Origin: Tenacibaculum sp. 190130A14a
Lineage (GTDB): Bacteria > Bacteroidota > Bacteroidia > Flavobacteriales > Flavobacteriaceae
Assembly (NCBI RefSeq): GCF_964048965.1
Contig: NZ_OZ040189.1
Location: 558,001 to 622,000 of the forward strand
Direction of reading: 5' to 3'
Length of the DNA stretch: 64,000 nucleotides
Part shown: positions 1 to 64,000 of the stretch, in pieces
Numbering within the stretch: position 1 is the first letter of the stretch
How the letters are laid out: each line of letters starts with the position of its first letter
Program-made: the position numbers and the translations under genes
Notes under the pieces: generated by a model
Told to the model about the DNA's origin: nothing
The model's database searches: none
Seen by the model: only the letters and a program-made list of their open reading frames with translations

Positions 1-15
1 TTAAAATTTAATACA

Positions 16-390
16 ATGAGATTTTTAATTTTTGGACAGTTTTTCGATAGGTTAAACGAAGGAGGACCAGTTTTTATGTACCCATTATTTTTTATGATGT
101 TGGCTTGTATTGGCTTGATTGCTTTTTCTTTTCTTAGAGGAGATGAAAAAGGAGTCCTTAAAAAAACAGTACATCATATTAGTTTGTTTGCGATAGTTTG
201 GGGGTTTTTAGGACAAATGATTGGTTTAATAGGTGCTTTTGATGCAATATCTGTTGCTACAGGAATAACTCCGCAAGTGTTAGCTGGTGGTTTAAAAGTG
301 GCGCTTTTATGTCCAACTTTTGGAATGGTTGTTTTCTTAATTGCTAGATTAGGAATTATTGGGTTGACTCTTAAAAAAGGAGAAGCGTAA
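16..390 (+). CDS. small MotA/TolQ/ExbB-like membrane protein
   Basis: A 124-residue, strongly hydrophobic protein with three predicted membrane segments (about residues 20-40, 52-72 and 95-118). The glycine-rich second and third segments, with the pattern GFLGQMIGLIGAFDAI, resemble the pore helices of the MotA/TolQ/ExbB proton-channel family, but the protein is shorter than a full ExbB (about 200-240 aa). No partner ExbD-like gene is visible next to it, although upstream sequence is missing. It is followed after 31 bases by a serine hydrolase gene on the same strand. A role in proton-driven energy transduction is suggested only by similarity. The first ATG lies 15 bases into the window, so a longer N-terminus cannot be excluded. 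Confidence 0.6.
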   Translation: MRFLIFGQFFDRLNEGGPVFMYPLFFMMLACIGLIAFSFLRGDEKGVLKKTVHHISLFAIVWGFLGQMIGLIGAFDAISVATGITPQVLAGGLKVALLCPTFGMVVFLIARLGIIGLTLKKGEA

Positions 391-421
391 AAAGATTCAA
401 ATACTTTTTAAAATTATAATT

Positions 422-1465
422 ATGAAGAAACAAATAATTGTTTTTATGGGATTGCTATGCTCTTTTTTTACCTATGCACAGCAAGCAGAATTAGATCAAC
501 TTTTGACGTCTTTTGAATCAGAACAAAAGGCTATGGGAACAGTTTCTATTTTTCAAAATGGAATGGAGGTTTATAATAAATCTTTTGGTAAAGCAAACTT
601 GGCTCTAGACAAAATAGCAAATGAGAATACCAAGTATAAGATAGGGTCAATATCGAAAGTTTTTACTGCTAGTGTGATTTTAAAGTTAGTAGAAGAAAAG
701 AAACTTAAGCTAAGCACATCACTAAGTATGTACTTTTCAAAGGTGCCCAATGCAAATAAAATAACGATAAAACATTTGTTAAGTCACCAAAGTGGTTTGT
801 ATAATATAACTGATGAAGAAGGGTTTCATACTTGGATACGTAAACCAAGGAATAGAAAAGAGATGCTTGGTAAAATTATAAAAGGAGGAACTGTTTTTGA
901 GGCAGGGACACAAACCGCTTATTCAAATTCTAACTATATTCTTTTATCATTTATCATAGAAAATATAGAAAACAAACCATTTGCAAGAGTTTTACAAGAT
1001 CGAATTTTTGAACCACTTAATTTAAAAAGAACAACTTTTGGAAAGAAGTTGAAGCCTAAAAAGAACCAAGCATATTCATATTTTTTGAAGGAGAATAGTT
1101 GGACGCCTATTTATCAAGAAACTGATTTAAAATCTATTAAAGGAGCTGGAGGGATAGCGTCTACAGCAAAAGAAGTGAATACTTTTTTTAATGCACTTTT
1201 TACTGGGAAAATAATTTCAAATGAACTTATTGAAATAATGACTACACCAGTAAATGAATGGGGATTAGGTATATCTGTGTTAGATTTTCAAGGGATGACC
1301 ATTTATGGACATGATGGAGGAATTGATGGATATCAATCATTAGCAGTGTATTTACCAGGGTTAAAGACATCTATTGCTTTTACATTTAATGCAGCTACCA
1401 TTCCAGCAACGCAAACTGCCATTCAAATACTACAAACCTATCTTTCTGCTGGAGCAAAAAAATAA
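422..1465 (+). CDS. serine hydrolase of the beta-lactamase/class C family
   Basis: A 347-aa exported protein with a Sec signal peptide ending near residue 19 (TYAQ). It carries the three active-site elements of the PF00144 serine beta-lactamase/D-alanyl-D-alanine carboxypeptidase fold: SISK at residues 76-79 (nucleophile Ser76, base Lys79), YSN at 167-169, and HDG at 297-299 in place of KTG. An HxG third motif is usual for esterase/peptidase members rather than true class C beta-lactamases, so a role in peptidoglycan or ester hydrolysis is more likely than antibiotic resistance. The next gene, a TPR protein, starts 4 bases after the stop, suggesting co-transcription. The natural substrate is unknown. 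Confidence 0.85.
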   Translation: MKKQIIVFMGLLCSFFTYAQQAELDQLLTSFESEQKAMGTVSIFQNGMEVYNKSFGKANLALDKIANENTKYKIGSISKVFTASVILKLVEEKKLKLSTSLSMYFSKVPNANKITIKHLLSHQSGLYNITDEEGFHTWIRKPRNRKEMLGKIIKGGTVFEAGTQTAYSNSNYILLSFIIENIENKPFARVLQDRIFEPLNLKRTTFGKKLKPKKNQAYSYFLKENSWTPIYQETDLKSIKGAGGIASTAKEVNTFFNALFTGKIISNELIEIMTTPVNEWGLGISVLDFQGMTIYGHDGGIDGYQSLAVYLPGLKTSIAFTFNAATIPATQTAIQILQTYLSAGAKK

Positions 1466-1469
1466 AGAT

Positions 1470-2378
1470 ATGAGAAAATTAGTACTATGTTTTCTGTTGT
1501 TTTCAGTTGGTTTGTTCGGACAAAAAGAAAACAAAGGAGATGCTTTTAGAAAAGAAGGGGATTTAGAGAAAGCTATTGTTGCGTATAAAGAAGTGTTTAA
1601 AAGGGATGCTTCAAATTATGGAAATACCTACAATTTAGCCTGTGCCTATGCAATCATGTATCAAAAAGACAGTGCTTTTCATTATTTAAATAAAGCGTTG
1701 AAAAATGATAACTCTTTATGGGCTTTAGCAGACAATGATTTGTTATCGTTGACAGAAGATGAAAGATGGCCGGCTATTGAAAAACAGCAGCTTGAGAAAT
1801 ATCAGAAAGAAAAAGGAAAACTTAAAAATCCTTTGTATGCAAAACAACTTCTAAGAATTATCATGAAAGATCAAGCTTTAGATTATCAATTAGATATGGC
1901 AAAGAGGCATTATATGAAACAAGGAAAAGCTCCACATTGGTATTATCCATTGGCTAAAATGAAGGAGAAAATTGGGGAAGGGAATTTTGTTGAAATGGAA
2001 CGTTTGATTAAAGAAAAAGGATGGCCTACATATGAAATGGTAGGGAAGTTGGCAGCTGATGGACCTTTGTTGGTTATTAATCATCATAAAGAAGATGCTA
2101 TTCGAGTAAAGTACTTGCCTAGAATTAAGGAGGCCTGTTTAAATAAACAGGGAAGTTGTATGGAATATGCCAAAATTCAAGATAGAATTTTAGTTAATGC
2201 TAACAAACCACAACTTTTTGGAATGCAGTTTCGATATAATGCCATGAGAAAATTAGAACCCTTTCCAATAGAGGATCCGGCATATGTGGATCAAAGAAGA
2301 AAAGAAATAGGTTTAGGGCCGTTAAAAGAATACTTGAAAAGAAAGATAAATTACACTTGGAATGTTAAACAAAAATAG
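1470..2378 (+). CDS. exported TPR-repeat protein
   Basis: A protein of about 302 aa. The reading frame is open further upstream (to 1374), but the ATG at 1470 is preferred because it immediately gives a signal peptide (MRKLVLCFLLFSVGLFGQ) and sits 4 bases after the preceding stop. Residues 20-100 look like TPR helices (DAFRKEGDLEKAIVAYKEVFK, then NLACAYAIMYQKDSAFHYLNKAL). The rest is charged, helical and unassigned. It is probably periplasmic. TPR modules bind proteins, so an accessory or scaffolding role with the upstream hydrolase is possible but not shown. The product has no recognisable enzyme motif. Confidence 0.7.
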   Translation: MRKLVLCFLLFSVGLFGQKENKGDAFRKEGDLEKAIVAYKEVFKRDASNYGNTYNLACAYAIMYQKDSAFHYLNKALKNDNSLWALADNDLLSLTEDERWPAIEKQQLEKYQKEKGKLKNPLYAKQLLRIIMKDQALDYQLDMAKRHYMKQGKAPHWYYPLAKMKEKIGEGNFVEMERLIKEKGWPTYEMVGKLAADGPLLVINHHKEDAIRVKYLPRIKEACLNKQGSCMEYAKIQDRILVNANKPQLFGMQFRYNAMRKLEPFPIEDPAYVDQRRKEIGLGPLKEYLKRKINYTWNVKQK

Positions 2379-2409
2379 AGATGGTGTTTTTGGTTAATTA
2401 GTAGAAATA

Positions 2410-2433
2410 CTCAATTCTCTCAGTAGAATTGGG
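2410..2433 (+). terminator. possible hairpin terminator after the TPR gene
   Basis: CAATTCT at 2412-2418 pairs perfectly with AGAATTG at 2425-2431, and the stem extends by a C-G pair at 2410/2433. A T-rich stretch (TATTTTT) follows immediately. The same T-rich stretch reads as a TAnnTTTG promoter box for the next gene, so one short segment may end one transcript and start another. Confidence 0.5.
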
Positions 2434-2441
2434 TATTTTTG
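2434..2441 (+). promoter_or_regulatory. TAnnTTTG promoter box, near-leaderless
   Basis: TATTTTTG matches the Bacteroidota -7 consensus and lies only 4 bases before the ATG of the 77-aa gene at 2446. If it is used, the mRNA would have almost no leader. No TTG is seen at the expected -33 distance, so the call is tentative. Confidence 0.4.
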
Positions 2442-2445
2442 TAGT

Positions 2446-2679
2446 ATGAATAGAAGAATAAAATTAATCTGGGATTTTAAAGGTCCAGATGGATTAGAAA
2501 CTGCAAAGCATCACTGCATTCACTTAACTGAATTTGCTCAGATTGATAATTTACCTTATCACGAGGTAAATTATAAAGAACTTAATGAAATGCATACCAT
2601 TGCTTTTGTAATCGTAGATGAGGAGCATATGAAAACTTTTAGAGATGCTTTAAAACCTCACCGAGGAGAATTAGCTTAA
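2446..2679 (+). CDS. small conserved-looking protein of unknown function
   Basis: A 77-aa soluble protein without signal peptide or membrane segment. It is mixed alpha/beta in character (RRIKLIWDFKGPDG at the start, then a histidine-rich stretch KHHCIHLTEF, and a C-terminal EEHMKTFRDALKPHRGEL). The compact arrangement suggests a single ferredoxin-like or dimeric alpha/beta barrel fold, but no family is recognised. It is followed after 11 bases by a tautomerase-family gene on the same strand, so the two may be co-transcribed. Confidence 0.6.
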   Translation: MNRRIKLIWDFKGPDGLETAKHHCIHLTEFAQIDNLPYHEVNYKELNEMHTIAFVIVDEEHMKTFRDALKPHRGELA

Positions 2680-2690
2680 ATCAAACTACG

Positions 2691-3035
2691 ATGCCACATT
2701 TTATTATTGAATGTTCTGATAATCTTATCAAAAACACCTCTAAGCAAGAAGTAATGCAGTTGGTTTATGAAGCTGCAGAAGCATCAGAACTTTTTGCAAA
2801 AGGAGATATCAAAGTTCGAATAAAAGTATATGAAGATTATATTGTTGGAGGTAAGAAGGACGATTTTATTCATGTATTTGGAAATATTATGGAAGGAAGA
2901 ACAACAGAACAAAAGAATAAACTCTCTTCAAGTATTGTAAAAGTATTAAAAGACCTTTTTCCAAATTCTCCAATTGTATCTATGAATATTAGAGATTTTG
3001 AAAAAATAGGGTATTGTAATAAATCTATGGTTTAG
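2691..3035 (+). CDS. 5-carboxymethyl-2-hydroxymuconate isomerase family protein
   Basis: A 114-aa protein beginning MPHFIIECSDNL, the N-terminus typical of the CHMI (HpaF/HpcD) branch of the tautomerase superfamily, in which Pro2 becomes the catalytic amino-terminal proline after methionine removal. Length and the internal beta-alpha-beta layout fit the family (about 110-126 aa). Family members isomerise 5-carboxymethyl-2-hydroxymuconate in homoprotocatechuate degradation, but no other gene of that pathway lies nearby, so the physiological substrate is uncertain. The 3' end overlaps the convergent hydroxylase gene by 11 bases. Confidence 0.75.
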   Translation: MPHFIIECSDNLIKNTSKQEVMQLVYEAAEASELFAKGDIKVRIKVYEDYIVGGKKDDFIHVFGNIMEGRTTEQKNKLSSSIVKVLKDLFPNSPIVSMNIRDFEKIGYCNKSMV

Positions 3036-3798
3036 AATTACGACTAGTAGTTTCTTCAAAAGAAATATCATAATCTTCACGTAAAGTGCCCATTATTCTA
3101 TCCCAAAAAAGAAAATACAATCCATAATTTCCATGAAATTTTTTATGATGTAAATTGTGGGCTACCGAGGTGTTTACCCATTTTCCAATCCATGTTTTGT
3201 GAAACCCTTTAGGATATAGTTCAAATCCTAAATGACCATATACATTGTATCCAATTTGAAATAGGAAAAACAATCCAATTGATGAAATGTGTACAGGAAG
3301 CGTAAACGCAATTAATGGTGCTATTAAAGCTTCTAAAAATGCTTCAAAAGGATGAAAAGCGTATGCTGTCCAAGGAGAAGGATTGGTGGATTTATGATGA
3401 ATTAAATGTACTTTTCTATACCACTTAGGTCGATGCATCCATCTGTGTATCCAATAAAAATAAGTGTCGTGTAAAAAGAAAATCCATATCCAACTTAAGG
3501 CGTAATATAGATTAGAGTATTCGTTGAAATTATAATAGATGTTGGTGTAAGGTTTTAGGTAATAAAAAACAATCAACGATACTGTAGCAAAAATGGTTAC
3601 CGATACAATAGAGTAACCAAAATCTCTTTTATAATCTTTAAATTTAGGTAGTTTCTTTTGAATCTTTCGAAACCATAGTTGCTTTTTAAAAAGAATATAA
3701 AACAATAGAAAAGTAATGCTTGCAAAAAGTAGATAACGAACTAATACAGTTGAAGCACTTCGAAACCAAAAATGAATAAAACTATTGTCTAAAATCAT
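3025..3798 (-). CDS. sterol desaturase/fatty acid hydroxylase family membrane enzyme
   Basis: A 257-aa integral membrane protein with about four to five hydrophobic segments and the histidine clusters of the PF04116 di-iron superfamily: HDTYFYWIHRWMH near residues 115-127, HLIHH near 136-140, and HNLHHKKFH near 217-225. These histidines hold the two irons that activate oxygen for hydroxylation or desaturation of lipid chains. Flavobacteria hydroxylate ornithine lipids, fatty acids and carotenoids with such enzymes; which lipid is used here cannot be read from the sequence. The gene is convergent with, and overlaps, the isomerase gene. Confidence 0.85.
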   Translation of the reverse strand: MILDNSFIHFWFRSASTVLVRYLLFASITFLLFYILFKKQLWFRKIQKKLPKFKDYKRDFGYSIVSVTIFATVSLIVFYYLKPYTNIYYNFNEYSNLYYALSWIWIFFLHDTYFYWIHRWMHRPKWYRKVHLIHHKSTNPSPWTAYAFHPFEAFLEALIAPLIAFTLPVHISSIGLFFLFQIGYNVYGHLGFELYPKGFHKTWIGKWVNTSVAHNLHHKKFHGNYGLYFLFWDRIMGTLREDYDISFEETTSRNSKP

Positions 3799-3882
3799 GA
3801 TCTAAAATTGGTTGTTAAAGCTAACAAAAATATTTAGGTCAAGGTTTGTTTTAAAAAAAGTATCTTACGTAAAAAATATCAT

Positions 3883-4503
3883 ATGAAGAAAATAGGAGTC
3901 ATAATAAGTGTTCTATTTTGTTTTTTTGAAAGCTTTGCTCAACATAATTATACGGCATACAATGCGCATGTTTCTATTGTTGATGCAATTAGAGTGCAAT
4001 CTGAACTAATTGAAGGAAGAACTTCTTTCTTTGAAAAACAAGCAGCTCAAAAACCATTAATGTTTCAGAAAACAAAGGTAAGAGTAGGAGAGCTGAATCG
4101 ATTATCAAACAACTTGTCTAAATATATTGAGAGAATACAAAAAGAAGTAGGTACAGAAAGTATTTTGTATGATTTGCTTGGAAAAGAAGCTTATAAAAAC
4201 TCCATTTTTAAATCAAATGGTCGTTTAACGTATAAAGGAACAAAGCTTAAAAGAAAAATAGATAGTTTGTATGACTGTTCGTTAAAGATTAATGTTCATA
4301 AGCTCTCACAACTGGAAAATTTTTATGAAGGAAGATTTAATACCCATAAAGAGTATTTCGACTTTGATCAAAATAAAATAGATTATTTCAATCATTTGTT
4401 CTACGATAAATCGAACTACGGAATGATGATGGCAATGAATTATTTACTGTTAGATGTAAAAACTTTTCAATTACTATACTACGGAACCGTAATGAGTTAT
4501 TAA
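3883..4503 (+). CDS. exported protein resembling the N-terminal domain of GldM
   Basis: A 206-aa protein with a signal peptide (cleavage after about residue 19, SFAQ). The mature part matches by eye the order of features in the first periplasmic domain of the gliding/T9SS motor protein GldM: long helices with ELNRLSNNLSKYIERIQKEV, then KEAYKNSIFKSNGRLTYKG, and a final helix YGMMMAMNYLLLDVKTFQ that resembles the stretch around FPLVASLTKLTQIQADIKT in GldM. The membrane helix of GldM is replaced by a cleavable signal, and domains 2-4 are absent. It overlaps the stop of the convergent FAD oxidoreductase gene by a few bases. The function is unknown; the homology call is from memory and needs a profile search. 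Confidence 0.5.
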   Translation: MKKIGVIISVLFCFFESFAQHNYTAYNAHVSIVDAIRVQSELIEGRTSFFEKQAAQKPLMFQKTKVRVGELNRLSNNLSKYIERIQKEVGTESILYDLLGKEAYKNSIFKSNGRLTYKGTKLKRKIDSLYDCSLKINVHKLSQLENFYEGRFNTHKEYFDFDQNKIDYFNHLFYDKSNYGMMMAMNYLLLDVKTFQLLYYGTVMSY

Positions 4504-5711
4504 CCTTCCGCAATAGTTTTTGCACAAATAAATCCTCCAGTCCAAGCATTTTGAAAGTTGAATCCTCCAGTTACTGCATCAATATTCAAGACTTCACCAA
4601 CAAAAAATAAGTTTTTGTGTAGTTTACTTTCAAAGCGTTTAAAATTAATTTCTTTTAAATCAACACCACCAGCGGTAACAAATTCTTCTTTAAAAGTAGA
4701 TTTGCCGTTCGCATTAAAAACAGATTTTGTTAATTGATTGGCTAAATTTTGAAGTTGATTATTGTTTAAATCTCCCCAATTTTGACTTGGTTTTATTTCA
4801 GCAGCTTTTACAAATCGTTCCCATAATCTTCTAGGTACTTCGCTAAAAGGAGATTTTAAAGAAGCTTGTTTTTTAGCTTGTTGTTTCTTAAGTCTTTGTA
4901 ACTCCTGAAGAATTGAAGCAGGGTTACTTCCTAACCAATTTACTTCTACTTTATATTGATAGCTTTTTTCGGCTAATATTCTAGCTCCAAACGCTGATAA
5001 TTTTAATACTGCAGGGCCACTTAATCCCCAATGTGTAATCAATAATGGACCGTAGTTTTCAAGTTTTGTGTCTAAAATTTTAACCGTAGCATTTGGAACG
5101 GATATTCCCCCTAAATCTGAAATTCTATCATCTTTAATATTAAAAGTAAATAAAGAAGGTACTGGTTGAATAATGGAATGGTTAAGGCTTTTAGCTAGGT
5201 CCCAAACTTTTTTGCTACTTCCTGCTGCAACAACTAAATAATCAGCTGTAAATGTTCGGTCTTTTGTATGAACGAACCATTCATTTTCTTGTTGCTCAAT
5301 AGAAGTTACTCCATGGTTTTTTAAAACCTTGATATTTAAATCTTCAACTAATGATTGAAAACAGTTAATAATAGCTTGAGACGTATTGGCTTCTGGAAAT
5401 ACACGATTATCTTCCTCTATTTTTAAAGGAACCCCTCTATTTTCAAACCACTCAAAAGTATCTCCAGTCATAAATTGATGAAAGGGACCTAATAATTCTT
5501 TTTGACCTCGAGGGTAGAACTTTGTGAGTTCTTTAGGCTCAAAACAAGCATGCGTAACATTACAACGACCTCCACCAGATATTTTTACTTTTTGCAATAC
5601 CTCTTTCCCTTTTTCAAGAATGGTTATGTCCAAATTAGAATTGAACTCTTTTGCATTGATTGCTGTAAAAAAACCAGCCGCTCCTCCACCAATAATGATT
5701 ACCCTATTCAT
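4500..5711 (-). CDS. NAD(P)/FAD-dependent oxidoreductase, HI0933/YhiN family
   Basis: A 403-aa flavoprotein. The dinucleotide-binding GGGAAGFF motif follows the N-terminal beta strand (residues 8-15), a second conserved patch SGGGRCNVTH lies near 44-53, and the C-terminal NIDAVTGGFNFQNAWTGG closes the FAD site, all typical of the BaiN/YhiN/HI0933 family (about 400 aa). The reaction of most members is undefined; one relative acts in bile-acid reduction. The start codon overlaps the stop of the acetyltransferase gene at 5711, so the two are translationally coupled. Confidence 0.85.
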   Translation of the reverse strand: MNRVIIIGGGAAGFFTAINAKEFNSNLDITILEKGKEVLQKVKISGGGRCNVTHACFEPKELTKFYPRGQKELLGPFHQFMTGDTFEWFENRGVPLKIEEDNRVFPEANTSQAIINCFQSLVEDLNIKVLKNHGVTSIEQQENEWFVHTKDRTFTADYLVVAAGSSKKVWDLAKSLNHSIIQPVPSLFTFNIKDDRISDLGGISVPNATVKILDTKLENYGPLLITHWGLSGPAVLKLSAFGARILAEKSYQYKVEVNWLGSNPASILQELQRLKKQQAKKQASLKSPFSEVPRRLWERFVKAAEIKPSQNWGDLNNNQLQNLANQLTKSVFNANGKSTFKEEFVTAGGVDLKEINFKRFESKLHKNLFFVGEVLNIDAVTGGFNFQNAWTGGFICAKTIAEG

Positions 5712-6154
5712 TAGATGCTATTTTCTTTAGTCATAAAATACATGTCGATTCCCTTTGCCCAAAAATCTTTTTCAATACGTTGAAGTTTAAATCCCATTTT
5801 TTCATAAAAAAGATGAACAAATTGGGAAGTTCTTACAACAATATGGTCAATGTTTTTATGGTTGTTAATTACATGAAGTCTATGATTCATTAATTTTTTA
5901 CCTACTCCTTTTCCATGAAACTCAGGGTGAATCATGTCCCAAGAAATTCGAGCTTCTTTCTGGTTATTAAAATAATTAATACCACCGCAGCCTATAATTT
6001 GATTTTGCTCGATAACAACAAAATAATCTTCGGTTTGATTTTCTAAATAGTCGATAAAATCTTCTTTTTCAGAAGAGTCGAAATATTGAGGAGTGTTTAA
6101 GTCTAATAACTTCAACAAAGATTCTTTGTCTTCTTTGGTAAAAGCCCTAATCAT
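5711..6154 (-). CDS. GNAT-family N-acetyltransferase
   Basis: A 147-aa protein with the GNAT acetyl-CoA pyrophosphate-binding loop GKGVGKKL (near residues 80-87; pattern Q/RxxGxG/A) and the preceding strand ISWDMIHPEFHG. Single-domain length is typical. The acceptor substrate is not predictable. It sits between the GHMP kinase (11 bases upstream) and the FAD oxidoreductase (1-base overlap), all on the minus strand, consistent with one transcript. Confidence 0.85.
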   Translation of the reverse strand: MIRAFTKEDKESLLKLLDLNTPQYFDSSEKEDFIDYLENQTEDYFVVIEQNQIIGCGGINYFNNQKEARISWDMIHPEFHGKGVGKKLMNHRLHVINNHKNIDHIVVRTSQFVHLFYEKMGFKLQRIEKDFWAKGIDMYFMTKENSI

Positions 6155-6165
6155 AAGCTGTAATT

Positions 6166-7095
6166 TTATAAAATCATTTTTGAATACGGAATGATAGTCT
6201 CAAATCCTTTTTGTTTGAAATAATCAGGAGTGTCTTCATTTCCAGTAACTAGAACGAAGTCACCACCCCAAGCTCCTAAACTTTTAACTTCTCCAAAATA
6301 ATCTGCGAACAATTCCTTTTTTACTGGAGTCAATTTAATAATAGAACTAATAATTCTTTCGTGTTCAATAATTAATTTATTGAAATCATTTATAGAAGAA
6401 GATTGAATGAACTCCTTTGATAAAACAGAAATATCGTTGATTTCTTGAGTAATGTCTTTTTTGTTTTGTCTATACTGAGCAATGCCTTCTCTACTGTTTT
6501 GTTTTTGGTTTAAGTGAACAAAAAACAATTCCTGAGTAAAGTTCGGTAAAAAAGATATTTCTTCAATAATTGGTTTTTTATCGTTTAATTGATAAAAAAT
6601 AGGAGTATTGTATTTTGCACAGGCAATATCATATCCACTTCCAGAAAAAGCATTCCATAAAAGTGTAAACGGATTCACTTCTGCCCATGTAGCAATATTA
6701 TTGATTAAAGTAGAAGAACTACCCAATCCCCAATCTCTAGGGAAATCTAAATTAGTTTTTACAATATAACCCTGACGCTCATTTAAAAATGATGTGTTTA
6801 ATAGTCTAGCTTCTTGTAATAAACATTGTAATGTTTCTGCTATAAATTCAGTGCTTCCTTCAATGTTTGAGTTAAAAGTAGCAGAGGTTAAACGAAGTTT
6901 AGGTAAATCAAAACTAGCTTCAAACCAACATTCACCGGTATGTGTAAAACTACCCCAAATAAGCTGAGGTTCTTTAATTGGTTCGATGGTTAAGTCTTGA
7001 CCAAACTTAGTAGGTAGTGCTAAAGATGTTGCACCATCTAAAACTACATATTCTCCAGTTAATAATAATTTTCCGTTACTGTAAAGCTTTTTCAA
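6166..7095 (-). CDS. GYDIA-family GHMP kinase (mevalonate-pathway type)
   Basis: A 309-aa GHMP-superfamily kinase. It has an N-terminal GEYVVLDGATSLALP segment, the phosphate-binding glycine/serine loop DWGLGSSSTL (about residues 121-130), and the SGSGYDIACA signature that names the Bacteroidota GYDIA family. Members are placed near mevalonate-pathway genes and are thought to phosphorylate mevalonate or a derivative. HMG-CoA reductase lies directly upstream on the same strand, 91 bases away, which supports an isoprenoid role. The 91-base gap contains a REP-like inverted repeat. Confidence 0.85.
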   Translation of the reverse strand: MKKLYSNGKLLLTGEYVVLDGATSLALPTKFGQDLTIEPIKEPQLIWGSFTHTGECWFEASFDLPKLRLTSATFNSNIEGSTEFIAETLQCLLQEARLLNTSFLNERQGYIVKTNLDFPRDWGLGSSSTLINNIATWAEVNPFTLLWNAFSGSGYDIACAKYNTPIFYQLNDKKPIIEEISFLPNFTQELFFVHLNQKQNSREGIAQYRQNKKDITQEINDISVLSKEFIQSSSINDFNKLIIEHERIISSIIKLTPVKKELFADYFGEVKSLGAWGGDFVLVTGNEDTPDYFKQKGFETIIPYSKMIL

Positions 7096-7106
7096 AACTA
7101 TTTGTC

Positions 7107-7176
7107 AGGTCGAACGCAGTTGAGACCATTGCTATTTATGGTTATATCTAAGTGAACTCTCGACTGCGCTCGAGGT
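7107..7176. repeat. REP-like imperfect inverted repeat
   Basis: The arm at 7107-7125 and the arm at 7158-7176 are each 19 bases and are inverse complements at 15 of 19 positions, with GTCGAnCGCAG-type cores (CGACTGCGCTCGAGG in the second arm). The composition is much more GC-rich than its surroundings. Sequences of this kind are widely scattered in intergenic regions of flavobacterial genomes. It lies between the HMG-CoA reductase and GHMP kinase genes and could act as an mRNA processing or attenuation hairpin between them. Confidence 0.65.
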
Positions 7177-7186
7177 AACACCTATT

Positions 7187-8920
7187 TTATACTAATCCGA
7201 ATTGTTTAAAATGATGTGTAAAATGTTTTACATGAAATTTCTTCCAGTATTCATAATCTAACTCTCCAAAGAAAGGATGTACAATAGCTTTATTAGGGTT
7301 TTCTTTAAAGAAGCTTTCAAACCTATCTATTTGCGAAAATAAATCATTGATAGACTCCTGAATTGTATCAAATTTAACAGGGTAAGGTTCTTCAGATAAC
7401 ATAGGAGCCTTAAAACCAACTTGAATTTCATTTTCAGTATCTAAAAAAGGCTTTCTTCTGGTTGATTTTTCTTCACTAACAAACTCTTCAAGAACAACCT
7501 TTCCATTAGATATTTTTAACAAGAAACCTAAGTGTTCAATCATTTGCTGTCCATTCATTTTTCCAAATAATGGATGCTCATCTGCTTGTAAACTCATTAG
7601 TTTTTTTGAAAGCTCTTCTTTATTTAAAAAGTTAACCCAATTTACTTCGGGTTTTCGTAAAGATTTTATTTTTTCAACTACTGCGCTATGCGAAACAGTT
7701 CTGTTTTCAAAGTACTTTGTAATAAGTTCTTTTTCTTCTGAAGTAGCGTTGTATTGATTTAATATATTTTGCAAGTGCATTTTCATATGTCCATGCTGAA
7801 TTCCTTTTGTTGTTAAGGCACGTAAAGCAGCAAAGTTTTGAGCCAATCCTGCGGCAGCCATAATTTGCATTAAGGTTCTTGCAGACGGGCGGCCCATCAT
7901 ATCTAATGATAATTTAGCCATAGGATGTAAAGCAGTTAATCCACCAACAGTTCCTAAAGCCAATGGAATTTCAATCCAGAATCTAAAAATTCCATCTTTG
8001 ACCTCGCAATGCGTTAAACTTTTATAATGTCCATCTTTTGAAGCATAAGCATGTGCTCCAGCTTCAATGGCTCTAAAATCGTTTCCGGTAGCTAATACTA
8101 CTGCATCGATACCGTTCATAATACCTTTATTATGAGTAACTGCTCGGTAAGGTTCTATTTCTGCAATTTGAACAGCTTGAGCGAATTTTTGAGCAAACTT
8201 TTCTGGGTTTTCACCACCCAATTCTTCAATTTTACAACTTACTTCAGCTCTTACTAAACATTCAGGAACATAGTTTGATAAAATACTCATAACAATTTCA
8301 ATGTCTTCTTTTTGAAATTGTTTAGCCATTGCTTCTAAACACGAATTGATAAAATTCGCACCCATAGAATCTTTAGTTTCAAAAGTAACGTGTAACTGAT
8401 AGTAGTTAGCAAGTTTATCTGTTTTATCTATTAATTCAATATCTAAAATTCCACCACCACGTTTTTCCATGTTTTTAGTAATGGAAGCCGTTGCTGCGTA
8501 TAATTCTGTTTTTTGTTGATTGAAATAAGTAATTAAATCTTCTTTATCTCCAGAGTACATAAAATGTACTTGACCAATCTTTGTCGTAGCAATCACTTCA
8601 GTTTTAAAACCACCACGAGTACTCCAGTATTTAGCAACTAATGAAGCAGCCGCAACCACAGAACTTTCTTCAACAACCATTGGAATTACATAATCTCGAC
8701 CATTAATTACAAAGTTTGGTGCAATACCATAAGGCATATAAAAATTAGTAATGGTATTTTCGATAAAATCATCATGTAATTGCTGTAAAGAAGCATCTAC
8801 ATTCCAATATTGTTTTAACGTTTGTATAATTTCTGGTTGATTATCAAAGTAGGTTTTAGCTAACCAATCAATTTTTTCTTCTTTGGTAAGTTTTGAAAAT
8901 CCTGAAATAATTTTCGACAT
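7187..8920 (-). CDS. mvaA: class II HMG-CoA reductase with C-terminal DinB/DUF1569-like domain
   Basis: Residues 1-423 are a class II (degradative-type) hydroxymethylglutaryl-CoA reductase: VVEESSVVAA (catalytic Glu near 85), DSMGANFIN (184-192), HNKGIMNGIDAV (catalytic Lys265), GNDFRAIEAGAHA (Asp281), GTVGG (323-327) and GIQHGHMKMH (His near 376-378). The enzyme interconverts HMG-CoA and mevalonate; in Bacteroidota it serves isoprenoid synthesis. Residues 435-577 are an additional domain not found in standard enzymes (usual length about 430): HPLFGKMNGQQMIEHLG and the terminal HVKHFTHHFKQFG are like the DUF1569/DinB-type four-helix fold with possible metal-binding histidines. The frame is open throughout with no sign of an assembly join. 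Confidence 0.85.
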   Translation of the reverse strand: MSKIISGFSKLTKEEKIDWLAKTYFDNQPEIIQTLKQYWNVDASLQQLHDDFIENTITNFYMPYGIAPNFVINGRDYVIPMVVEESSVVAAASLVAKYWSTRGGFKTEVIATTKIGQVHFMYSGDKEDLITYFNQQKTELYAATASITKNMEKRGGGILDIELIDKTDKLANYYQLHVTFETKDSMGANFINSCLEAMAKQFQKEDIEIVMSILSNYVPECLVRAEVSCKIEELGGENPEKFAQKFAQAVQIAEIEPYRAVTHNKGIMNGIDAVVLATGNDFRAIEAGAHAYASKDGHYKSLTHCEVKDGIFRFWIEIPLALGTVGGLTALHPMAKLSLDMMGRPSARTLMQIMAAAGLAQNFAALRALTTKGIQHGHMKMHLQNILNQYNATSEEKELITKYFENRTVSHSAVVEKIKSLRKPEVNWVNFLNKEELSKKLMSLQADEHPLFGKMNGQQMIEHLGFLLKISNGKVVLEEFVSEEKSTRRKPFLDTENEIQVGFKAPMLSEEPYPVKFDTIQESINDLFSQIDRFESFFKENPNKAIVHPFFGELDYEYWKKFHVKHFTHHFKQFGLV

Positions 8921-8942
8921 TCTATCTTCATTTTTGGTGCGT

Positions 8943-8950
8943 CAAAGATA
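8943..8950 (-). promoter_or_regulatory. TAnnTTTG promoter box for HMG-CoA reductase
   Basis: On the minus strand this reads TATCTTTG, 22 bases before the reductase start codon, matching the Bacteroidota -7 element. No TTG is present at the usual -33 spacing. Confidence 0.45.
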
Positions 8951-9062
8951 AATGAATCCTGTTAAAATCTCTTTTATATTCACGATTTATAACTTTTTAG
9001 GACTGATTTTTGATGATTTTTCCGTAAACTTGGCAAACTTTTTACGTAAACAACAACTATAA

Positions 9063-11207
9063 ATGAAGAAATTAATCATCTTTTTTTTAGGACTGACTTC
9101 ACTATTACAAGCACAAAAAAAAGACATTACTCTACAGGATATTTGGAAAAAGGGCACATTTAGAGCCGATTATATGAATTCATTGAATTCAATGAATGGA
9201 AATTTCTACTCACTTTTAAATTATAGCAATACGGGTTCTACCGTAGATAAATACAATTATGAAACTTTAGAAAAAGTAGCAACAATTGTAAATAGCGAAG
9301 ATTTAAATGGCTTAGCATACTTTGAATCTTATGATTTTAATAATGATGAAAGTAAATTAATCTTAGGAACCAAGTTTAAACCAATCTTTCGTCGTTCGTT
9401 TTTAGGAACGTATTATTTGTATGATATCGAAACAAAATCATTAAAACTGATTGGAGAAGATATTCAGCGTCCTACGTTTTCACCAGATAGTAAAAAAGTA
9501 GCGTATGCTAAGGATAACAACTTATTTATTAGAGATTTTTCTGATAATACTCTAGTAAAGGTAACTACCGATGGTGAAAAGAATAAAATTATCAACGGTA
9601 TTACTGATTGGGTGTATGAAGAAGAATTTGGATTTGTAAGAGCATTTGAATGGAGTGCAGATAGTAAGAATTTAGCATTTTTACGATTTGATGAGAGTAA
9701 AGTGAAGACATTTTCAATGGATGTTTTTGGAAAAGGGAAATACCCATCACAACATGTTTTTAAATATCCAAAAGCAGGAGAAGATAACGCAAAGGTTACC
9801 TTATATATGTATTCATTAGAATCGAATAATACCGCAAGAATCGTTTTTGGAGAGTATGAATACATTCCTAGAATTAACTGGACAAAAGACGCAAATGTGT
9901 TGGCAGTTCGTACATTGAATCGTCATCAGAATGATTTAAAAATGTACTTTGTTGATGCGAAAACATACAGAAGTACTCTAGTGTTAAATGAAACTGATAA
10001 GGCTTATGTAGACGTTACCGATGATTTAACGTTCTTAGATGACAATAGTTTTATTTGGACAAGTGAAAAAGACGGATATAATCATATTTATCACTATGAT
10101 AATAAAGGAACATTAATTAATCAAGTTACCAAAGGAAACTGGGATGTTACTTCTTATTATGGTTATAATGCCTCGAAGAATACTATTTATTACCAATCAG
10201 TAGAAAACGGTTCTATTAATAGAGGAGTATATAGTATTTCTTTAAAAGGGGAAAATAAAAAATTATTAAGTGAAGCATCAGGTACTAACGGAGCTTCTTT
10301 TAGTAACAATAAAAATTTCTTTATCAATACATTTTCTGATGCAAATACACCACCAGTGTATACATTAAGAAATGCAGATGGTAAAGTGTTGAAGACAATC
10401 AAAGATAATGCAGCTTTAAAGGAAGCTATTGCAGGGTTTAATTTGAGTAAAAAAGAATTTTCTACCATTACTGTCAATGGAGAAGAGTTAAACATGTATA
10501 CGATTAAGCCTGCTAATTTTGATTCATCAAAAAAATACCCAGTATTAATGTATCAATATTCAGGGCCAGGATCTCAGCAAGTAGCAAACAGATGGAATGG
10601 GTCTAATGATTATTGGCACCAAATGTTAGCACAAGATGGATATATCATTGTTTGTGTAGATGGAAGAGGAACAGGATATAAAGGACGTGACTTTAAAAAA
10701 GTAACGTACATGAACTTGGTAAAGCACGAGACAGAAGATCAAATTGCAGTAGCAAAGAAGTTGGCAGAATTACCATATGTAGATGCTAAAAGAATTGGAA
10801 TTTGGGGTTGGTCTTTTGGTGGTCATATGAGTACCAATTGTTTGTTAAAAGGAAATGATGTGTTTTCTACTGCAATCGCAGTAGCTCCTGTAACTACATG
10901 GAGATTTTATGACACTATTTATACAGAGCGTTATATGCGTACACCAGAAGAAAATCCTTCTGGATACGATGAAAATTCACCATTAAATTACCCAGAATTA
11001 TTAAAAGGAAAGTACCTTTTAATTCATGGTACAGGAGATGATAATGTGCACGTACAAAATGCATATCGAATGGCAGAAGCTTTAATTCAAGCAAATAAGC
11101 AATTCGAATGGGGAATGTACCCAGATAAGAATCACGGAATTTACGGTGGAAATACACGTTTACACTTGTATACAAAAATGACAAACTTTATTAAAAACAA
11201 CTTATAA
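9063..11207 (+). CDS. dipeptidyl peptidase IV-like S9 peptidase
   Basis: A 714-aa exported peptidase with a signal peptide (residues 1-17, LLQAQ). It has an N-terminal eight-bladed propeller region of the DPPIV_N type (about 60-450; note GITDWVYEEEFGF, the double-Glu motif that anchors the free amino terminus of the substrate) and a C-terminal alpha/beta hydrolase domain. The catalytic triad is Ser584 in GWSFGGH, Asp659 in HGTGDDNVH and His691 in KNHGIYGG. It removes N-terminal dipeptides, typically after proline, in the periplasm or at the cell surface. A POT transporter gene begins 4 bases after the stop, so cleavage products and uptake are encoded together. Confidence 0.93.
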   Translation: MKKLIIFFLGLTSLLQAQKKDITLQDIWKKGTFRADYMNSLNSMNGNFYSLLNYSNTGSTVDKYNYETLEKVATIVNSEDLNGLAYFESYDFNNDESKLILGTKFKPIFRRSFLGTYYLYDIETKSLKLIGEDIQRPTFSPDSKKVAYAKDNNLFIRDFSDNTLVKVTTDGEKNKIINGITDWVYEEEFGFVRAFEWSADSKNLAFLRFDESKVKTFSMDVFGKGKYPSQHVFKYPKAGEDNAKVTLYMYSLESNNTARIVFGEYEYIPRINWTKDANVLAVRTLNRHQNDLKMYFVDAKTYRSTLVLNETDKAYVDVTDDLTFLDDNSFIWTSEKDGYNHIYHYDNKGTLINQVTKGNWDVTSYYGYNASKNTIYYQSVENGSINRGVYSISLKGENKKLLSEASGTNGASFSNNKNFFINTFSDANTPPVYTLRNADGKVLKTIKDNAALKEAIAGFNLSKKEFSTITVNGEELNMYTIKPANFDSSKKYPVLMYQYSGPGSQQVANRWNGSNDYWHQMLAQDGYIIVCVDGRGTGYKGRDFKKVTYMNLVKHETEDQIAVAKKLAELPYVDAKRIGIWGWSFGGHMSTNCLLKGNDVFSTAIAVAPVTTWRFYDTIYTERYMRTPEENPSGYDENSPLNYPELLKGKYLLIHGTGDDNVHVQNAYRMAEALIQANKQFEWGMYPDKNHGIYGGNTRLHLYTKMTNFIKNNL

Positions 11208-11211
11208 AACT

Positions 11212-12600
11212 ATGGCAAATTCAACTTCTATTAAACAAAAGGAATTATTTGGGCATCCAGTAGGACTATATGTGCTATTTTTTACAGAAATGTGGGAACG
11301 CTTTTCTTATTATGGTATGAGAGCAATTCTAGTATTGTATTTAGTTGCAAAAACTACGGATTCAAATGCCGGGTTAGGTTGGACCAATGGAGATGCGTTA
11401 TCATTGTATGGAACTTATACAATGTTAGTATATCTTATGTCTATTCCTGGAGGTTGGATAGCAGATAAATTTTTAGGACAAAAGAAATCTGTGTTGTATG
11501 GAGGTATATTGTTAGTAGCTGGTCATAGTGTATTAGCGATAGAACAAATGTGGGCCTTCTACACAGGATTAGGGTTAATTATTGCTGGTGTTGGAATGTT
11601 AAAACCAAATATCTCAACAATGGTAGGAGGTTTGTATAAGCAGGGAGATATTCGTAGAGATAAAGGATTTACTATTTTCTATATAGGGATTAATGTAGGT
11701 GCATTTTTATCAGCCTTAATTGTAGGTTATGTTGGAGAGAAATATGGGTGGCATTATGGATTTGGTCTTGCAGGAATAGGAATGGCTTTAGGATTATTGC
11801 AGTACGTTTTAGGTCAAAAGCACTTAAGAGGAGTAGGTGATTTCCTTGGAGCATCGGAAAATTTAGAAGATAAAGAAGCAATGAATAAACCACTTACTTC
11901 TGTAGAGAAGGATAGAGTGGTTGTATTGTTAATTTCTTTTTTATTAGTAATAATTTTCTGGGGAGCGTTTGAGCAAGCTGGTGGTTTAATGAATATTTAT
12001 GCGAAAGAGAAAACTAATAGAATGTTAATGGGATGGGAAGTTCCAGCATCTTGGTTTCAATCTTTAAATGCAATGTTTATTATTTTCTTAGGAACATCTG
12101 TTGCTGGTTATTGGGCTCATAGAAAGTTAAAAGGTAAAGTATCATCTTCTTTGTTTAAAATGATATTAGGACTAATAATTATGGGAACAGGTTTCTTTTT
12201 TATGACTGGAGCTGCAGCACAGTATGAAGCAGATGGAGCTTCGGCAATGTATTGGCTAGTTCTAGCTTATTTATTCCATACAATAGGAGAATTATGTATT
12301 TCGCCAGTGGCATTATCATATATAACCAAACTAGCTCCTGTAAAATACGCATCTTTAATGATGGGAGTTTATTTTGCAATGACCGGATTAGGAAATAAGG
12401 TGGCTGGATTGTTAGGAGAGTCAGCAGAAAGTTTCGGAGAGTTAACCATATTTACAGGAATTGCTGTTTTTTGTGTCGCATTTGGTGCATTGATGTTGTT
12501 ATTCAGGAAAAAACTAGAAAAGTTAACTCATGGTGTTGAAGATAAAGAAGGAACAATACATGAGGAAGCAGAAGGATTTGAATTAGCAGATAGAAACTAA
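11212..12600 (+). CDS. POT-family proton-dependent di/tripeptide transporter
   Basis: A 462-aa major facilitator protein with the PTR2 N-terminal signature (FFTEMWERFSYYGMRAILV, about residues 24-42), including the ExxER-type proton-coupling motif, and about 12-14 membrane helices. It imports di- and tripeptides with protons. It lies 4 bases behind the DPP-IV-like peptidase and is followed by a strong hairpin terminator, which defines a two-gene peptide-use operon. The second transporter beyond the terminator is a divergent paralogue. Confidence 0.92.
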   Translation: MANSTSIKQKELFGHPVGLYVLFFTEMWERFSYYGMRAILVLYLVAKTTDSNAGLGWTNGDALSLYGTYTMLVYLMSIPGGWIADKFLGQKKSVLYGGILLVAGHSVLAIEQMWAFYTGLGLIIAGVGMLKPNISTMVGGLYKQGDIRRDKGFTIFYIGINVGAFLSALIVGYVGEKYGWHYGFGLAGIGMALGLLQYVLGQKHLRGVGDFLGASENLEDKEAMNKPLTSVEKDRVVVLLISFLLVIIFWGAFEQAGGLMNIYAKEKTNRMLMGWEVPASWFQSLNAMFIIFLGTSVAGYWAHRKLKGKVSSSLFKMILGLIIMGTGFFFMTGAAAQYEADGASAMYWLVLAYLFHTIGELCISPVALSYITKLAPVKYASLMMGVYFAMTGLGNKVAGLLGESAESFGELTIFTGIAVFCVAFGALMLLFRKKLEKLTHGVEDKEGTIHEEAEGFELADRN

Positions 12601-12610
12601 TTAAAATAAA

Positions 12611-12646
12611 AACAAGCCTCGTAATAGGAATATTACGAGGCTTGTT
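12611..12646 (+). terminator. strong hairpin terminator after the first POT gene
   Basis: A perfect 15-bp stem (12611-12625 with 12632-12646) around a 6-base loop. The stem is rich in GC for this genome (core CAAGCCTCG). It separates the two transporter genes. The downstream T-run is weak, so partial read-through into the second transporter is possible. Confidence 0.85.
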
Positions 12647-12671
12647 ATGTTAAATTATATACATTTATAAT

Positions 12672-14435
12672 ATGAGTTCAGATATAGAAAATCTATTTAA
12701 AGACAAGGTTTTAGGACACCCAGCAGGATTGTTTGTGTTGTTCTTTACAGAAATGTGGGAGCGTTTTTCTTACTACGGAATGCGTGCTATTTTAGTAATA
12801 TTTTTAACTGGTGCTGTTACTGGTAACAATCCAGGATGGGGTTGGGATACTTCGGCTGCATTATCACTATTGGGAACATATGCACTTTTTGTGTACTTAA
12901 CACCTATAGTTGGAGGTTGGTTAGCCGATAATAAAATTGGTTATAGAATGGCTGTTGTTATAGGGGCGTTATTAATGACCTTAGGACATGCTGCTATGGC
13001 TGTAGAAACACCTACCTTTTTATATATTGGTATTGCGTTGTTAATTGTAGGAAATGGTTTCTTTAAACCTAACATGACTTCTATTATTTCTAAAATGTAT
13101 GCTGGTAAGGATGATAAGAAAGATGGAGCGTATAACATTTTCTATATGGGAGTAAATGCAGGAGCATTTATTGGAATTATGCTTTGTGGATGGGTAGGAG
13201 AAAAAGTAGGATGGAGCTACGGATTTGGACTAGCAGGTATTTTCATGTTGTTAGGAATGCTTCAGTTTTATTATGCTCAACCTATTTTTGGAAGCTTAGG
13301 TGATAAGCCTAAAAATGAAGAAAAAGACATGATAGATACTTTAGTAGAGAATCCTGATAATGGAGGAGTGAAGCTAAACAAGTTTTCTGTTCTTGATTAT
13401 TCTTTAATAGGTGTTTTTATAGTTTCTGCTTTAATATTTATTATAAATGATCCGCTAAGTAAAATTGGTGATATTCAAGCATTGAACTTTACAGTTGCTG
13501 GAATGGGAGATTCTTTATTTTTTGCATTGGTCGCGGCTATAAGTTTTATTTTGTTGTTAATTGTTAGAATACCTAGGTATACGAGAATTGAACGAGATAG
13601 AATGATTGCATTTACAATTTTCTGTTTATTTACAATTTTCTTTTGGGCAGCATTTGAGCAAGCTGCAGGTTCATTACCAATTTATACAAGAGATTTTACT
13701 GATAGGGTATTAGAAGGAACAGCTGGAAGTGTTTTTAAAATAGTTGATTTATTAGTGACAGTTGTTCCAATGGGAATAATTACTTACGTATTATATAGTC
13801 TTTTCAAAAAAACCTTTAATAAAATAAGTTTATCAAACATAATTTTAGGGGTTAGTTTCTTGATCGTTTGGGCAATTATTTTATACAAGTTATATATTGA
13901 GTTTAGTGATCCAAAAGCGGAAGTGCCAATTACTTGGTTTGCTATTTTAAACTCTTTATTCATTATTGCTTTTGCGCCATTATTTACTAAATGGTGGGAT
14001 AGTAAATATAATCCACCAGCATCGGTTAAATATGGATTAGGTTTAATTATTATGGCTATAGGATTTGGGTTATTAGCATTCGCAGCTAGTGATATCCCTT
14101 TAGGAGCTAAAACAGCTAAGTTAAGTATGGTTTGGTTAGTGTTAGCTTATTTGTTTCATACGCTTGGAGAATTATGTTTATCACCAATGGGACTTTCGTA
14201 TTTGAGTAAGTTAGTTCCTGCAAGAATGGTTGCCTTCATGTTTGGGGTATACTATTTAGCAATTGCTATAGGGAATAAATTGGCACATTATATTGGTGGT
14301 GATATAGAAAAAATTACTGAAGAAAGTGGATTGTCATTTTTCTTCTTGATTTTCACGATAGTTCCAATAGCATTAGGATTGTTGTCGTTTGCGCTTCATC
14401 CATTACTTAAAAGGTTAATGCACGGAGTAAAATAA
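12672..14435 (+). CDS. POT-family peptide transporter, long variant
   Basis: A 587-aa paralogue of the preceding transporter with the same FFTEMWERFSYYGMRAILV signature near residues 24-42. It is longer by about 125 residues because of extra hydrophobic helices in the middle (about residues 235-290 and 380-450), as in the 14-helix bacterial POT subgroup. It ends LMHGVK and is followed by a hairpin terminator. It probably takes up peptides of different size or charge from its neighbour. Confidence 0.92.
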   Translation: MSSDIENLFKDKVLGHPAGLFVLFFTEMWERFSYYGMRAILVIFLTGAVTGNNPGWGWDTSAALSLLGTYALFVYLTPIVGGWLADNKIGYRMAVVIGALLMTLGHAAMAVETPTFLYIGIALLIVGNGFFKPNMTSIISKMYAGKDDKKDGAYNIFYMGVNAGAFIGIMLCGWVGEKVGWSYGFGLAGIFMLLGMLQFYYAQPIFGSLGDKPKNEEKDMIDTLVENPDNGGVKLNKFSVLDYSLIGVFIVSALIFIINDPLSKIGDIQALNFTVAGMGDSLFFALVAAISFILLLIVRIPRYTRIERDRMIAFTIFCLFTIFFWAAFEQAAGSLPIYTRDFTDRVLEGTAGSVFKIVDLLVTVVPMGIITYVLYSLFKKTFNKISLSNIILGVSFLIVWAIILYKLYIEFSDPKAEVPITWFAILNSLFIIAFAPLFTKWWDSKYNPPASVKYGLGLIIMAIGFGLLAFAASDIPLGAKTAKLSMVWLVLAYLFHTLGELCLSPMGLSYLSKLVPARMVAFMFGVYYLAIAIGNKLAHYIGGDIEKITEESGLSFFFLIFTIVPIALGLLSFALHPLLKRLMHGVK

Positions 14436-14460
14436 GATTTTACAAACGTTAAAATAAACT

Positions 14461-14496
14461 AAAAACCTATTGAGTGTAAAAACTTGATAGGTTTTT
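14461..14496 (+). terminator. hairpin terminator after the second POT gene
   Basis: AAAAACCTAT (14461-14470) pairs with ATAGGTTTTT (14487-14496), with the stem continued by weaker pairs inside and followed by more T residues. It lies 25 bases after the transporter stop codon. Confidence 0.8.
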
Positions 14497-14499
14497 TTG

Positions 14500-14507
14500 T
14501 AAATTTG
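14500..14507 (+). promoter_or_regulatory. TAnnTTTG promoter box for the thioredoxin-like gene
   Basis: TAAATTTG follows directly on the terminator T-run and lies 25 bases before the ATG at 14533. No clear TTG is found at the -33 distance. Confidence 0.5.
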
Positions 14508-14532
14508 GAATACTTATTGAGACTTATAGGGT

Positions 14533-15051
14533 ATGAAGAAATTAATATTACTAGCATTTATATTTGTAGGCACTATACAAATGACTGCGCAAAACGAAAT
14601 AAACTGGTTGTCTTTTGAAGAGGCTATTGAGAAGAGTAAAGAGAATCCAAAGCCAATTTTAGTTGATTTATATACAGACTGGTGCGGTTGGTGCAAGAAA
14701 ATGGATGCAACTACATATAAAAATGGAATCATTATCAAATACATTAATGATAACTATTACGCAGTTAAAATGGATGGAGAAGGAAAGGATGATATCACTT
14801 TTCAGGGGAAAACATTTAAATATGTTCAGCAAGGAAGAAGTAAATTTCATCAATTAGCGGCAGCTATTATGAGAGGTAAAATGAGTTACCCTTCTACAGC
14901 TTTTTTCGATAAAGATTTAAAGTTAATACAAACTGTACCAGGTTATTTAGCCAAAGAAAGATTTGAAAAGGTATTGGCTTATTTTAACAATGACAATTAT
15001 AAAAAAACTGCTTGGAAAGATTTTGAAAAGAACTTTAAAAGTTCAATTTAG
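14533..15051 (+). CDS. exported thioredoxin-fold protein
   Basis: A 172-aa protein with a signal peptide (ending near TAQN, residue 20) and a thioredoxin-like domain containing the redox motif WCGWCKKM (about residues 54-61; CxxC). The following DATTYKNGIIIKYINDNYYAVKMDGEGKD and the cis-proline region SYPSTAFFD are typical of the thioredoxin_7/DUF255-like branch. It probably acts as a periplasmic disulfide reductase or isomerase. Its terminator lies inside the 3' end of the convergent comEC gene. Confidence 0.85.
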   Translation: MKKLILLAFIFVGTIQMTAQNEINWLSFEEAIEKSKENPKPILVDLYTDWCGWCKKMDATTYKNGIIIKYINDNYYAVKMDGEGKDDITFQGKTFKYVQQGRSKFHQLAAAIMRGKMSYPSTAFFDKDLKLIQTVPGYLAKERFEKVLAYFNNDNYKKTAWKDFEKNFKSSI

Positions 15052-15061
15052 CAAGGTAGTT

Positions 15062-17086
15062 TTAGTACTTCAAAATATATGCGCCATTTTTACGAGTATT
15101 GTAAAATGGCGTTTTTTCTTTCTCGCAAGTTGCTTCCCATCGATTGATATAACTTTTATAGTTACTCCCGTCAACAACAATTATTTTAGGATTTAAACGA
15201 GTAATGAGTCTTGTTAAGTTTATTTTCGGAGAGTATTGTAGTATTACGATTGGCTTTCTTAGAGTGATGTTATAAATTCCTAAACTATCTACTAAAAGAA
15301 TTGTGTCATTTCTTAATGAAAGAACATTAGGAATGTTATTTCGGAACTGTATGGTAGTTTTCTTATGTGTTTTGTAAGGGGCTACAACATTATAAATATA
15401 TGGAGTAATGCTGTCATTGTAGTAAAGCAAAAATTTTCTCCCATTTCGTACTCCTATAAGAGAACTCTTGGTTTTATGAAAGACAATAAGTTCTTTTGTG
15501 GTGGTGGTTTTATAGTGCTTAGCTAACAATATGAATTGTACACCAATGATTGAAAGAAGTAATGAAACTAAAAGGAGTTTTCGTTTTTTCTGAATTATCA
15601 TTTGAAAGAAGAGAATAATACATAAATACCAAACAAATACTTCGGGTAGTGATAGACTAATTTCTTTAAGTAAGAAAGCCTCTTGATGTCCAATCCAATT
15701 GATGAGAGAGTTCATTGAAGAAATTATGAACTCATAAATTGTAACAATAATTGTAGGAAGAAGGTCGGTTAAAGCTAAGAGAATTATAATAATTCCACTA
15801 ATAAGAATGGTGGCAAGAAAAGGAATGATGAGAAGATTAGAAAGAATAAACAACATAGGGAACTGATTAAAATAATATAGACTCAGAGGTAGTATTGCAG
15901 TTTGTGCAGCAATAGAAACGGTAAAAAGTTGCCAGAATTTATCAATCAGCGCATATTTGGGTTTCCATAAAGCATACAATAGTGGTTGTATCCAAACAAT
16001 TCCGAAAACAGCTAAGTAGCTTAATTGAAATCCAACATCGAATAAGAATAGAGGGTTAATTAGTAGTAACAAAAGCATAGAGCTAATTAATGAATGCTCT
16101 ATGAGTTGTTTCCTTTTGAATATAAGACTAATCGAAACAAATGAAAACATGGTTGTAGCTCTTACTACAGAAGCAGATAAGCCTGCTATAAAGGCAAAAG
16201 ACCATAAGCAACCAATAAGAAGTGCAGTTTTTATAAAACGACCTTGTTTATACCTTTCTAAAAAAGAAAAAAGAAGCGATAAGAACCATAAAATGACACC
16301 TATATGTAGTCCGGAAATTGCTAGAATATGAATTGCACCTGCTTTTGTATAACTATCAAGTAGTTCCTTGGAGATCTGTTGCCGTTCTCCAAGAAGTAAT
16401 GCGTTTATAATCGTTAACGTTTCTTTTGAAAAATGGTATTTTTTTAATGTACACTTAATTTTATCTCTAATATTGGAGGCTATTCTATAAAAGGATGGAG
16501 AGCTCGTTTTTAAAGTTTTAAAGCTTTCATGTTTTGTAAAAACCTGATGATAAATGTGTTGTTTGGCTAAATAACTTTTATAATCAAACTGATATGGGTT
16601 TAAGGGTGAAGGTAATTCTTGAAATATAAGATATAAATAAAGTTGATCTCCTATTGTAGGAGGCTTTTGGATAGTGTCAATAGAAATGTTTAACAGTATA
16701 TGACCAGATGTCTTCTTACTGTTAATTTGAGATACTTTTGCTACGAATTTGTAATTGAATTGACTTGGTTTTAGAATTTTTTGAATGGTTAGAATTCCTG
16801 AGCAATCTTTTTTATAATGTTTGAGATAATAATCTTTACGATTTCGAGGGTTCTGAATTAGTAAGATGCTAATACCAATTAGAACAAAGAGACAACTGCT
16901 TAAAATAGAAAATGAGATTTTGATGTTTTTCCATTTTAAAAGGAAAAGAATAACGAATAAAATTGAAGTAAAGATGTAAAGATTGTTTATTCCAAAACAC
17001 CAAATATTCCATTGAAACTGTAAAATGATTCCAATGATTAAAAAGAGTAGAAATGAGGTAGGTGTGTAACGAACCAATTTTTTCAT
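15062..17086 (-). CDS. comEC: ComEC/Rec2-family DNA uptake channel
   Basis: A 674-aa polytopic membrane protein. There is an N-terminal DUF4131-like region with soluble OB-type part (residues about 30-200), then the competence domain with AGAIHILAISGLHIGVILWFL (conserved HxxAISGxHxG, about residues 247-267) and further helices to about 520. The C-terminal part is short and lacks the complete metallo-beta-lactamase domain seen in longer ComEC proteins. ComEC moves single-stranded DNA across the inner membrane during natural transformation. No other competence gene is in the window. Confidence 0.88.
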   Translation of the reverse strand: MKKLVRYTPTSFLLFLIIGIILQFQWNIWCFGINNLYIFTSILFVILFLLKWKNIKISFSILSSCLFVLIGISILLIQNPRNRKDYYLKHYKKDCSGILTIQKILKPSQFNYKFVAKVSQINSKKTSGHILLNISIDTIQKPPTIGDQLYLYLIFQELPSPLNPYQFDYKSYLAKQHIYHQVFTKHESFKTLKTSSPSFYRIASNIRDKIKCTLKKYHFSKETLTIINALLLGERQQISKELLDSYTKAGAIHILAISGLHIGVILWFLSLLFSFLERYKQGRFIKTALLIGCLWSFAFIAGLSASVVRATTMFSFVSISLIFKRKQLIEHSLISSMLLLLLINPLFLFDVGFQLSYLAVFGIVWIQPLLYALWKPKYALIDKFWQLFTVSIAAQTAILPLSLYYFNQFPMLFILSNLLIIPFLATILISGIIIILLALTDLLPTIIVTIYEFIISSMNSLINWIGHQEAFLLKEISLSLPEVFVWYLCIILFFQMIIQKKRKLLLVSLLLSIIGVQFILLAKHYKTTTTKELIVFHKTKSSLIGVRNGRKFLLYYNDSITPYIYNVVAPYKTHKKTTIQFRNNIPNVLSLRNDTILLVDSLGIYNITLRKPIVILQYSPKINLTRLITRLNPKIIVVDGSNYKSYINRWEATCEKEKTPFYNTRKNGAYILKY
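15082..15117 (+). terminator. terminator for the thioredoxin-like gene, inside comEC
   Basis: CGCCATTTT (15082-15090) pairs with AAAATGGCG (15103-15111), followed by TTTTTTCTT on the plus strand. The hairpin is encoded within the last codons of comEC on the opposite strand, so the coding sequence there also serves as a transcription stop. Confidence 0.7.
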
Positions 17087-17235
17087 AGCACGTTAAAGCT
17101 ATAGAAAAAACAAGGAGAAGAAAAGATGGCTGTACCTTTTCTAAATATAAGCTATTAAAAAGTGTAGGTTAATCTATGTTTTACAAAAATAAATGTGTAG
17201 CTGTAGTAGCTAGTTTTAAAGATTTGGTGTGTTCA

Positions 17236-18666
17236 TTAAAATAAAAATGGAATGATATATTGAAAAAGCAAAACAAGAAGTCCAATAGCAATAAGATTTA
17301 GTACAATACCAACCTTTGCCATTTGATGTACTTTTATGTATCCACTCGCAAAAACTATAGCATTTGGTGGAGTGGCCATAGGAAGCATAAATGCACAGCT
17401 ACTCGCAATGGTTACAGGAATTAGTAAATTAAGTATAGGTATTTGTAGGCCAATAGCTATACCCGCTACTACTGGAGCTAATACGGCTACTAGTGCTACA
17501 TTACTCATCAATTCTGTCATAAAAAGCATCAGGAATATTAATAAAGAAGCTGTCAGTAAAACACTGATATTACTAGAGGCAATGGCAGTCGAAACTAAAT
17601 CAACAATACCACTACTAGACATTCCTTTTGCAAGTGCTAATCCACCTCCAAAAAGTATTAAAATTCCCCATGCTAGTTTTTCTGTGTCTTTCCATTGTAA
17701 GATAAATTCTCCTTTTTTAAAATTAAAGGGAATAGCAAAAAGAGAAACCGCTGCAATCATACTAATAATAGTATCTGATAACTTTAATCCAGGAAACAAC
17801 TTATTGATTAAAGTTCTAAAAATCCATAAGAAAACAGTAATTGCAAAAACAAGTAATACTTGCTTTTCTTTGGCCGATAATTTTCCTAGTTTGTTTAATT
17901 CTGAATCAATTACCTGTCTAGAAGCTTTAAATTGGAGGTTTTTGTTTGGATACATCCATTTTACTAAAACGAAATAAACAATAGTAATCATGACTATAGA
18001 AAATGGTAATCCAATGGCCATCCATTGTAAAAAGGAAATCTCTATTTGATATTCATTTTCAAGTAACCCTATTAAAACGGAGTTTGGAGGTGTGCCAATG
18101 ATAGTAGCTATTCCGCCAGCATTTGCCGAGAATGCAATTCCTAGCATGGTAGCTAAAGCAAAGTTCTTGTCGTCTTTAGTAAAGCCATCTTCATCGTTTA
18201 TCAATAGTTGAATGACTGATAAAGCTATAGGAAGCATTACTACGGTACTCGCTGTATTACTTATCCACATACTCAACAAACCTGTAGCAATCATAAACCC
18301 TAAAATAACCTTATTAGGAGTAGTTCCTGTAATTTTTATAATAGTAAGTGCAATACGTTTATGCAAGTTTACTTTCTCTAATGCTAACGCCAATACAAAG
18401 CCACCAAAGAAAAGAAAAATGATAGGACTCCCATAGTTAGCACCTACTTCAGCAATGGGCATAATTTTTAATAAGGGAAACAAAATTAAAGGCAATAACG
18501 CAGTAACGGAAATTGATACTGCTTCTGTTATCCACCAAGTAATCATCCATAGAGCTACTCCAATAACAGCATCTCCAATATCAGATATCATTTCAAAAGG
18601 TAGGTTTATGGTGATAAAAAAAATCAGTGGTCCTAGAATGAGACCAATTTTTTTTGAGTTTGGCAT
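17236..18666 (-). CDS. SLC13/DASS-family carboxylate:sodium symporter
   Basis: A 476-aa membrane transporter with two inverted halves, each with a hairpin bearing an S-N-T or T-P-P motif: MWISNTASTVVMLPIAL (about residues 132-148), NAGGIATIIGTPPNSVL (about 182-198), and near the end MLPMATPPNAIVFASGY (about 425-441). These are the sodium/substrate-binding motifs of divalent anion:sodium symporters (succinate, citrate, sulfate). The exact substrate cannot be assigned. It stands alone between comEC and lysS. Confidence 0.88.
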   Translation of the reverse strand: MPNSKKIGLILGPLIFFITINLPFEMISDIGDAVIGVALWMITWWITEAVSISVTALLPLILFPLLKIMPIAEVGANYGSPIIFLFFGGFVLALALEKVNLHKRIALTIIKITGTTPNKVILGFMIATGLLSMWISNTASTVVMLPIALSVIQLLINDEDGFTKDDKNFALATMLGIAFSANAGGIATIIGTPPNSVLIGLLENEYQIEISFLQWMAIGLPFSIVMITIVYFVLVKWMYPNKNLQFKASRQVIDSELNKLGKLSAKEKQVLLVFAITVFLWIFRTLINKLFPGLKLSDTIISMIAAVSLFAIPFNFKKGEFILQWKDTEKLAWGILILFGGGLALAKGMSSSGIVDLVSTAIASSNISVLLTASLLIFLMLFMTELMSNVALVAVLAPVVAGIAIGLQIPILNLLIPVTIASSCAFMLPMATPPNAIVFASGYIKVHQMAKVGIVLNLIAIGLLVLLFQYIIPFLF

Positions 18667-18788
18667 AACAAATAATAAGTTGACTTAAAGGAATCGAATA
18701 TAATTGATTTCAAACAAATAAGTAAAAAAATGTAATTTCTTTTGTAGAGTGTTTTTAACCTCAGTGAGGATAGAAAATTGTAAGTAAT

Positions 18789-18826
18789 AAAAAAGAGGAA
18801 CTATATTCTTATAGTTCCTCTTTTTT
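18789..18826 (-). terminator. terminator downstream of lysS, works on both strands
   Basis: A perfect 16-bp stem (18789-18804 with 18811-18826) with a 6-base loop, with A-runs before and T-runs after, so it can end transcripts in either direction. It lies 18 bases beyond the lysS stop codon. Confidence 0.85.
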
Positions 18827-18843
18827 GTTTTATATAAGTAAAA

Positions 18844-20541
18844 TTATAATACTTCTACGAATAAACCTTCTTCAGTTTTTTCAACCTTAGCTATCTTATT
18901 TTTTGTTAATCCTTTGATGGTTTTATCCCATTTTTTGTTCGATAATCCGCTTTCAGCTTTTAAATCATTCAAACCAATTTTTTCAGCTTTTTGAAGTATA
19001 GCAAAAACAGCTTTTTCATCATCGTTTAATTCAACAGCAGGAGCTTTTTTCTCTGGTTTCATCTGAGGGAAGAATAGTACTTCTTGGATAGATGGATTGT
19101 TTGTTAAATACATAATTAAACGATCCATTCCAATTCCTAATCCAGAGGTTGGAGGCATTCCATATTCTAAAGCACGTAAGAAATCTTGATCAATAAACTC
19201 ACCAGCTTCATCATCTCCTCTTTCAGCTAATTTTAATTGAGCCTCAAAACGTTCACGTTGGTCAATTGGGTCATTTAACTCAGAATATGCGTTTGCAATT
19301 TCTTTACCACAAACCATTAACTCAAAACGTTCTGTTAATTCCGGATTGTCTCTATGTTCTTTACATAAAGGAGACATTTCTTTTGGGTAATCGGTAATAA
19401 AAGTTGGTTGAATGTAGTTTCCTTCACATTTCTCACCAAAAATTTCATCGATTAACTTTCCTTTACCCATAGTATCATCTACCTCGATACCCATATCTTG
19501 AGCCGCTTTACGAATCTCATCTTCTGTTTTACCAGTAATATCAAATCCTGTAAAATGCTTAATAGAGTCTGCCATAGTTACACGAGCATATGGAGCTTTA
19601 AAGTCTACCTCGTATTCACCAAAAGTAGCTTTTGAAGTCCCGTTTACTGCAATAGCACAGTGCTCTAAAAGCTTTTCAGTAAACTCCATCATCCAGTTGT
19701 AGTCTTTGTAAGCCACGTAAATTTCCATGGCTGTAAACTCTGGATTGTGAGTTCTGTCCATTCCTTCGTTACGGAAATTCTTAGAAAACTCATATACTCC
19801 ATCAAAACCACCAACAATTAAACGTTTTAAGTATAACTCATTAGCAATACGCATATATAATGGAATGTCTAATGCATTGTGATGTGTAATAAATGGTCTA
19901 GCAGCAGCACCTCCTGGTATTGGCTGTAAAATTGGTGTTTCAACTTCAAAATATCCAGCATCATTAAAAAACTGACGCATTGCGTTGAATAACTTAGTAC
20001 GCTTAACGAAAACCTCTTTTACATTTGGATTTACAACTAAATCTGCGTAACGCTGACGGTAACGCATTTCAGGATCAGTAAATCCGTCGAATGTATTTCC
20101 TTCAGCATCAACTTTTGGTAATGGTAATGGCTTTAAAGATTTACTTAATAACTTAAAATCTTTAACCATTACCGTGATTTCTCCAACTTGAGTTTTAAAC
20201 AACTCTCCTTCGATACCTACAAAATCACCAATATCTAATAGTTTCTTATAAACTTCGTTGTATAAAGTCTTGTCTTCTTCAGTACAAATTTCATCGCGAT
20301 TAAAATATACCTGTACTCTTCCTTCACTATCTTGCAATTCTGCGAAAGAAGCTTTTCCTTGGATACGACGAGACATTAATCTACCAGCTATTACCACCTT
20401 TTTGCCTTCTTCAAAGTCCTGTTTAATCGCTTTTGAATTTGAATCTAATGGAAATAAATCTGCTGGGTATGGATTGATACCTAACTCACGTAACTTCGTA
20501 AGTTTTTCTCTACGTACAACTTCTTGTTCTGATAATTGCAT
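18844..20541 (-). CDS. lysS: lysyl-tRNA synthetase, class II
   Basis: A 565-aa enzyme that charges tRNA-Lys. The ATG at 20541 (MQLSEQEVVRREKL) is preferred over an in-frame ATG 72 bases upstream because the promoter box lies between them. An OB-fold anticodon-binding domain occupies about residues 55-150. The class II catalytic core has motif 2 FRNEGMDRTHNPEF and motif 3 GLGIGMDRL. After the usual end (EVLFFPQMKPE) there is an extra 65-70-residue tail with winged-helix character (DDEKAVFAILQKAEKIGL), an extension known from Bacteroidota LysRS. The gene stands alone between its own promoter and terminator. Confidence 0.95.
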   Translation of the reverse strand: MQLSEQEVVRREKLTKLRELGINPYPADLFPLDSNSKAIKQDFEEGKKVVIAGRLMSRRIQGKASFAELQDSEGRVQVYFNRDEICTEEDKTLYNEVYKKLLDIGDFVGIEGELFKTQVGEITVMVKDFKLLSKSLKPLPLPKVDAEGNTFDGFTDPEMRYRQRYADLVVNPNVKEVFVKRTKLFNAMRQFFNDAGYFEVETPILQPIPGGAAARPFITHHNALDIPLYMRIANELYLKRLIVGGFDGVYEFSKNFRNEGMDRTHNPEFTAMEIYVAYKDYNWMMEFTEKLLEHCAIAVNGTSKATFGEYEVDFKAPYARVTMADSIKHFTGFDITGKTEDEIRKAAQDMGIEVDDTMGKGKLIDEIFGEKCEGNYIQPTFITDYPKEMSPLCKEHRDNPELTERFELMVCGKEIANAYSELNDPIDQRERFEAQLKLAERGDDEAGEFIDQDFLRALEYGMPPTSGLGIGMDRLIMYLTNNPSIQEVLFFPQMKPEKKAPAVELNDDEKAVFAILQKAEKIGLNDLKAESGLSNKKWDKTIKGLTKNKIAKVEKTEEGLFVEVL

Positions 20542-20573
20542 GATTAACTTTTTGTTGTTTAAATTTAAAGGGG

Positions 20574-20604
20574 CAAAGATACAATCAATTACAAAACTAA
20601 ACAA
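20574..20604 (-). promoter_or_regulatory. lysS promoter (TTG-N20-TAnnTTTG)
   Basis: On the minus strand TTG at 20604-20602 and TATCTTTG at 20581-20574 are separated by 20 bases, an excellent match to the Bacteroidota housekeeping promoter. The box lies 32 bases before the chosen start codon and inside the longer open frame, which argues against the upstream ATG. Confidence 0.75.
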
Positions 20605-20646
20605 CGTTAACAAATAGGAGATTTTTGTAAAAAATTATTTTTTTAT

Positions 20647-20676
20647 TTGGTAGAATTAAAAAAGTGTGTATATTTG
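20647..20676 (+). promoter_or_regulatory. promoter of the small RNA gene (TTG-N19-TAnnTTTG)
   Basis: TTG at 20647-20649 and TATATTTG at 20669-20676 are separated by 19 bases, a near-ideal Bacteroidota promoter. It faces away from lysS and no open frame of useful length follows on the plus strand, so it drives a non-coding transcript. Confidence 0.75.
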
Positions 20677-20681
20677 CAGGC

Positions 20682-20785
20682 TGTCTTTTTTTAAAAGCAG
20701 CATTTAGTTGTGTTGTTAAGGTGTTAAATCACCTAGGTTTTGTTAACCGATGGAAAGCTTCCCTGAGATGGGTTGCTTTTTTTTT
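20682..20785 (+). ncRNA. ssrS: small RNA, probably 6S-Flavo RNA
   Basis: A transcript of about 104 nt is bracketed by a strong promoter and a T9 run at 20777-20785. The ends form a closing stem: 20693-20701 (AAAAGCAGC) with 20772-20780. Inside are an apical hairpin AGGTG-TTAAAT-CACCT (20719-20734), flanking GTTAA/TTAAC pairing, a large internal loop, and a small hairpin GGAA-AGC-TTCC on the 3' side of that loop (20752-20762). A long closing stem, a central bubble with a small 3'-side hairpin and a terminal stem-loop is the architecture of 6S RNA, and the length fits the 6S-Flavo class (about 108 nt). 6S RNA binds RNA polymerase by mimicking an open promoter. The family assignment is by architecture only. 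Confidence 0.6.
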
Positions 20786-20794
20786 GCTCTTAAT

Positions 20795-21298
20795 TTAACT
20801 GAAAAAAGCTCCTTTGTAGCTCCAGAAGTCCATCATAAAGAGAATTAAATAGATTATAGAGATCGAGAATTTTATAGTAGCAGAAGCTAAAAACCCTATG
20901 AATGCTCCAAATGATGCTTTGATTGCTCTGGAAGTGTCTTTACTATCATAAATTAACTCACCAATAAAAGCTCCTACGAAAGCACCAATCAACATTCCAA
21001 AAGGAATAGGAGAAAGTAATCCTACAATTAATCCAATAGTAGTTCCATAAACTCCATATTTGGTGCCTCCAAAACGTTTTGTTCCTAAGGCGGGTATAAA
21101 ATAATCTATGATAAATATAAAAATGGCAATACCAAGTGTAATTCCTAGGAAAGTCCAATTTTGAGGTATAACGCTAGTAGAATATAGAAGGAGTAATCCA
21201 ACCCAACTAGTTAATGGGCCAGGTAAAATAGGTAAAAAAGAACCAATTAAGCCTAGACAAATAAATAGAAATCCTAAGATTAATAAGAGTAAATCCAT
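20795..21298 (-). CDS. DUF456 membrane protein
   Basis: A 167-aa protein with five to six hydrophobic helices. The opening LLLLILGFLFICLGLIGSFLPILPGP, with its conserved G-x-LP-x-LPGP, is the signature of DUF456 (PF04306), and the glycine-zipper stretches (GAFVGAFIGELIYD) also fit. The function is unknown across the family. It is transcribed toward the 3' end of the small RNA gene. Confidence 0.85.
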   Translation of the reverse strand: MDLLLLILGFLFICLGLIGSFLPILPGPLTSWVGLLLLYSTSVIPQNWTFLGITLGIAIFIFIIDYFIPALGTKRFGGTKYGVYGTTIGLIVGLLSPIPFGMLIGAFVGAFIGELIYDSKDTSRAIKASFGAFIGFLASATIKFSISIIYLILFMMDFWSYKGAFFS

Positions 21299-21352
21299 TG
21301 AAATTTTTATTGATATGACGAATATAAAAACTGTTTGTTACATAATTAAATG

Positions 21353-21393
21353 AACTAAAAAATTAGTTTAAACTAATTTTTTAGTTATATTTG
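21353..21393 (+). promoter_or_regulatory. 34-bp perfect palindrome with abutting promoter box: putative BlaI operator
   Basis: Positions 21353-21386 are a perfect 34-bp palindrome made of two adjoining 16-bp dyads of form AACTAA-N4-TTAGTT (N4 is AAAA in one and TTTT in the other). Its last base is the first base of the -7 box TATATTTG (21386-21393). A repressor dimer pair bound there would block the promoter of the operon that contains blaI. A half-copy (AATTAGTTTAAA) recurs at 21361 within the palindrome and at 22621-22632 just before and into the blaI start codon. Confidence 0.7.
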
Positions 21394-21415
21394 TGAGAGA
21401 TAATTCATGTAAAGT

Positions 21416-22621
21416 ATGAGAAAGAGTATCATAATAACTTTCATATCAATGATTTTTATTGGGTGTAATAATGGTAGAACTTATGAAGAAGTAACCAATT
21501 TTGAGCGGGAATATAAATTCGATTTTGAGATTGAAGAAAAGGTGCAAAAAGATACGGTGCCATGGAAACATCAATTGTCTGCTGGAGAATATGCTTTAAA
21601 AGGAAGTTATAAGAAAGCTCTAAAAGAATGGGGGAAAGTTATGAGAGGGAGAGAACTGTATTATTCTGAAAAAGAAATAGACTCCTTGAAAGCAAACTTT
21701 ACGTTGGTAAATGCTAAACAGGAAATTGTAGCGCAATCGAAAGAAACAAGTATTGTGATTATTAATGAAGCACATCATAATACTTTCCATCGACTGTTTA
21801 CAAAATCGTTGTTAAAAGATTTGTACGAAACTGGTTATCGTTATTTGGGATTAGAGGCTTTAATGAATGGCGATGAAAAAGACGCTTTTCTAAATACAAG
21901 AAAATACCCAATTAAGAAGAGTGGTTATTACACTAATGACCCTAATTTTTCAAAGTTAATTCGAGAAGCAACTGCAATAGGTTATCAAGTATTTTCTTAT
22001 GAACAAACCTCTGGAGTTAATGGTAAAGAAAGAGAAATTGAACAAGCAAAAAATATACAGGAAATACTAAAAACCTCTAAGGGTAAGATTTTGATTCATT
22101 GCGGTTTTGATCATGTATTGGAAGGTAGTAAAAGGGGGTGGGAAAAGGCTATGGCAGGAAGAATAAAGGAATTTACAGGGGTTGATCCTTTAACAGTTAA
22201 TCAAACTCAGTTTAGTGAAAGAGGAGAGGAAAGATATAATCACCCAATGTTGAAAGCTTTGCAAGTTAAAGAATCATCGGTGTTAAAAAATAAACATGAT
22301 AGTATTGTAGGATACACTAGACGAAACTCTTGGACAGACATTGCCGTGCTACACCCTACAATAGAAGAGGAAGAAGGACAAGTAGTAGAGAAAAACTCAA
22401 TTGAGCATGTATTGAATTTTGATAAAATCGATTTGGAATATCCGTTAATGGTGTTAGGTTTTAAAGAAGGAGATGATATTCATAAGGCGGTTCCGATACT
22501 CGTTACAGAATTAAAGGGGAAAAAGTCTGAGTTAAAGTTGTTATTGCCTCAAAAAGGGACGTATATATTTGTTGTTGTGAATAAAGAAAACAGAGCAGTT
22601 AAATTTAAAGAATCAGTATAA
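21416..22621 (+). CDS. lipoprotein with ChaN/TIKI-like domain
   Basis: A 401-aa protein with a lipoprotein signal (IFIGC, Cys17). Residues about 108-240 contain IVIINEAHHNTFHRLF (Glu118, His120/121), YLGLEAL and ILIHCGFDHVLEG. This arrangement of an early E-x-H-H and a late histidine resembles the ChaN/erythromycin-esterase/TraB-TIKI group of metal- or haem-binding hydrolases. The rest is unassigned. It is the first gene after the palindromic operator and 10 bases before blaI, so it is probably a target of that repressor. Function is not established. Confidence 0.6.
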   Translation: MRKSIIITFISMIFIGCNNGRTYEEVTNFEREYKFDFEIEEKVQKDTVPWKHQLSAGEYALKGSYKKALKEWGKVMRGRELYYSEKEIDSLKANFTLVNAKQEIVAQSKETSIVIINEAHHNTFHRLFTKSLLKDLYETGYRYLGLEALMNGDEKDAFLNTRKYPIKKSGYYTNDPNFSKLIREATAIGYQVFSYEQTSGVNGKEREIEQAKNIQEILKTSKGKILIHCGFDHVLEGSKRGWEKAMAGRIKEFTGVDPLTVNQTQFSERGEERYNHPMLKALQVKESSVLKNKHDSIVGYTRRNSWTDIAVLHPTIEEEEGQVVEKNSIEHVLNFDKIDLEYPLMVLGFKEGDDIHKAVPILVTELKGKKSELKLLLPQKGTYIFVVVNKENRAVKFKESV

Positions 22622-22631
22622 ATTAGTTTAA

Positions 22632-23006
22632 ATGAGCAAACAATTAACAAAAGCAGAAGAGCAAATAATGCAAGTTTTGTGGCAATTAAAAAAAGCTTCT
22701 GTAAAAGAAGTAATAGAGGAGTTACCAGAGCCAAAGCCTGCATACAATACGGTTTCTACTATTGTAAGAATATTAGAAACGAAGGAATTTGTAGGGCATG
22801 AGCCTAAAGGAAGGGGATATGTGTATTTTCCTTTGATAGCGAAAGATGATTATAGTAATCAGAGTTTACACAAATTGATGAATGGTTATTTTGGAGGGTC
22901 TTTTAAAAGTATGGTCTCGTTTTTTATGAAGGAAAATAAAATGGACATTACTGAATTAGAAAGTATTTTAAAGGAAGTAGATAAAAATAAAAAAAATGAA
23001 AACTAG
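22632..23006 (+). CDS. BlaI/MecI/CopY-family transcriptional repressor
   Basis: A 124-aa winged-helix regulator: the N-terminal half SKQLTKAEEQIMQVLWQLKKASVKEVIEE and PAYNTVSTIVRILETKEFV forms the DNA-binding wing typical of PF03965, and the C-terminal helix mediates dimerisation. Family members are released from DNA when an M56 protease cleaves them, and an M56 protein is encoded two genes downstream. The palindromes before the operon and at this gene's own start are plausible operators. The next gene overlaps by 11 bases. Confidence 0.9.
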   Translation: MSKQLTKAEEQIMQVLWQLKKASVKEVIEELPEPKPAYNTVSTIVRILETKEFVGHEPKGRGYVYFPLIAKDDYSNQSLHKLMNGYFGGSFKSMVSFFMKENKMDITELESILKEVDKNKKNEN

Positions 23007-23493
23007 TGCTATAAGTGTTTTGCTGGTTTTTTTAATCATATTTCTTGCTTGTGAGAAGGTTAAAAAAGTAAGTCATGAAGATGTTTTGGTCGTAAATTTA
23101 AAAGAAGAAACGAGTAAAGAAAAAGAAGTCTTTTTGAAACTAGATTTAGATAAAAATCATCAAAATTTATTGAATCCCGCTGTTAGTAAAGATAGTTTAA
23201 AGAGTGTATATCAATCTTGGGTAAAGCTTCATACAGATTTAAACGTGTTTTTAGGTGAAAAAAAATTTAATTGGGGGTTAGAAAAGACGCAAATAAAATT
23301 ATTCAATAAAATTTATTTCAATAAAGAAGGTCGCATAAAAACATATGCTTTTAGAGTTTATGATTCAATATCTAAAGAAAAGGCAGATGAATTTAAAAAA
23401 TTAATAAAAGACTTTGCTCAAGAAGTTAAGATAAAAATTAAAAGAGAAAACGCTTTTGCTCAGTGTGGAAAAATCTCTTTGCCTAATAACTAA
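22996..23493 (+). CDS. small lipoprotein of unknown function
   Basis: A 165-aa protein with a lipoprotein signal (IIFLAC, Cys19) overlapping the end of blaI by 11 bases. The mature part is lysine/glutamate-rich and probably helical (about residues 30-150), with no recognised domain. The tight position between blaI and the M56 gene suggests a role tied to the sensor, for example as a periplasmic accessory or signal protein, but this is inference. Confidence 0.55.
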   Translation: MKTSAISVLLVFLIIFLACEKVKKVSHEDVLVVNLKEETSKEKEVFLKLDLDKNHQNLLNPAVSKDSLKSVYQSWVKLHTDLNVFLGEKKFNWGLEKTQIKLFNKIYFNKEGRIKTYAFRVYDSISKEKADEFKKLIKDFAQEVKIKIKRENAFAQCGKISLPNN

Positions 23494-23504
23494 TATGAAA
23501 CGTT

Positions 23505-25040
23505 ATGATTAATTATATTATACAAGTTATATTATTTCAAGTGTTGTTTGTAGCGGTATATGATTTCTTTTTAAGTAAGGAGACATTTTTTACAAAGAAT
23601 AGATGGTATTTATTAATTACTGCACTAGGCTCATTTATACTACCACTCATTAAAGTACCTACAATTCAACGAGCTGTTCCGCAAGAATATACCATTTTAT
23701 TACCTGAGGTTGTGCTGTCACCACAAAAGGTTATTGAAAAATCGACATGGTATCAATCTGTTAACTATTTAGATGTGTTGTTTTATGCTGGGTGTATATT
23801 GTTTTTATTGGTTTTTGTATACAAACTTTATCAAATAGTAAGACTAATTTTTATATACGGAGCTGAGAAAAGACAAAACTACAAATTGGTTTTACTTCCA
23901 AAAAATTCGAAAGCATTTTCGTTTTTTAACTACATTTTTTTAGGACAAGGAATTTCAAAAGATAAGCAAGAAAAAATCATTCAGCATGAATTGGTTCATA
24001 GCCAACAAAAACACTCTTTAGATCTATTGCTTTTTGAAGGACTAAAAATTATTATGTGGTTCAATCCAATGGTATATGTCTATCAAAATAGGGTTGCATT
24101 AGTTCATGAATATATTTCAGATGAAGTAGTAAGTAAAACTACTCAAAAGGAAAATTATATAAACAATTTACTCTCAGATATTTTTCAAGTTGAGAGCATT
24201 TCATTCATTAATCAATTTTATAAACATTCATTAATCAAAAAACGAATACGTATGATGACAAAAAACAAATCCAAAGAAATTAAACAACTCAAGTACTTAT
24301 TACTAGTACCAGTGCTTGCAAGTATGCTAATATATACTTCATGCAGTGAAGATCTACAGCAAGGAGAAGTTGCAAAAAAAGAGTTGATAACCATTCATTT
24401 GAAAATAGGAGATCGCTATGATAAAGAAATGAAGGGTAAGAAAGAGACTTATTTAGATTTTTATCAAGGAACAGAAGATCCGGGATGGGAGGAGATATCA
24501 TATGCTGATCTATTGCCAGAAGAGAAAAATGAATATGACGCAGATTTGAATAGCTTGAAAAGTAAAAAAGATATTTATTTAAACACAATTGAGTTAAAAA
24601 TTTATAAAAAGCCAAACGGTAGAAAGGTAATTGGGCATTTTATAGACTTTTCTAAAGTGAAAACTAAATCTACTGATACGAATGAAATAGGAGAGAATGT
24701 TCCCTTTGCCTTATTAGATAAGTACCCAACTTTTCCAGGATGTGCTGACGCAAATAAGGAGTGTTTCAATAAGAAGATGATGAAGTTTGTTGTTCAAAAT
24801 TTCGATGCTAAATTGGCAAATAAACTGGGTTTACCAAAAGGGAAAAAGAGAATCTATGTGCAGTTTAAAATTGGACAGAACGGTGAGATTAAAGATGTAA
24901 AAGCAAGAGCACCGCATCCTGCTTTAAAAGAACATGCAATGGAAATAGTTCGTAAATTACCTAAGATGTTACCAGGAGAAAAAGATGGTAAAAAGGTAAT
25001 TACTGGGTATACTTTACCAATCACGTTTAATGTAGAGTAA
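23505..25040 (+). CDS. M56 (BlaR1-type) metallopeptidase with TonB-C-like domain
   Basis: A 511-aa protein. Residues 1-280 form the BlaR1-like membrane metalloprotease: helices at about 5-25, 36-52 and 88-118, the zinc motif HELVH at 161-165 with HEYISDE at 201-207, and a last helix at about 264-282. In place of a penicillin-binding sensor, the periplasmic part (about 283-511) ends in a TonB-C-like domain that starts with YPTFPGCADANKECF and has the pattern VQFKIGQNGEIKDVKA. The protease would cleave BlaI on receiving a signal; the signal is unlikely to be a beta-lactam. It lies in the blaI operon, 11 bases after the previous gene. Confidence 0.85.
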   Translation: MINYIIQVILFQVLFVAVYDFFLSKETFFTKNRWYLLITALGSFILPLIKVPTIQRAVPQEYTILLPEVVLSPQKVIEKSTWYQSVNYLDVLFYAGCILFLLVFVYKLYQIVRLIFIYGAEKRQNYKLVLLPKNSKAFSFFNYIFLGQGISKDKQEKIIQHELVHSQQKHSLDLLLFEGLKIIMWFNPMVYVYQNRVALVHEYISDEVVSKTTQKENYINNLLSDIFQVESISFINQFYKHSLIKKRIRMMTKNKSKEIKQLKYLLLVPVLASMLIYTSCSEDLQQGEVAKKELITIHLKIGDRYDKEMKGKKETYLDFYQGTEDPGWEEISYADLLPEEKNEYDADLNSLKSKKDIYLNTIELKIYKKPNGRKVIGHFIDFSKVKTKSTDTNEIGENVPFALLDKYPTFPGCADANKECFNKKMMKFVVQNFDAKLANKLGLPKGKKRIYVQFKIGQNGEIKDVKARAPHPALKEHAMEIVRKLPKMLPGEKDGKKVITGYTLPITFNVE

Positions 25041-25047
25041 GCGTAAT

Positions 25048-25941
25048 ATGAGATGCCTTTTAGTAATCTTATTTTTTATACAAGTGTCTGGTATAGCTCA
25101 ACAAGTGCCAGACACCATGTACTTGCCTAGTTTAATAAAAAAAGAACGGTCTTTTGAAATTTATATTGATGAAGGGCATAACAATTTTCATACAAAAAAT
25201 AATAGGTACAAACCATTTGCAAATGTGTTAATAGGTGCTGGTTATAAGGTAAAAAGCTTTTCACATAAGTTTTCCAAAGAAAGTTTGAAAGATGTCAAGG
25301 TTTTGGTTATAGCAAATGCTTTGGTAGAAGGGGCTAGAGGTCCATTTGTTATACCAACACCTAGTGCTTTTACAAAGAAGGAAGTAACAAGTATAAAAAA
25401 ATGGGTGCAAGATGGAGGAGCGTTATTTTTAATAGCCGACCATATGCCATTTGCAGGAGCAAGTGAGATGCTAGCAAAATCTTTCGGATTTACTTTCTAT
25501 GATAGCTTTTTATTAGACAAGAATCAACGGGGAATCTTAGATTTTTCAAAAGAAAATTTACTTCTAGGAAATCATAAAATTACTTCTGGAAATAAGCAAT
25601 ATGAAAGGGTAAATAGCATTAGAACGTTTACTGGACAAGCGTTTAAAATTCCGAATACAGCAATTTCAATATTGAAAACTAATGAGGAAATGGTTGTACA
25701 CTTACCTGATACCATGTGGCGTTTCTCAGAGAAAACAAAGAGATTTCAAGCAGCAAATTTATCACAAGGAGCTATCATGAAATATCACAAAGGAAAGATT
25801 GCTGTTTTTGGTGAAGCTGCTATGTTCACCGCTCAATTGGCAGGAAGAAATCAGTTCAAAGTAGGAATGAACGCAACCGGAGCAGAAGAAAATTACAAGT
25901 TACTCGTAAACCTTATAACTTGGTTAACAAATAAAGATTAA
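25048..25941 (+). CDS. exported DUF4350-type protein
   Basis: A 297-aa protein with a signal peptide (to about residue 19, GIAQQ). The body matches the DUF4350/GATase-like fold: DEGHNNFHT near 40-48, KVLVIANAL, then KKWVQDGGALFLIADHMPF (about 125-143) and near the end KIAVFGEAAMFTAQ. Such domains resemble class I glutamine-amidotransferase folds but usually lack the catalytic cysteine; their function is unknown. It starts 7 bases after the M56 gene and so belongs to the same operon. Confidence 0.7.
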   Translation: MRCLLVILFFIQVSGIAQQVPDTMYLPSLIKKERSFEIYIDEGHNNFHTKNNRYKPFANVLIGAGYKVKSFSHKFSKESLKDVKVLVIANALVEGARGPFVIPTPSAFTKKEVTSIKKWVQDGGALFLIADHMPFAGASEMLAKSFGFTFYDSFLLDKNQRGILDFSKENLLLGNHKITSGNKQYERVNSIRTFTGQAFKIPNTAISILKTNEEMVVHLPDTMWRFSEKTKRFQAANLSQGAIMKYHKGKIAVFGEAAMFTAQLAGRNQFKVGMNATGAEENYKLLVNLITWLTNKD

Positions 25942-25947
25942 TAAATT

Positions 25948-27201
25948 ATGAAAAAGAAATTGTTTTATGTAGTATGTATAATTATTGGGTTAAAAGTAGA
26001 AGCACAGGTTTCTACATTTAAAACGATTGATAGTTTAACTACTATTGGAAGGTATCAACAAGCATTAGAATTATTGACATCCTTACCTGAAGATTATATA
26101 AAGAATAAAAAAATAGCACAGGTATATGAAACCTTAGACAATTACAAAACTGCATCTAAATTTTATGAAAAAGCATTGAGCCAACAAGAAAACTATATTA
26201 TAAAATTAAAATTAGGAAAGGCCTATGTTAAGCTCGGGCAAACAACGAAGGCAATTTCACTTTTTGAAGATATTATCGAAAAGGATCCTGAAAATCTTTT
26301 AGCAAGGTATCAACTAGGAAAACTTTACCTAAAGAGAAAACAAAAACTAAAGGCAAAAGATGTTTTTGAAACACTGGTAAAAGCCGATAAGTTCAATGCT
26401 AATTATTCCTATTATTTAGGAGTTGCTTATGAAAAGTTAAAGAAAAATAATAAGCGTATAGATAGTTATTTAGACGCTTACAAAAAGGATAATGAACATA
26501 TAAAAGCTATTGAAAAACTGGCAATAGCCTATAGAATGTTAAGAGATAAAGATTCTTCTAGTTTGTTTGTAGAAAAAGGATTGCAAGTAGCTCCTTATCA
26601 TATCAATTTGAATAGATTAAAAATTAATGAGTCTTTTAGAAGTGAAAATTACAAGGAGGCTATTCGGTTGTTAAAAAGAATTGATTCGGTAAAACCTAAT
26701 GAACACTATACCCATAAGATGCTAGCAAAATCGTATTACGAATTAGAACAATCTGATAGTGCTAAGATACATTTTGCAAGGGCGGTTAAAATTGACAGAT
26801 CAGACTTTAAAAGTTATATTTTTTTAGGAAGCATATCTTTTGAAGCGAAAGATTATCAAGGAGCAATGATTAATTATTTAATGGCAACTATTGTAGGAAA
26901 AGAACCTAGAGATGAAGCTCATTTAGGTATGGCAAATGTGTTTTTTGAACAAAAGAAACCCAAAAGAGTTATAGAGCAATACAAAAAAGCAATTGCAGAA
27001 AATAGAAATAACTACAAAGCATTGTATTTATTGGCAAATTTTTCAGATAATTATTACAAAGACAAAAAAGTAGCGTATAAGCATTATCAAAGATATGTAG
27101 ATAGATTTGAAAGTAAAGACTCTGTATTTACGGTGAATGCAGAAAGAAGGATAAAAGAAATAAAAAAAGAATATTTCCTAAAAGGTGAAATATTAGAATA
27201 G
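25948..27201 (+). CDS. exported TPR protein
   Basis: A 417-aa protein with a signal peptide (to about residue 19, VEAQ) followed by about nine to ten tetratricopeptide repeats spanning nearly the whole chain (for example NYIIKLKLGKAYVKLGQTTK and LARYQLGKLYLKRKQKLKA). It is likely a periplasmic protein-binding scaffold. It starts 6 bases after the DUF4350 gene, the last tightly packed gene of the BlaI operon. No enzyme motif is present. Confidence 0.85.
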   Translation: MKKKLFYVVCIIIGLKVEAQVSTFKTIDSLTTIGRYQQALELLTSLPEDYIKNKKIAQVYETLDNYKTASKFYEKALSQQENYIIKLKLGKAYVKLGQTTKAISLFEDIIEKDPENLLARYQLGKLYLKRKQKLKAKDVFETLVKADKFNANYSYYLGVAYEKLKKNNKRIDSYLDAYKKDNEHIKAIEKLAIAYRMLRDKDSSSLFVEKGLQVAPYHINLNRLKINESFRSENYKEAIRLLKRIDSVKPNEHYTHKMLAKSYYELEQSDSAKIHFARAVKIDRSDFKSYIFLGSISFEAKDYQGAMINYLMATIVGKEPRDEAHLGMANVFFEQKKPKRVIEQYKKAIAENRNNYKALYLLANFSDNYYKDKKVAYKHYQRYVDRFESKDSVFTVNAERRIKEIKKEYFLKGEILE

Positions 27202-27202
27202 G

Positions 27203-27210
27203 TATATTTG
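27203..27210 (+). promoter_or_regulatory. TAnnTTTG box before the TonB-C-like gene
   Basis: TATATTTG lies directly after the TPR gene stop and 23 bases before the ATG at 27234. It may provide separate expression of the last two TonB-C-like genes. Confidence 0.4.
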
Positions 27211-27233
27211 GTATTTAAAGATCAATTTTGAAA

Positions 27234-27671
27234 ATGAAACATGTAATTTTTGCAGTGCTAGTTATGCTAAGCTCTTTAGGGTTTAGTCAAGAAGAGGAGA
27301 TAGATAGGAAAAAAGAGTTTGAAAAAGTACAAGAAGTTCCAATTTTTCCAGGATGTGAATCAGAACAAGGAAAAGAGAAACGAACAAAATGTTTCAATGC
27401 AGAAATGACAAAGTTGGTGTTTAAGTATTTTAGAACTAGAAAAGCTTTAAATTCAAATTTACCACCAGGAAGAGTGCGTATGATTTTGAGTTTTAAAATT
27501 GATAAAGAAGGTCATTTAAAAGATATTAAGACGGAAGCTCCTACCAAAAAGTTAAAAAAAGAATTGAAAAGACTAGCATCAAAGGTGCCCGAGTTAAAAC
27601 CTGGAAAGATAGAAGGGGAGCCTGTAATAGTAGGTTATTCTATTCCAATTATTTTTACAGTTTCAAACTAA
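27234..27671 (+). CDS. exported TonB-C-like protein with Cys pair
   Basis: A 145-aa protein. The ATG at 27234 is preferred to a TTG 6 bases upstream. After the signal peptide (LGFSQ, about residue 18) the whole mature chain is a TonB C-terminal-like domain: VPIFPGCESE...TKCFNAEMTKLV, then RMILSFKIDKEGHLKDIK and GYSIPIIFTVS. It is the same layout as the C-terminal domain of the M56 protein upstream, including the two conserved cysteines that may form a disulfide. It has no membrane anchor and so cannot be a conventional TonB; it may compete with or report to the M56 sensor. Confidence 0.75.
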   Translation: MKHVIFAVLVMLSSLGFSQEEEIDRKKEFEKVQEVPIFPGCESEQGKEKRTKCFNAEMTKLVFKYFRTRKALNSNLPPGRVRMILSFKIDKEGHLKDIKTEAPTKKLKKELKRLASKVPELKPGKIEGEPVIVGYSIPIIFTVSN

Positions 27672-27702
27672 TTTTTCGTATTTTCATCTCAAAATCAGTA
27701 AG

Positions 27703-28167
27703 ATGAGAATACGTTTTTTTTTATGGTTGCTTATTCTTTTGACTTATTCTTGCAATAAGTTTTCTTCTTCTGGGAAACATAAATTGCAATTAGATACTAT
27801 TATCGATTATACAAAAGTAGATGTTTCCCCTGCCTTTGTTAATTGCGATCATTTAGAAGGAAATGCAAAAGCTAAATGTTTTGAAAATGAACTTCAAGAA
27901 AAGGTACATGAAGAGCTTATTAAACATGCGTTTTCTGTAAAAGAAGATATTGATGAAACTGTCTTATTGATTATACAAATCAATAAAAAAGGGAAAGTTA
28001 AGTTAGAGGAAATACAGTCGTCAAATAATATCAAATCAAAGTTCCCAAACCTAGATAGTATACTAAAAAAATCTATAGAAAAACTTCCAATTATTACTCC
28101 CGCTACTAAGAAAGGTTTTCCAGTAATTACCGAATATACATTACCTATTAGGATTGCTAATGGTTGA
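27703..28167 (+). CDS. lipoprotein with degenerate TonB-C-like domain
   Basis: A 154-aa protein with a lipoprotein signal (LTYSC, Cys17). The mature part follows the same template as its neighbour: SPAFVNCDHLEG...AKCFENELQEKV with both cysteines kept, a strand LLIIQINKKGKVKLEEI, and a final TEYTLPIRIAN. The PxFPGC motif has decayed to PAFVNC. Together with the two upstream copies this makes three members of one domain family in a row, probably by duplication. Confidence 0.65.
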   Translation: MRIRFFLWLLILLTYSCNKFSSSGKHKLQLDTIIDYTKVDVSPAFVNCDHLEGNAKAKCFENELQEKVHEELIKHAFSVKEDIDETVLLIIQINKKGKVKLEEIQSSNNIKSKFPNLDSILKKSIEKLPIITPATKKGFPVITEYTLPIRIANG

Positions 28168-28265
28168 TAGAAGAGGCTTTTAAATTACATTTAACATAAA
28201 CAGTATATTGTTACAATTTATTGATTCGCTCGTTTTAGAAATAACTAAACAAATAAAACCATAGT

Positions 28266-29183
28266 ATGAATCAATTTATTGTAGAGACGAAAAATTTGAA
28301 TTTTTCGTACTCAAAATCCAAAAAGGATATTGAGAATTTAGATCTCAAAATTCCGAAAGGAAGTATTTACGGATTCCTAGGTCCAAACGGATCAGGAAAA
28401 AGTACCACAATTCGTTTAATCTTAGGGTTGCTTAAAAAGCAATCGGGAGAAGTATCGTTGTTTGGAGAACCTTTTACTACTAAAACTAGAGTTGCTAGTT
28501 TAGATAAAATAGGAGCTTTGATTGAAAATCCTTCTTTGTATGAGCATTTGAATGCAGTTGATAATTTAAGAATTGCGGCTAATTATCGTGAGAATATTTC
28601 GTTAGAAAGAATAAATGAAGTTTTGGAAATTGTGAAGCTTTCACATGCAAAGAAGAAAAAGGTTAAAGCATACTCTTTGGGTATGAAGCAACGATTAGGG
28701 TTAGCAATTTCTTTGTTGAGTAATCCAGAATTTGTCATTTTAGATGAACCTACTAATGGTTTAGATCCGAAAGGTATTATTGAAATGAGAGAATTGATAA
28801 AGGAGTTAAATGAAAAGCATGGAACCACAGTGTTTATATCAAGTCATTTATTAAGTGAAATAGAGAAAACTTGTACCCATGTAGGGATTATTAGAAAAGG
28901 TAAAATGTTGTATCAAGATACTGTAGCTGCCTTAAAAGAATCTAAAGATAAAAGTATTGTTATAGAGATTGAAGTAGATAAGTTTATCGAAGCGCTAAGT
29001 GTATTAGGAGGTTTAGAAAAAGAGAACACCTCGGTTTCTAAAGATTTTCTGCAAATTGAAGTGATTAATAAAGAAGAAATAACAACAGTTATTGATGCTT
29101 TGAGAAAGAATAATATTCAGGTTTTTCAGGTGAATATTAAAAATAATTTAGAAGAACTTTTTTTATCACTAACAGAAAACTAA
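28266..29183 (+). CDS. ABC transporter ATP-binding protein
   Basis: A 305-aa ABC ATPase of the ABC-2/bacitracin-resistance type: Walker A GPNGSGKST (39-47), Q-loop near 86, signature YSLGMKQR (136-143), Walker B FVILDEPTNGLD (156-167) and the switch histidine in ISSHLLSEI. A C-terminal accessory domain of about 90 residues follows. It pairs with the permease gene that begins 4 bases after its stop, forming a two-gene exporter operon. The substrate is unknown; such pairs often expel antimicrobial peptides or act in lipid transport. Confidence 0.92.
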   Translation: MNQFIVETKNLNFSYSKSKKDIENLDLKIPKGSIYGFLGPNGSGKSTTIRLILGLLKKQSGEVSLFGEPFTTKTRVASLDKIGALIENPSLYEHLNAVDNLRIAANYRENISLERINEVLEIVKLSHAKKKKVKAYSLGMKQRLGLAISLLSNPEFVILDEPTNGLDPKGIIEMRELIKELNEKHGTTVFISSHLLSEIEKTCTHVGIIRKGKMLYQDTVAALKESKDKSIVIEIEVDKFIEALSVLGGLEKENTSVSKDFLQIEVINKEEITTVIDALRKNNIQVFQVNIKNNLEELFLSLTEN

Positions 29184-29187
29184 TACC

Positions 29188-29970
29188 ATGTCAGCATTAA
29201 CTTTTTATATATCAAACACAAAAAATGAACTCATAAAACTTAAAAGAACCTTTGCATTTTGGTTAACCATAATAAGTGCATTAAGTATTCCTTTATTGTT
29301 TTTTATTGTATATGCCGTAAAACATAATTCTTTAGTACCTGGAGACGGGGTGAATCCTTGGGAGAAATTTATGATGAACCAAGTTAAAAATTCAATTCCC
29401 TTTTTTGTGCCAATGTTTATTGTTTTAATCACTAGTCTAATCATTCAAGTAGAGCATAAAGCATCTGGAATAAAACATATTTTTACATTACCTATACCAA
29501 AATGGAGTGTTTACTATGGGAAACTTACCATTGTGCTAGTATCTATTGTAGTAACCTATGTATACTTTTATATCGCTATTTTAATCTTTGGTGCTTTGTT
29601 AGGAGTGTTTTATCCGGATCTTGGATTTTTAGATTTTCAACCAGAATATTTTAAATACATTAAGATGTTGTTTCTATCGTTTATCGCATCCTTAGGTATT
29701 GTAGGTATTCAGTTTTGGTTGAGCTTTAGATTAAAGAATTTTATTATTCCATTGGCTGTAGGGATGATTTTAGTAATTGTTGGTCTTATAGCATCTCAAG
29801 CACCAGAATCTATTTATTTTCCTTATGCCTATAATTTGTTATCTATCAATTTAGGAGATAACGGACCGCTAACCTTTGGGTATTCTTCGGTACTAGTATA
29901 CAGTGTTTTCTGTTTTGTAGTAACATGTATTTTAGGATACTTAGATGTTAGAAGATTAAATATAAAATAA
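29188..29970 (+). CDS. ABC-2 type permease
   Basis: A 260-aa membrane protein with six hydrophobic helices (about 22-42, 70-90, 108-130, 158-176, 182-202 and 232-252), the standard ABC-2 permease layout. It is of the type paired with bacitracin- or lantibiotic-immunity ATPases (NELIKLKRTFAFWLTIISAL at the start). Its 3' end overlaps the convergent COQ4-like gene by 23 bases. Confidence 0.88.
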   Translation: MSALTFYISNTKNELIKLKRTFAFWLTIISALSIPLLFFIVYAVKHNSLVPGDGVNPWEKFMMNQVKNSIPFFVPMFIVLITSLIIQVEHKASGIKHIFTLPIPKWSVYYGKLTIVLVSIVVTYVYFYIAILIFGALLGVFYPDLGFLDFQPEYFKYIKMLFLSFIASLGIVGIQFWLSFRLKNFIIPLAVGMILVIVGLIASQAPESIYFPYAYNLLSINLGDNGPLTFGYSSVLVYSVFCFVVTCILGYLDVRRLNIK

Positions 29971-30490
29971 TCAAAAGAAACGCAGGGAATAGAACCGAAA
30001 CGACACTTATACCTGTCCAAAAAAGAAAAATACCCTTTTGAAATATGTTCATTTCTAAAGGGTGTTTCCTTTTAATTTTATCTTGTATTTCAGAAATAGT
30101 AAGTTGAAGAAGCTGATTTTTATCCATGTTTAAGTCAATAATTCCAATCACTTTTAAACCTTCTTTATAACCTCGCATAACTTCAGATGGATAGTTTAAC
30201 AGAGAAAATCCCATTGCCCAAACACTCATTAGTCCAATTGGAAGATGTTTCCACATACCTGTAGCAACTTCCCAACCAGCAATAAAGGCTTCACCTTTCC
30301 AAGTGGTATCGCAATTGTATAATACGTGTTGAATATCATGTATGTGGATTACTTTTTTTCTGAATTCTGAATTTGGTACTTTTATAGAAAATAGTTTAAA
30401 ATGTAAATAGAACCAATTGTTATTTGAACCTCCTTCCTGTTCAAGTTTATTTTCATTATAAAAGTTTGTAAGAGCTTCTTGTAAAATCAT
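29948..30490 (-). CDS. COQ4-like protein
   Basis: A 180-aa protein with the metal-binding motif of the COQ4 family, HDxxH-x11-E: His51, Asp52, His55 and Glu67 (HDIQHVLYNC...GE). The following GWEVATGMWKHLPIGLMSVWAMG also fits, and one or two C-terminal hydrophobic helices may anchor it. COQ4 acts in ubiquinone synthesis in eukaryotes and proteobacteria, but flavobacteria use menaquinone, so this protein probably does something else with a lipid or quinone. Crp/Fnr and GH3-family genes lie upstream on the same strand. Confidence 0.6.
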   Translation of the reverse strand: MILQEALTNFYNENKLEQEGGSNNNWFYLHFKLFSIKVPNSEFRKKVIHIHDIQHVLYNCDTTWKGEAFIAGWEVATGMWKHLPIGLMSVWAMGFSLLNYPSEVMRGYKEGLKVIGIIDLNMDKNQLLQLTISEIQDKIKRKHPLEMNIFQKGIFLFWTGISVVSVLFPAFLLIILYLIF

Positions 30491-30558
30491 TGTTGTGGTG
30501 TTTGTTCCAACAAAATTACAAGCTCAAAAGTGTAAAATTCTTGACAATTGTCAAGAAT

Positions 30559-31119
30559 TTACTTTCCTCGAATTCTACTTAAAGTTTCTGGAGTAATACT
30601 TAAAAAAGAGGCGATGTGTTTTGAAGATACTCGTTGAAATAAATACGGTTTTTTAAGAAGTAATGTTTGGTAGCGCTCTTGTGCTGTATGTAATTGTAAA
30701 TCATCTATACGTTCAACCAGTTCAATATAAATTTGTTGCATAAACAACCTACCATAGCGTTCATATTTTGGATTGTTTTCGAAGAGTTTTTCCATATCAT
30801 TGATATGAACAGAAAAAACTTCTAAATCTTCTAAGGCTTCAATATTGTATTTACTCTTTTTTCGTTGAATTAAACTATCAATGGTGGTAATACTTTCCTT
30901 TTCTGCTGAAAAATGAACGGTAATATCCTTGTCTTCTTTGAAGTAAAATACACGTGCAATACCTGAAATTATAATATGAAAATGATTGCAAATAGAGCCA
31001 GCTTCGTGTAACAAATGATGCTTCGGAAATTTTTGATACACCATTATTCCTTGAAGAGCATTTGCAAACTCTGGGTTTTCTAATAAGAGAGCAGCATTAT
31101 TTGAAGTATCATCATTCAT
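30559..31119 (-). CDS. Crp/Fnr-family transcriptional regulator
   Basis: A 186-aa protein with an N-terminal cyclic-nucleotide-binding-type beta roll (about residues 25-120: FPKHHLLHEAGSICNHFHIIISGIARVFY) and a C-terminal winged helix (recognition region VSSKHIASFLSITPETLSRIRGK, about 163-185). No Fnr-type cysteine cluster is present, so it is not an iron-sulfur oxygen sensor. It starts one base after the GH3-family gene stop, so the two are probably co-expressed. Confidence 0.88.
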   Translation of the reverse strand: MNDDTSNNAALLLENPEFANALQGIMVYQKFPKHHLLHEAGSICNHFHIIISGIARVFYFKEDKDITVHFSAEKESITTIDSLIQRKKSKYNIEALEDLEVFSVHINDMEKLFENNPKYERYGRLFMQQIYIELVERIDDLQLHTAQERYQTLLLKKPYLFQRVSSKHIASFLSITPETLSRIRGK

Positions 31120-31120
31120 T

Positions 31121-32632
31121 TTATAAACTTAAAAGTTCCTCTAAAAACCAACGTGTATTGGATAATCGTGGTATTTTATGTTGTCCACCAAGTTTACCTT
31201 TTGCCTTAAGCCAATCATAAAACAATCCTTCCCTTGCGGAATGAATTTTAGGCATAGACAAAGTCATGTTGTTATAGCGTTTTGCTTCATAATCTGAATT
31301 ACAATTTTTTAAAGCATTATCAAGTAATTCAGTAAAGAAGTTGATATTCTCTGGAGCCTTTTTAAATTCTATAATCCATTCATGTGCTCCTCCTGTACTA
31401 TCTTCATTCATAAAAATGGGACCTACGGTATAATCCTTAATCTCACTATTTGTTTTTTCACAAGCAGCTTGTAAAGCCTCTTCCGCATTTTCTATAATGA
31501 GTTCTTCTCCAAAAACATTGATATGATGTTTAGTTCTACCAGTAATTTTGATACGGTATGGAGTTGTTGAGGTAAATTTGATGGTATCTCCAATTAAATA
31601 GCGCCACAAACCGCTGTTAGTGGTAATAACCATTGCATAATTAACGTCTTTTTTAACTTGGGAAAGAGGAATAGCTACAGAGTTTTCTCCATCATATTCC
31701 CTCATAGGAATAAATTCATAGAAAATACCGTAGTCTAACATCAATAATAACTCATCAGAATTGTTTCTGTCTTGTATGGCAAAAAAACCTTCTGAGGCAT
31801 TGTAGGTTTCGTAATATTTAAAATCCTTTTTCGGAATGAGTTTTTTGTATTGCTCTCGGTAAGGGTTGAAATTTACTCCTCCGTGAAAATACACTTCTAG
31901 GTTAGGCCATACTTCAAGAATATTGTCTTTACCAGTTTTTTCTAACACACGATTTAATAAAACTAACATCCAAGAAGGAACTCCTGCTAAGCTGGTAATA
32001 TTTTCATGAATGGTTTCATCAATAATGGCCTCCATTTTGGTTTCCCATTCGCCCATAAGAGCCACCTCTTGTTTAGGAGCAGAGCTGAAATCAGCCCAAA
32101 ATGGCATGTTTTCAATAATAATAGCTGATAAGTCTCCAAAATAAGATTCACTGTCTTCATAAATCGCAGAGCTACCTCCTAGTCGAAGACTCTTACCAGT
32201 AAAAAGTTGTGCTTCTTCATTATTGTTTATATACATACAAAGCATGTCTTTTCCTGCTTTGAAATGGCAATATTCTATGGCTTCATCACTTACAGGAATA
32301 AATTTACTTTTGGCGTTGGTAGTACCACTACTTTTAGCAAACCATTTAATTTTTGTTGGCCAAAAAAGATGTTGCTCACCTTTTCTACAACGCTCTATTA
32401 AAGGTTCAATGGTTTCGTATTTTTGAATGGGTACTTTTGAGGCAAAATCTGAATAGCTTTGAATGGTAGAGAAATCAAATTGTTTTCCAAATTCAGTGTT
32501 TTTTGCCGTTTGAACTAATTTAAAAAGCAATTCTTCTTGTACATCAATAGGATACTTTAAAAATAACTCTACTTGATGTTTTCGCTTTTTTAAAAACCAA
32601 GAAATTATTGAATTTATAAATGTAAATGGCAT
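31121..32632 (-). CDS. GH3-family acyl-adenylate/amide synthetase-like protein
   Basis: A 503-aa protein of the GH3 auxin-responsive promoter family (PF03321). The ATP-binding loop is SSGTTNAKSKFIPV (about residues 99-112), and the later motifs YNASEGFFAIQ and GLWRYLIGDTIKF are those of the adenylating core. Plant members join amino acids to hormones; bacterial members are widespread in Bacteroidota, but their substrates are unknown. It is the first gene of a minus-strand pair with the Crp/Fnr regulator. Confidence 0.88.
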   Translation of the reverse strand: MPFTFINSIISWFLKKRKHQVELFLKYPIDVQEELLFKLVQTAKNTEFGKQFDFSTIQSYSDFASKVPIQKYETIEPLIERCRKGEQHLFWPTKIKWFAKSSGTTNAKSKFIPVSDEAIEYCHFKAGKDMLCMYINNNEEAQLFTGKSLRLGGSSAIYEDSESYFGDLSAIIIENMPFWADFSSAPKQEVALMGEWETKMEAIIDETIHENITSLAGVPSWMLVLLNRVLEKTGKDNILEVWPNLEVYFHGGVNFNPYREQYKKLIPKKDFKYYETYNASEGFFAIQDRNNSDELLLMLDYGIFYEFIPMREYDGENSVAIPLSQVKKDVNYAMVITTNSGLWRYLIGDTIKFTSTTPYRIKITGRTKHHINVFGEELIIENAEEALQAACEKTNSEIKDYTVGPIFMNEDSTGGAHEWIIEFKKAPENINFFTELLDNALKNCNSDYEAKRYNNMTLSMPKIHSAREGLFYDWLKAKGKLGGQHKIPRLSNTRWFLEELLSL

Positions 32633-32662
32633 AGTTTAACGCTAAATTCAGATTTTTTACTG

Positions 32663-32670
32663 TAAGTTTG
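32663..32670 (+). promoter_or_regulatory. TAnnTTTG box for the DUF2797 gene
   Basis: TAAGTTTG lies 30 bases before the ATG at 32701 in the divergent region between the GH3 and DUF2797 genes. No clear -33 TTG is seen. Confidence 0.4.
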
Positions 32671-32700
32671 TTAAAAGCTAAAAGTAATAAAATTTAGAGA

Positions 32701-33495
32701 ATGCAATACCAAGGAGTCTTAAAAAAAATGACCACCGAAAATTTAGATTCGGTGCAGTACTATTTAGATATGAAAACTGATTTTTTAAATATGAATCAGT
32801 TAATTGGTAGGCAGTTAGAAATGCATTTTGTTACTTATGAGTGTTTAAATTGCCATAAAGAAAAACAGATATATCGTCAGGGTTTTTGTAAAAGTTGTTT
32901 TTTTGAAACTCCTAATGCTGGAGATTGGATCATGCGACCTGAATTAAGTAAGGCACATTTAGGAATTGAAGACCGTGACTTAGAATACGAAAAGAAAGCC
33001 CAATTGCAACCTCATATTGTGTATTTGGCTAATTCAAGTAATGTAAAGGTAGGAGTAACTCGTAAAAGTCAAGTTCCAACGCGATGGATAGATCAAGGAG
33101 CTCATGAAGCTATTGAAATTGTAGAAGTGCCAAATCGTTACTTAGCGGGAATTACAGAAGTTGCCTTGAAAGAACATGTTGCCGATAAAACAAATTGGCG
33201 TAAAATGCTTAAGAATGATATTGAAGATGAAAATTTAGTTGAATGGAGAGAACGATTACAAGCTTTTATACCTCAAGAAGTCAAAGAATATTATATTGAG
33301 AATAATAATGAGACGGCACTCTCGTTTCCAGTAGAAAAATACCCAACAAAACCTAAAAGTTTAAATCTTGTAAAGCAAGAATCTTATACAGGAAAATTAG
33401 TAGGAGTTAAGGGGCAATACCTAATCTTTGAAGATGAAACTGTCTTTAATGTTCGAGCTAATGAGGGATTGGTTGTAAAAATTGTTTTGGTCTAG
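32701..33495 (+). CDS. DUF2797 protein with zinc ribbon and GIY-YIG-like segment
   Basis: A 264-aa soluble protein. Four cysteines (48, 51, 63 and 66; CLNC and CKSC) form a zinc ribbon. The following HIVYLANSSNVKVGVTRK with RWIDQGA resembles the two signature strands of GIY-YIG nucleases, although whether the catalytic residues are kept needs an alignment. The overall arrangement is that of DUF2797, a family of unknown function found in flavobacteria and actinobacteria. The stop codon abuts the convergent 207-aa gene. Confidence 0.75.
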   Translation: MQYQGVLKKMTTENLDSVQYYLDMKTDFLNMNQLIGRQLEMHFVTYECLNCHKEKQIYRQGFCKSCFFETPNAGDWIMRPELSKAHLGIEDRDLEYEKKAQLQPHIVYLANSSNVKVGVTRKSQVPTRWIDQGAHEAIEIVEVPNRYLAGITEVALKEHVADKTNWRKMLKNDIEDENLVEWRERLQAFIPQEVKEYYIENNNETALSFPVEKYPTKPKSLNLVKQESYTGKLVGVKGQYLIFEDETVFNVRANEGLVVKIVLV

Positions 33496-34119
33496 TTATA
33501 ATTGATGAAACAATTTATCTAACTCAAGTTGTTTTTGTTGAATAGATTTTTGTTTTTGTAACTTCTGTTTCTCAAGTAGAAAAGGATAAAAAGATTGGTT
33601 TAAGTTAAAGTAATAAACCGATAACGAAACATCATTTTCTACTTTCAAAAAGGACTTTTTAGCATCCATAATTAAATTACTTTTTAAATTGAATAAGGTG
33701 TTTTCAGAAGGAAAATACTTGTTCTTGATATTATGATTAATTGTAACCGGATCAATGGTTGTTGGAAACGTTTGCTTAAAGAAAACTAGTTTACTTTTAA
33801 AGAAATGTAGCTCGATAATAATTTTATGTTTTCCTATTTTTTTTGTGTAGAATATAATATCACAGGTTTCTGAATTTCTTACAAATCTATAGGGTTCAAT
33901 AATCAATCTTTTTGCTTTATTGAGGCTGGTACCAAAAGTTATCTTGGAAGTATGTGTTATTGTTTTGGTAGTTTTAACAATTGCCCTACTTTCAAACAAG
34001 CGATTGTATAACATGATGTAGCTCTCTACTTTTTTGTATTTGTTAGAGCAGCGATTGAAATAACTATTATAGTACTGTTTACTGTAAAGTAAATTATTAA
34101 GTTTTCGGATTACCAGCAT
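33496..34119 (-). CDS. hypothetical protein
   Basis: A 207-aa protein without signal peptide or membrane segment. It is rich in lysine, tyrosine and phenylalanine, with a beta-rich centre (about residues 60-130) and a glutamine/lysine-rich C-terminal coiled segment (LLEKQKLQKQKSIQQKQLEL). No family is recognised. It is convergent with DUF2797, with no space between the stop codons, which argues that both are real genes. Confidence 0.5.
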   Translation of the reverse strand: MLVIRKLNNLLYSKQYYNSYFNRCSNKYKKVESYIMLYNRLFESRAIVKTTKTITHTSKITFGTSLNKAKRLIIEPYRFVRNSETCDIIFYTKKIGKHKIIIELHFFKSKLVFFKQTFPTTIDPVTINHNIKNKYFPSENTLFNLKSNLIMDAKKSFLKVENDVSLSVYYFNLNQSFYPFLLEKQKLQKQKSIQQKQLELDKLFHQL

Positions 34120-34225
34120 GTCTCTTTTGTTTGTTTTAATGAGTCAGCTATAATCCCTCGAATTGTATATAGTCCTTAGTAAATATAGGTTTTTTTTAAA
34201 GGGAAACATAATTTTATACTGAAAT

Positions 34226-34258
34226 AAAAAAGCGGATTCAATTTGAATCCGCTTTTTT
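34226..34258 (-). terminator. terminator downstream of prc
   Basis: A near-perfect 16-bp inverted repeat (34226-34241 with 34243-34258) with core GCGGATTCAA. It starts 2 bases beyond the prc stop codon and ends in a T-run on the minus strand; the A/T runs make it usable in both directions. Confidence 0.85.
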
Positions 34259-34259
34259 A

Positions 34260-36380
34260 TTAATGCTTAACCGCTATATGGTTGTTGTTCATTTTAAGTT
34301 CACTCAGCACATTTAATGCTTCGTTCATGTAAATGTCTTTCTTTAAGTTTTTATGCCATGCAACACGCTTTTCTTCCAGAATTGTATCCTTCTTGAATAG
34401 GTCTAATTCATATTTAGGAGATTCAAACGTTAGGTTAGATTCAAATTTAAATACGTCTTTAAATTTTTTACCTTCTTCAATGCGTTGCTCACTTTCCTTT
34501 TTAAACATATCATAGCTCAAAGCATACTTACTTTCATCTTGTTTTTTTCTTAACCATTTAGCATACTCATTGATTTTTTGAAACTTAACATCGTTCATAA
34601 CGCGTTGTTTGCTATTGTATACAACATCACCAAAGTTACTGTATGAGTTTGTAGTACTGTATTTAGCCTGTGGCACTTTATCCCAAGCCAAAGCTCCTTC
34701 TAAATCACGTTCTCCAAAATCCATATAGCTATATCTACTTGGTAAAGAAACATCAGAATATACACCTTCTATTTGAGTAGAACCACCATTGATTCTATAA
34801 AATTTCTGGATGGTCATTTTAATAACTCCTAAATCATCTGGATAATCTGCATAAAAACGATTAATAGGTAGTATGTTTTGTACAGTTCCTTTTCCATAGG
34901 TTTGTTTACCCCCTATGATTACTCCACGTTTATAATCTTGCATTGCTGCTGCAAAAATTTCTGAGGCAGAAGCAGATAATTCATTTACCATCACCACTAA
35001 AGGTCCGTTCCATTGAATTTTAGGGTCAGAATCATTTTTTACTAATGGAGCTTCACCTCTGTATTTTACTTGTACAATAGGTCCTTTATCAATGAATAAT
35101 CCTCCAATTTCAATAGCCGTTTTTAAAGAACCACCTCCATTATCTCTTAAATCAACAATTAATCCTTCTACACCTTCTTTTTTAAGACGAGCAATTTCTT
35201 GCTCCATATCTTTAGCAGCATCTCTTCTGTTAGCATCGTTAAAATCAATATAGAATTTAGGTAGGTTTATAATTCCGTATTTCTTGCCATCTTTTTCTAC
35301 GGTACTTGATTTAACAAAAGTTTCTTCTAATTCAACTATATCTCTTGTAATAGGAATTACTTTTACAGAACCGTCTAATTTTTTCTTTACCGTTAAACGT
35401 ACTTCCGTTCCTTTTTTTCCTTTTATAAAAGTAATGGCATCGTCTAAACGCATTCCAACAATATCTAAAGGCTCTCCATTTCCTTGTGCTACTTTTAAGA
35501 TAATATCACCTGCTTCCAACTCTCCTTGTTTCCATGCTGGTCCACCAGAAATTAACTCTACAATGTGGGTGTAAATACCTTTCTTTTGTAAACGAGCTCC
35601 AATACCTTCTAGTTTTCCTGACATGTCTTGATCAAAACGAGATTTGATTCTTGGTGACATATATGAAGTATGTGGGTCAAAACCACTTACCACACTATTT
35701 AAAAATGTAGAATACCAATCTGAATTTTCAAGTTCTTCGATACGGATGTATAAATCGTCCATATTTTTTAAAACTTCAGACCTAGCTTCTTTTTCTAACT
35801 CTTTAAAAGATTTGGTTTTAGCGGTCCTATCTTTTTTAAGTTTTTCTTTTTGTTGGTTCTCAGCATCTTCTATTCTTCCTAATACAGAAAGTTTTAATTG
35901 TTTGCGCCAGTGGTCTCTTAGGGCAACTGGGTCTTTTGCATAAGGAACTTTATCATAGTCAACATCAATAAATTCTTTTTTGTTGTAATCAAAAGGTTTT
36001 GCTAAAATAGAACGATAGGTGTCTTTAGCTCCTTTAATTTTTTCTAAGAAACGACCATAGACCAATTTATAAAAGTCAATATTCGATTGACGTAATTGGT
36101 CGTCTATTAAGTATTTGTATTGAGAAAATTCTTTTAAATCTTTTTGCGTAAAATAACGTTTGCTCGGATCTAATCCATCAATAAAACTATTGTAAACATG
36201 TTCAGAAAAATCATCATTTAAGTCCTTTTGAACATAATGAAATCTTCCTAAAATATTTTTTAAAACGTAAATAATTACTCTGTCCTTATCAGGGTCTTTT
36301 GCGGTGGTAGTATTGTTAGCAAAAGTGCTATTAGAGAACATCCCAATAGCTAAAAGTGTGATTATAAATTTCGTCTTCAT
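34260..36380 (-). CDS. prc: carboxy-terminal processing protease (S41)
   Basis: A 706-aa periplasmic protease with a signal peptide (to about residue 21, TFAN). It has an N-terminal helical region, a PDZ domain (about 230-310, DPHTSYMSPR then GGPAWKQGELEAGDIIL) and the S41 protease core with NELSASASEIFA (nucleophilic Ser) and KQTYGKGTVQ (Lys), followed by the DUF3340-type C-terminal domain. It degrades periplasmic proteins from the C-terminus and trims lipoproteins or peptidoglycan hydrolases. It is a single-gene unit with its own terminator. Confidence 0.93.
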   Translation of the reverse strand: MKTKFIITLLAIGMFSNSTFANNTTTAKDPDKDRVIIYVLKNILGRFHYVQKDLNDDFSEHVYNSFIDGLDPSKRYFTQKDLKEFSQYKYLIDDQLRQSNIDFYKLVYGRFLEKIKGAKDTYRSILAKPFDYNKKEFIDVDYDKVPYAKDPVALRDHWRKQLKLSVLGRIEDAENQQKEKLKKDRTAKTKSFKELEKEARSEVLKNMDDLYIRIEELENSDWYSTFLNSVVSGFDPHTSYMSPRIKSRFDQDMSGKLEGIGARLQKKGIYTHIVELISGGPAWKQGELEAGDIILKVAQGNGEPLDIVGMRLDDAITFIKGKKGTEVRLTVKKKLDGSVKVIPITRDIVELEETFVKSSTVEKDGKKYGIINLPKFYIDFNDANRRDAAKDMEQEIARLKKEGVEGLIVDLRDNGGGSLKTAIEIGGLFIDKGPIVQVKYRGEAPLVKNDSDPKIQWNGPLVVMVNELSASASEIFAAAMQDYKRGVIIGGKQTYGKGTVQNILPINRFYADYPDDLGVIKMTIQKFYRINGGSTQIEGVYSDVSLPSRYSYMDFGERDLEGALAWDKVPQAKYSTTNSYSNFGDVVYNSKQRVMNDVKFQKINEYAKWLRKKQDESKYALSYDMFKKESEQRIEEGKKFKDVFKFESNLTFESPKYELDLFKKDTILEEKRVAWHKNLKKDIYMNEALNVLSELKMNNNHIAVKH

Positions 36381-36450
36381 ATACCTTCTAGTCGTGTTTT
36401 AAAGTTGTAGCATTATGCCTAGCTAATCTACTAAAATAATGCCAATTTTT

Positions 36451-36972
36451 TTAGTTTTCGTCTTTTTTATAAATCCCTCTAAAAACTTCTTTTAATTTTT
36501 GATCATTTTCGGCAATATAATCCCATACTTGAGTTACCGAACCATCTTTGTTTAGAGTCCAAGTAATTTGGTTGTAATATTTCCCTTTAGGAGAATTTAC
36601 AAGCTTACTTTTTAAGGTCATTTGTTGGTTGCTGTAAGCACCTTTTAATTCTAGGGAAAATCCAGTGTTGTCTATCCATAACTGATTCCAAGAATTGTCT
36701 GTTTTGTTATAATAATTATAACTGGTTCCCTGACTTTGAGAAGTTTTAGAACTCCAATTTTCTTGAATGGCGCAAGCATTGGGAACTCTTACAATATTAT
36801 TTGTTCCAATGAGCTTTCCATTGGTGTTATATACATTCCAATTTCCGACCCAAAAGTCAAATTGCGAATATTCTTTGTCTGAACAAGGGGCTTTTGTACT
36901 GTTTTGAGCATTTACTATCGAGAAAAAAGTCGACAGAATAAAAATGCTAATGTATATGATAATACGTGCCAT
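36451..36972 (-). CDS. exported DUF1579-like protein
   Basis: A protein of about 173 aa; the frame is open 24 bases further, but the ATG at 36972 gives a clean signal peptide (ARIIIYISIFILSTFFSIVNAQ). The mature part, with FDFWVGNWNVYN near the start and repeated beta strands ending VTQVWDYIAENDQKLKEVFRGIY, resembles small lipocalin-like proteins (DUF1579-type) found in many bacteria. The ligand is unknown. It is upstream of prc on the same strand, with 70 bases between. Confidence 0.6.
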   Translation of the reverse strand: MARIIIYISIFILSTFFSIVNAQNSTKAPCSDKEYSQFDFWVGNWNVYNTNGKLIGTNNIVRVPNACAIQENWSSKTSQSQGTSYNYYNKTDNSWNQLWIDNTGFSLELKGAYSNQQMTLKSKLVNSPKGKYYNQITWTLNKDGSVTQVWDYIAENDQKLKEVFRGIYKKDEN

Positions 36973-37061
36973 GACCTTAAAGTTTGATACATACAAGATT
37001 ACGGATTATTAGATTGAATCTATCTTTATGAAATGTTAAAAAAAATCTCCGTTTTTTGTGT

Positions 37062-37069
37062 TACATTTG
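37062..37069 (+). promoter_or_regulatory. TAnnTTTG box for surE
   Basis: TACATTTG lies 18 bases before the surE start codon. A TTG occurs only 3 bases upstream of the box, not at the usual distance. Confidence 0.45.
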
Positions 37070-37087
37070 TTAGAAAACTAAGATACT

Positions 37088-37858
37088 ATGCAAGAAAGAC
37101 CATTGATATTGGTTACGAACGATGATGGAATCACTGCTCCAGGAATTCGAATGTTAATTGAAATAATGAATAAAATAGGAGATGTAGTAGTAGTTGCTCC
37201 AGACAGTCCGCAAAGTGGAATGGGACATGCAATTACAGTGAACAATGTATTGCATTGTAATCCTATTACAATTGATGAAGGTCCGCAATTAGAATACAGC
37301 TGTTCGGGAACTCCAGCAGATTGTGTAAAAATGGCAAAAAATGAAATTTTGAATCGTGTACCAGATTTATGTGTTTCTGGAATTAATCACGGGGCAAATT
37401 CATCTATAAATGTTATTTATTCAGGAACCATGAGTGCTGCCGTTGAAGCAGGTATTGAAGGGATTCCTGCAATTGGTTTTTCATTACTAGATTTCGATTG
37501 GCATGCTGATTTTAGAGCAGCTAAAAAGTTTATAGAAAAAATTACATTGAACGTATTATTGAATGGTTTACCAGAAGGCGTTGTTTTAAATGTGAACATT
37601 CCAAAGTTAAAGGAAAATGACATTAAAGGAATACGTGTTTGTAGACAAGCAAATGGATATTGGAAAGAGGATTTTGATAAACGTAAGAGTCCTTTTGGAA
37701 AGGAGTATTACTGGCTTTCTGGAGAGTTTGTAAATAGAGATAAAGGTCAAGATACCGATATTTGGGCTTTGGAAAATGGGTATATTTCGGTGGTGCCAGT
37801 TCAGTTTGATATGACGGCACATCATGCAATTCAAAAATTAAATTCATGGGAATTATAA
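37088..37858 (+). CDS. surE: 5'/3'-nucleotidase SurE
   Basis: A 256-aa enzyme with the SurE N-terminal signature LVTNDDGITAPGI (metal ligands Asp12 and Asp13), SGTPADCVK near 76-84 and GINHGANSS near 99-107. It dephosphorylates nucleoside monophosphates and is linked to stress survival. It overlaps the next gene by 13 bases and stands two genes upstream of lpxB, a surE-lpxB arrangement seen in other Bacteroidota. Confidence 0.95.
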   Translation: MQERPLILVTNDDGITAPGIRMLIEIMNKIGDVVVVAPDSPQSGMGHAITVNNVLHCNPITIDEGPQLEYSCSGTPADCVKMAKNEILNRVPDLCVSGINHGANSSINVIYSGTMSAAVEAGIEGIPAIGFSLLDFDWHADFRAAKKFIEKITLNVLLNGLPEGVVLNVNIPKLKENDIKGIRVCRQANGYWKEDFDKRKSPFGKEYYWLSGEFVNRDKGQDTDIWALENGYISVVPVQFDMTAHHAIQKLNSWEL

Positions 37859-38136
37859 GAAAAGAAATAGCCATAGGTTTTTTGGTGTCACTTTTTGCTA
37901 CGGTATGTGGAATGTTTATTTACTTAGAATATATTTCAGATACTAATAGTCTTTCTGAAACTCTTAGAAAAATAAAAGAAGGAGGCGTTTTAGGAACTGT
38001 CATCGCACTGTCTGCGATTCCTAATTTATTTGTATTCTTTATTTTTCTAAAGAAGAATCAAGATTATAGAGCAAGAGGAGTGTTATTAGGAACTATTTTT
38101 ATAGCCTTGATAACCTTGTTAGTTAAGTTTTTTTAG
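37846..38136 (+). CDS. small membrane protein between surE and lpxB
   Basis: A 96-aa protein with three hydrophobic helices (about 8-28, 46-68 and 76-95) linked by a short charged loop. It overlaps surE by 13 bases and ends 12 bases before lpxB, so it is part of this operon. The function is unknown; the fixed position suggests a link to envelope synthesis. Confidence 0.75.
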   Translation: MGIIRKEIAIGFLVSLFATVCGMFIYLEYISDTNSLSETLRKIKEGGVLGTVIALSAIPNLFVFFIFLKKNQDYRARGVLLGTIFIALITLLVKFF

Positions 38137-38148
38137 TAGGATAGTTCA

Positions 38149-39258
38149 ATGAAATATTACATTTTAGCAGGAGAAGCATCGGGAGATTTGCATGGGTCAA
38201 ACTTAATGAAGGCTATGTATAAAGAAGATCCAAAAGCAGATATACGTTTTTGGGGAGGAGACTTGATGGAGTCTGTTGGAGGTACTTTGGTGAAACACTA
38301 TAAAGAACGTGCTTTTATGGGGTTTGTTGAGGTGTTGATGAATCTTCGTAAAATCTTAGGGATGATTTCTTTTTGCAAAAAAGACATCGCTGAGTTTAAG
38401 CCAGATGTATTAATTCTAATTGATAATTCTGGATTTAATCTTCGTATTGCTAAATGGGCTAAAGAAAATGGTATCCGTACCAATTACTATATTTCACCGC
38501 AAGTATGGGCAAGTAGAGCAGGAAGGGTTAAGAGTATCAAAAGAGACGTTGATGAAATGTTTGTTATTCTTCCTTTTGAAAAAGAGTTCTACCAAAAGTA
38601 TAATTATGATGTTCATTTTGTTGGGCATCCGTTAATTGATGGAATTGCAGGTAGAGCACAAATAGATGAAGAAGTTTTTCGAAAGGAGTATGATTTAGGA
38701 GATAAAGATATCATAGCCTTATTGCCAGGAAGTAGAAAGCAAGAAATAACAAAAATGCTTTCAGTAATGTTGTCTTTAGTAGATGATTTTCCAGAGTATC
38801 AATTTGTTGTTGGTGGAGCACCTAGTCAGTCAGAAGCTTTTTATAAAGAGTTTATCAAGGGTAAAAATGTAAAACTTATTAGTAATAAAACGTACGATTT
38901 ACTGAGTATTTCTTATGCTGCTTTAGTAGGTTCGGGAACAGCAACGCTAGAAACAGCTTTGTTTAAAGTACCCCAAGTAGTTTGTTATAAAGGAAGTAAT
39001 ATTTCCTATCAAATAGCAAAACGAATTATTACGTTAGAATATATTTCATTGGTGAATTTGATCATGGATAAACCTGTGGTAACTGAATTAATTCAGAATG
39101 ATTTTAATACACAAAGTTTAAAGTTAGAATTAACTAAAATACTTGAAGAAGAACATAGGGAAGATTTATTTTTAGCCTATTTTGAATTAGAACAAAAGTT
39201 AGGAGGAAAAGGAGCTTCTGAAAAAACTGCAAAACTGATTGTTGAAGGAATTAAATAG
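38149..39258 (+). CDS. lpxB: lipid-A-disaccharide synthase
   Basis: A 369-aa glycosyltransferase (family GT19) that joins UDP-2,3-diacylglucosamine and lipid X to make the lipid A disaccharide on the inner face of the inner membrane. Typical segments are LAGEASGDLHGSNLM at the N-terminus, FWGGDLMESVGG, DNSGFNLRIAKWAK, YYISPQVWASR, LLPGSRKQEI and GSGTATLETALFKVPQVVCYK. Length is normal. It is followed after 3 bases by an NlpC/P60 gene. Confidence 0.95.
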   Translation: MKYYILAGEASGDLHGSNLMKAMYKEDPKADIRFWGGDLMESVGGTLVKHYKERAFMGFVEVLMNLRKILGMISFCKKDIAEFKPDVLILIDNSGFNLRIAKWAKENGIRTNYYISPQVWASRAGRVKSIKRDVDEMFVILPFEKEFYQKYNYDVHFVGHPLIDGIAGRAQIDEEVFRKEYDLGDKDIIALLPGSRKQEITKMLSVMLSLVDDFPEYQFVVGGAPSQSEAFYKEFIKGKNVKLISNKTYDLLSISYAALVGSGTATLETALFKVPQVVCYKGSNISYQIAKRIITLEYISLVNLIMDKPVVTELIQNDFNTQSLKLELTKILEEEHREDLFLAYFELEQKLGGKGASEKTAKLIVEGIK

Positions 39259-39261
39259 CTT

Positions 39262-39759
39262 ATGATAAAAAAACTACTCTTTATATTTTTATGCTCTTTT
39301 ATAATGATTTCTTGTGGATCATCAAAAAATGTAGCATCTTCAAAACCGTCCAAAGCAAAAACTAAAAAAAAGGTAACTATTGCCGATAAAATTGTTTGGA
39401 CAGCGGTTTCTTACAAAGGTGTTCCTTACAAGTTTGGAGGAATGACAAAAAGAGGAATGGATTGCTCAGGATTAATTCATACTTCTTTTAAACAACGTAA
39501 TGTGAATTTGCCAAGAACTTCTCGTGAAATGTATGCGAAAGGGTATGATATTCCTTTAAAGAAAGTACAACGAGGAGACTTATTGTTTTTTAAGACCGCA
39601 AGGAAAAAAGGAAAGGTAAATCATGTTGGTTTGGTAACTTCAGTTAAAAATGGAGATATTCATTTTATTCATTCTACTAGTTCAAGAGGTGTAATTGTTA
39701 CTTCACTTTGGCAAAAGTATTGGAGAAAGGCTTTTATCAAAGCTAAACGGGTTTTATAG
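39262..39759 (+). CDS. NlpC/P60 (C40) lipoprotein peptidase
   Basis: A 165-aa protein with a lipoprotein signal (IMISC, Cys18), a lysine-rich linker (residues 25-38) and an NlpC/P60 domain. The catalytic Cys68 lies in RGMDCSGLIH, the His121 in VNHVGL, with a third polar residue in FIHSTSSRG near 135-143. It cuts peptide stems of peptidoglycan and would sit on a membrane leaflet facing the periplasm. The next gene, 1 base away, is a paralogue. Confidence 0.9.
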   Translation: MIKKLLFIFLCSFIMISCGSSKNVASSKPSKAKTKKKVTIADKIVWTAVSYKGVPYKFGGMTKRGMDCSGLIHTSFKQRNVNLPRTSREMYAKGYDIPLKKVQRGDLLFFKTARKKGKVNHVGLVTSVKNGDIHFIHSTSSRGVIVTSLWQKYWRKAFIKAKRVL

Positions 39760-39760
39760 T

Positions 39761-40240
39761 ATGAATAAAAGACTTCTTTTACTGATACTTATTGTTGGGT
39801 TTATCGTATTTCGTTTTATAAACCAAGGAGAGGAAGAAGTAAAAGAAGAGCATACTAAAGTAACTCAGATTATTTCCTTGGCCAATTCATACAAAGGAGT
39901 TGCTTATAGAGCAGGAGGTACTACCAAAAGAGGAATGGATTGTTCTGGATTGGTTACTACCGTTTTTAGAGCTTTTGATATGCAACTGCCTCGCTCTTCT
40001 GCTTTGATGAGCAGAGAAGGAGAGGAGATCTCATTAGAGGAGGTTAGAGAAGGAGATTTGCTGTTTTTTGACATTGCCCGTTTAAAAGGAAATATTAACC
40101 ATGTAGGATTGGTAACTTCCATAGAAAAAGGAAATATCTTATTTATTCATTCTACAACCTCCAGAGGAGTGATCACTACTTCTATTAACGAACCTTATTG
40201 GAAAGAGGCGTTTGTAAAAGCAAAAAGAGTTCTTAACTAA
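39761..40240 (+). CDS. NlpC/P60 (C40) peptidase, membrane-anchored paralogue
   Basis: A 159-aa protein; the start at 39761 is chosen because it follows the previous stop by 1 base and gives an N-terminal membrane anchor (residues 4-20). The NlpC/P60 domain has Cys61 in RGMDCSGLVT and the INHVGLVTS histidine. It is about 55-60% identical by eye to the preceding gene across the domain, but it lacks a lipobox cysteine, so the pair uses two different membrane attachments. A recent tandem duplication is likely. Confidence 0.88.
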   Translation: MNKRLLLLILIVGFIVFRFINQGEEEVKEEHTKVTQIISLANSYKGVAYRAGGTTKRGMDCSGLVTTVFRAFDMQLPRSSALMSREGEEISLEEVREGDLLFFDIARLKGNINHVGLVTSIEKGNILFIHSTTSRGVITTSINEPYWKEAFVKAKRVLN

Positions 40241-40242
40241 CT

Positions 40243-42666
40243 TTATTTTCGGATTAAAGAAAAATTGCCTTTTAAAACATTTCCATTTAACATTTCAGCT
40301 TTGTACCAATAATCATTAGAAGGCATTGGTTGTCCATTATAAGTTCCATCCCAACCAAGATCCAATTGATTTAATTCTACAAGTTTTGTTCCGAATCTGT
40401 TGTATATGGTTATTCTTTTTATTCCAAATTTATTATTGGTATTATTTGGCCAATAGTCATTGAGTGCATCATTATTTGGAGTAAAATAATTAGGGAATTC
40501 GGTTTGGTCAACAGGTTCTGGTTCTGAGCAATTCGAAGCGATTAATCGAAAAGTAGTTGTTTTAAAGCAATTAGGGTTTGCCTTATTAATAAGTTTAACC
40601 GTAATAACTTCTTCATTAGGAATGGAGTTGGTATAGTTGGTGGTTATTGGAATTTGATTATTGTTGTGATCATAAAAATCTACCACTAAATTACTTGTAG
40701 TGTTTAAAATATTTTCTTGATACTTTAAAAGATTGAATTCAGTAAACCCGTCATTATTATCATCGCAATTTTGAATGTTATCAATGGTTACATTTGGAAC
40801 TGAAGAAACAATTAATTTAAAGGATGTAGTGTTATAACAGCTCGGAGCATCTTTAGTAGAAACCTTTACAGTTATGATTTCTTCATTAGGAATTATATTA
40901 ATATATGCTTCAGGAAGCGGCTGCGGAATAGATGTACCGTTCCCATCAAGAAAATCTAAAACAAACTCACTGTTTTGATTTAATAACTCATTTGCTTTTT
41001 CTAATAAATTAAAACTAGCTTTATTATCGTTGTTATCATCACATGCTATAACGTCGGTTAAAGGAGTAATTGCTATGGAAGCGTTCGTAACGGTTAGATG
41101 AATTATTTTTACTTCGGTGCAATTAGCGTTGTTGGTTAACGTACAGGTATAAATTCCGGCATTTAGGTTGGTTATGTTTGAAAGTGTTGGATTTTGCAGA
41201 GTACTGGTAAAATTTTCTGGCCCTGACCATTTAAATGAATGACCAGAAGGTGCGGTGAGTTTTAAATCTTGACCTTCGCAAACGGTAATTCTCTCTAAGT
41301 TTGGAGGATTATAAGTAGAGGAAGATGTATTCTTAAATTTTAAAAACCAATAATCCCATTTTCCATTTGAGTTTTCAGTTTTATCTCCTGAAACATTTGA
41401 TGTTGACCACCCTCCTAAAACATAAGATTCATCTGGAGCTTGAATAACAGCCATTAATTGATCAGTATCTGTTCCTCCTAAGGTTTTTTCCCATTCAATT
41501 ATACCATCTTTATTAAGTTTAACCAACCAGTAATCTCTATCACCAACAGATTTTTCGGTTTTGTAAGCAGATATGTCAGAGGATGACATACTTCCTATAA
41601 TAATACCTTTGTCTTTAGTTTCTTGAATATTACCAACCCATTCAGTACTCTCTCCTCCAATGGTTTTGTCCCAAATAATATTTCCGTCATCATTAATTTT
41701 TACTAGCCAAACGTCAGTGGAAATACATATAGAATTTTCAGTTTTCTCTCCAGAAATGTTCGAAGCAGCATCACCTCCAATAATGTAGTTTCCATCAGAA
41801 GTTGGTATGATGGATTGCGCATAATCTCCATTATCACCTCCAATTGTTTTGTCCCAAATAATATTTCCTGAATCATCAATTTTTATAATCCAATAGTCTC
41901 CTCCGAAACCTCTAGAATTTTCAGATTTTTCTCCAGATATGTTTGACATAGAGGAAGCGGCTAATATATAACCACCGTTGTTGGCTTTTGTAAGGGATTT
42001 TAAATAGTCAATATCATTACCTCCAAACGTTTTTTGCCATTCAATATCTCCATTGGCATCTGTTTTAATAATCCAAACGTCATTTTTTCCTCTTGAATTT
42101 TCTGTTTTATCTCCTGAAATATCAGAATAAGATTCTCCACCCATTAAAAAGCCACCATCATCTGTTTCTATGATAGACCAAAGCCTGTCAATTCCATTAC
42201 CTCCGTAAGTTCGGTCCCAAATTATGTTTCTATTTGAATCGAGACGAACCACCCAGTAGTCAAAACTTCCTCTTGAGTTTTCAGATTTTTCTCCTGATAT
42301 ATTCGAGCTGCTATAACCACCAATAATGTAACCTCCATCTTTGGTTTGTTTTGTTTTAGTTGCTGTGTCGCTTGAATTACCTCCAATAGTTTTTTGCCAT
42401 AATATAGTTCCAGTACTATTGTCAATTTTGGTAATCCAAAAATCATTTATACCTCTTGAGTTTTCTGTTTTGTCTCCTGAAATATTGGATTGAGAATAAC
42501 CCCCTAAAATGTAATTGCCATCATTGGTGAGTTCAATTGAAGAAAGGTATTCATAATTAGATCCTCCTATTGTGTTTTGCCATACAATGCTTTGAGAGAA
42601 AACAGTGGTAAGATTGCACAATGTTAGTAGGAAGAATAGGCAATTTTTAATGCGATTGTTTCCCAT
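40243..42666 (-). CDS. T9SS type B sorted surface protein with seven repeats
   Basis: An 807-aa protein: signal peptide (to residue 25), seven tandem repeats of about 60 residues (26-449) of the form W-x-K-T-I-G-G...DGGYIxGGxSxSNISG-K-T-E-N-S-RG..DYWxxKxD, an Ig-like segment around 460-530 (CEGQDLKLTAPSG), two related domains rich in CDDNND (about 540-720), and a C-terminal type B sorting domain (NYFTPNNDALNDYW...ITIYNRFG...WDGTYNG). Type B proteins are secreted by the Bacteroidota T9SS and often need a PorP/SprF-like partner; none is next to this gene. Likely a cell-surface or released adhesin-like protein. Confidence 0.88.
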   Translation of the reverse strand: MGNNRIKNCLFFLLTLCNLTTVFSQSIVWQNTIGGSNYEYLSSIELTNDGNYILGGYSQSNISGDKTENSRGINDFWITKIDNSTGTILWQKTIGGNSSDTATKTKQTKDGGYIIGGYSSSNISGEKSENSRGSFDYWVVRLDSNRNIIWDRTYGGNGIDRLWSIIETDDGGFLMGGESYSDISGDKTENSRGKNDVWIIKTDANGDIEWQKTFGGNDIDYLKSLTKANNGGYILAASSMSNISGEKSENSRGFGGDYWIIKIDDSGNIIWDKTIGGDNGDYAQSIIPTSDGNYIIGGDAASNISGEKTENSICISTDVWLVKINDDGNIIWDKTIGGESTEWVGNIQETKDKGIIIGSMSSSDISAYKTEKSVGDRDYWLVKLNKDGIIEWEKTLGGTDTDQLMAVIQAPDESYVLGGWSTSNVSGDKTENSNGKWDYWFLKFKNTSSSTYNPPNLERITVCEGQDLKLTAPSGHSFKWSGPENFTSTLQNPTLSNITNLNAGIYTCTLTNNANCTEVKIIHLTVTNASIAITPLTDVIACDDNNDNKASFNLLEKANELLNQNSEFVLDFLDGNGTSIPQPLPEAYINIIPNEEIITVKVSTKDAPSCYNTTSFKLIVSSVPNVTIDNIQNCDDNNDGFTEFNLLKYQENILNTTSNLVVDFYDHNNNQIPITTNYTNSIPNEEVITVKLINKANPNCFKTTTFRLIASNCSEPEPVDQTEFPNYFTPNNDALNDYWPNNTNNKFGIKRITIYNRFGTKLVELNQLDLGWDGTYNGQPMPSNDYWYKAEMLNGNVLKGNFSLIRK
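41320..42591 (-). repeat. seven tandem ~180-bp coding repeats
   Basis: The DNA encoding the seven ~60-residue repeats of the T9SS protein. The block SNISGxKTENSRG is nearly constant in repeats 1-5 and changed in repeats 6 and 7 (SDISAYKTEKSVG, SNVSGDKTENSNG). The number of copies may vary between strains. Confidence 0.85.
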
Positions 42667-42871
42667 TTACTTTTTCATAAAATTTAGGACAAATATAAGT
42701 AAACAATTAAAAAATGATGAGTTAAAACAATAGTTCTGTTTTATATGAATTGGATGGTATGAGGGAGGTTGTAGAATCTTTTGTTGTAAAGCAGAAAGAT
42801 CAGGTTAAAGAATTGGAGTGTTTAAAATTATATCTTCTTTTTGTTTTTAATCATGGTATAAAAAGAAATAA

Positions 42872-42899
42872 AAAAGCAACCTCTGTAGAGATTGCTTTT
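42872..42899 (-). terminator. terminator downstream of obgE
   Basis: AAAAGCAA (42872-42879) pairs with TTGCTTTT (42892-42899), continued after a mismatch by CTC/GAG. On the minus strand it ends in a T-run. It lies 25 bases past the obgE stop. Confidence 0.75.
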
Positions 42900-42923
42900 A
42901 AAGTATTTTGAATTGGAGGGTAC

Positions 42924-43913
42924 TTAGTTTAACATCCCCCACAGTTTGTCTTTTAATTCCATTAAACCTTGTTGTGCTACAGAAGAGATAAATAAAGCTT
43001 GGATGCCTTCAGGTAAATCTTGTTTGATTTCTTCTTTTAATTCATCGTCTAACATGTCCGATTTAGAAATAGCTAATAAACGCTCTTTATCTAATAATTC
43101 TGGATTGTGTTTACGAAGTTCGTTTAATAGAATTTCGTATTCTTTCTTAATATCATCACTATCTGCAGGAACCAAGAATAGTAACAACGAATTACGTTCA
43201 ATATGACGTAAAAAGTAATGTCCTAATCCTTTTCCTTCAGAAGCTCCTTCGATAATTCCAGGAATATCTGCCATTACAAAACTTTGATGATTACGATATT
43301 CTACAATTCCTAAATTAGGTTTTAACGTAGTAAAAGCATAATCGGCAATCTTAGGTTTTGCAGCAGTTAAAACAGATAATAAAGTTGATTTTCCTGCATT
43401 TGGGAATCCTACCAAACCAACATCTGCTAAGATTTTTAATTCAATACGATACCATCCTTCTTTTCCTTCAATACCTGGTTGTGCATAACGTGGTGTTTGA
43501 TTGGTTGGAGATTTGAAGTGCCAGTTTCCTTTTCCTCCTTTTCCTCCTTCTAGTAAAATAACATCTTCATCGTGTTCTGTTACTTCAAAGAGAATTTCAT
43601 CTGTGTCTGCATCTCTAAAGATAGTTCCTAAAGGTACAGGAATTACAATATCTGCACCATCACTACCAGTACTTCTACTAGATCCTCCATCACCACCATG
43701 CTCTGCTTTAAAATGACGTTTGAATTTTAAATGGAAAAGAGTCCACATACTTTTATCTCCACGTACTACTACATGTCCTCCACGGCCACCATCTCCACCA
43801 TCAGGACCTCCTTTTGCTACAAACTTTTCACGGTGTAAGTGAGCAGAACCTCTACCTCCTTTACCAGAAGCCGCATGGATTTTAATATAATCGACAAAAT
43901 TTCCTTCAGTCAT
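42924..43913 (-). CDS. obgE: GTPase ObgE/CgtA
   Basis: A 329-aa essential GTPase that acts in 50S ribosome assembly and stress response. The glycine-rich Obg fold occupies residues 1-158 ([29 protein letters not shown]). The G domain follows with G1 GFPNAGKST (about 167-175), DIPGIIEGA, and SKSDMLD. The variable C-terminal domain of some Obg proteins is absent, usual for Bacteroidota. It lies downstream of the hpt-adk gene on the same strand. Confidence 0.95.
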
Positions 43914-43989
43914 TTTCTTTTAATTTAAAGCTCATAAAAATAAGCTTAGTTGTTATGGTAAAACTCTCGTGTTAATGGGAGTTTATAAT

Positions 43990-45126
43990 TTATAATTCAT
44001 CAAATACGTCTGATAAACGATTGGTGATATCTTCAATACTACCTACTCCGTCAACTCCAAAGTAATTGTTTTGAGCTTGGTAGAAATCTTTTAAAATTGC
44101 TGTTTTAGTATTGTATTCGTTAAAACGGTTTCTAATTTTTTCTTCATCAGTATCGTCAGAACGTCCACTAGTTTTTCCTCTTTCTAAAATACGAGCTACT
44201 AATAAATCTTCTGGCACTTCTAAAGCTACCATTCCATTAATACGCTCTCCTTTTTCAGCTAAGAAAGTATCTAAAGCTGCCGCTTGAGATTCTGTACGAG
44301 GAAAACCGTCAAAGATAAACCCAGCTACTCCTTCGTTTTTGTTTACTTCAGCTTTTAGCATGTTAATAGTTACTTCGTCTGGTACTAAATCTCCAGCATC
44401 GATGTATGTCTTTGCTAAAAGTCCTAATTCAGTTTCATTTTTTATATTATAACGGAATACATCTCCAGTTGAAATATGTACTAAGTTGTACTTATCTTTT
44501 AAAATTTCAGCTTGGGTTCCTTTTCCGGCACCAGGAGGGCCAAATAATACAATATTCTTCATTTTGGGTTGTGATGTTAATTGATAAATAGCGGGTAAAT
44601 TTCTTCCGTAACCGTCATAGTCTAAACCATAACCTACAATAAACTTGTCTTCAATACTCTTTCCAACATAGTTAATGTTCAGCTCTTTTTTATACACATC
44701 TGGTTTAAAGAACAAACTCACTATTTTAAGTTCTTTTACGTTTTGACTTTTAAAAATTTCGTAGATTTCTTGCAATGTCGTACCAGTATCTATGATGTCT
44801 TCTAAGATAATTACTGTACGTCCTGCTAAATCTTCATTAATACCAATTAGTTTCTTTACTTTATCAGAAGAACTCGTTCCTTCATAAGAAGCTAACTTTA
44901 CAAAGCTCATTTCACAGGCACCTTTGTACTCTCGTAAAAAGTCTGCAGCAAATACAAAACAACCATTTAAAATACCCACAAAAAAAGGTATTTCATCTTT
45001 AGGTAAATCGTTTTGAACTTGTTGTGCTAGGGATTTTACTATGGTAGAGATTTCACTTTCAGAAAGGAACTCTTTAAAGTACAGGTCGTGGAGTTTTGTA
45101 ATTTTCATCTGATTTTCAAAATGCAA
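43990..45126 (-). CDS. fused hypoxanthine phosphoribosyltransferase-adenylate kinase
   Basis: A 378-aa two-domain protein. Residues about 8-187 are a purine phosphoribosyltransferase (PRPP loop VIILEDIIDTGTTL, 105-118; also FFVGILNGCFVFA). Residues 189-378 are a complete adenylate kinase (P-loop GPPGAGKGTQ, 196-205; DGFPRT; ERGKTSGRSDD lid). The first half salvages hypoxanthine to IMP, the second interconverts AMP/ATP/ADP. The joint is only about 4 residues and the adenylate kinase half starts with a Met (189), so a separate shorter product from an internal start is possible. It is upstream of obgE. Confidence 0.92.
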   Translation of the reverse strand: MHFENQMKITKLHDLYFKEFLSESEISTIVKSLAQQVQNDLPKDEIPFFVGILNGCFVFAADFLREYKGACEMSFVKLASYEGTSSSDKVKKLIGINEDLAGRTVIILEDIIDTGTTLQEIYEIFKSQNVKELKIVSLFFKPDVYKKELNINYVGKSIEDKFIVGYGLDYDGYGRNLPAIYQLTSQPKMKNIVLFGPPGAGKGTQAEILKDKYNLVHISTGDVFRYNIKNETELGLLAKTYIDAGDLVPDEVTINMLKAEVNKNEGVAGFIFDGFPRTESQAAALDTFLAEKGERINGMVALEVPEDLLVARILERGKTSGRSDDTDEEKIRNRFNEYNTKTAILKDFYQAQNNYFGVDGVGSIEDITNRLSDVFDEL

Positions 45127-45152
45127 AGATAACTTGTTGTTATGAAATGAAA

Positions 45153-45183
45153 AAACCGTTTTGAATTATATTCAAAACGGTTT
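45153..45183 (-). terminator. terminator downstream of secDF
   Basis: A perfect 14-bp inverted repeat (45153-45166 with 45170-45183; core CCGTTTTGAAT) with a 3-base loop and a T-run on the minus strand. It lies 20 bases beyond the secDF stop and isolates it from hpt-adk. Confidence 0.85.
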
Positions 45184-45202
45184 AAATACCTATAAATAAG
45201 GT

Positions 45203-48200
45203 TTATTCTTTATCTTCTTTCTTCGTAGTATCAAACATAACTGGAGTAGCTACAAATAAAGATGAATATGTACCTACTGCAACCCCTACGATTAATGCGA
45301 ACATAAATCCTTTAATACTATCTCCTCCGAAGAAGAAAATAGCTAACATTACTAATAATGTTGTTAAAGAGGTGTTGATTGTTCTACCTAAAGTACTGCT
45401 TAATGCTTTGTCTACTAAACTAGCACTAAACGATTTGCTGTTACCAGCGTACTCACGAATTCTATCGAAAATTACCACGGTATCATTCAGCGAGTATCCA
45501 ACTACCGTTAAGATGGCTGCGATAAATGATTGTCCAATTTCCATATCGAAAGGCATTACTTTGTATAATAAAGAGAATACTCCTAATACCACTAATACAT
45601 CGTGGAATACTGCTGCTACTGCACCAATAGAGAAAGACATTTTTCTAAATCTTAATAAGATGTATAAGAATACTACGATTAACGATCCTAATACTGCCCA
45701 AATAGCGGCTTGTTTAATATCATCTGCAATAGTAGGTTCTACTTTCATATAACTCATAATTCCATTTCCAGCTTTTTCAAAACCTGGCTTAAAGTTTTCA
45801 TAAGTAGTATCTCCTAAATATTGCTTTAATCCGTTATATAATGCAGTTTGTACTTCATTATCAACTTCTTTACTTTCTTCGTCAATTCTAAACGCAGTGG
45901 TAATTTTTAATTGGTTATCTGAACCAAAAGTTTTAACCTCAGGAGCATTGTTTCCAAAAGCAGCTTTTAAGTTAGCAGCAACTTCATTCGCTTTCATTGG
46001 TTGATCAAAACGAACTACATAAGAACGACCTCCTTTAAAGTCAACTCCTTGCTTTAATCCTAACGTTAACATAGAAACTAATCCTACTGCGATAAAGAAT
46101 CCAGATACGATATAAGCTAACTTACGTTTCTTTAAGAACTCGATGTTAATATTCTTAAACCAGTTTTTAGAGAAGTTTGTATTGAATGGTAAAGCAGAAC
46201 CTTTTTCTACAGCACCGTCAATAAATAAACGTGTAATAAAAACAGCTGTAAATAATGAAGTAGCAATACCAATCATTAATGTTAAAGCGAAACCTTTAAT
46301 AGGCCCTGTTCCAAATACATATAAGATAACCCCTGTTAATAAGGTAGTAATGTTTGCATCAATAATTGCAGATAATGCTCCTTTGATACTAAATCCTTCA
46401 TCAACTGCTTCTCCTAAGCTTTTTCCTCCGCCTAATGCTTCTTTAATTCTTTCGAAGATAATTACGTTTGCATCTACAGACATACCAATTGTTAAGATAA
46501 TACCTGCAATACCTGGTAATGTTAATACCGAGTTGAATGATGCTAAAATTCCGAAAATAAATAAGATGTTTACCACTAAAGCAACGTTTGCATATAAACC
46601 TGCTTTACCGTAGTATAAGAACATCCATACTAATACTAAGATGATAGCTAATCCGAACGACCATAAACTTGCGTTGATAGACTCTTGTCCTAAAGAAGGT
46701 CCAACAACCTCTGCTTGAATCATACGAGCTGGAGCTGGTAATTTACCTGCTTTTAATACTGTTGCAATATCTTTAGCTTCGTTAACAGTCATTAACCCTC
46801 CAGAAATCTGAGTACTACCATTTAAAATAGGTTCGTTTACAGATGGAGCAGTATAAACATAATCATCTAATACAACTGCTACGAATTTTCCAGCATTTTC
46901 AGTACTCATTTTAGCCCACTTCTTTGTTCCGTTACTGTTCATTAACATAGAAACTACTGGCTCAGATGGTCTTGTTGGGTGGAAATCTTGACGCGCATCA
47001 GCAATTACATCACCATCAATAGGTGCTTTATCTTTTCTGTTAGATTTGATAGCATATAACTTAAGCATTTCAAATAACTCAACATCTTGGTTTTGCGCAT
47101 TTCTTTCTGGAGTAAAAGGCTTGTAATCCCATAAGAACTTCGCATAACGTAAGTTGTTTGGTAATAAAGCTCTAATGTCTTTATTTTTTAATAAGCTGTT
47201 TACTTTTGCAGTATCTGCAACCCTAGCATATCCAACTGTAGAACTTACTTGTTGAAGATTTGGTTGTAAATATGTAAATAACATTTTTTGCTCTGCTGCA
47301 TCTTTAGATTCATCAGATTCACCTAATAAATCGTCAATACTATCTGCCTTTGTAGAGTCTTTTGCTTCTGTAGCTTCTTCAGCAGCGTCATCCTTTAATA
47401 ATTCAATAGACTTTGCATTTGCTACTTGGAAGAACTGTACTAAGTCAGCATTTGTAAATACTTCCCAGAACTGTAATTCTGCAGTACTTTGTAATAAGTT
47501 CTCTACACGATCAATATCTTTTGCTCCTGGTAATTCTACTTGAATTCTACCTGAAGTTCCAATTCTTTGAATGTTTGGTTGAACTACCCCGAATTTATCA
47601 ATACGGCTACGTAATACTTCAAAAGCAGTGTTGATAGAAGAGTTGATTTCTTCTTGTAAAGTCGATTTAACCTGCTCATTTGTTTTGTTGAAGTCTATTT
47701 TTTCACGTAAAGCTTTTGTTCCGAAAATGCTAGGGTCACTTAATTTAATACTTCCTTTGCTTGCTTTTTCGAACTCACTGTAGAATAAATCTAAGTAATT
47801 CTCTTGACTGTCTTTTTGTGCTTCATCAGCTTTCGCTAAAGCTTCTTTAAACACAGTGTTTTGAGAATCGTTAGACAATCCTATTAAGATGTCTTTTACA
47901 GAAACCTGTAAAATTGCATTAATACCCCCTTTTAAATCAAGACCAAGGTTCATTTCTTTCTCCCTGATGTCGTTGTAAGAGTACTGTGCAAATCCTAAGT
48001 TTACTACCTCTTTGTTGGCAACACTGTCTAAATATTTTCTTTCAAATCTAGCTAATGTTCTACCATCATTGTCTGGTACATTCTTTTTTGCGTATGCCTT
48101 GGCACTGTCTTCTACCTTGTTGGCGAAAAACGTGAAAGACAACTGATAAATACTTACTAAACCGAATAGAATAGCAAATAATTTAATTAATCCTTTGTTT

Positions 48201-48205
48201 TGCAT
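45203..48205 (-). CDS. secDF: protein translocase SecDF (fused)
   Basis: A 1000-aa RND-type protein combining SecD and SecF, which use the proton gradient to pull exported proteins through SecYEG. It has an N-terminal helix, a large periplasmic P1 domain (about 40-500) with an Asp/Glu/Lys-rich insert near 270-300 (EEATEAKDSTKADS), six SecD helices (about 510-680; GIAGIILTIGMSVDANVIIFERIKE), a short link, and SecF with its own six helices (DTVVIFDRIREY). The fusion is normal in Bacteroidota. Confidence 0.95.
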   Translation of the reverse strand: MQNKGLIKLFAILFGLVSIYQLSFTFFANKVEDSAKAYAKKNVPDNDGRTLARFERKYLDSVANKEVVNLGFAQYSYNDIREKEMNLGLDLKGGINAILQVSVKDILIGLSNDSQNTVFKEALAKADEAQKDSQENYLDLFYSEFEKASKGSIKLSDPSIFGTKALREKIDFNKTNEQVKSTLQEEINSSINTAFEVLRSRIDKFGVVQPNIQRIGTSGRIQVELPGAKDIDRVENLLQSTAELQFWEVFTNADLVQFFQVANAKSIELLKDDAAEEATEAKDSTKADSIDDLLGESDESKDAAEQKMLFTYLQPNLQQVSSTVGYARVADTAKVNSLLKNKDIRALLPNNLRYAKFLWDYKPFTPERNAQNQDVELFEMLKLYAIKSNRKDKAPIDGDVIADARQDFHPTRPSEPVVSMLMNSNGTKKWAKMSTENAGKFVAVVLDDYVYTAPSVNEPILNGSTQISGGLMTVNEAKDIATVLKAGKLPAPARMIQAEVVGPSLGQESINASLWSFGLAIILVLVWMFLYYGKAGLYANVALVVNILFIFGILASFNSVLTLPGIAGIILTIGMSVDANVIIFERIKEALGGGKSLGEAVDEGFSIKGALSAIIDANITTLLTGVILYVFGTGPIKGFALTLMIGIATSLFTAVFITRLFIDGAVEKGSALPFNTNFSKNWFKNINIEFLKKRKLAYIVSGFFIAVGLVSMLTLGLKQGVDFKGGRSYVVRFDQPMKANEVAANLKAAFGNNAPEVKTFGSDNQLKITTAFRIDEESKEVDNEVQTALYNGLKQYLGDTTYENFKPGFEKAGNGIMSYMKVEPTIADDIKQAAIWAVLGSLIVVFLYILLRFRKMSFSIGAVAAVFHDVLVVLGVFSLLYKVMPFDMEIGQSFIAAILTVVGYSLNDTVVIFDRIREYAGNSKSFSASLVDKALSSTLGRTINTSLTTLLVMLAIFFFGGDSIKGFMFALIVGVAVGTYSSLFVATPVMFDTTKKEDKE

Positions 48206-48244
48206 TGTAAATAATTTAAATCGACTTTATTTTTAAAAAACGTG

Positions 48245-48252
48245 CAAATATA
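48245..48252 (-). promoter_or_regulatory. TAnnTTTG box for secDF
   Basis: On the minus strand TATATTTG lies 39 bases before the secDF start codon. The -33 element is not evident. Confidence 0.45.
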
Positions 48253-48412
48253 GGGTTTCAGCTAAAGAAAAGCGAATTCTTTTAACATATTTATCTCTTT
48301 CCTACAGAATTATGCAATTTTTAATAACAAATGGTCAAAATCATGGCAATTATATTGCGTATATTTACCTGCTTTTTTTTACAATAAAACAAACAATTTA
48401 AAAAGGATATTC

Positions 48413-50089
48413 ATGGCACATTTAACAGATATAGAAATTGCCCAAGCGAAAGAATTAAAACATATAAAATACGTTGCTCAAAAATTAAGTATTGCTGAAG
48501 ATGATCTTGAAATGTATGGTAAGTACAAAGCAAAATTACCTTTAGATTTAATTGATGAAGATAAAGTTAAAGAAAACAATCTAGTTTTGGTAACTGCGTT
48601 AACACCAACACCAGCTGGAGAAGGAAAAACAACAGTTTCTATCGGATTAACAGAAGGATTGAATAAAGTAGGTAAGCAAGCTACAGTAGTATTGCGTGAA
48701 CCTTCTTTAGGACCTGTTTTTGGTATCAAAGGTGGAGCTGCTGGTGGAGGATATTCGCAGGTAGTACCAATGGAGGATATCAATTTGCACTTTACAGGAG
48801 ATTTTAATGCAGTTGAAAAGGCCAATAATTTACTGTCTGCTTTGATAGATAACAACCTACAGAGCAAAGAGAATAATTTGAATATTGATCCACGTACCAT
48901 ATTATGGAAGCGTGTAATTGACATGAACGATCGTTCGTTGCGTCAAATAACCATCGGATTAGGAGGTACAGCCAATGGAATTCCGCGTGAAGATGGATTC
49001 AATATTACACCTGCCTCTGAGGTAATGGCGATTTTATGTATGGCGACTTCTTTTGATAATTTAAAAGAACGTTTAGGAAATATCTTTATCGGATTTACTT
49101 TTGATAAGAAACCAGTTTTTGCACGTGATTTAAAAGCACAAGATGCCATGGCTATTTTATTAAAAGACGCTATCAAACCAAACTTAGTACAAACCTTAGA
49201 AGAGAACCCTGCGATTATTCATGGAGGACCTTTTGCAAACATTGCACAAGGAACCAATACGATTATTGCTACAAAAATGGGATTGTCTTTATCTAATTAT
49301 GTTGTTACAGAAGCTGGATTTGGAGCCGATTTAGGTGCAGAGAAGTTTTTAAATATCAAATCACAATATGCAGGATTGAATCCGAAGGCTGTGGTATTAG
49401 TTGCAACGATTAGAGCTCTACGTCATCATGGAGGATCTCCAAAAGAGGAATACAATACACCAAGTTTAGCACGTGTGCAAGAAGGATTTAAAAACCTAGA
49501 AAAGCACATTGAGAACATTCGAAAGTATGCTATTGAGCCTGTAGTAGCGATCAATTCATTTATTTCTGATTCTGAAGAAGAAGTAAACTTTGTAATTGAT
49601 GCTTGTGCAAACCTAGGAGTAAAAGCAGTAGTATCTCGTGGATGGGCAAAAGGAGGTGAAGGAACCAAAGAATTGGCAAATGCGGTGGTAGATGTAGTTG
49701 AAAACAAAGCGACGCAGTTTAAGCCGTTGTATGCATGGGAGAGCCCAGTAAAAGAAAAGATTGAAACTATTGCCAAAGAAATTTACGGAGCATTAAACGT
49801 AGAATACAGTAAAAAAGCACAATTAAACTTACGTAGAATAGACCGATTAGGATTTAATGATTTTGCGGTTTGTATGGCGAAAACACAAAAATCTTTTTCA
49901 GATAATGATAAGTTAATCGGAAGACCAGAAGGATTTACAGTAACGGTAAGAGAAATTGAAATTGCTGCAGGAGCACAGTTTATCATTCCTATTTTAGGAA
50001 AAATGATGCGTATGCCGGGGTTACCAGCAAAACCTGCTTCTGAAAACATGACCATTGATAACAAAGGAGTTATTTCTGGATTGTCTTAA
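48413..50089 (+). CDS. fhs: formate-tetrahydrofolate ligase
   Basis: A 558-aa enzyme that makes 10-formyltetrahydrofolate from formate, ATP and tetrahydrofolate for one-carbon metabolism. The ATP-binding loop is TPTPAGEGKTTVSIGL (about residues 65-80), with GIKGGAAGGGYSQVVPMEDINLHFTGD further on and the C-terminal PGLPAKPASENMTID. Full length for the family. A strong terminator follows, so the gene is a single unit and the last chromosomal gene before the integrated element. Confidence 0.95.
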   Translation: MAHLTDIEIAQAKELKHIKYVAQKLSIAEDDLEMYGKYKAKLPLDLIDEDKVKENNLVLVTALTPTPAGEGKTTVSIGLTEGLNKVGKQATVVLREPSLGPVFGIKGGAAGGGYSQVVPMEDINLHFTGDFNAVEKANNLLSALIDNNLQSKENNLNIDPRTILWKRVIDMNDRSLRQITIGLGGTANGIPREDGFNITPASEVMAILCMATSFDNLKERLGNIFIGFTFDKKPVFARDLKAQDAMAILLKDAIKPNLVQTLEENPAIIHGGPFANIAQGTNTIIATKMGLSLSNYVVTEAGFGADLGAEKFLNIKSQYAGLNPKAVVLVATIRALRHHGGSPKEEYNTPSLARVQEGFKNLEKHIENIRKYAIEPVVAINSFISDSEEEVNFVIDACANLGVKAVVSRGWAKGGEGTKELANAVVDVVENKATQFKPLYAWESPVKEKIETIAKEIYGALNVEYSKKAQLNLRRIDRLGFNDFAVCMAKTQKSFSDNDKLIGRPEGFTVTVREIEIAAGAQFIIPILGKMMRMPGLPAKPASENMTIDNKGVISGLS

Positions 50090-50112
50090 GAAACAATAAC
50101 ATTTATAAATTT

Positions 50113-50142
50113 AAAAACCAGCATATTTGTGCTGGTTTTTTT
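50113..50142 (+). terminator. terminator of fhs
   Basis: AAAAACCAGCA (50113-50123) pairs with TGCTGGTTTTT (50130-50140), followed by further T residues. Confidence 0.88.
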
Positions 50143-50201
50143 ATGTTTTAAGGAATGAGATTTAGGGTAAGTGTTTTGTTAAGAGATATATAAAAACAAA
50201 A

Positions 50202-50226
50202 AAGCCTCACAAAAAGTGAAGCTTTA
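50202..50226 (-). terminator. old tRNA terminator, displaced by integration
   Basis: On the minus strand AAGCTTCAC (50224-50216) pairs with GTGAGGCTT (50210-50202) with one G-U pair, then a T-run. It sits directly behind the 14-base tRNA 3'-end copy at 50230, as the terminator of the uninterrupted tRNA gene would. No tRNA now uses it. Region 50143-50201 shows nothing else. Confidence 0.7.
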
Positions 50227-50229
50227 AAG

Positions 50230-50243
50230 GTGGTCCCACATGG
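50230..50243. repeat. att site, left (displaced tRNA 3' end)
   Basis: GTGGTCCCACATGG is identical to 60065-60078, where it forms the 3' end of an intact tRNA gene. Bases outside the 14 differ on both sides. This is the left boundary of the integrated element; the integrase gene starts 187 bases inside it. The stretch between (50244-50384) holds no gene and no repeat that I can see. Confidence 0.85.
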
Positions 50244-50384
50244 ACTAAGTGTTTTTAATCTTGATTGAACATTGTTGCTCTTAATTCGTTATTATACCTG
50301 TTGTTTTTGTTGACTTTATAGATTTTACAAGTATAATAATAATTATTGATATTTATAATTGTATGGCTTAAGTTGTATCTTTTG

Positions 50385-50415
50385 TTGTCACTTTTTTAAT
50401 AAATCCTTATATTTG
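50385..50415 (+). promoter_or_regulatory. integrase promoter (TTG-N20-TAnnTTTG)
   Basis: TTG at 50385-50387 and TATATTTG at 50408-50415 are separated by 20 bases and stand 14 bases before the integrase ATG, giving a short leader. Confidence 0.65.
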
Positions 50416-50429
50416 ATAAAATTGAAATT

Positions 50430-51734
50430 ATGTCAAATTCTCAGAGAACAAAAGGGCAAAATATACGTTTCAGGTTAAAGTCATCTCAAAAAGAGTTGAA
50501 GCCTATATATTTGGATTTGTCCTTAGGAAGAGGAAAGAGGTTTAGGTATTCAATTGGATATTCTGTAAATCCAAAGTATTGGAATGAACAAAAAGAAAGG
50601 GTAAAAAATGCTGTGATGGTAAGCAACTCTAATGAGATTAATGATAGGATTTCGGATATAGAATCTGAATTATTTGGATTTATAGCAAAGTGTGATTCTC
50701 AGCAAATACAAATTAATAAAGAGTTGTTGAAAGAGTGTTTAGATGTTTTTTTAAAAAAAGTTGAGCTTAAAGAGGAGAAAGAATACGATTTGTTGACCTA
50801 TGGTAGAAAGTATGTTGACTTGAAAGAAAAAGAGTTGGGTAATAGTGGGGGAGTTAAAAAGTATAAACAGACCTTAAGGTTACTTGAAGATTTCCAAAAG
50901 GATTTAGGTTACAAATTAAGTTTTAAAAATATTGATAACGAGTTTTATTCTGAATTTGTGGATTTTTTGAATACTAAAGAGCATTCAAGAGATACAGGTT
51001 ATGCAACAAACAGTATCGGAAAGCATATAAAAACAATAAAAACTTTTATGAATTCCTCATTAGAACAAGAGTTACATACGAACTTTAAGTTTAAAAAATT
51101 TAAGGTATTAGTAGAGGAGACAACAGCAATTTATTTAACTGAAGAAGAATTGCAGAAAATGTTAGACCTTGATTTATCTAAAAAACCTAAACTTGAATTA
51201 GCAAGAGATATTTTTATTATAGGATGTGAAATTGGTCAAAGAATTAGTGATTATTCTGATATGCAAAAACATGAGATAGTAAATCATAAAAAAGAAAAGT
51301 ATATTAAAATAAAACAGGAGAAGACTGATAAACAAGTATTGTGTAGAATTACTGAAGTAATAGAGGATATAATGAATAAGAGATATAATGGAAGTCTTCC
51401 TCCTAAAATATCTCATCCATTATTAAATAGTAGAATTAAAGAGGTTGGTGAATTAGCAGAAGTCAATAGTGAAGTTAATTTTGAACGTACCCAAGGAGGG
51501 ATTGGAGTAGTGAAGAAAATGTCTAAATTCGATTTAATAATGGGGCATACTGCTCGTAGAACATTTTGTACTTTGAAGTATATGGGAGGTGTTCCTATAA
51601 ATGATATTATGGAATTGAGTGGTCATAGTTCAATTAAAGAATTTATGAAGTATATTAGAAACCCAAAAGAAGAAAGAGTTTCAATGATTACAAATACCGA
51701 AGCTTTTAGAAAATCATCCTTAAAAGTTAGTTAA
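50430..51734 (+). CDS. tyrosine-type integrase of the element
   Basis: A 434-aa tyrosine recombinase. It has an N-terminal arm-binding domain (about 1-110), a SAM-like core-binding domain (about 118-225) and a catalytic domain with Arg271 (GQRISDY), His373-x-x-Arg376 (GHTARR), His399 (LSGHSS) and the nucleophile Tyr408 (KYIR). All five key residues are present, so it should be active. It catalyses integration and excision at the tRNA att sites. Its position next to attL and direction away from it are usual for tRNA-targeted elements. The next gene overlaps by 1 base. Confidence 0.93.
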   Translation: MSNSQRTKGQNIRFRLKSSQKELKPIYLDLSLGRGKRFRYSIGYSVNPKYWNEQKERVKNAVMVSNSNEINDRISDIESELFGFIAKCDSQQIQINKELLKECLDVFLKKVELKEEKEYDLLTYGRKYVDLKEKELGNSGGVKKYKQTLRLLEDFQKDLGYKLSFKNIDNEFYSEFVDFLNTKEHSRDTGYATNSIGKHIKTIKTFMNSSLEQELHTNFKFKKFKVLVEETTAIYLTEEELQKMLDLDLSKKPKLELARDIFIIGCEIGQRISDYSDMQKHEIVNHKKEKYIKIKQEKTDKQVLCRITEVIEDIMNKRYNGSLPPKISHPLLNSRIKEVGELAEVNSEVNFERTQGGIGVVKKMSKFDLIMGHTARRTFCTLKYMGGVPINDIMELSGHSSIKEFMKYIRNPKEERVSMITNTEAFRKSSLKVS

Positions 51735-52600
51735 TGTTATTTAGTGAAAGTGTTATAGAAGAAAACCCTGAAGGGTACCTAACAAATGTTTTTTCGATAA
51801 AGTCTGATTTAGGTCTTTCGTATTTTGTGTTTATTAATTATAATGCTGATAGGAGTGCGAATTCTAAATATACAACTCTTGAGGAATCGAACCCTGAATT
51901 GTATTCTGAATTAAAAGAAGGGGAGTTTGTGACTAAATTTACCAATAAACTTAAAGAATTTTATATAGAAGGGTTATTTCAATATTATCAATCAATAAAC
52001 TTTGATGAAGTAGAAATTAATAGATTCATAAAAGAGTTTAATTCTTTTAAAAATGAAATTATGAGTAATCAATTTAAAGGCGATATTACTTTTTCTCAAA
52101 CTTATATAGATGTTGTGATAAGTGAGGTGAATATTTTGATTTCACGTATTTCAGAAATGAACGCTGCTTCGGAAAAAGACATTACTTCAGAAAAAGACAC
52201 TATTTTAATTAAAAGCACTAAATCTGCTAATAATTCTTTTTTTACGCTAAATGACGGTATAAAGATTTCGTTTGTAGATTTAAGAAATTCATTAATAACA
52301 AGAGGATGTCTTGAAAAGTCCATTAAAGCAGTTACATTGGAAAATGTGTTCGATGATTATCATGATGGTAAGCAAAAACAAATTAATTGGATTGGTAGTA
52401 AAAATAAATTAGGTTTGTTTATTAAGTTACTTAAGGATAAAAAAATAATTACTGATGGTCAACCCTTCCTTATTGCAAAAAAAACTTTTTTAATTAAGGA
52501 TGAAAAGATAACTACATTGACACCTCCTAAAAAAGAAGATTCAAAGAATTATTACAATAGTTTTGAGAAGATGCTCGATAATCATACGACTTCTACATAA
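51734..52600 (+). CDS. RteC-like protein of unknown function
   Basis: A 288-aa soluble protein coupled to the integrase gene by a 1-base overlap (TAATG). The C-terminal third has the pattern KQINWIGSKNKLGLFIKLLKD, seen in RteC-type and related proteins that accompany integrases in Bacteroidota elements (inference from memory). A short direct duplication, SEKDITSEKD (about 149-158), is present. It has no signal or membrane segment. It may control excision or copy number; no assay-based role is known to me for this type. Downstream 52601-52728 has no gene. Confidence 0.5.
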   Translation: MLFSESVIEENPEGYLTNVFSIKSDLGLSYFVFINYNADRSANSKYTTLEESNPELYSELKEGEFVTKFTNKLKEFYIEGLFQYYQSINFDEVEINRFIKEFNSFKNEIMSNQFKGDITFSQTYIDVVISEVNILISRISEMNAASEKDITSEKDTILIKSTKSANNSFFTLNDGIKISFVDLRNSLITRGCLEKSIKAVTLENVFDDYHDGKQKQINWIGSKNKLGLFIKLLKDKKIITDGQPFLIAKKTFLIKDEKITTLTPPKKEDSKNYYNSFEKMLDNHTTST

Positions 52601-52728
52601 TTTTAATTTTTAAGGGGTTTTATTTTAATTTTAGACTTCTACTGTTTCTCCTGTGTTTAGATAATACTTCCCCCTCGCTTTTCCCCTTGTTATTTAAAAA
52701 GAACTGATTTTTAAGTTTTTGCTCACCT

Positions 52729-52736
52729 TAGATTTG
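52729..52736 (+). promoter_or_regulatory. TAnnTTTG box for the excisionase-like/Rep pair
   Basis: TAGATTTG lies 26 bases before the ATG at 52763; no -33 TTG at normal spacing. Confidence 0.4.
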
Positions 52737-52762
52737 TAGTAGAAATTTTAAATTATTTTTTT

Positions 52763-53110
52763 ATGACAAAAGTTTTATTAAAAAGAAAAACAGGGGATGT
52801 TTTATCTCAAATATGGGATTTTTACAGTGATTTATTGGTTGATAAACTAATTGATAGGTTAGAAGGAAGAAATCATGCTTTACAAACGATTGAAGTTTCG
52901 TGTAGAGAAAAAGAAGAAGAGGAGGATAAACTTCTTTCGGTTCAAGATGTTTGTCAAATTTTTGGAGTTACGAGAGGTACTCTTAATAATTGGCGAAAGT
53001 TAGGTTATTTTAAACCTGATACTAAAGTAGGAAGGAGTCCTCGTTATAAAATGAGTTCTGTTCAAAGTTTTATTAATTCTAAAAATGAAAGTTATGATAG
53101 ATTTAATTAA
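52763..53110 (+). CDS. excisionase-like helix-turn-helix protein
   Basis: A 115-aa protein. The C-terminal half (about 57-106: LLSVQDVCQIFGVTRGTLNNWRKLGYFKPDTKVGR...RY) is the MerR-like HTH_17 winged helix of Xis/excisionase-type proteins. The N-terminal 50 residues are helical and acidic/basic. In elements of this type such a protein bends DNA at the att sites to favour excision, or represses the rep gene. It overlaps the start of the replication gene by up to 26 bases, so the two are coupled. Confidence 0.8.
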   Translation: MTKVLLKRKTGDVLSQIWDFYSDLLVDKLIDRLEGRNHALQTIEVSCREKEEEEDKLLSVQDVCQIFGVTRGTLNNWRKLGYFKPDTKVGRSPRYKMSSVQSFINSKNESYDRFN

Positions 53111-54029
53111 AATATACTTTGAAAATAAGGAAGAGATGGAGGATTGTGTTAAATCAAGGAAATTTAGAGGGCTGCATTCTAAATATTTTTATAATACCGA
53201 TACATTAACTTATCCTATAAGAGCGGAACTTGATAATCTTAAACTGAATGTTACTGATAAAAGTGCAAGTATAGAGAATTCAATACATAAATATTTTAAT
53301 AGTGTTTTTGGTAAGGGCGTTCAAAATTATAATGATTTTAGTTATTGCGATTTTATTCAGGCTTGTAAAGATTTAGAGGCTAAGTTAGGGTTGTCTTTTG
53401 AAGGTACTTATTTAACAAGGTTTGAATTTGGATTTAATATCAAGTTGGATTTTGACCCTACAGATTTTATCGAAGATAATGTGTTAATGTATAATTACAA
53501 TGCACCTTGTTATGACCCAAAGTACAAGAGAAGAGAGAAGATTATAAAATTCTCATTGAGAGAATATGAGATAAAAATTTACAATAAATCTTTACAGTAT
53601 GGGCTAAAGGAAGATGATGCTAATATTCTTAGGGTAGAAGTAAAGTATAAATCAAGAAGATTAATTCAAAAAATGGGGATATATAACATTAAAGATTTAT
53701 ACAATAAATCTGTACTCAATAATGTATATAATGATTTTATGAATAAGATAGAAAAAATTATTATTGTTGATGATTATAAAGGGAGCTTAAAAATGGATGC
53801 TAAGGAAAAAGATTTCTTTATCAAATGCACGAATCCAAATTATTGGATTGATTTAAGAAAAAACTATTCTAAAAATGTAAAAAACTTACACAAAAAAAGA
53901 TTTTTAAAGTTAGTAGATAAATATCATTTAAGTAAAAAAAGAAATTATGTGTTAGAAAAGTTTAAATCTAAATTTGAAGAGTTAATGTTTTGTAGTAATA
54001 ATTACTTTGAAAATCAATTAATTGCATAG
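53085..54029 (+). CDS. probable replication initiation protein
   Basis: A 314-aa basic protein; an alternative ATG at 53094 would remove 3 residues. The middle section (LTRFEFGFNIKLDFDPTDF; REYEIKIYNKSLQYGLK; then ILRVEVKYKSRRLIQKMG, about residues 180-215) follows the order seen in phage gene II/X-like and plasmid replication initiation factors, in which a Y-x-K segment precedes a strand LRxEVxxKS. No HUH motif is obvious. If correct, the element can replicate as a circle after excision. It is transcribed with the excisionase-like gene and closed by the terminator at 54105. Confidence 0.45.
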   Translation: MKVMIDLIKIYFENKEEMEDCVKSRKFRGLHSKYFYNTDTLTYPIRAELDNLKLNVTDKSASIENSIHKYFNSVFGKGVQNYNDFSYCDFIQACKDLEAKLGLSFEGTYLTRFEFGFNIKLDFDPTDFIEDNVLMYNYNAPCYDPKYKRREKIIKFSLREYEIKIYNKSLQYGLKEDDANILRVEVKYKSRRLIQKMGIYNIKDLYNKSVLNNVYNDFMNKIEKIIIVDDYKGSLKMDAKEKDFFIKCTNPNYWIDLRKNYSKNVKNLHKKRFLKLVDKYHLSKKRNYVLEKFKSKFEELMFCSNNYFENQLIA

Positions 54030-54104
54030 AGGTGGGAAAAATCAACTATTGTAATAACATGAAAAGTAGTAAAATGAATTCAAGAGTAGAGTTTTTAATA
54101 TAAG

Positions 54105-54136
54105 AGACCTAAGATATAAAGCTTAGGTCTTTTTAT
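54105..54136 (+). terminator. terminator of the element core genes
   Basis: AGACCTAAG (54105-54113) pairs with CTTAGGTCT (54122-54130), followed by T residues on the plus strand. It also covers the last codons of the convergent 131-aa gene. Confidence 0.75.
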
Positions 54137-54518
54137 TTATCCTTTCATCAACATCATTGCTGAATTCTATCATTTTAGTTTCATTTAAATATTCTATTAC
54201 TACCCTGTTTTGATGGAATTTCTTCATCAGAAAAACGGTCAGTTTTTCAATATAATTCTTTAGAGTATTTTCCTTTGTTGGAAATTTTGGATAGTTAATG
54301 AACTCTAATTTTAAATGTTTTTCTCTTTGATTGTTTAAAACTATTAACGAATCTATTACTGAACAACTCAAATAAAATTCTTCTTCTAACATGAGTTTCT
54401 TTTGATATTCAGAAATAGACTCCAATATTTCATTCTTTTGTATTGGCTTTTGAGAATACCCATACTCCAAACCAATATTTACAATTGCCTTAAAAGATTT
54501 TATTGTAGTTATCTTCAT
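54123..54518 (-). CDS. 131-aa protein coupled to the FGase-like gene
   Basis: A 131-aa soluble protein with no recognised domain. It has a helix-rich first half (KNEILESISEYQKKLMLEEEFYL), then a strand HLKLEFINYPKFPT and a C-terminal helix/strand pair (YIEKLTVFLMKKFHQNRVVIEYL). The start overlaps the end of the N-formylglutamate-amidohydrolase-like gene by 29 bases, so the two proteins are almost certainly made together. It may be an immunity, activator or substrate-binding partner. It is the last gene of a four-gene operon. Confidence 0.55.
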   Translation of the reverse strand: MKITTIKSFKAIVNIGLEYGYSQKPIQKNEILESISEYQKKLMLEEEFYLSCSVIDSLIVLNNQREKHLKLEFINYPKFPTKENTLKNYIEKLTVFLMKKFHQNRVVIEYLNETKMIEFSNDVDERINKKT

Positions 54519-55251
54519 AATAAACAGCGTTCATAAGACTAATAAATTCTTGTGTTACTGATTTTATTTCCTCAAAATCTTTAGATTTAGTGTTGGTTTT
54601 ATCTTCTAAATACAGCTTCCTATTAATCTCTAACATAATTGAACTAACTCTTTTGTCTTTTTGATAAAAATTCATTGGAACAATAGACCCACTATAAGGT
54701 TCGTCAACACCAAGACTAAAGCCTTTTGACTTAAAAAAGTCAATTGAAGCATCTATGAGTTTTTTAGGAGTATGAAAACTATCTGTTCCAATGTTAAAAT
54801 CAGGACGATTTAAGATTTTGTTTAAATCTCTTTTTAAAGGTGTATCAGGAAAAGAATGACAATCAATAATTAATGACTGTCCGAATTCTTTTAACTCTCT
54901 TAAAACAGCTTTATTTAGGTCTGAATGATGTTTCCAATAATAGCTTGTAAGAATATTTTCTCTCAACTCCTCAGTAACGTTTCGGATTGGTCTTCCATCA
55001 TCACTTTTCTCATATAATACACCCATTCCATACTTGAACATTACTTCCTTAGAATTATCTGAAAATCTTTCAGTATCACAGAATATTCTTGAAAAATCTG
55101 CTTTTACAGATTCCCAATTCTTAGATTCAAATAACTCATCGGTGTACCAATCTGTTAATTTTAAAACTTCTTGACTTAACTCATCTTTAGAAATAATAAA
55201 TCCATCTTTATTTGGGAACTTAATTGAAGAGTGCGGAATGTGTAAAATCAT
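54490..55251 (-). CDS. N-formylglutamate amidohydrolase family enzyme
   Basis: A 253-aa enzyme of PF05013. MILHIPHSS at the N-terminus gives His4/His7, LIIDCHSFPD has Asp130 and His132, and MLEINRKLYL has Glu208, the conserved pattern of this zinc-dependent amidohydrolase family. The named reaction frees formate from N-formylglutamate in histidine degradation, but no hut genes are here and the gene is cargo of a mobile element, so another amide (modified peptide, peptidoglycan fragment or metabolite) is more likely. Its start codon overlaps the stop of the upstream 55-aa gene (ATGA). Confidence 0.8.
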   Translation of the reverse strand: MILHIPHSSIKFPNKDGFIISKDELSQEVLKLTDWYTDELFESKNWESVKADFSRIFCDTERFSDNSKEVMFKYGMGVLYEKSDDGRPIRNVTEELRENILTSYYWKHHSDLNKAVLRELKEFGQSLIIDCHSFPDTPLKRDLNKILNRPDFNIGTDSFHTPKKLIDASIDFFKSKGFSLGVDEPYSGSIVPMNFYQKDKRVSSIMLEINRKLYLEDKTNTKSKDFEEIKSVTQEFISLMNAVYYEDNYNKIF

Positions 55252-55415
55252 TTTTTGCCCTGAATTTCTCGTATTTTCGTTTCTAAATATTTTCTTTCAG
55301 AAATAATCTTTTCTATGTCTTTGACTCTTTGCTTTTCAGATTTTTTTAAGTCATCATATCTCATGTAGAAATATATTGCTGCATAAAATAATATTCCAAA
55401 AACAAAAGCTATCAT
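55248..55415 (-). CDS. 55-aa membrane-anchored coiled-coil protein
   Basis: A short gene read directly from the minus strand between the lipoprotein and FGase-like genes. It begins MIAFVFGILFYAAIYFYMRY (one membrane helix, residues 2-19) and continues as a highly charged helix KKSEKQRVKDIEKIISERK to residue 55. Its TGA stop shares 4 bases (ATGA) with the next start codon, and its start lies 9 bases after the upstream stop; both facts support a real, coupled gene. It is too small for usual gene-calling thresholds. It may tether or oligomerise a partner at the inner membrane. Confidence 0.7.
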   Translation of the reverse strand: MIAFVFGILFYAAIYFYMRYDDLKKSEKQRVKDIEKIISERKYLETKIREIQGKK

Positions 55416-55424
55416 TGGTAGTCT

Positions 55425-56276
55425 TTAATCAATTAAATTTCTCTTCTTTAGTTCTTTAAAAAACTTATCACATTCATCTCCTTTAAAACTCATTCTATAA
55501 ATCAAATCATCTACAAATGTATCATTGATGAATTTAAAATTTACACTACTCGATTCCATTTCTGAATGCCCATTAGAAAATATTTCTTGTGAAAACTTGC
55601 TATCAGATTTAATATCCTTGAATAAATAATCTATTTGTTCTGTTTTAACAATTTCATTGTTTTCATTCAACAAATCTATAGTTATTTCGTAAGCTCCATA
55701 AGGAACATTGTATTTAGATTTGTTTCCAAGCAGTATAGAACCACCGACTCCCCCATAAGAGTTTTTTGTGAGATTATTTTGAATCTTAATATTATCGAGA
55801 ATATGCTTTCTCAATACTAATTTATTGAACTTAAAGACTTTTTTAGCATCATTACACTTTTCTTCTATCAGCACGTCATTTACATCATTGATATTAAGGC
55901 AACCTGTTTTTTTAGCAAAATCAAATATTTTACTATCGAATAAAGGAGAAAGACCTTTTGTTGATTCTATGTATAAATGACCTTTATTTCTAATAATATT
56001 AAATAAAACCATCCTCTCTTTTCCTTTATCTCCTATGTTTACATAAGCTTTAAATCTATTTGGTTCTTCTACAATGTTTTCAATATTAAAATTCTCTATA
56101 GTAATGTGACTATCCAACTTTTTAAGATTCGGGTACGTTTTAATAGCTTCTTTGTGATTTTGAAGTTTTAACTCATATAAGAAGTTTTTAAGCAAAAGCT
56201 CAGCATCACTTTTATTAAAACCTTTGTTACAGCTACATAGAACAATAAGTAAAACAGATGTAAATAGTCTTTTCAT
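55425..56276 (-). CDS. 283-aa lipoprotein, first gene of the FGase operon
   Basis: A protein with a lipoprotein signal (VLCSC, Cys16). The mature chain has an N-terminal helical segment (KSDAELLLKNFLYELKLQNHKEAIKTY) and then mostly beta structure (RFKAYVNIGDKGKERMVLFNII; VPYGAYEITIDLLNE). No family is recognised. It may be a periplasmic receptor or ligand-binding part of the cassette, in the envelope with the 55-aa membrane protein. Its promoter overlaps an operator shared with the divergent XRE gene. Confidence 0.6.
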   Translation of the reverse strand: MKRLFTSVLLIVLCSCNKGFNKSDAELLLKNFLYELKLQNHKEAIKTYPNLKKLDSHITIENFNIENIVEEPNRFKAYVNIGDKGKERMVLFNIIRNKGHLYIESTKGLSPLFDSKIFDFAKKTGCLNINDVNDVLIEEKCNDAKKVFKFNKLVLRKHILDNIKIQNNLTKNSYGGVGGSILLGNKSKYNVPYGAYEITIDLLNENNEIVKTEQIDYLFKDIKSDSKFSQEIFSNGHSEMESSSVNFKFINDTFVDDLIYRMSFKGDECDKFFKELKKRNLID

Positions 56277-56315
56277 AGAAATACTTTAAAAGAATAACAA
56301 ATCTAATAAAAATTT

Positions 56316-56341
56316 CAAATATAGGATTATACGCCTATATT
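56316..56341. promoter_or_regulatory. dyad operator over the promoter of the FGase operon
   Basis: AATATAGG (56318-56325) and CCTATATT (56334-56341) form a perfect 8-bp inverted repeat with an 8-base spacer. The minus-strand -7 box TATATTTG lies at 56323-56316 and shares six bases with the left arm. A repressor on the dyad would block the minus-strand operon; the divergent XRE gene starts at 56365. Confidence 0.65.
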
Positions 56342-56364
56342 AATTATTCAGGAATTCCACAATT

Positions 56365-56595
56365 TTGAATGTGGAAGAGTCAGAAAAAAAAGAGTTTCTA
56401 ATTTTATTCGGAAAAAACTTCCGCAAAATCCGTAAATCCAAAAATTACTCCCAAGCAAAATTAGCCATAGATATTGATTCGGATGTTTCCCATATAAGTA
56501 GAATTGAAAGGGGTTTAACCAACACTACTGTAATTAAGTTAAAAGAAGTTTCTAAAGTTTTATCAATTCCTGTAGAGGAGTTTTTTAACTTTTAA
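56365..56595 (+). CDS. XRE-family repressor
   Basis: A 76-aa protein consisting of one Cro/C1-type HTH domain (about residues 10-70: LFGKNFRKIRKSKNYSQAKLAIDIDSDVSHISRIERG). There is no ATG; the start is TTG at 56365 or GTG two codons later, which may keep its level low. It is divergent from the lipoprotein/FGase operon with an operator between them, and it is convergent with the GHKL gene (3-base gap). It is the likely regulator of the minus-strand cargo. Confidence 0.85.
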   Translation: MNVEESEKKEFLILFGKNFRKIRKSKNYSQAKLAIDIDSDVSHISRIERGLTNTTVIKLKEVSKVLSIPVEEFFNF

Positions 56596-56598
56596 TAT

Positions 56599-58671
56599 TT
56601 ATAGATTGTTAATTCCTAAAGCCTTAAAAAACACATCATGCCTTTTTTCGGCAAAATCTACCAAATGATTATAGTCTATAACTTCAAAGTATAAATTAAG
56701 CTCAGGATTAACTTTATACAAAGTCCCATGTGGAGTCTTCTTAAAGCCATTTCTTTTAATGTTGTAATTGATTAAGTCTTTATGTAAATCACAAACAATA
56801 TAACCAAATTTAGGAGTCTCATCTTCTAAATTGATATAATTACCTTTTGAATTTTTTGCTTTAGATTCTCCTAATTTTTCAAAATACATATCCAATTGAT
56901 AATCTAATCGTTTATCATTTGTTGTATTCATGTCCCTTCCTGGTCTTTTAAACTCAAATAACACCATTGAATTTATGTTATTTGGGTTATCAGAATAAGC
57001 CATAGGAACATCGTATATAAATAAATCAGGTTCTCTCTGACTTGAAGATTCTAATTCAGTGTTAGACCTTAATTGTTTGTCAGATGCAGTAAAGGAATGA
57101 AAAGTTAATCTTTCGTCTAATAACCACAAATTATGATAATCATCAGGCATACTATTGGTGTCAGCTCCCATGGTGAAAATTATATTATGCAAATCCTCTT
57201 CTAACATATAGTTTCCTTCATCTCTCCATTCTAAATATTTTTTAAATAGCTTAATGATAGATTTACGCTTTATCATTAAGTCAGCTAATTTATCTTTAGA
57301 AAAAGAAGCTTCTTCTCTTAAGACATTGTGGACAATTTTGCCAAACTCATCTTTGTCGTACTTTCTTTTTTTGAATAATTTATTAAAAGCTTTTTCTCTT
57401 TTCTGTTCTAATTTAAAAGAAACTTCATGAAGTCTTGCTTCTAACAGGTCATCACTTGCATTTATAGGAATATCGTTGAAAGCATTCTCTATCGAGAGTA
57501 AATGCTTATATCTTAGCCTTGGTTTCTTTTCATCAAGGATATAACTTTTGATTCTAACGTTTTTCTCTTTTTCAGCTTCCTTAATAAAATCTGAATACGT
57601 GTCTTTTACCTTGTTTGCTAAACCTTTGCACAGCCCCTCTAACGAAATCCCATCATGTTCTTGCAATTTATCATCTTTATCAGGGAAACTAAATCTATTT
57701 CTCTGAGGTAGAGCTTTTTCATCTAAGAACTCACTTGTTACATATAGAGAAATATGAAATTTTTTATTTTCATCATCATGAAGTTCTTTAAAAGATGGAA
57801 TGTACTTAGTTAAGGTTTTTTTATCTCCTACTTGTCTATTATTAGCACATAAGTGTATTGAATGAGATTGTACTCCGTTATAATTTTTTATATAATTAAG
57901 TGTAAATTCTCTATCTAAATCAGATAACTGTACGTTTTTTTGTGTATCAGCTATATCAATAACTGTTCTATAAATATCATTTAATACTAAAGCCTCTTCG
58001 ATACTCTCTCCATCATCTAATAAGTAAATAGTCGGAACTGTTTTATTTAAAAAATACAATAAGCAATGTTGTATTATACCTTCCGCTATATCTTTTTTAG
58101 ATACTTTATTAGTGTTTATGTATTTAGCATATTGTTCCTTGTAATTATTTAGCTCTATTTGTGTGTAAATTTCTGAAGGTACTTTAGAGTTTGAATCTAT
58201 ATTTACCTTTTGTAACCCTTTTGAGTTGTCAAATCGTAATACTCGCCTTAATGTTGTTTTGTTTTCTAAATAATAACTATCAATATCCATACTACCGAAA
58301 CAAGCCAATACCGTATATCTTCCTATTCCTTTGCATCCATGTTTAGTCGCTCCATAATCTGTATAAGGAGTTCTAAAAGCATCAAATCTATTGTTAATAA
58401 AACCTATTCCATTGTCTCTAACAGAAAACCCTATGATAGGGTTGTGTTTTTCTTCAATATCTTCTTCTCCAAAATTTAGTTTAGATTCATTTAATCTCTT
58501 TATTGATATTACTATTTTTCCATCATTGATATTGTCATTATCTATAATACTTTGTATAGAGTTTACAACTACTTCCTGTAAAGGAAGTAAATATTCCTCA
58601 GGTCTAATATCTATACTGCTTATTAGACCTTTAAAATGAACCTTTTGTTCAATAACCTCTATTCCATTCAT
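56599..58671 (-). CDS. GHKL ATPase fused to PD-(D/E)XK-like nuclease
   Basis: A 690-aa protein. The N-terminus is an Hsp90/MORC-type ATPase: N box LPLQEVVVNSIQS (Glu33, Asn37), G1 RDNGIG (Asp86-Gly90) and G2 GCKGIGRY (112-119). The middle (about 200-520) is helical and charged, likely the transducer and a coiled section. The C-terminus (547-690) has EPDLFIYD (Asp549), VLFEFKRPGRD (Glu573-x-Lys575) and Gln592, a PD-(D/E)XK nuclease pattern. An ATP-gated clamp joined to a nuclease is typical of bacterial conflict systems. It has its own promoter box and no cognate methylase nearby. Function is inferred. Confidence 0.75.
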   Translation of the reverse strand: MNGIEVIEQKVHFKGLISSIDIRPEEYLLPLQEVVVNSIQSIIDNDNINDGKIVISIKRLNESKLNFGEEDIEEKHNPIIGFSVRDNGIGFINNRFDAFRTPYTDYGATKHGCKGIGRYTVLACFGSMDIDSYYLENKTTLRRVLRFDNSKGLQKVNIDSNSKVPSEIYTQIELNNYKEQYAKYINTNKVSKKDIAEGIIQHCLLYFLNKTVPTIYLLDDGESIEEALVLNDIYRTVIDIADTQKNVQLSDLDREFTLNYIKNYNGVQSHSIHLCANNRQVGDKKTLTKYIPSFKELHDDENKKFHISLYVTSEFLDEKALPQRNRFSFPDKDDKLQEHDGISLEGLCKGLANKVKDTYSDFIKEAEKEKNVRIKSYILDEKKPRLRYKHLLSIENAFNDIPINASDDLLEARLHEVSFKLEQKREKAFNKLFKKRKYDKDEFGKIVHNVLREEASFSKDKLADLMIKRKSIIKLFKKYLEWRDEGNYMLEEDLHNIIFTMGADTNSMPDDYHNLWLLDERLTFHSFTASDKQLRSNTELESSSQREPDLFIYDVPMAYSDNPNNINSMVLFEFKRPGRDMNTTNDKRLDYQLDMYFEKLGESKAKNSKGNYINLEDETPKFGYIVCDLHKDLINYNIKRNGFKKTPHGTLYKVNPELNLYFEVIDYNHLVDFAEKRHDVFFKALGINNL

Positions 58672-58693
58672 AGTGTTTTAATCTTTTATCCTA

Positions 58694-58701
58694 CAAAAAT
58701 A
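58694..58701 (-). promoter_or_regulatory. TAnnTTTG box for the GHKL-nuclease gene
   Basis: On the minus strand TATTTTTG lies 22 bases before the start codon. Confidence 0.45.
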
Positions 58702-58917
58702 TTATTATAGACTATAAAACTAAGCTATTTAATATAAAATACATAATTCTTTAATAGCAATAAACCTGATATTAAAAAGTCTAAATTAATAATCAACCTT
58801 TTATGATAAAAAACAAAGTATAAGCCAAGAGAGAAGTCTCTATCAGGAGAGGCTCATAAGTGTATAAATAAGATGTAAAAGAACGAGGCTTAATTCCTTA
58901 AGTAAAACATTATAAGT

Positions 58918-58932
58918 AAAACGTAAATTATT
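58918..58932. repeat. 15-bp direct repeat, copy 1
   Basis: AAAACGTAAATTATT occurs here and again at 59738-59752. The two copies enclose the 251-aa membrane protein gene almost exactly; this copy covers its stop codon. It could mark an inserted gene cassette, or be chance in AT-rich DNA. Confidence 0.5.
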
Positions 58933-59683
58933 TTTCCTCTTCGTTTAGCTTTTTACCATACTCTTTGAGTCTATTACTTCCTGCTCCAAAATGTATTAAT
59001 GCTCCAAAAAATAATATACATATTAAAAGGACTGAAGTAACAGGAGTAAACTCAAAATAATTATCTACACATATCCTATAAATTGAATAACCTAAAAAAA
59101 TCAAAGGGAAAAAGACTAAGCAAATTACAGTTATAAATTTTAGTGGGAATTTAGTCCAACTTTTAATTTCATAATCTTTAAATTGATGTAAGACAATGTT
59201 GTCAAAAAAGAAATAAGGATTAATAATTTTCCTTGTATAGGAGTATTTGCCTAACTTAAAAAGATTCTTCGACACTTTTTCAAACAACGAGATTAAAAAC
59301 TTATTGTTTGTGTAAATAGTGACATTCTTTAGAAAAAGAAATGTAAAGCAGACAGGAATAAAGCTAAGTAAAATGTTAGTGTCACTAATTTTTATAAATA
59401 ATACTTCTATTTCTGAGTCAACTTTCTTGTTGTCAATTAAAAAATAGATTACAAAACATATAAGCATCCCAAATGAATTTTTAACCATTCTGCTATTGTT
59501 GTCTTTTATATTTTGTGCTATGTAATTAAAGTAATTTAAACTTATTCCTTCACTTTCAATGTTTTCGTCTTTAGTGTGATTAGTATATATCTCGTCTATT
59601 TCTTTATTTAAACTTTTAAAAATATTATCTATTTCACTCTTAGTCTCATTAAAACTACCTTGTAAAAAATCTTTTTCTTTCAT
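58928..59683 (-). CDS. four-helix membrane protein of the element
   Basis: A 251-aa protein with a soluble charged N-terminus (about 1-65; SEIDNIFKSLNKEIDEIYTNH, likely coiled coil) and four hydrophobic segments (about 70-84, 104-120, 184-204 and 213-234). A cytoplasmic loop of about 60 residues separates the two pairs. No family is recognised. It lies upstream of the GHKL-nuclease gene on the same strand but 256 bases away, so it probably has its own transcript. It could be a membrane effector or transport protein. Confidence 0.55.
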   Translation of the reverse strand: MKEKDFLQGSFNETKSEIDNIFKSLNKEIDEIYTNHTKDENIESEGISLNYFNYIAQNIKDNNSRMVKNSFGMLICFVIYFLIDNKKVDSEIEVLFIKISDTNILLSFIPVCFTFLFLKNVTIYTNNKFLISLFEKVSKNLFKLGKYSYTRKIINPYFFFDNIVLHQFKDYEIKSWTKFPLKFITVICLVFFPLIFLGYSIYRICVDNYFEFTPVTSVLLICILFFGALIHFGAGSNRLKEYGKKLNEEEK

Positions 59684-59699
59684 TTCTTATTTTTTACTT

Positions 59700-59707
59700 C
59701 AAATATA
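59700..59707 (-). promoter_or_regulatory. TAnnTTTG box for the membrane protein gene
   Basis: On the minus strand TATATTTG is located 16 bases before the start codon. Confidence 0.45.
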
Positions 59708-60019
59708 ACATCTTCGAATAATTAAACTATTATATACAAAACGTAAATTATTATGAAATTAGAGTTTGTAAAAAGACCGAGATAGTACCTACAATAAATG
59801 TACCCCTTCATTTTATTTTTTTTTAGCGTACCCCTATGTAATAATTGCAATACGTAAAAGTTAGCGATAAAATATTTTCTTATCAATAAAAAATAATATT
59901 ATTTAGGAAAATGTAGCTTGTAGAAAGTGTTTTGACGGTAGTCAAAGGGGGTATTATATAGGGTAAATAAAAATTTTAACCTTAAAAGTTGTCTCTTATG
60001 TTGTCGCTGCTGAAAACAA
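59708..60019. other. non-coding right end of the element
   Basis: About 310 bases without a credible gene. It includes the second 15-bp repeat (59738-59752) and three similar short motifs: GTACCCCT at 59800-59807 and 59828-59835, and an inverted, slightly different form (AGGGGGTA) at 59946-59953. Repeated short sites near an att core may be arm-type sites for the integrase or sites for the excisionase-like protein. Otherwise it is AT-rich with long T and A runs. Confidence 0.4.
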
Positions 60020-60060
60020 AAAACCTGCAACTATTTCGTAATGAATGTGTTACAGGTTTT
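60020..60060 (-). terminator. new tRNA terminator supplied by the element
   Basis: AAAACCTG (60020-60027) pairs with CAGGTTTT (60053-60060), extended after a mismatch by AAC/GTT, and runs into Ts on the minus strand. It lies 5 bases past the tRNA 3' end and differs in sequence from the displaced terminator at 50202. Confidence 0.75.
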
Positions 60061-60064
60061 AAGT

Positions 60065-60078
60065 GTGGTCCCACATGG
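60065..60078. repeat. att site, right (inside the tRNA 3' end)
   Basis: GTGGTCCCACATGG, identical to 50230-50243; here it forms the acceptor and start of the T arm of the intact tRNA, so the insertion kept the tRNA functional. Confidence 0.85.
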
Positions 60079-60139
60079 GCTCGAACCATGGACCCCCTGA
60101 TTATGAGTCAGGTGCTCTAACCAACTGAGCTATAGGACC
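60066..60139 (-). tRNA. tRNA-Met (CAT anticodon)
   Basis: A 74-nt cloverleaf on the minus strand. The acceptor stem pairs GGTCCTA with TGGGACC (one G-U), the D arm has AGCTCAGTTGGTTAGAGC, the anticodon arm is CCTGA-CTCATAA-TCAGG with anticodon CAT, and the T arm is CATGG-TTCGAGC-CCATG. CCA is not encoded. CAT can also be the minor tRNA-Ile whose C34 is modified to lysidine; identity elements would be needed to decide, but an elongator Met is more likely. It does not look like an initiator (first base pair is matched). Confidence 0.92.
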
Positions 60140-60192
60140 CGTTTTATTGGGTGTGCAAAAATAAAAACTTTTATTGAAATAAAAACAATTTT

Positions 60193-61164
60193 TTACACTT
60201 TTCTATTCATTAAATTTTCCCCAAACATACGCAACCCAAGCTTGGCTTTCTCAGAGATGTTTAGCATGCTTAAACTCTCAAAAGACTTATTGGTGTAGTA
60301 CTCAATAAGTTGTTGTGTGTGTTGGGTAATATTGTTGTTGTTAAATATAGCCGTTACCGCTGCTACTTTAGCACCGTTGTCTTGTTCTTCAGAATTATAA
60401 AGTTTTACTAAAGTATTTTTGTCTTCTTCAGAAGCAACTTCTAAAGCCTTTAAATACAAATAGGTTTTCTTATTTTCAATAATATCTCCACCTACCTGTT
60501 TTCCAAAAGTTTTAGGATCTCCATAGGTGTCTAAATAATCGTCTTGTAATTGAAAAGCGATTCCTAAGTTTAATCCGTAGTTGTATAAATGATTGGCTTG
60601 TTCTTCATCTGCTTCAGAAATAATAGCGCCCATTTTTAAAGCTGCTGCTACTAAAACCGATGTTTTTAAACGAATCATTTCAATGTATTCCTCAATAGAA
60701 ACATCATTTCTTGTTTCGAAATCAATATCCAATTGTTGTCCGTCGCAAACTTCTAAAGCGGTTTTACTAAATAGCTTTGCTAGTTTTTGAAAGATATGAG
60801 GTGGATAATTCTCAAAATACTGATATGCTAAAATCAACATCGCATCTCCAGAAAGAATCCCTGTGTTTAAATTCCACTTTTCATGAACAGTTGCTTTACC
60901 TCTTCGTAAAGGAGCGTCGTCCATAATATCATCATGTACTAAGGTAAAGTTATGAAATACTTCTACCGCCAATGCTGTTGGCAAGGCTTTGGTATAGTCA
61001 CCTGAAAAGATATCTGCAGCAATTAACGTTAAGATAGGTCGAATTCTTTTACCTCCTAACTGTAGAATATAGTCTATAGGTTGATATAAGTTTTGAGGCT
61101 CTCTAACTATTTTTTGAGATTCTAAATAATTTAAAAAATCGTTTTGATATTGTAATAAGTCCAA
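60193..61164 (-). CDS. polyprenyl diphosphate synthase
   Basis: A 323-aa isoprenyl diphosphate synthase with both aspartate-rich motifs: HDDIMDDAPLRRGK (Asp78, 79 and 82) and QLQDDYLDTYGD (Asp208, 209 and 212). A phenylalanine five residues before the first motif (Phe73 in HNFTLVHDD) suggests a short- to medium-chain product such as farnesyl or geranylgeranyl diphosphate. It adds isopentenyl units to allylic primers and uses precursors from the mevalonate pathway, to which the HMG-CoA reductase in this window belongs. It is the first chromosomal gene beyond the tRNA and divergent from tetR. Confidence 0.92.
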   Translation of the reverse strand: MDLLQYQNDFLNYLESQKIVREPQNLYQPIDYILQLGGKRIRPILTLIAADIFSGDYTKALPTALAVEVFHNFTLVHDDIMDDAPLRRGKATVHEKWNLNTGILSGDAMLILAYQYFENYPPHIFQKLAKLFSKTALEVCDGQQLDIDFETRNDVSIEEYIEMIRLKTSVLVAAALKMGAIISEADEEQANHLYNYGLNLGIAFQLQDDYLDTYGDPKTFGKQVGGDIIENKKTYLYLKALEVASEEDKNTLVKLYNSEEQDNGAKVAAVTAIFNNNNITQHTQQLIEYYTNKSFESLSMLNISEKAKLGLRMFGENLMNRKV

Positions 61165-61233
61165 ATCTGAAATTTTTGGTAAAAATAATGTAAAGAAATA
61201 TGCTGTGTAAACTTAAATGTTAAAAAATGTTTA

Positions 61234-61281
61234 AAACTTTGGAAACTTTTTTTGTTTCTAAAGTTTCCTGCCATATCTTTG
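61234..61281 (+). promoter_or_regulatory. tetR promoter with overlapping dyad operator
   Basis: TTG at 61252-61254 and TATCTTTG at 61274-61281 are spaced by 19 bases, an ideal Bacteroidota promoter 9 bases before the tetR ATG. A 13-bp inverted repeat (61234-61246 and 61254-61266; arms AAACTTTGGAAAC and GTTTCTAAAGTTT, 12 of 13 complementary, 7-T spacer) covers the -33 element and spacer. It is the likely site where the TetR protein represses its own operon. Confidence 0.75.
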
Positions 61282-61290
61282 CCCTCGATT

Positions 61291-61896
61291 ATGAAGGATA
61301 AAATTTTAGAAAAGGCAGGAGCAATGTTTTTGAGCTATGGGTTCAAAAGCGTAACGATGGATGATATAGCTAGTGAGTTGGCCATATCAAAAAAGACACT
61401 TTATAAGTATTTTTCAAACAAGAACGATTTGGTAGATGCTTCTATAGAAGCGGTTCAGAAAGCAATTGACGATGCAATTATGTTTATTAAAGAACAAGAT
61501 TACAATGCAATTGAAGAAGAATTTGCGGTAAAGAAGATCTTTAAAGAGATGTTTAAAAATGCTAAAACTTCACCAATGTTTCAGTTGAAAAAGTATTACC
61601 CAGAATCGTATACGAATTTAATCGATAGAGAGATTTGTATGTTTCGAGACTGTAATACCGATAACCTAGAAAAGGGAATTGAGCAAGGGTTGTACCGTCC
61701 AGAAATTAAAAGAGAGTTGGTAACCAACTTTTATTTCACATTAATATTCGGAATTTTTGATAGCGATTATTATGGTGAACGAATGGATGAACTCATGAAG
61801 GTTGAATATGAGGTGTTAGAGTATCATATACGAGCTATTGCCACTAAAAAAGGTCTTGAAATTTTAGAAAACGAATTATTAAACAACGCTATTTAA
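61291..61896 (+). CDS. TetR/AcrR-family repressor of the efflux operon
   Basis: A 201-aa regulator; the ATG at 61291 is chosen because the promoter box lies just before it, inside a longer open frame that starts at 61252. The N-terminal HTH (KSVTMDDIASELAISKKTLYKYFSNKNDLV, residues 19-48) is typical; the C-terminal domain (about 60-201) binds an unknown ligand. It is followed after 12 bases by tolC and then an HlyD-type gene, so it most likely controls a drug or metabolite efflux pump. Confidence 0.9.
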   Translation: MKDKILEKAGAMFLSYGFKSVTMDDIASELAISKKTLYKYFSNKNDLVDASIEAVQKAIDDAIMFIKEQDYNAIEEEFAVKKIFKEMFKNAKTSPMFQLKKYYPESYTNLIDREICMFRDCNTDNLEKGIEQGLYRPEIKRELVTNFYFTLIFGIFDSDYYGERMDELMKVEYEVLEYHIRAIATKKGLEILENELLNNAI

Positions 61897-61908
61897 CTAT
61901 AATAATTA

Positions 61909-63231
61909 ATGAAAAGAGGATTTATAATTCTTAACCTTCTCTTTGTGGTGACAATTGGGGTGGCACAACAAAAAGAAATGAGCTTATCAATGAAAGAGGC
62001 TATTGATTTTGCTATTAAAAATAACTACAATAATAAAGTTGCTTTGAATGATATTGAAGCAGCGAAAAAAAGAAAATGGGAAACTACAGCAACAGGGTTA
62101 CCTCAAATTAACGGAGTTGTAAATTACCAAAACAATTTAAAACAACAATTTCCAGGGGTTGACTTTAACAACGATGGTACCATTGATTTTGGAGCAAAGC
62201 ACAATATTACAGGTACAGTTACTTTAAGTCAGTTATTGTTTGATGGATCTTATTTAGTAGGATTACAAGCAGCAAGAACCTATTTGAAAATTTCAGAACA
62301 AGCAAAAGAGAAAACCGAATTAGCAACAAGAGAAGCTATTATCAATGCATACGGAAATGTATTGGTTGCTGAAGAGCGTATTGAAATACTAAAAGAAAAC
62401 AAGAAAACTGTAGACCGTCAGTTAAAAGGTGCGGTAGAAGGATTTAAAGAAGGATTAACCGAAGAAGAAACGGTAGAGCAGTTTGAGATTACGCAAGGAA
62501 ATATTATCAGTCAGCAAAGAAATGCTGATAGAAACAGAGAAATTGCGTATCAAATGTTAAACTTAGCTTTAGGAAATCCAATTGATACCAAGCTTACCTT
62601 AACAGATGGTTTAGATGATTTAGTATTGAATAATACCGATTTAAACTTATTAGGAGAGTCATTTGATTTAGACAATCATATTGATTTTAGAATTGCACAA
62701 AACGATAGAGAAAGTAAGCGTTTATTAATGAGGTTAGAAAAAAGTAAAGCTTTACCAAGCATCAATGCTTTTGTAAACTACTCAAGATTAGCCAACGCAA
62801 ATAGTTTTGATTTCTTTAACTCATCGCAAGAATGGATTTCAACTTCTGTGTTCGGAGTAGGAATAAATGTACCAATTTTTAGCAGTTTAGGAAGAAGCGC
62901 AAAAACAGCGCAAGCAAGAATTGCTTTAGAAAGTGCAGACATCCGTTTATCTGAAACTAAACAACGCTTAAACTTAGAAGCACAACAAGCAAAAAGCAAT
63001 TACCAATTAAGTATTGAAAATTACGAAACAGCTAAGAGAAACTTGGCATTAGCAACTCGTATTGAACGTAAGCAAAAGGTAAAGTTCGACGAAGGGGTTA
63101 CTACAAGTATCGATTTATTAGCTGCTCGTAACCAGTTGTACGGACAACAAAACAGCTATTTACAATCAATATTAAACATCATAGCCAATAAGGCAAAATT
63201 AGACAACGCATTAAATACACCAATAAAATAA
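61909..63231 (+). CDS. TolC-family outer-membrane efflux protein
   Basis: A 440-aa protein with a signal peptide (to about residue 19, GVAQQ) and two repeated halves of long alpha-hairpin and beta strands. An example is LSMKEAIDFAIKNNYN at the start of the first half; SLGRSAKTAQARIALESAD and QQAKSNYQLSIENYETAKRNL lie in the second. It forms a trimeric outer-membrane tunnel that docks with the adaptor encoded next (11-base gap). Confidence 0.93.
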   Translation: MKRGFIILNLLFVVTIGVAQQKEMSLSMKEAIDFAIKNNYNNKVALNDIEAAKKRKWETTATGLPQINGVVNYQNNLKQQFPGVDFNNDGTIDFGAKHNITGTVTLSQLLFDGSYLVGLQAARTYLKISEQAKEKTELATREAIINAYGNVLVAEERIEILKENKKTVDRQLKGAVEGFKEGLTEEETVEQFEITQGNIISQQRNADRNREIAYQMLNLALGNPIDTKLTLTDGLDDLVLNNTDLNLLGESFDLDNHIDFRIAQNDRESKRLLMRLEKSKALPSINAFVNYSRLANANSFDFFNSSQEWISTSVFGVGINVPIFSSLGRSAKTAQARIALESADIRLSETKQRLNLEAQQAKSNYQLSIENYETAKRNLALATRIERKQKVKFDEGVTTSIDLLAARNQLYGQQNSYLQSILNIIANKAKLDNALNTPIK

Positions 63232-63242
63232 AATCAACTATA

Positions 63243-64000
63243 ATGAGAAAAATATATTCAATAGTATTACTATCTGTACTTTTAGCTTCATGTGGAGGTA
63301 ACAAAGAACAGTCTGTACAAGAAGTAATTGCTACCAATGATTTAGCTCAAATAAGAACAAAGAAAGCAGAGTTAGATACAAAACAGCAAGAATTAGCTGC
63401 AGAAATCAAACAATTAAACGATAAGATTTCTGAATTAGATACTAATAAAAAGATTCCATTAATTACCGTATTTTCTGCTAAAACAGCAGATTTTGTACAC
63501 TACTTAGAATTACAAGGAGATGTACAAACAAAACAAAATGTTTTGATTTACCCAGAAATGGCTGGGCAGTTAGTAAGCATCTATGTAAAAGAAGGGCAAA
63601 AGGTTGTAAAAGGACAAACCTTAGCTAAGATTGATGATGGAGGTTTAGGAAACCAGTTAGCACAAGTAGAAGCACAAGCGGCTTTAGCAAAAACTACTTA
63701 TGAGCGTCAAAAGAGATTGTGGGAGCAAAGAATTGGATCTGAGATTCAATACTTACAAGCAAAAACATCGTATGAAGCACAAAAGAATGCGGTAGATCAA
63801 TTAAAAAGACAATTAGGAAAGTCTGTAATTAGAGCACCATTTACTGGAGTAATTGATGATGTAATTAAAGAACAAGGAACGGTAGTAGCACCAGGAATGG
63901 GAGCAGAAGTTTTTAGAATTGTAAACTTAGGAGATATGTACATCGAAACAGATGTTCCTGAAAGTTATATTACGTCTATTAAAAAAGGAAAAAGTGTAGA
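63243..64000 (+). CDS. HlyD/RND-type periplasmic adaptor, 3' end beyond the window
   Basis: A partial gene of 252 complete codons, read directly because it has no stop within the window. It begins MRKIYSIVLLSVLLASCGG, a lipoprotein signal with Cys17, followed by a coiled-coil stretch (about 35-75), a biotinyl-lipoyl-like region (VKEGQKVVKGQTLAKID), an alpha-hairpin (EAQAALAKTTYERQKRLW) and the returning half VIRAPFTGVIDDVI. It links the TolC protein with an inner-membrane RND pump, whose gene is expected just past 64000. Confidence 0.92.
   Translation, partial: MRKIYSIVLLSVLLASCGGNKEQSVQEVIATNDLAQIRTKKAELDTKQQELAAEIKQLNDKISELDTNKKIPLITVFSAKTADFVHYLELQGDVQTKQNVLIYPEMAGQLVSIYVKEGQKVVKGQTLAKIDDGGLGNQLAQVEAQAALAKTTYERQKRLWEQRIGSEIQYLQAKTSYEAQKNAVDQLKRQLGKSVIRAPFTGVIDDVIKEQGTVVAPGMGAEVFRIVNLGDMYIETDVPESYITSIKKGKSV

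Follow-up and report, generated by a model that had tools for sequence, protein, structure and literature searches.

The recurring part of a four-gene operon in the marine bacterium Tenacibaculum sp. 190130A14a is its last two genes, which encode an FGase-family amidohydrolase and a 131-aa protein. Both fold and catalytic residues give good support for placing the family of the 131-aa protein in the SAM lyase superfamily. This two-gene reading replaces one in which all four genes, including those for a predicted lipoprotein and a 55-aa protein, formed a unit. The window analyzed here is a stretch of 64,000 nucleotides. Computation on it and on related genomes yielded an integrative element, an operator-like palindrome beside the operon, a protein fold with conserved catalytic residues, a recurrent pairing of two genes, and purifying selection on them. 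We tentatively favor a repressor-linked, two-enzyme cargo that would destroy SAM, or a SAM conjugate, together with a second, amide-bonded molecule, most likely as a counter-defence.

An XRE-flanked operon on an integrative element

The four open reading frames reported in an initial annotation are all present as described (Table 1), and the tight coupling claimed for them is exact, with a 9-base gap, an ATGA overlap, and a 29-base overlap. A divergent XRE gene adjoins the operon, as that annotation had said, and its placement of the genes on a mobile element is borne out by the att repeat, the tRNA-Met gene, the integrase, and an empty insertion site in another genome. The 24-nt repeat pair is an att duplication, of which the left copy adjoins the integrase and the right copy overlaps the 3' end of tRNA-Met (60065-60139), the only match in an Rfam scan. 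In L088, a genome of the same genus, the site is empty and intact, and the window's flanks (50185-50246 and from 60058 on) form one uninterrupted stretch, with a 24-nt overlap at the 3' end of the tRNA-Met gene. Because these flanks join with that overlap, the element is 9.8 kb long and its uninserted site exists. In L089, the second of the two same-genus genomes examined, the left flank alone matched and the tRNA was not found. The element also encodes a 690-aa protein that had no family match in Pfam, NCBIfam, PADLOC, or PHROG.

Table 1. Features of the element and operon (positions in the window)
Feature	Position	Strand	Basis or remark
Integrative element, ~9.8 kb	50223..60081	.	att repeat, tRNA-Met 3' end, empty site in L088
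attL, 24-nt repeat copy	50223..50246	.	repeat family D13, 88% identical
Integrase	50430..51734	+	PHROG integrase families, best E 1.1e-22
Terminator-like hairpin at operon end	54102..54133	+	match on both strands
SAM-lyase-fold protein, 131 aa, predicted to cleave SAM or a SAM conjugate	54123..54518	-	
FGase-family (PF05013) amidohydrolase, 253 aa	54490..55251	-	conserved His/Glu positions kept
55-aa protein, one hydrophobic stretch and charged tail	55248..55415	-	absent from L003 gene list
Predicted lipoprotein, 283 aa	55425..56276	-	lipobox-like LCSC (by eye); one relative
Operator-like palindrome between XRE gene and operon	56318..56341	.	8-bp arms, 100% complementary
XRE regulator, 76 aa, TTG start, divergent from operon	56365..56595	+	HTH_3 E 7.6e-11
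attR, 24-nt repeat copy overlapping tRNA-Met 3' end	60058..60081	.	repeat and tRNA position

In PADLOC the XRE protein matched HTH_VI at E 4.5e-12 and the control-protein family at E 5.4e-12. With up to two mismatches allowed, the palindrome has no second occurrence in the 3.94-Mb genome. A 76-aa XRE protein next to a palindrome, with a control-protein match, resembles the controller (C) proteins of restriction-modification (R-M) systems; the difference is that the operon facing it contains no restriction enzyme. We infer that it represses the FGase/lyase operon.

A sister element, L003, was found in a metagenome-assembled genome (MAG) titled Tenacibaculum sp. Identity between the window and L003 is 99% for the XRE protein, 92% for the 131-aa gene, 89% for the FGase, and 81% for a gene labeled Rep-like by eye; the XRE/operon intergenic region and a 251-aa gene of the right end are likewise common to both. 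The L003 palindrome has the same arms and a different spacer. Its integrase differs (32% identity), as does its cargo, and an unrelated, secreted-looking protein of 334 aa replaces the lipoprotein and the 55-aa protein, with its start at the equivalent position downstream of the shared promoter region. Between the two elements, the 131-aa, XRE, and FGase genes have dN/dS values of 0.12, 0.015, and 0.21, respectively. These low values mark genes under purifying selection, which hence look real.

The two upstream genes of the operon have no such conservation. Among 5.8 billion proteins searched by a word-based method, the lipoprotein has one relative besides itself, on a 2.2-kb contig, and the AF2 model built from the two sequences (pLDDT 35) has no usable fold. 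Among neighbors clustered within 5 kb, no lipoprotein match occurred at the 25 lyase loci besides the window, and none of the neighbors shown at lyase loci matched the 55-aa protein, which carries a hydrophobic stretch from residue 2 (mean KD 2.1 over 17 residues). Neither of these proteins nor the 131-aa protein had a Pfam match above the cut-off (the 55-aa protein had sub-threshold matches only), and none of the four genes matched any PADLOC family at E values up to 1. Since the lipoprotein has a single relative and L003 carries another protein in its place, we treat both genes as exchangeable cargo outside the enzyme machine, and the four-gene envelope machine is rejected. The initial annotation had described a four-gene cassette that could be an envelope-linked defence or toxin system, or a lysis or exclusion module. 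Its mobile, coupled, XRE-adjoining setting and an FGase outside histidine degradation have stood; the four-gene envelope unit has not. The foursome was seen together nowhere else in the searched data, and the FGase/131-aa pair alone recurs, at 5 of 23 loci beside the window. The 131-aa gene, listed there as a partner, does pair recurrently with the FGase and is actually the most informative of the four.

The two enzymes

A monomer prediction gives the 131-aa protein a ferredoxin-like PII fold. Compared with the PDB, its family profile has as nearest sequence relative a SAM-AMP lyase (E 5e-4), the C. botulinum enzyme of a CorA type III CRISPR system (9gab/9gad). Glu66 of the 131-aa protein aligns with the catalytic Glu71 of the SAM-AMP lyase, the counterpart of which is Glu69 in Svi3-3, and is kept in 52 of 53 aligned sequences, with Asp in the remaining one. 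Gln103 aligns with the B-loop Gln108 (counterpart Gln104) and is kept in all 53. Alignment A1 of the family was made from 28 of its 45 proteins. The fourth PDB match of the profile, a restriction-enzyme subunit (2p14, E 0.028), was taken as chance.

The pocket that would accommodate AMP is a point of difference. The AMP pocket of SAM-AMP lyase includes Trp64 and a strictly conserved Cys66 within a 13-residue T-loop, and Phe84 stacks on the AMP (PMC12255297). Phe79 of the 131-aa protein aligns with Phe84, whereas the HMMER alignment places a 6-residue T-loop gap over the Trp64/Cys66 stretch. Cas10/Cmr2 passed the TIGR02577 cut-off in none of the 25 lyase genomes, with weak matches in one of them (a single model was used and some of the genomes are MAGs). 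Judged by sequence, the case for SAM-AMP specificity is weakened by the T-loop gap; no Cas10 partner was found with that one model.

With the phage SAM lyases (Svi3-3, 6zm9/6znb; T3 SAMase) the 131-aa protein shares ~15% identity; unlike them, the family was seen in bacterial genomes, is linked to an FGase, and has a short T-loop. Searches of 50,697 phage and 72,556 plasmid records found no member of it, and no candidate from IMG/VR was confirmed. There are diverged proteins with a similar fold among viruses, and phrog_4848, a PHROG without assigned function, matches the 131-aa protein (E 2e-6). Among genomes the family is patchily distributed.

The FGase is a full-length member of PF05013 (E 7.8e-43; 147.6 bits against a curated cut-off of 28.9). 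Against the HutG equivalog TIGR02017 of NCBIfam it scored 48.7 bits, the cut-off being 278.75, and identity as HutG (N-formylglutamate deformylase) is rejected, which agrees with the earlier placement of this protein outside any hut pathway. In an alignment with 2q7s, a solved N-formylglutamate amidohydrolase, its His7, His109, His132, and Glu208 are matched by identical residues, and the PHS, HS, and E-R-LY motifs also line up; what distinguishes it from that enzyme type is the low HutG score and its recurrent position beside a SAM-lyase-fold gene. A search found 2331 family proteins, itself included. Among the 120 matches listed, lengths were 244-268 aa and the few named organisms were nearly all Bacteroidota; 20 of these 120 were aligned (A2), and the PHxS, CDxER, HH, DCHS, and LE positions are invariant in all 20.

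The FGase subfamily is patchy as well. At E <=1e-40, and with its own genome set apart, it was present in 2/394 phylum, 4/394 class, and 2/146 near-relative genomes, samples that overlap one another. Distant relatives (34-44% identity) occur in 10 viral contigs, six of which have an adjoining gene of 180-182 aa and several an upstream gene recognized by eye as ribonucleotide reductase; another relative is found in the T4-like Vibrio phage vB_VmeM-32. The host has a second FGase (L002, 276 aa), which had no match with the A2 profile at 1e-2 and adjoins a 386-aa gene, presumably of the QEGLA/DUF1704 type. The C-terminal domain of a 380-aa FGase in G005 and G052 was considered as a lyase and could not be identified as one, with no match to the lyase profile and a sub-threshold match to TmcA_N only.

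Recurrence of the pair

The 131-aa profile, used by itself and thus blind to FGase, returned 23 loci from 84,980 species genomes. At five of these (L003, L012, L014, L015, and L016) an FGase gene is a near neighbor. FGase comes before the lyase gene in the window, L003, and L012 and after it in L014, L015, and L016; the two genes overlap in the window and L003, abut in L012, and are separated by 0.8 kb in L015. Within 5 kb, FGase is the commonest neighbor of the lyase gene: of 26 loci, the window among them, six have an FGase and five an integrase. The remaining 20 of the 25 loci besides the window have no FGase within that distance. It should be noted that L017, where the lyase frame is interrupted, belongs to the set of 23 and not to that of 26, that L022, cut by a contig end, belongs to both, that the Cas10 and FGase counts in lyase genomes do not include those of L017 and L022, and that G377 repeats L010 and was counted once.

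Across the 24 other lyase genomes examined, seven contain an FGase of this type, adjacent in five and unlinked in two (Gelidibacter). Compared with 2/394 phylum genomes this gives a Fisher value of 2.8e-8, and with 4/394 class genomes 2.3e-7, for genome sets that are not phylogenetically independent and with the window's own genome omitted from both sides. By a rough estimate, ~0.02 adjacencies would be expected by chance, and five were seen. Five more FGase/131-aa cluster pairs, one from Tenacibaculum discolor, have longest contigs of identical size, which suggests that they are linked too.

From the FGase side, a lyase was found at none of eight genomic FGase loci and, by a search insensitive to diverged lyases, in none of the 10 viral FGase records. 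Two of the eight regions are short (L059, 3.1 kb; L056, with the FGase near a contig end), and two loci with diverged FGases (G067 and G110) were left out of the eight. The FGase frame is interrupted at two of the eight. Pairwise identities of FGase and lyase correlate with r 0.82 over all six pairs and 0.09 without the closest pair; because of this fall, co-inheritance is not supported. The picture is one of repeated re-pairing and not of one inherited operon.

Candidate roles of the pair

SAM is the methyl-group donor of the cell. If the favored reading holds, the XRE protein would keep the operon repressed in the resident element, and entry into a new cell, or a fall in repressor, would lead to synthesis of both enzymes. 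The lyase would split SAM, or a small molecule that contains it, to give methylthioadenosine, or the conjugate of it, plus homoserine lactone, and the FGase may hydrolyze an amide in a second small molecule, speculatively a conjugated or folate-like one. The pair could thereby blunt SAM-dependent host defences (type I, type III, and type IIG restriction, and BREX), and perhaps a second defence, much as the SAM lyase of phage T3 does. The substrate and purpose of the pair are assigned here by inference, and by analogy a gene of this fold, when carried by an integrative element next to one of repressor type, would most likely serve counter-defence at entry. In the cited parts of PMC12255297 and PMC11842806, phage SAM lyases convert SAM to methylthioadenosine and homoserine lactone and weaken R-M and BREX, and PMC11842806 describes inhibition of BREX by the T3 enzyme.

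The counter-defence proposal draws on the lyase fold and residues, the recurrent pairing, the patchiness of the genes, an XRE protein like R-M controllers, and FGase relatives in phages and viral contigs. Several observations count against it. T3 SAMase is toxic at higher expression, according to the portion of PMC7877911 cited, and without tight repression such a gene would be a strange one for a resident element to keep. The cited text of PMC12707154 describes antirestriction by the T3 protein as separable from its SAMase function and has the SAMase also blocking SAM synthesis; that separability weighs on the same side. Several lyase loci adjoin R-M genes, which an anti-restriction gene need not do. 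The proposal is further disfavored by the 20 of 25 loci without FGase, the empty FGase-side counts (0/8 and 0/10), and the r of 0.09.

In the papers cited here, the SAM lyases described come from phages, and the SAM-AMP lyases come from CRISPR loci and a single group of phages. A SAM-lyase-fold family in Bacteroidota, recurrently beside an amidohydrolase and often mobile, would extend metabolite-targeting counter-defence to integrative elements. The pairing also offers an initial functional setting for the FGase-family proteins that mobile elements and phages carry. Within the open-access literature (subscription papers and preprints being outside its scope), formylglutamate was not found together with SAM lyase or with anti-phage, and PF05013 appeared in nothing on this subject in open-access papers, judged by title. 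With two small soluble proteins, the idea is open to direct test.

An immune rather than counter-immune role is improbable. As a defence or abortive-infection system, phage would relieve the repressor, SAM depletion and amide hydrolysis of a second metabolite would halt the infected cell, and the lipoprotein and 55-aa protein would act as sensors or tethers. The toxicity of T3 SAMase (PMC7877911, in the part cited) suits such a role, and the operon occupies a cargo slot. The other slots of the element contain genes that may be defence-like, namely the one for the 690-aa protein in the window and one for an NA37 protein in the cargo of L003. The company of other lyase genes also fits. In a descriptive PADLOC scan of 20 neighbor entries, chosen by eye from 11 of the 26 lyase loci and without a background rate, matches at <=1e-10 occurred at eight loci (L005, L010, L016, L020, L021, L023, L025, and L063). 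They include a Septu-like ATPase (L005), a partial type IIG system (L010), type IIG R-M (L016), a type I methyltransferase (L023), a CBASS cyclase with a TIR effector (L025), and a cytosine methyltransferase (L063); the neighbors at L003, L009, and L061 had no or weak matches. Against this stand that by-eye choice of neighbors, the lack of any PADLOC match for the four genes, and the absence of any sensor gene that accompanies the pair, since neither the lipoprotein nor the 55-aa protein is conserved. More doubtful still is an anti-immune device or off-switch in which the lyase and FGase remove an immune messenger conjugated to SAM or an amino acid, of the SAM-AMP kind. The nearest PDB relative of the 131-aa protein and its Phe79, aligned with the AMP-stacking Phe84 (PMC12255297, as excerpted), point that way, and phage SAM-AMP lyases have been proposed as anti-CRISPRs in the cited parts of PMC12255297 and PMC10600005. 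The missing Trp64/Cys66 stretch and the absence of above-cut-off Cas10/Cmr2 from the 25 lyase genomes argue otherwise.

A broader principle, to which we give little credence, would be a so far undescribed two-enzyme counter-immune (or immune) strategy, spread by Bacteroidota mobile elements and in this case located next to a controller-type regulator, in which a bacterial family with the SAM-lyase fold but no AMP pocket and an FGase act on two chemically linked metabolites. Speculatively, these could be parts of one SAM-derived conjugate, its amide cut by the FGase and its sulfonium by the lyase, or the two enzymes could strike jointly at one-carbon metabolism through SAM and an N-acyl-glutamate such as folate. 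It is also unlikely, if slightly less so, that the genes are ordinary cargo, an N-acyl-amino-acid deacylase and a PII-like metabolic protein that binds or cleaves SAM, sharing mobile elements with no joint function. Identities that do not track between the two families, the many solo copies of each, and the interrupted FGase frames at two of eight genomic loci are all consistent with independent passengers. They are set against the rank of FGase as commonest neighbor, ahead of integrase, against the excess of adjacencies over the rough chance estimate, and against gene pairs that overlap in the window and L003 and abut in L012.

Variable and shared genes of the element

The 251-aa gene at the tRNA end of the element, encoding a membrane-like protein, shares 89% DNA identity with its copy in the sister element L003, and the dN/dS between the two is 0.09. 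This gene is possibly a core gene of the element. The 690-aa protein encoded in the window has no match in Pfam, NCBIfam, PADLOC or PHROG. Judged by eye, its N-terminus looks like a GHKL-type ATPase and its C-terminus appears to carry a nuclease-like FEFK motif; the protein is possibly defence cargo of the element. The cargo slot of L003 encodes an NA37 protein (PF04245, E 1.2e-42), a 400-aa protein in which membrane-like stretches were seen by eye, and a 263-aa protein. A PADLOC search of these three gave no match, and it is possible that together they form an undescribed system.

Features in the window and compared loci
Feature	Coordinates	Strand	Remarks
251-aa membrane-like protein	window 58928-59683	-	tRNA end; sister copy L003:367-1122
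690-aa protein	window 56599-58671	-	by-eye motifs, no family match
Cargo slot of L003	L003:1322-4346		NA37, 400-aa and 263-aa proteins
Secreted-looking proteins, mutually related	L014:9354-9743 (129 aa), L019:8960-9328 (122 aa)		neighbour clustering
Second recurrent family near lyase	L007:6990-7664, L008:6996-7646, L013:5380-5787, L024:2138-2719
FGase with C-terminal fusion	L058:7271-8413, L059:208-1350

Relatives and neighbours of the lyase and FGase genes

The 131-aa protein is matched by phrog_4848, a PHROG family of unknown function (E 2e-6), whose members may be unrecognised phage SAM-lyase-like proteins. Related secreted-looking proteins lie near lyase genes in two genomes, in one of which (L014) the FGase is also nearby. 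At 4 of the 26 lyase loci, the lyase gene has a member of a second family, also of unknown function, in its vicinity.

Two same-genus genomes encode the FGase as a fusion with an unassigned domain of ∼140 aa at its C-terminus. In six viral FGase loci (L026-L030 and L033), a 180-182-aa gene abuts or overlaps the FGase on its 3' side; the L026 representative, the one searched, has no Pfam match. By eye, several of these viral FGases are preceded by a ribonucleotide reductase-like gene.
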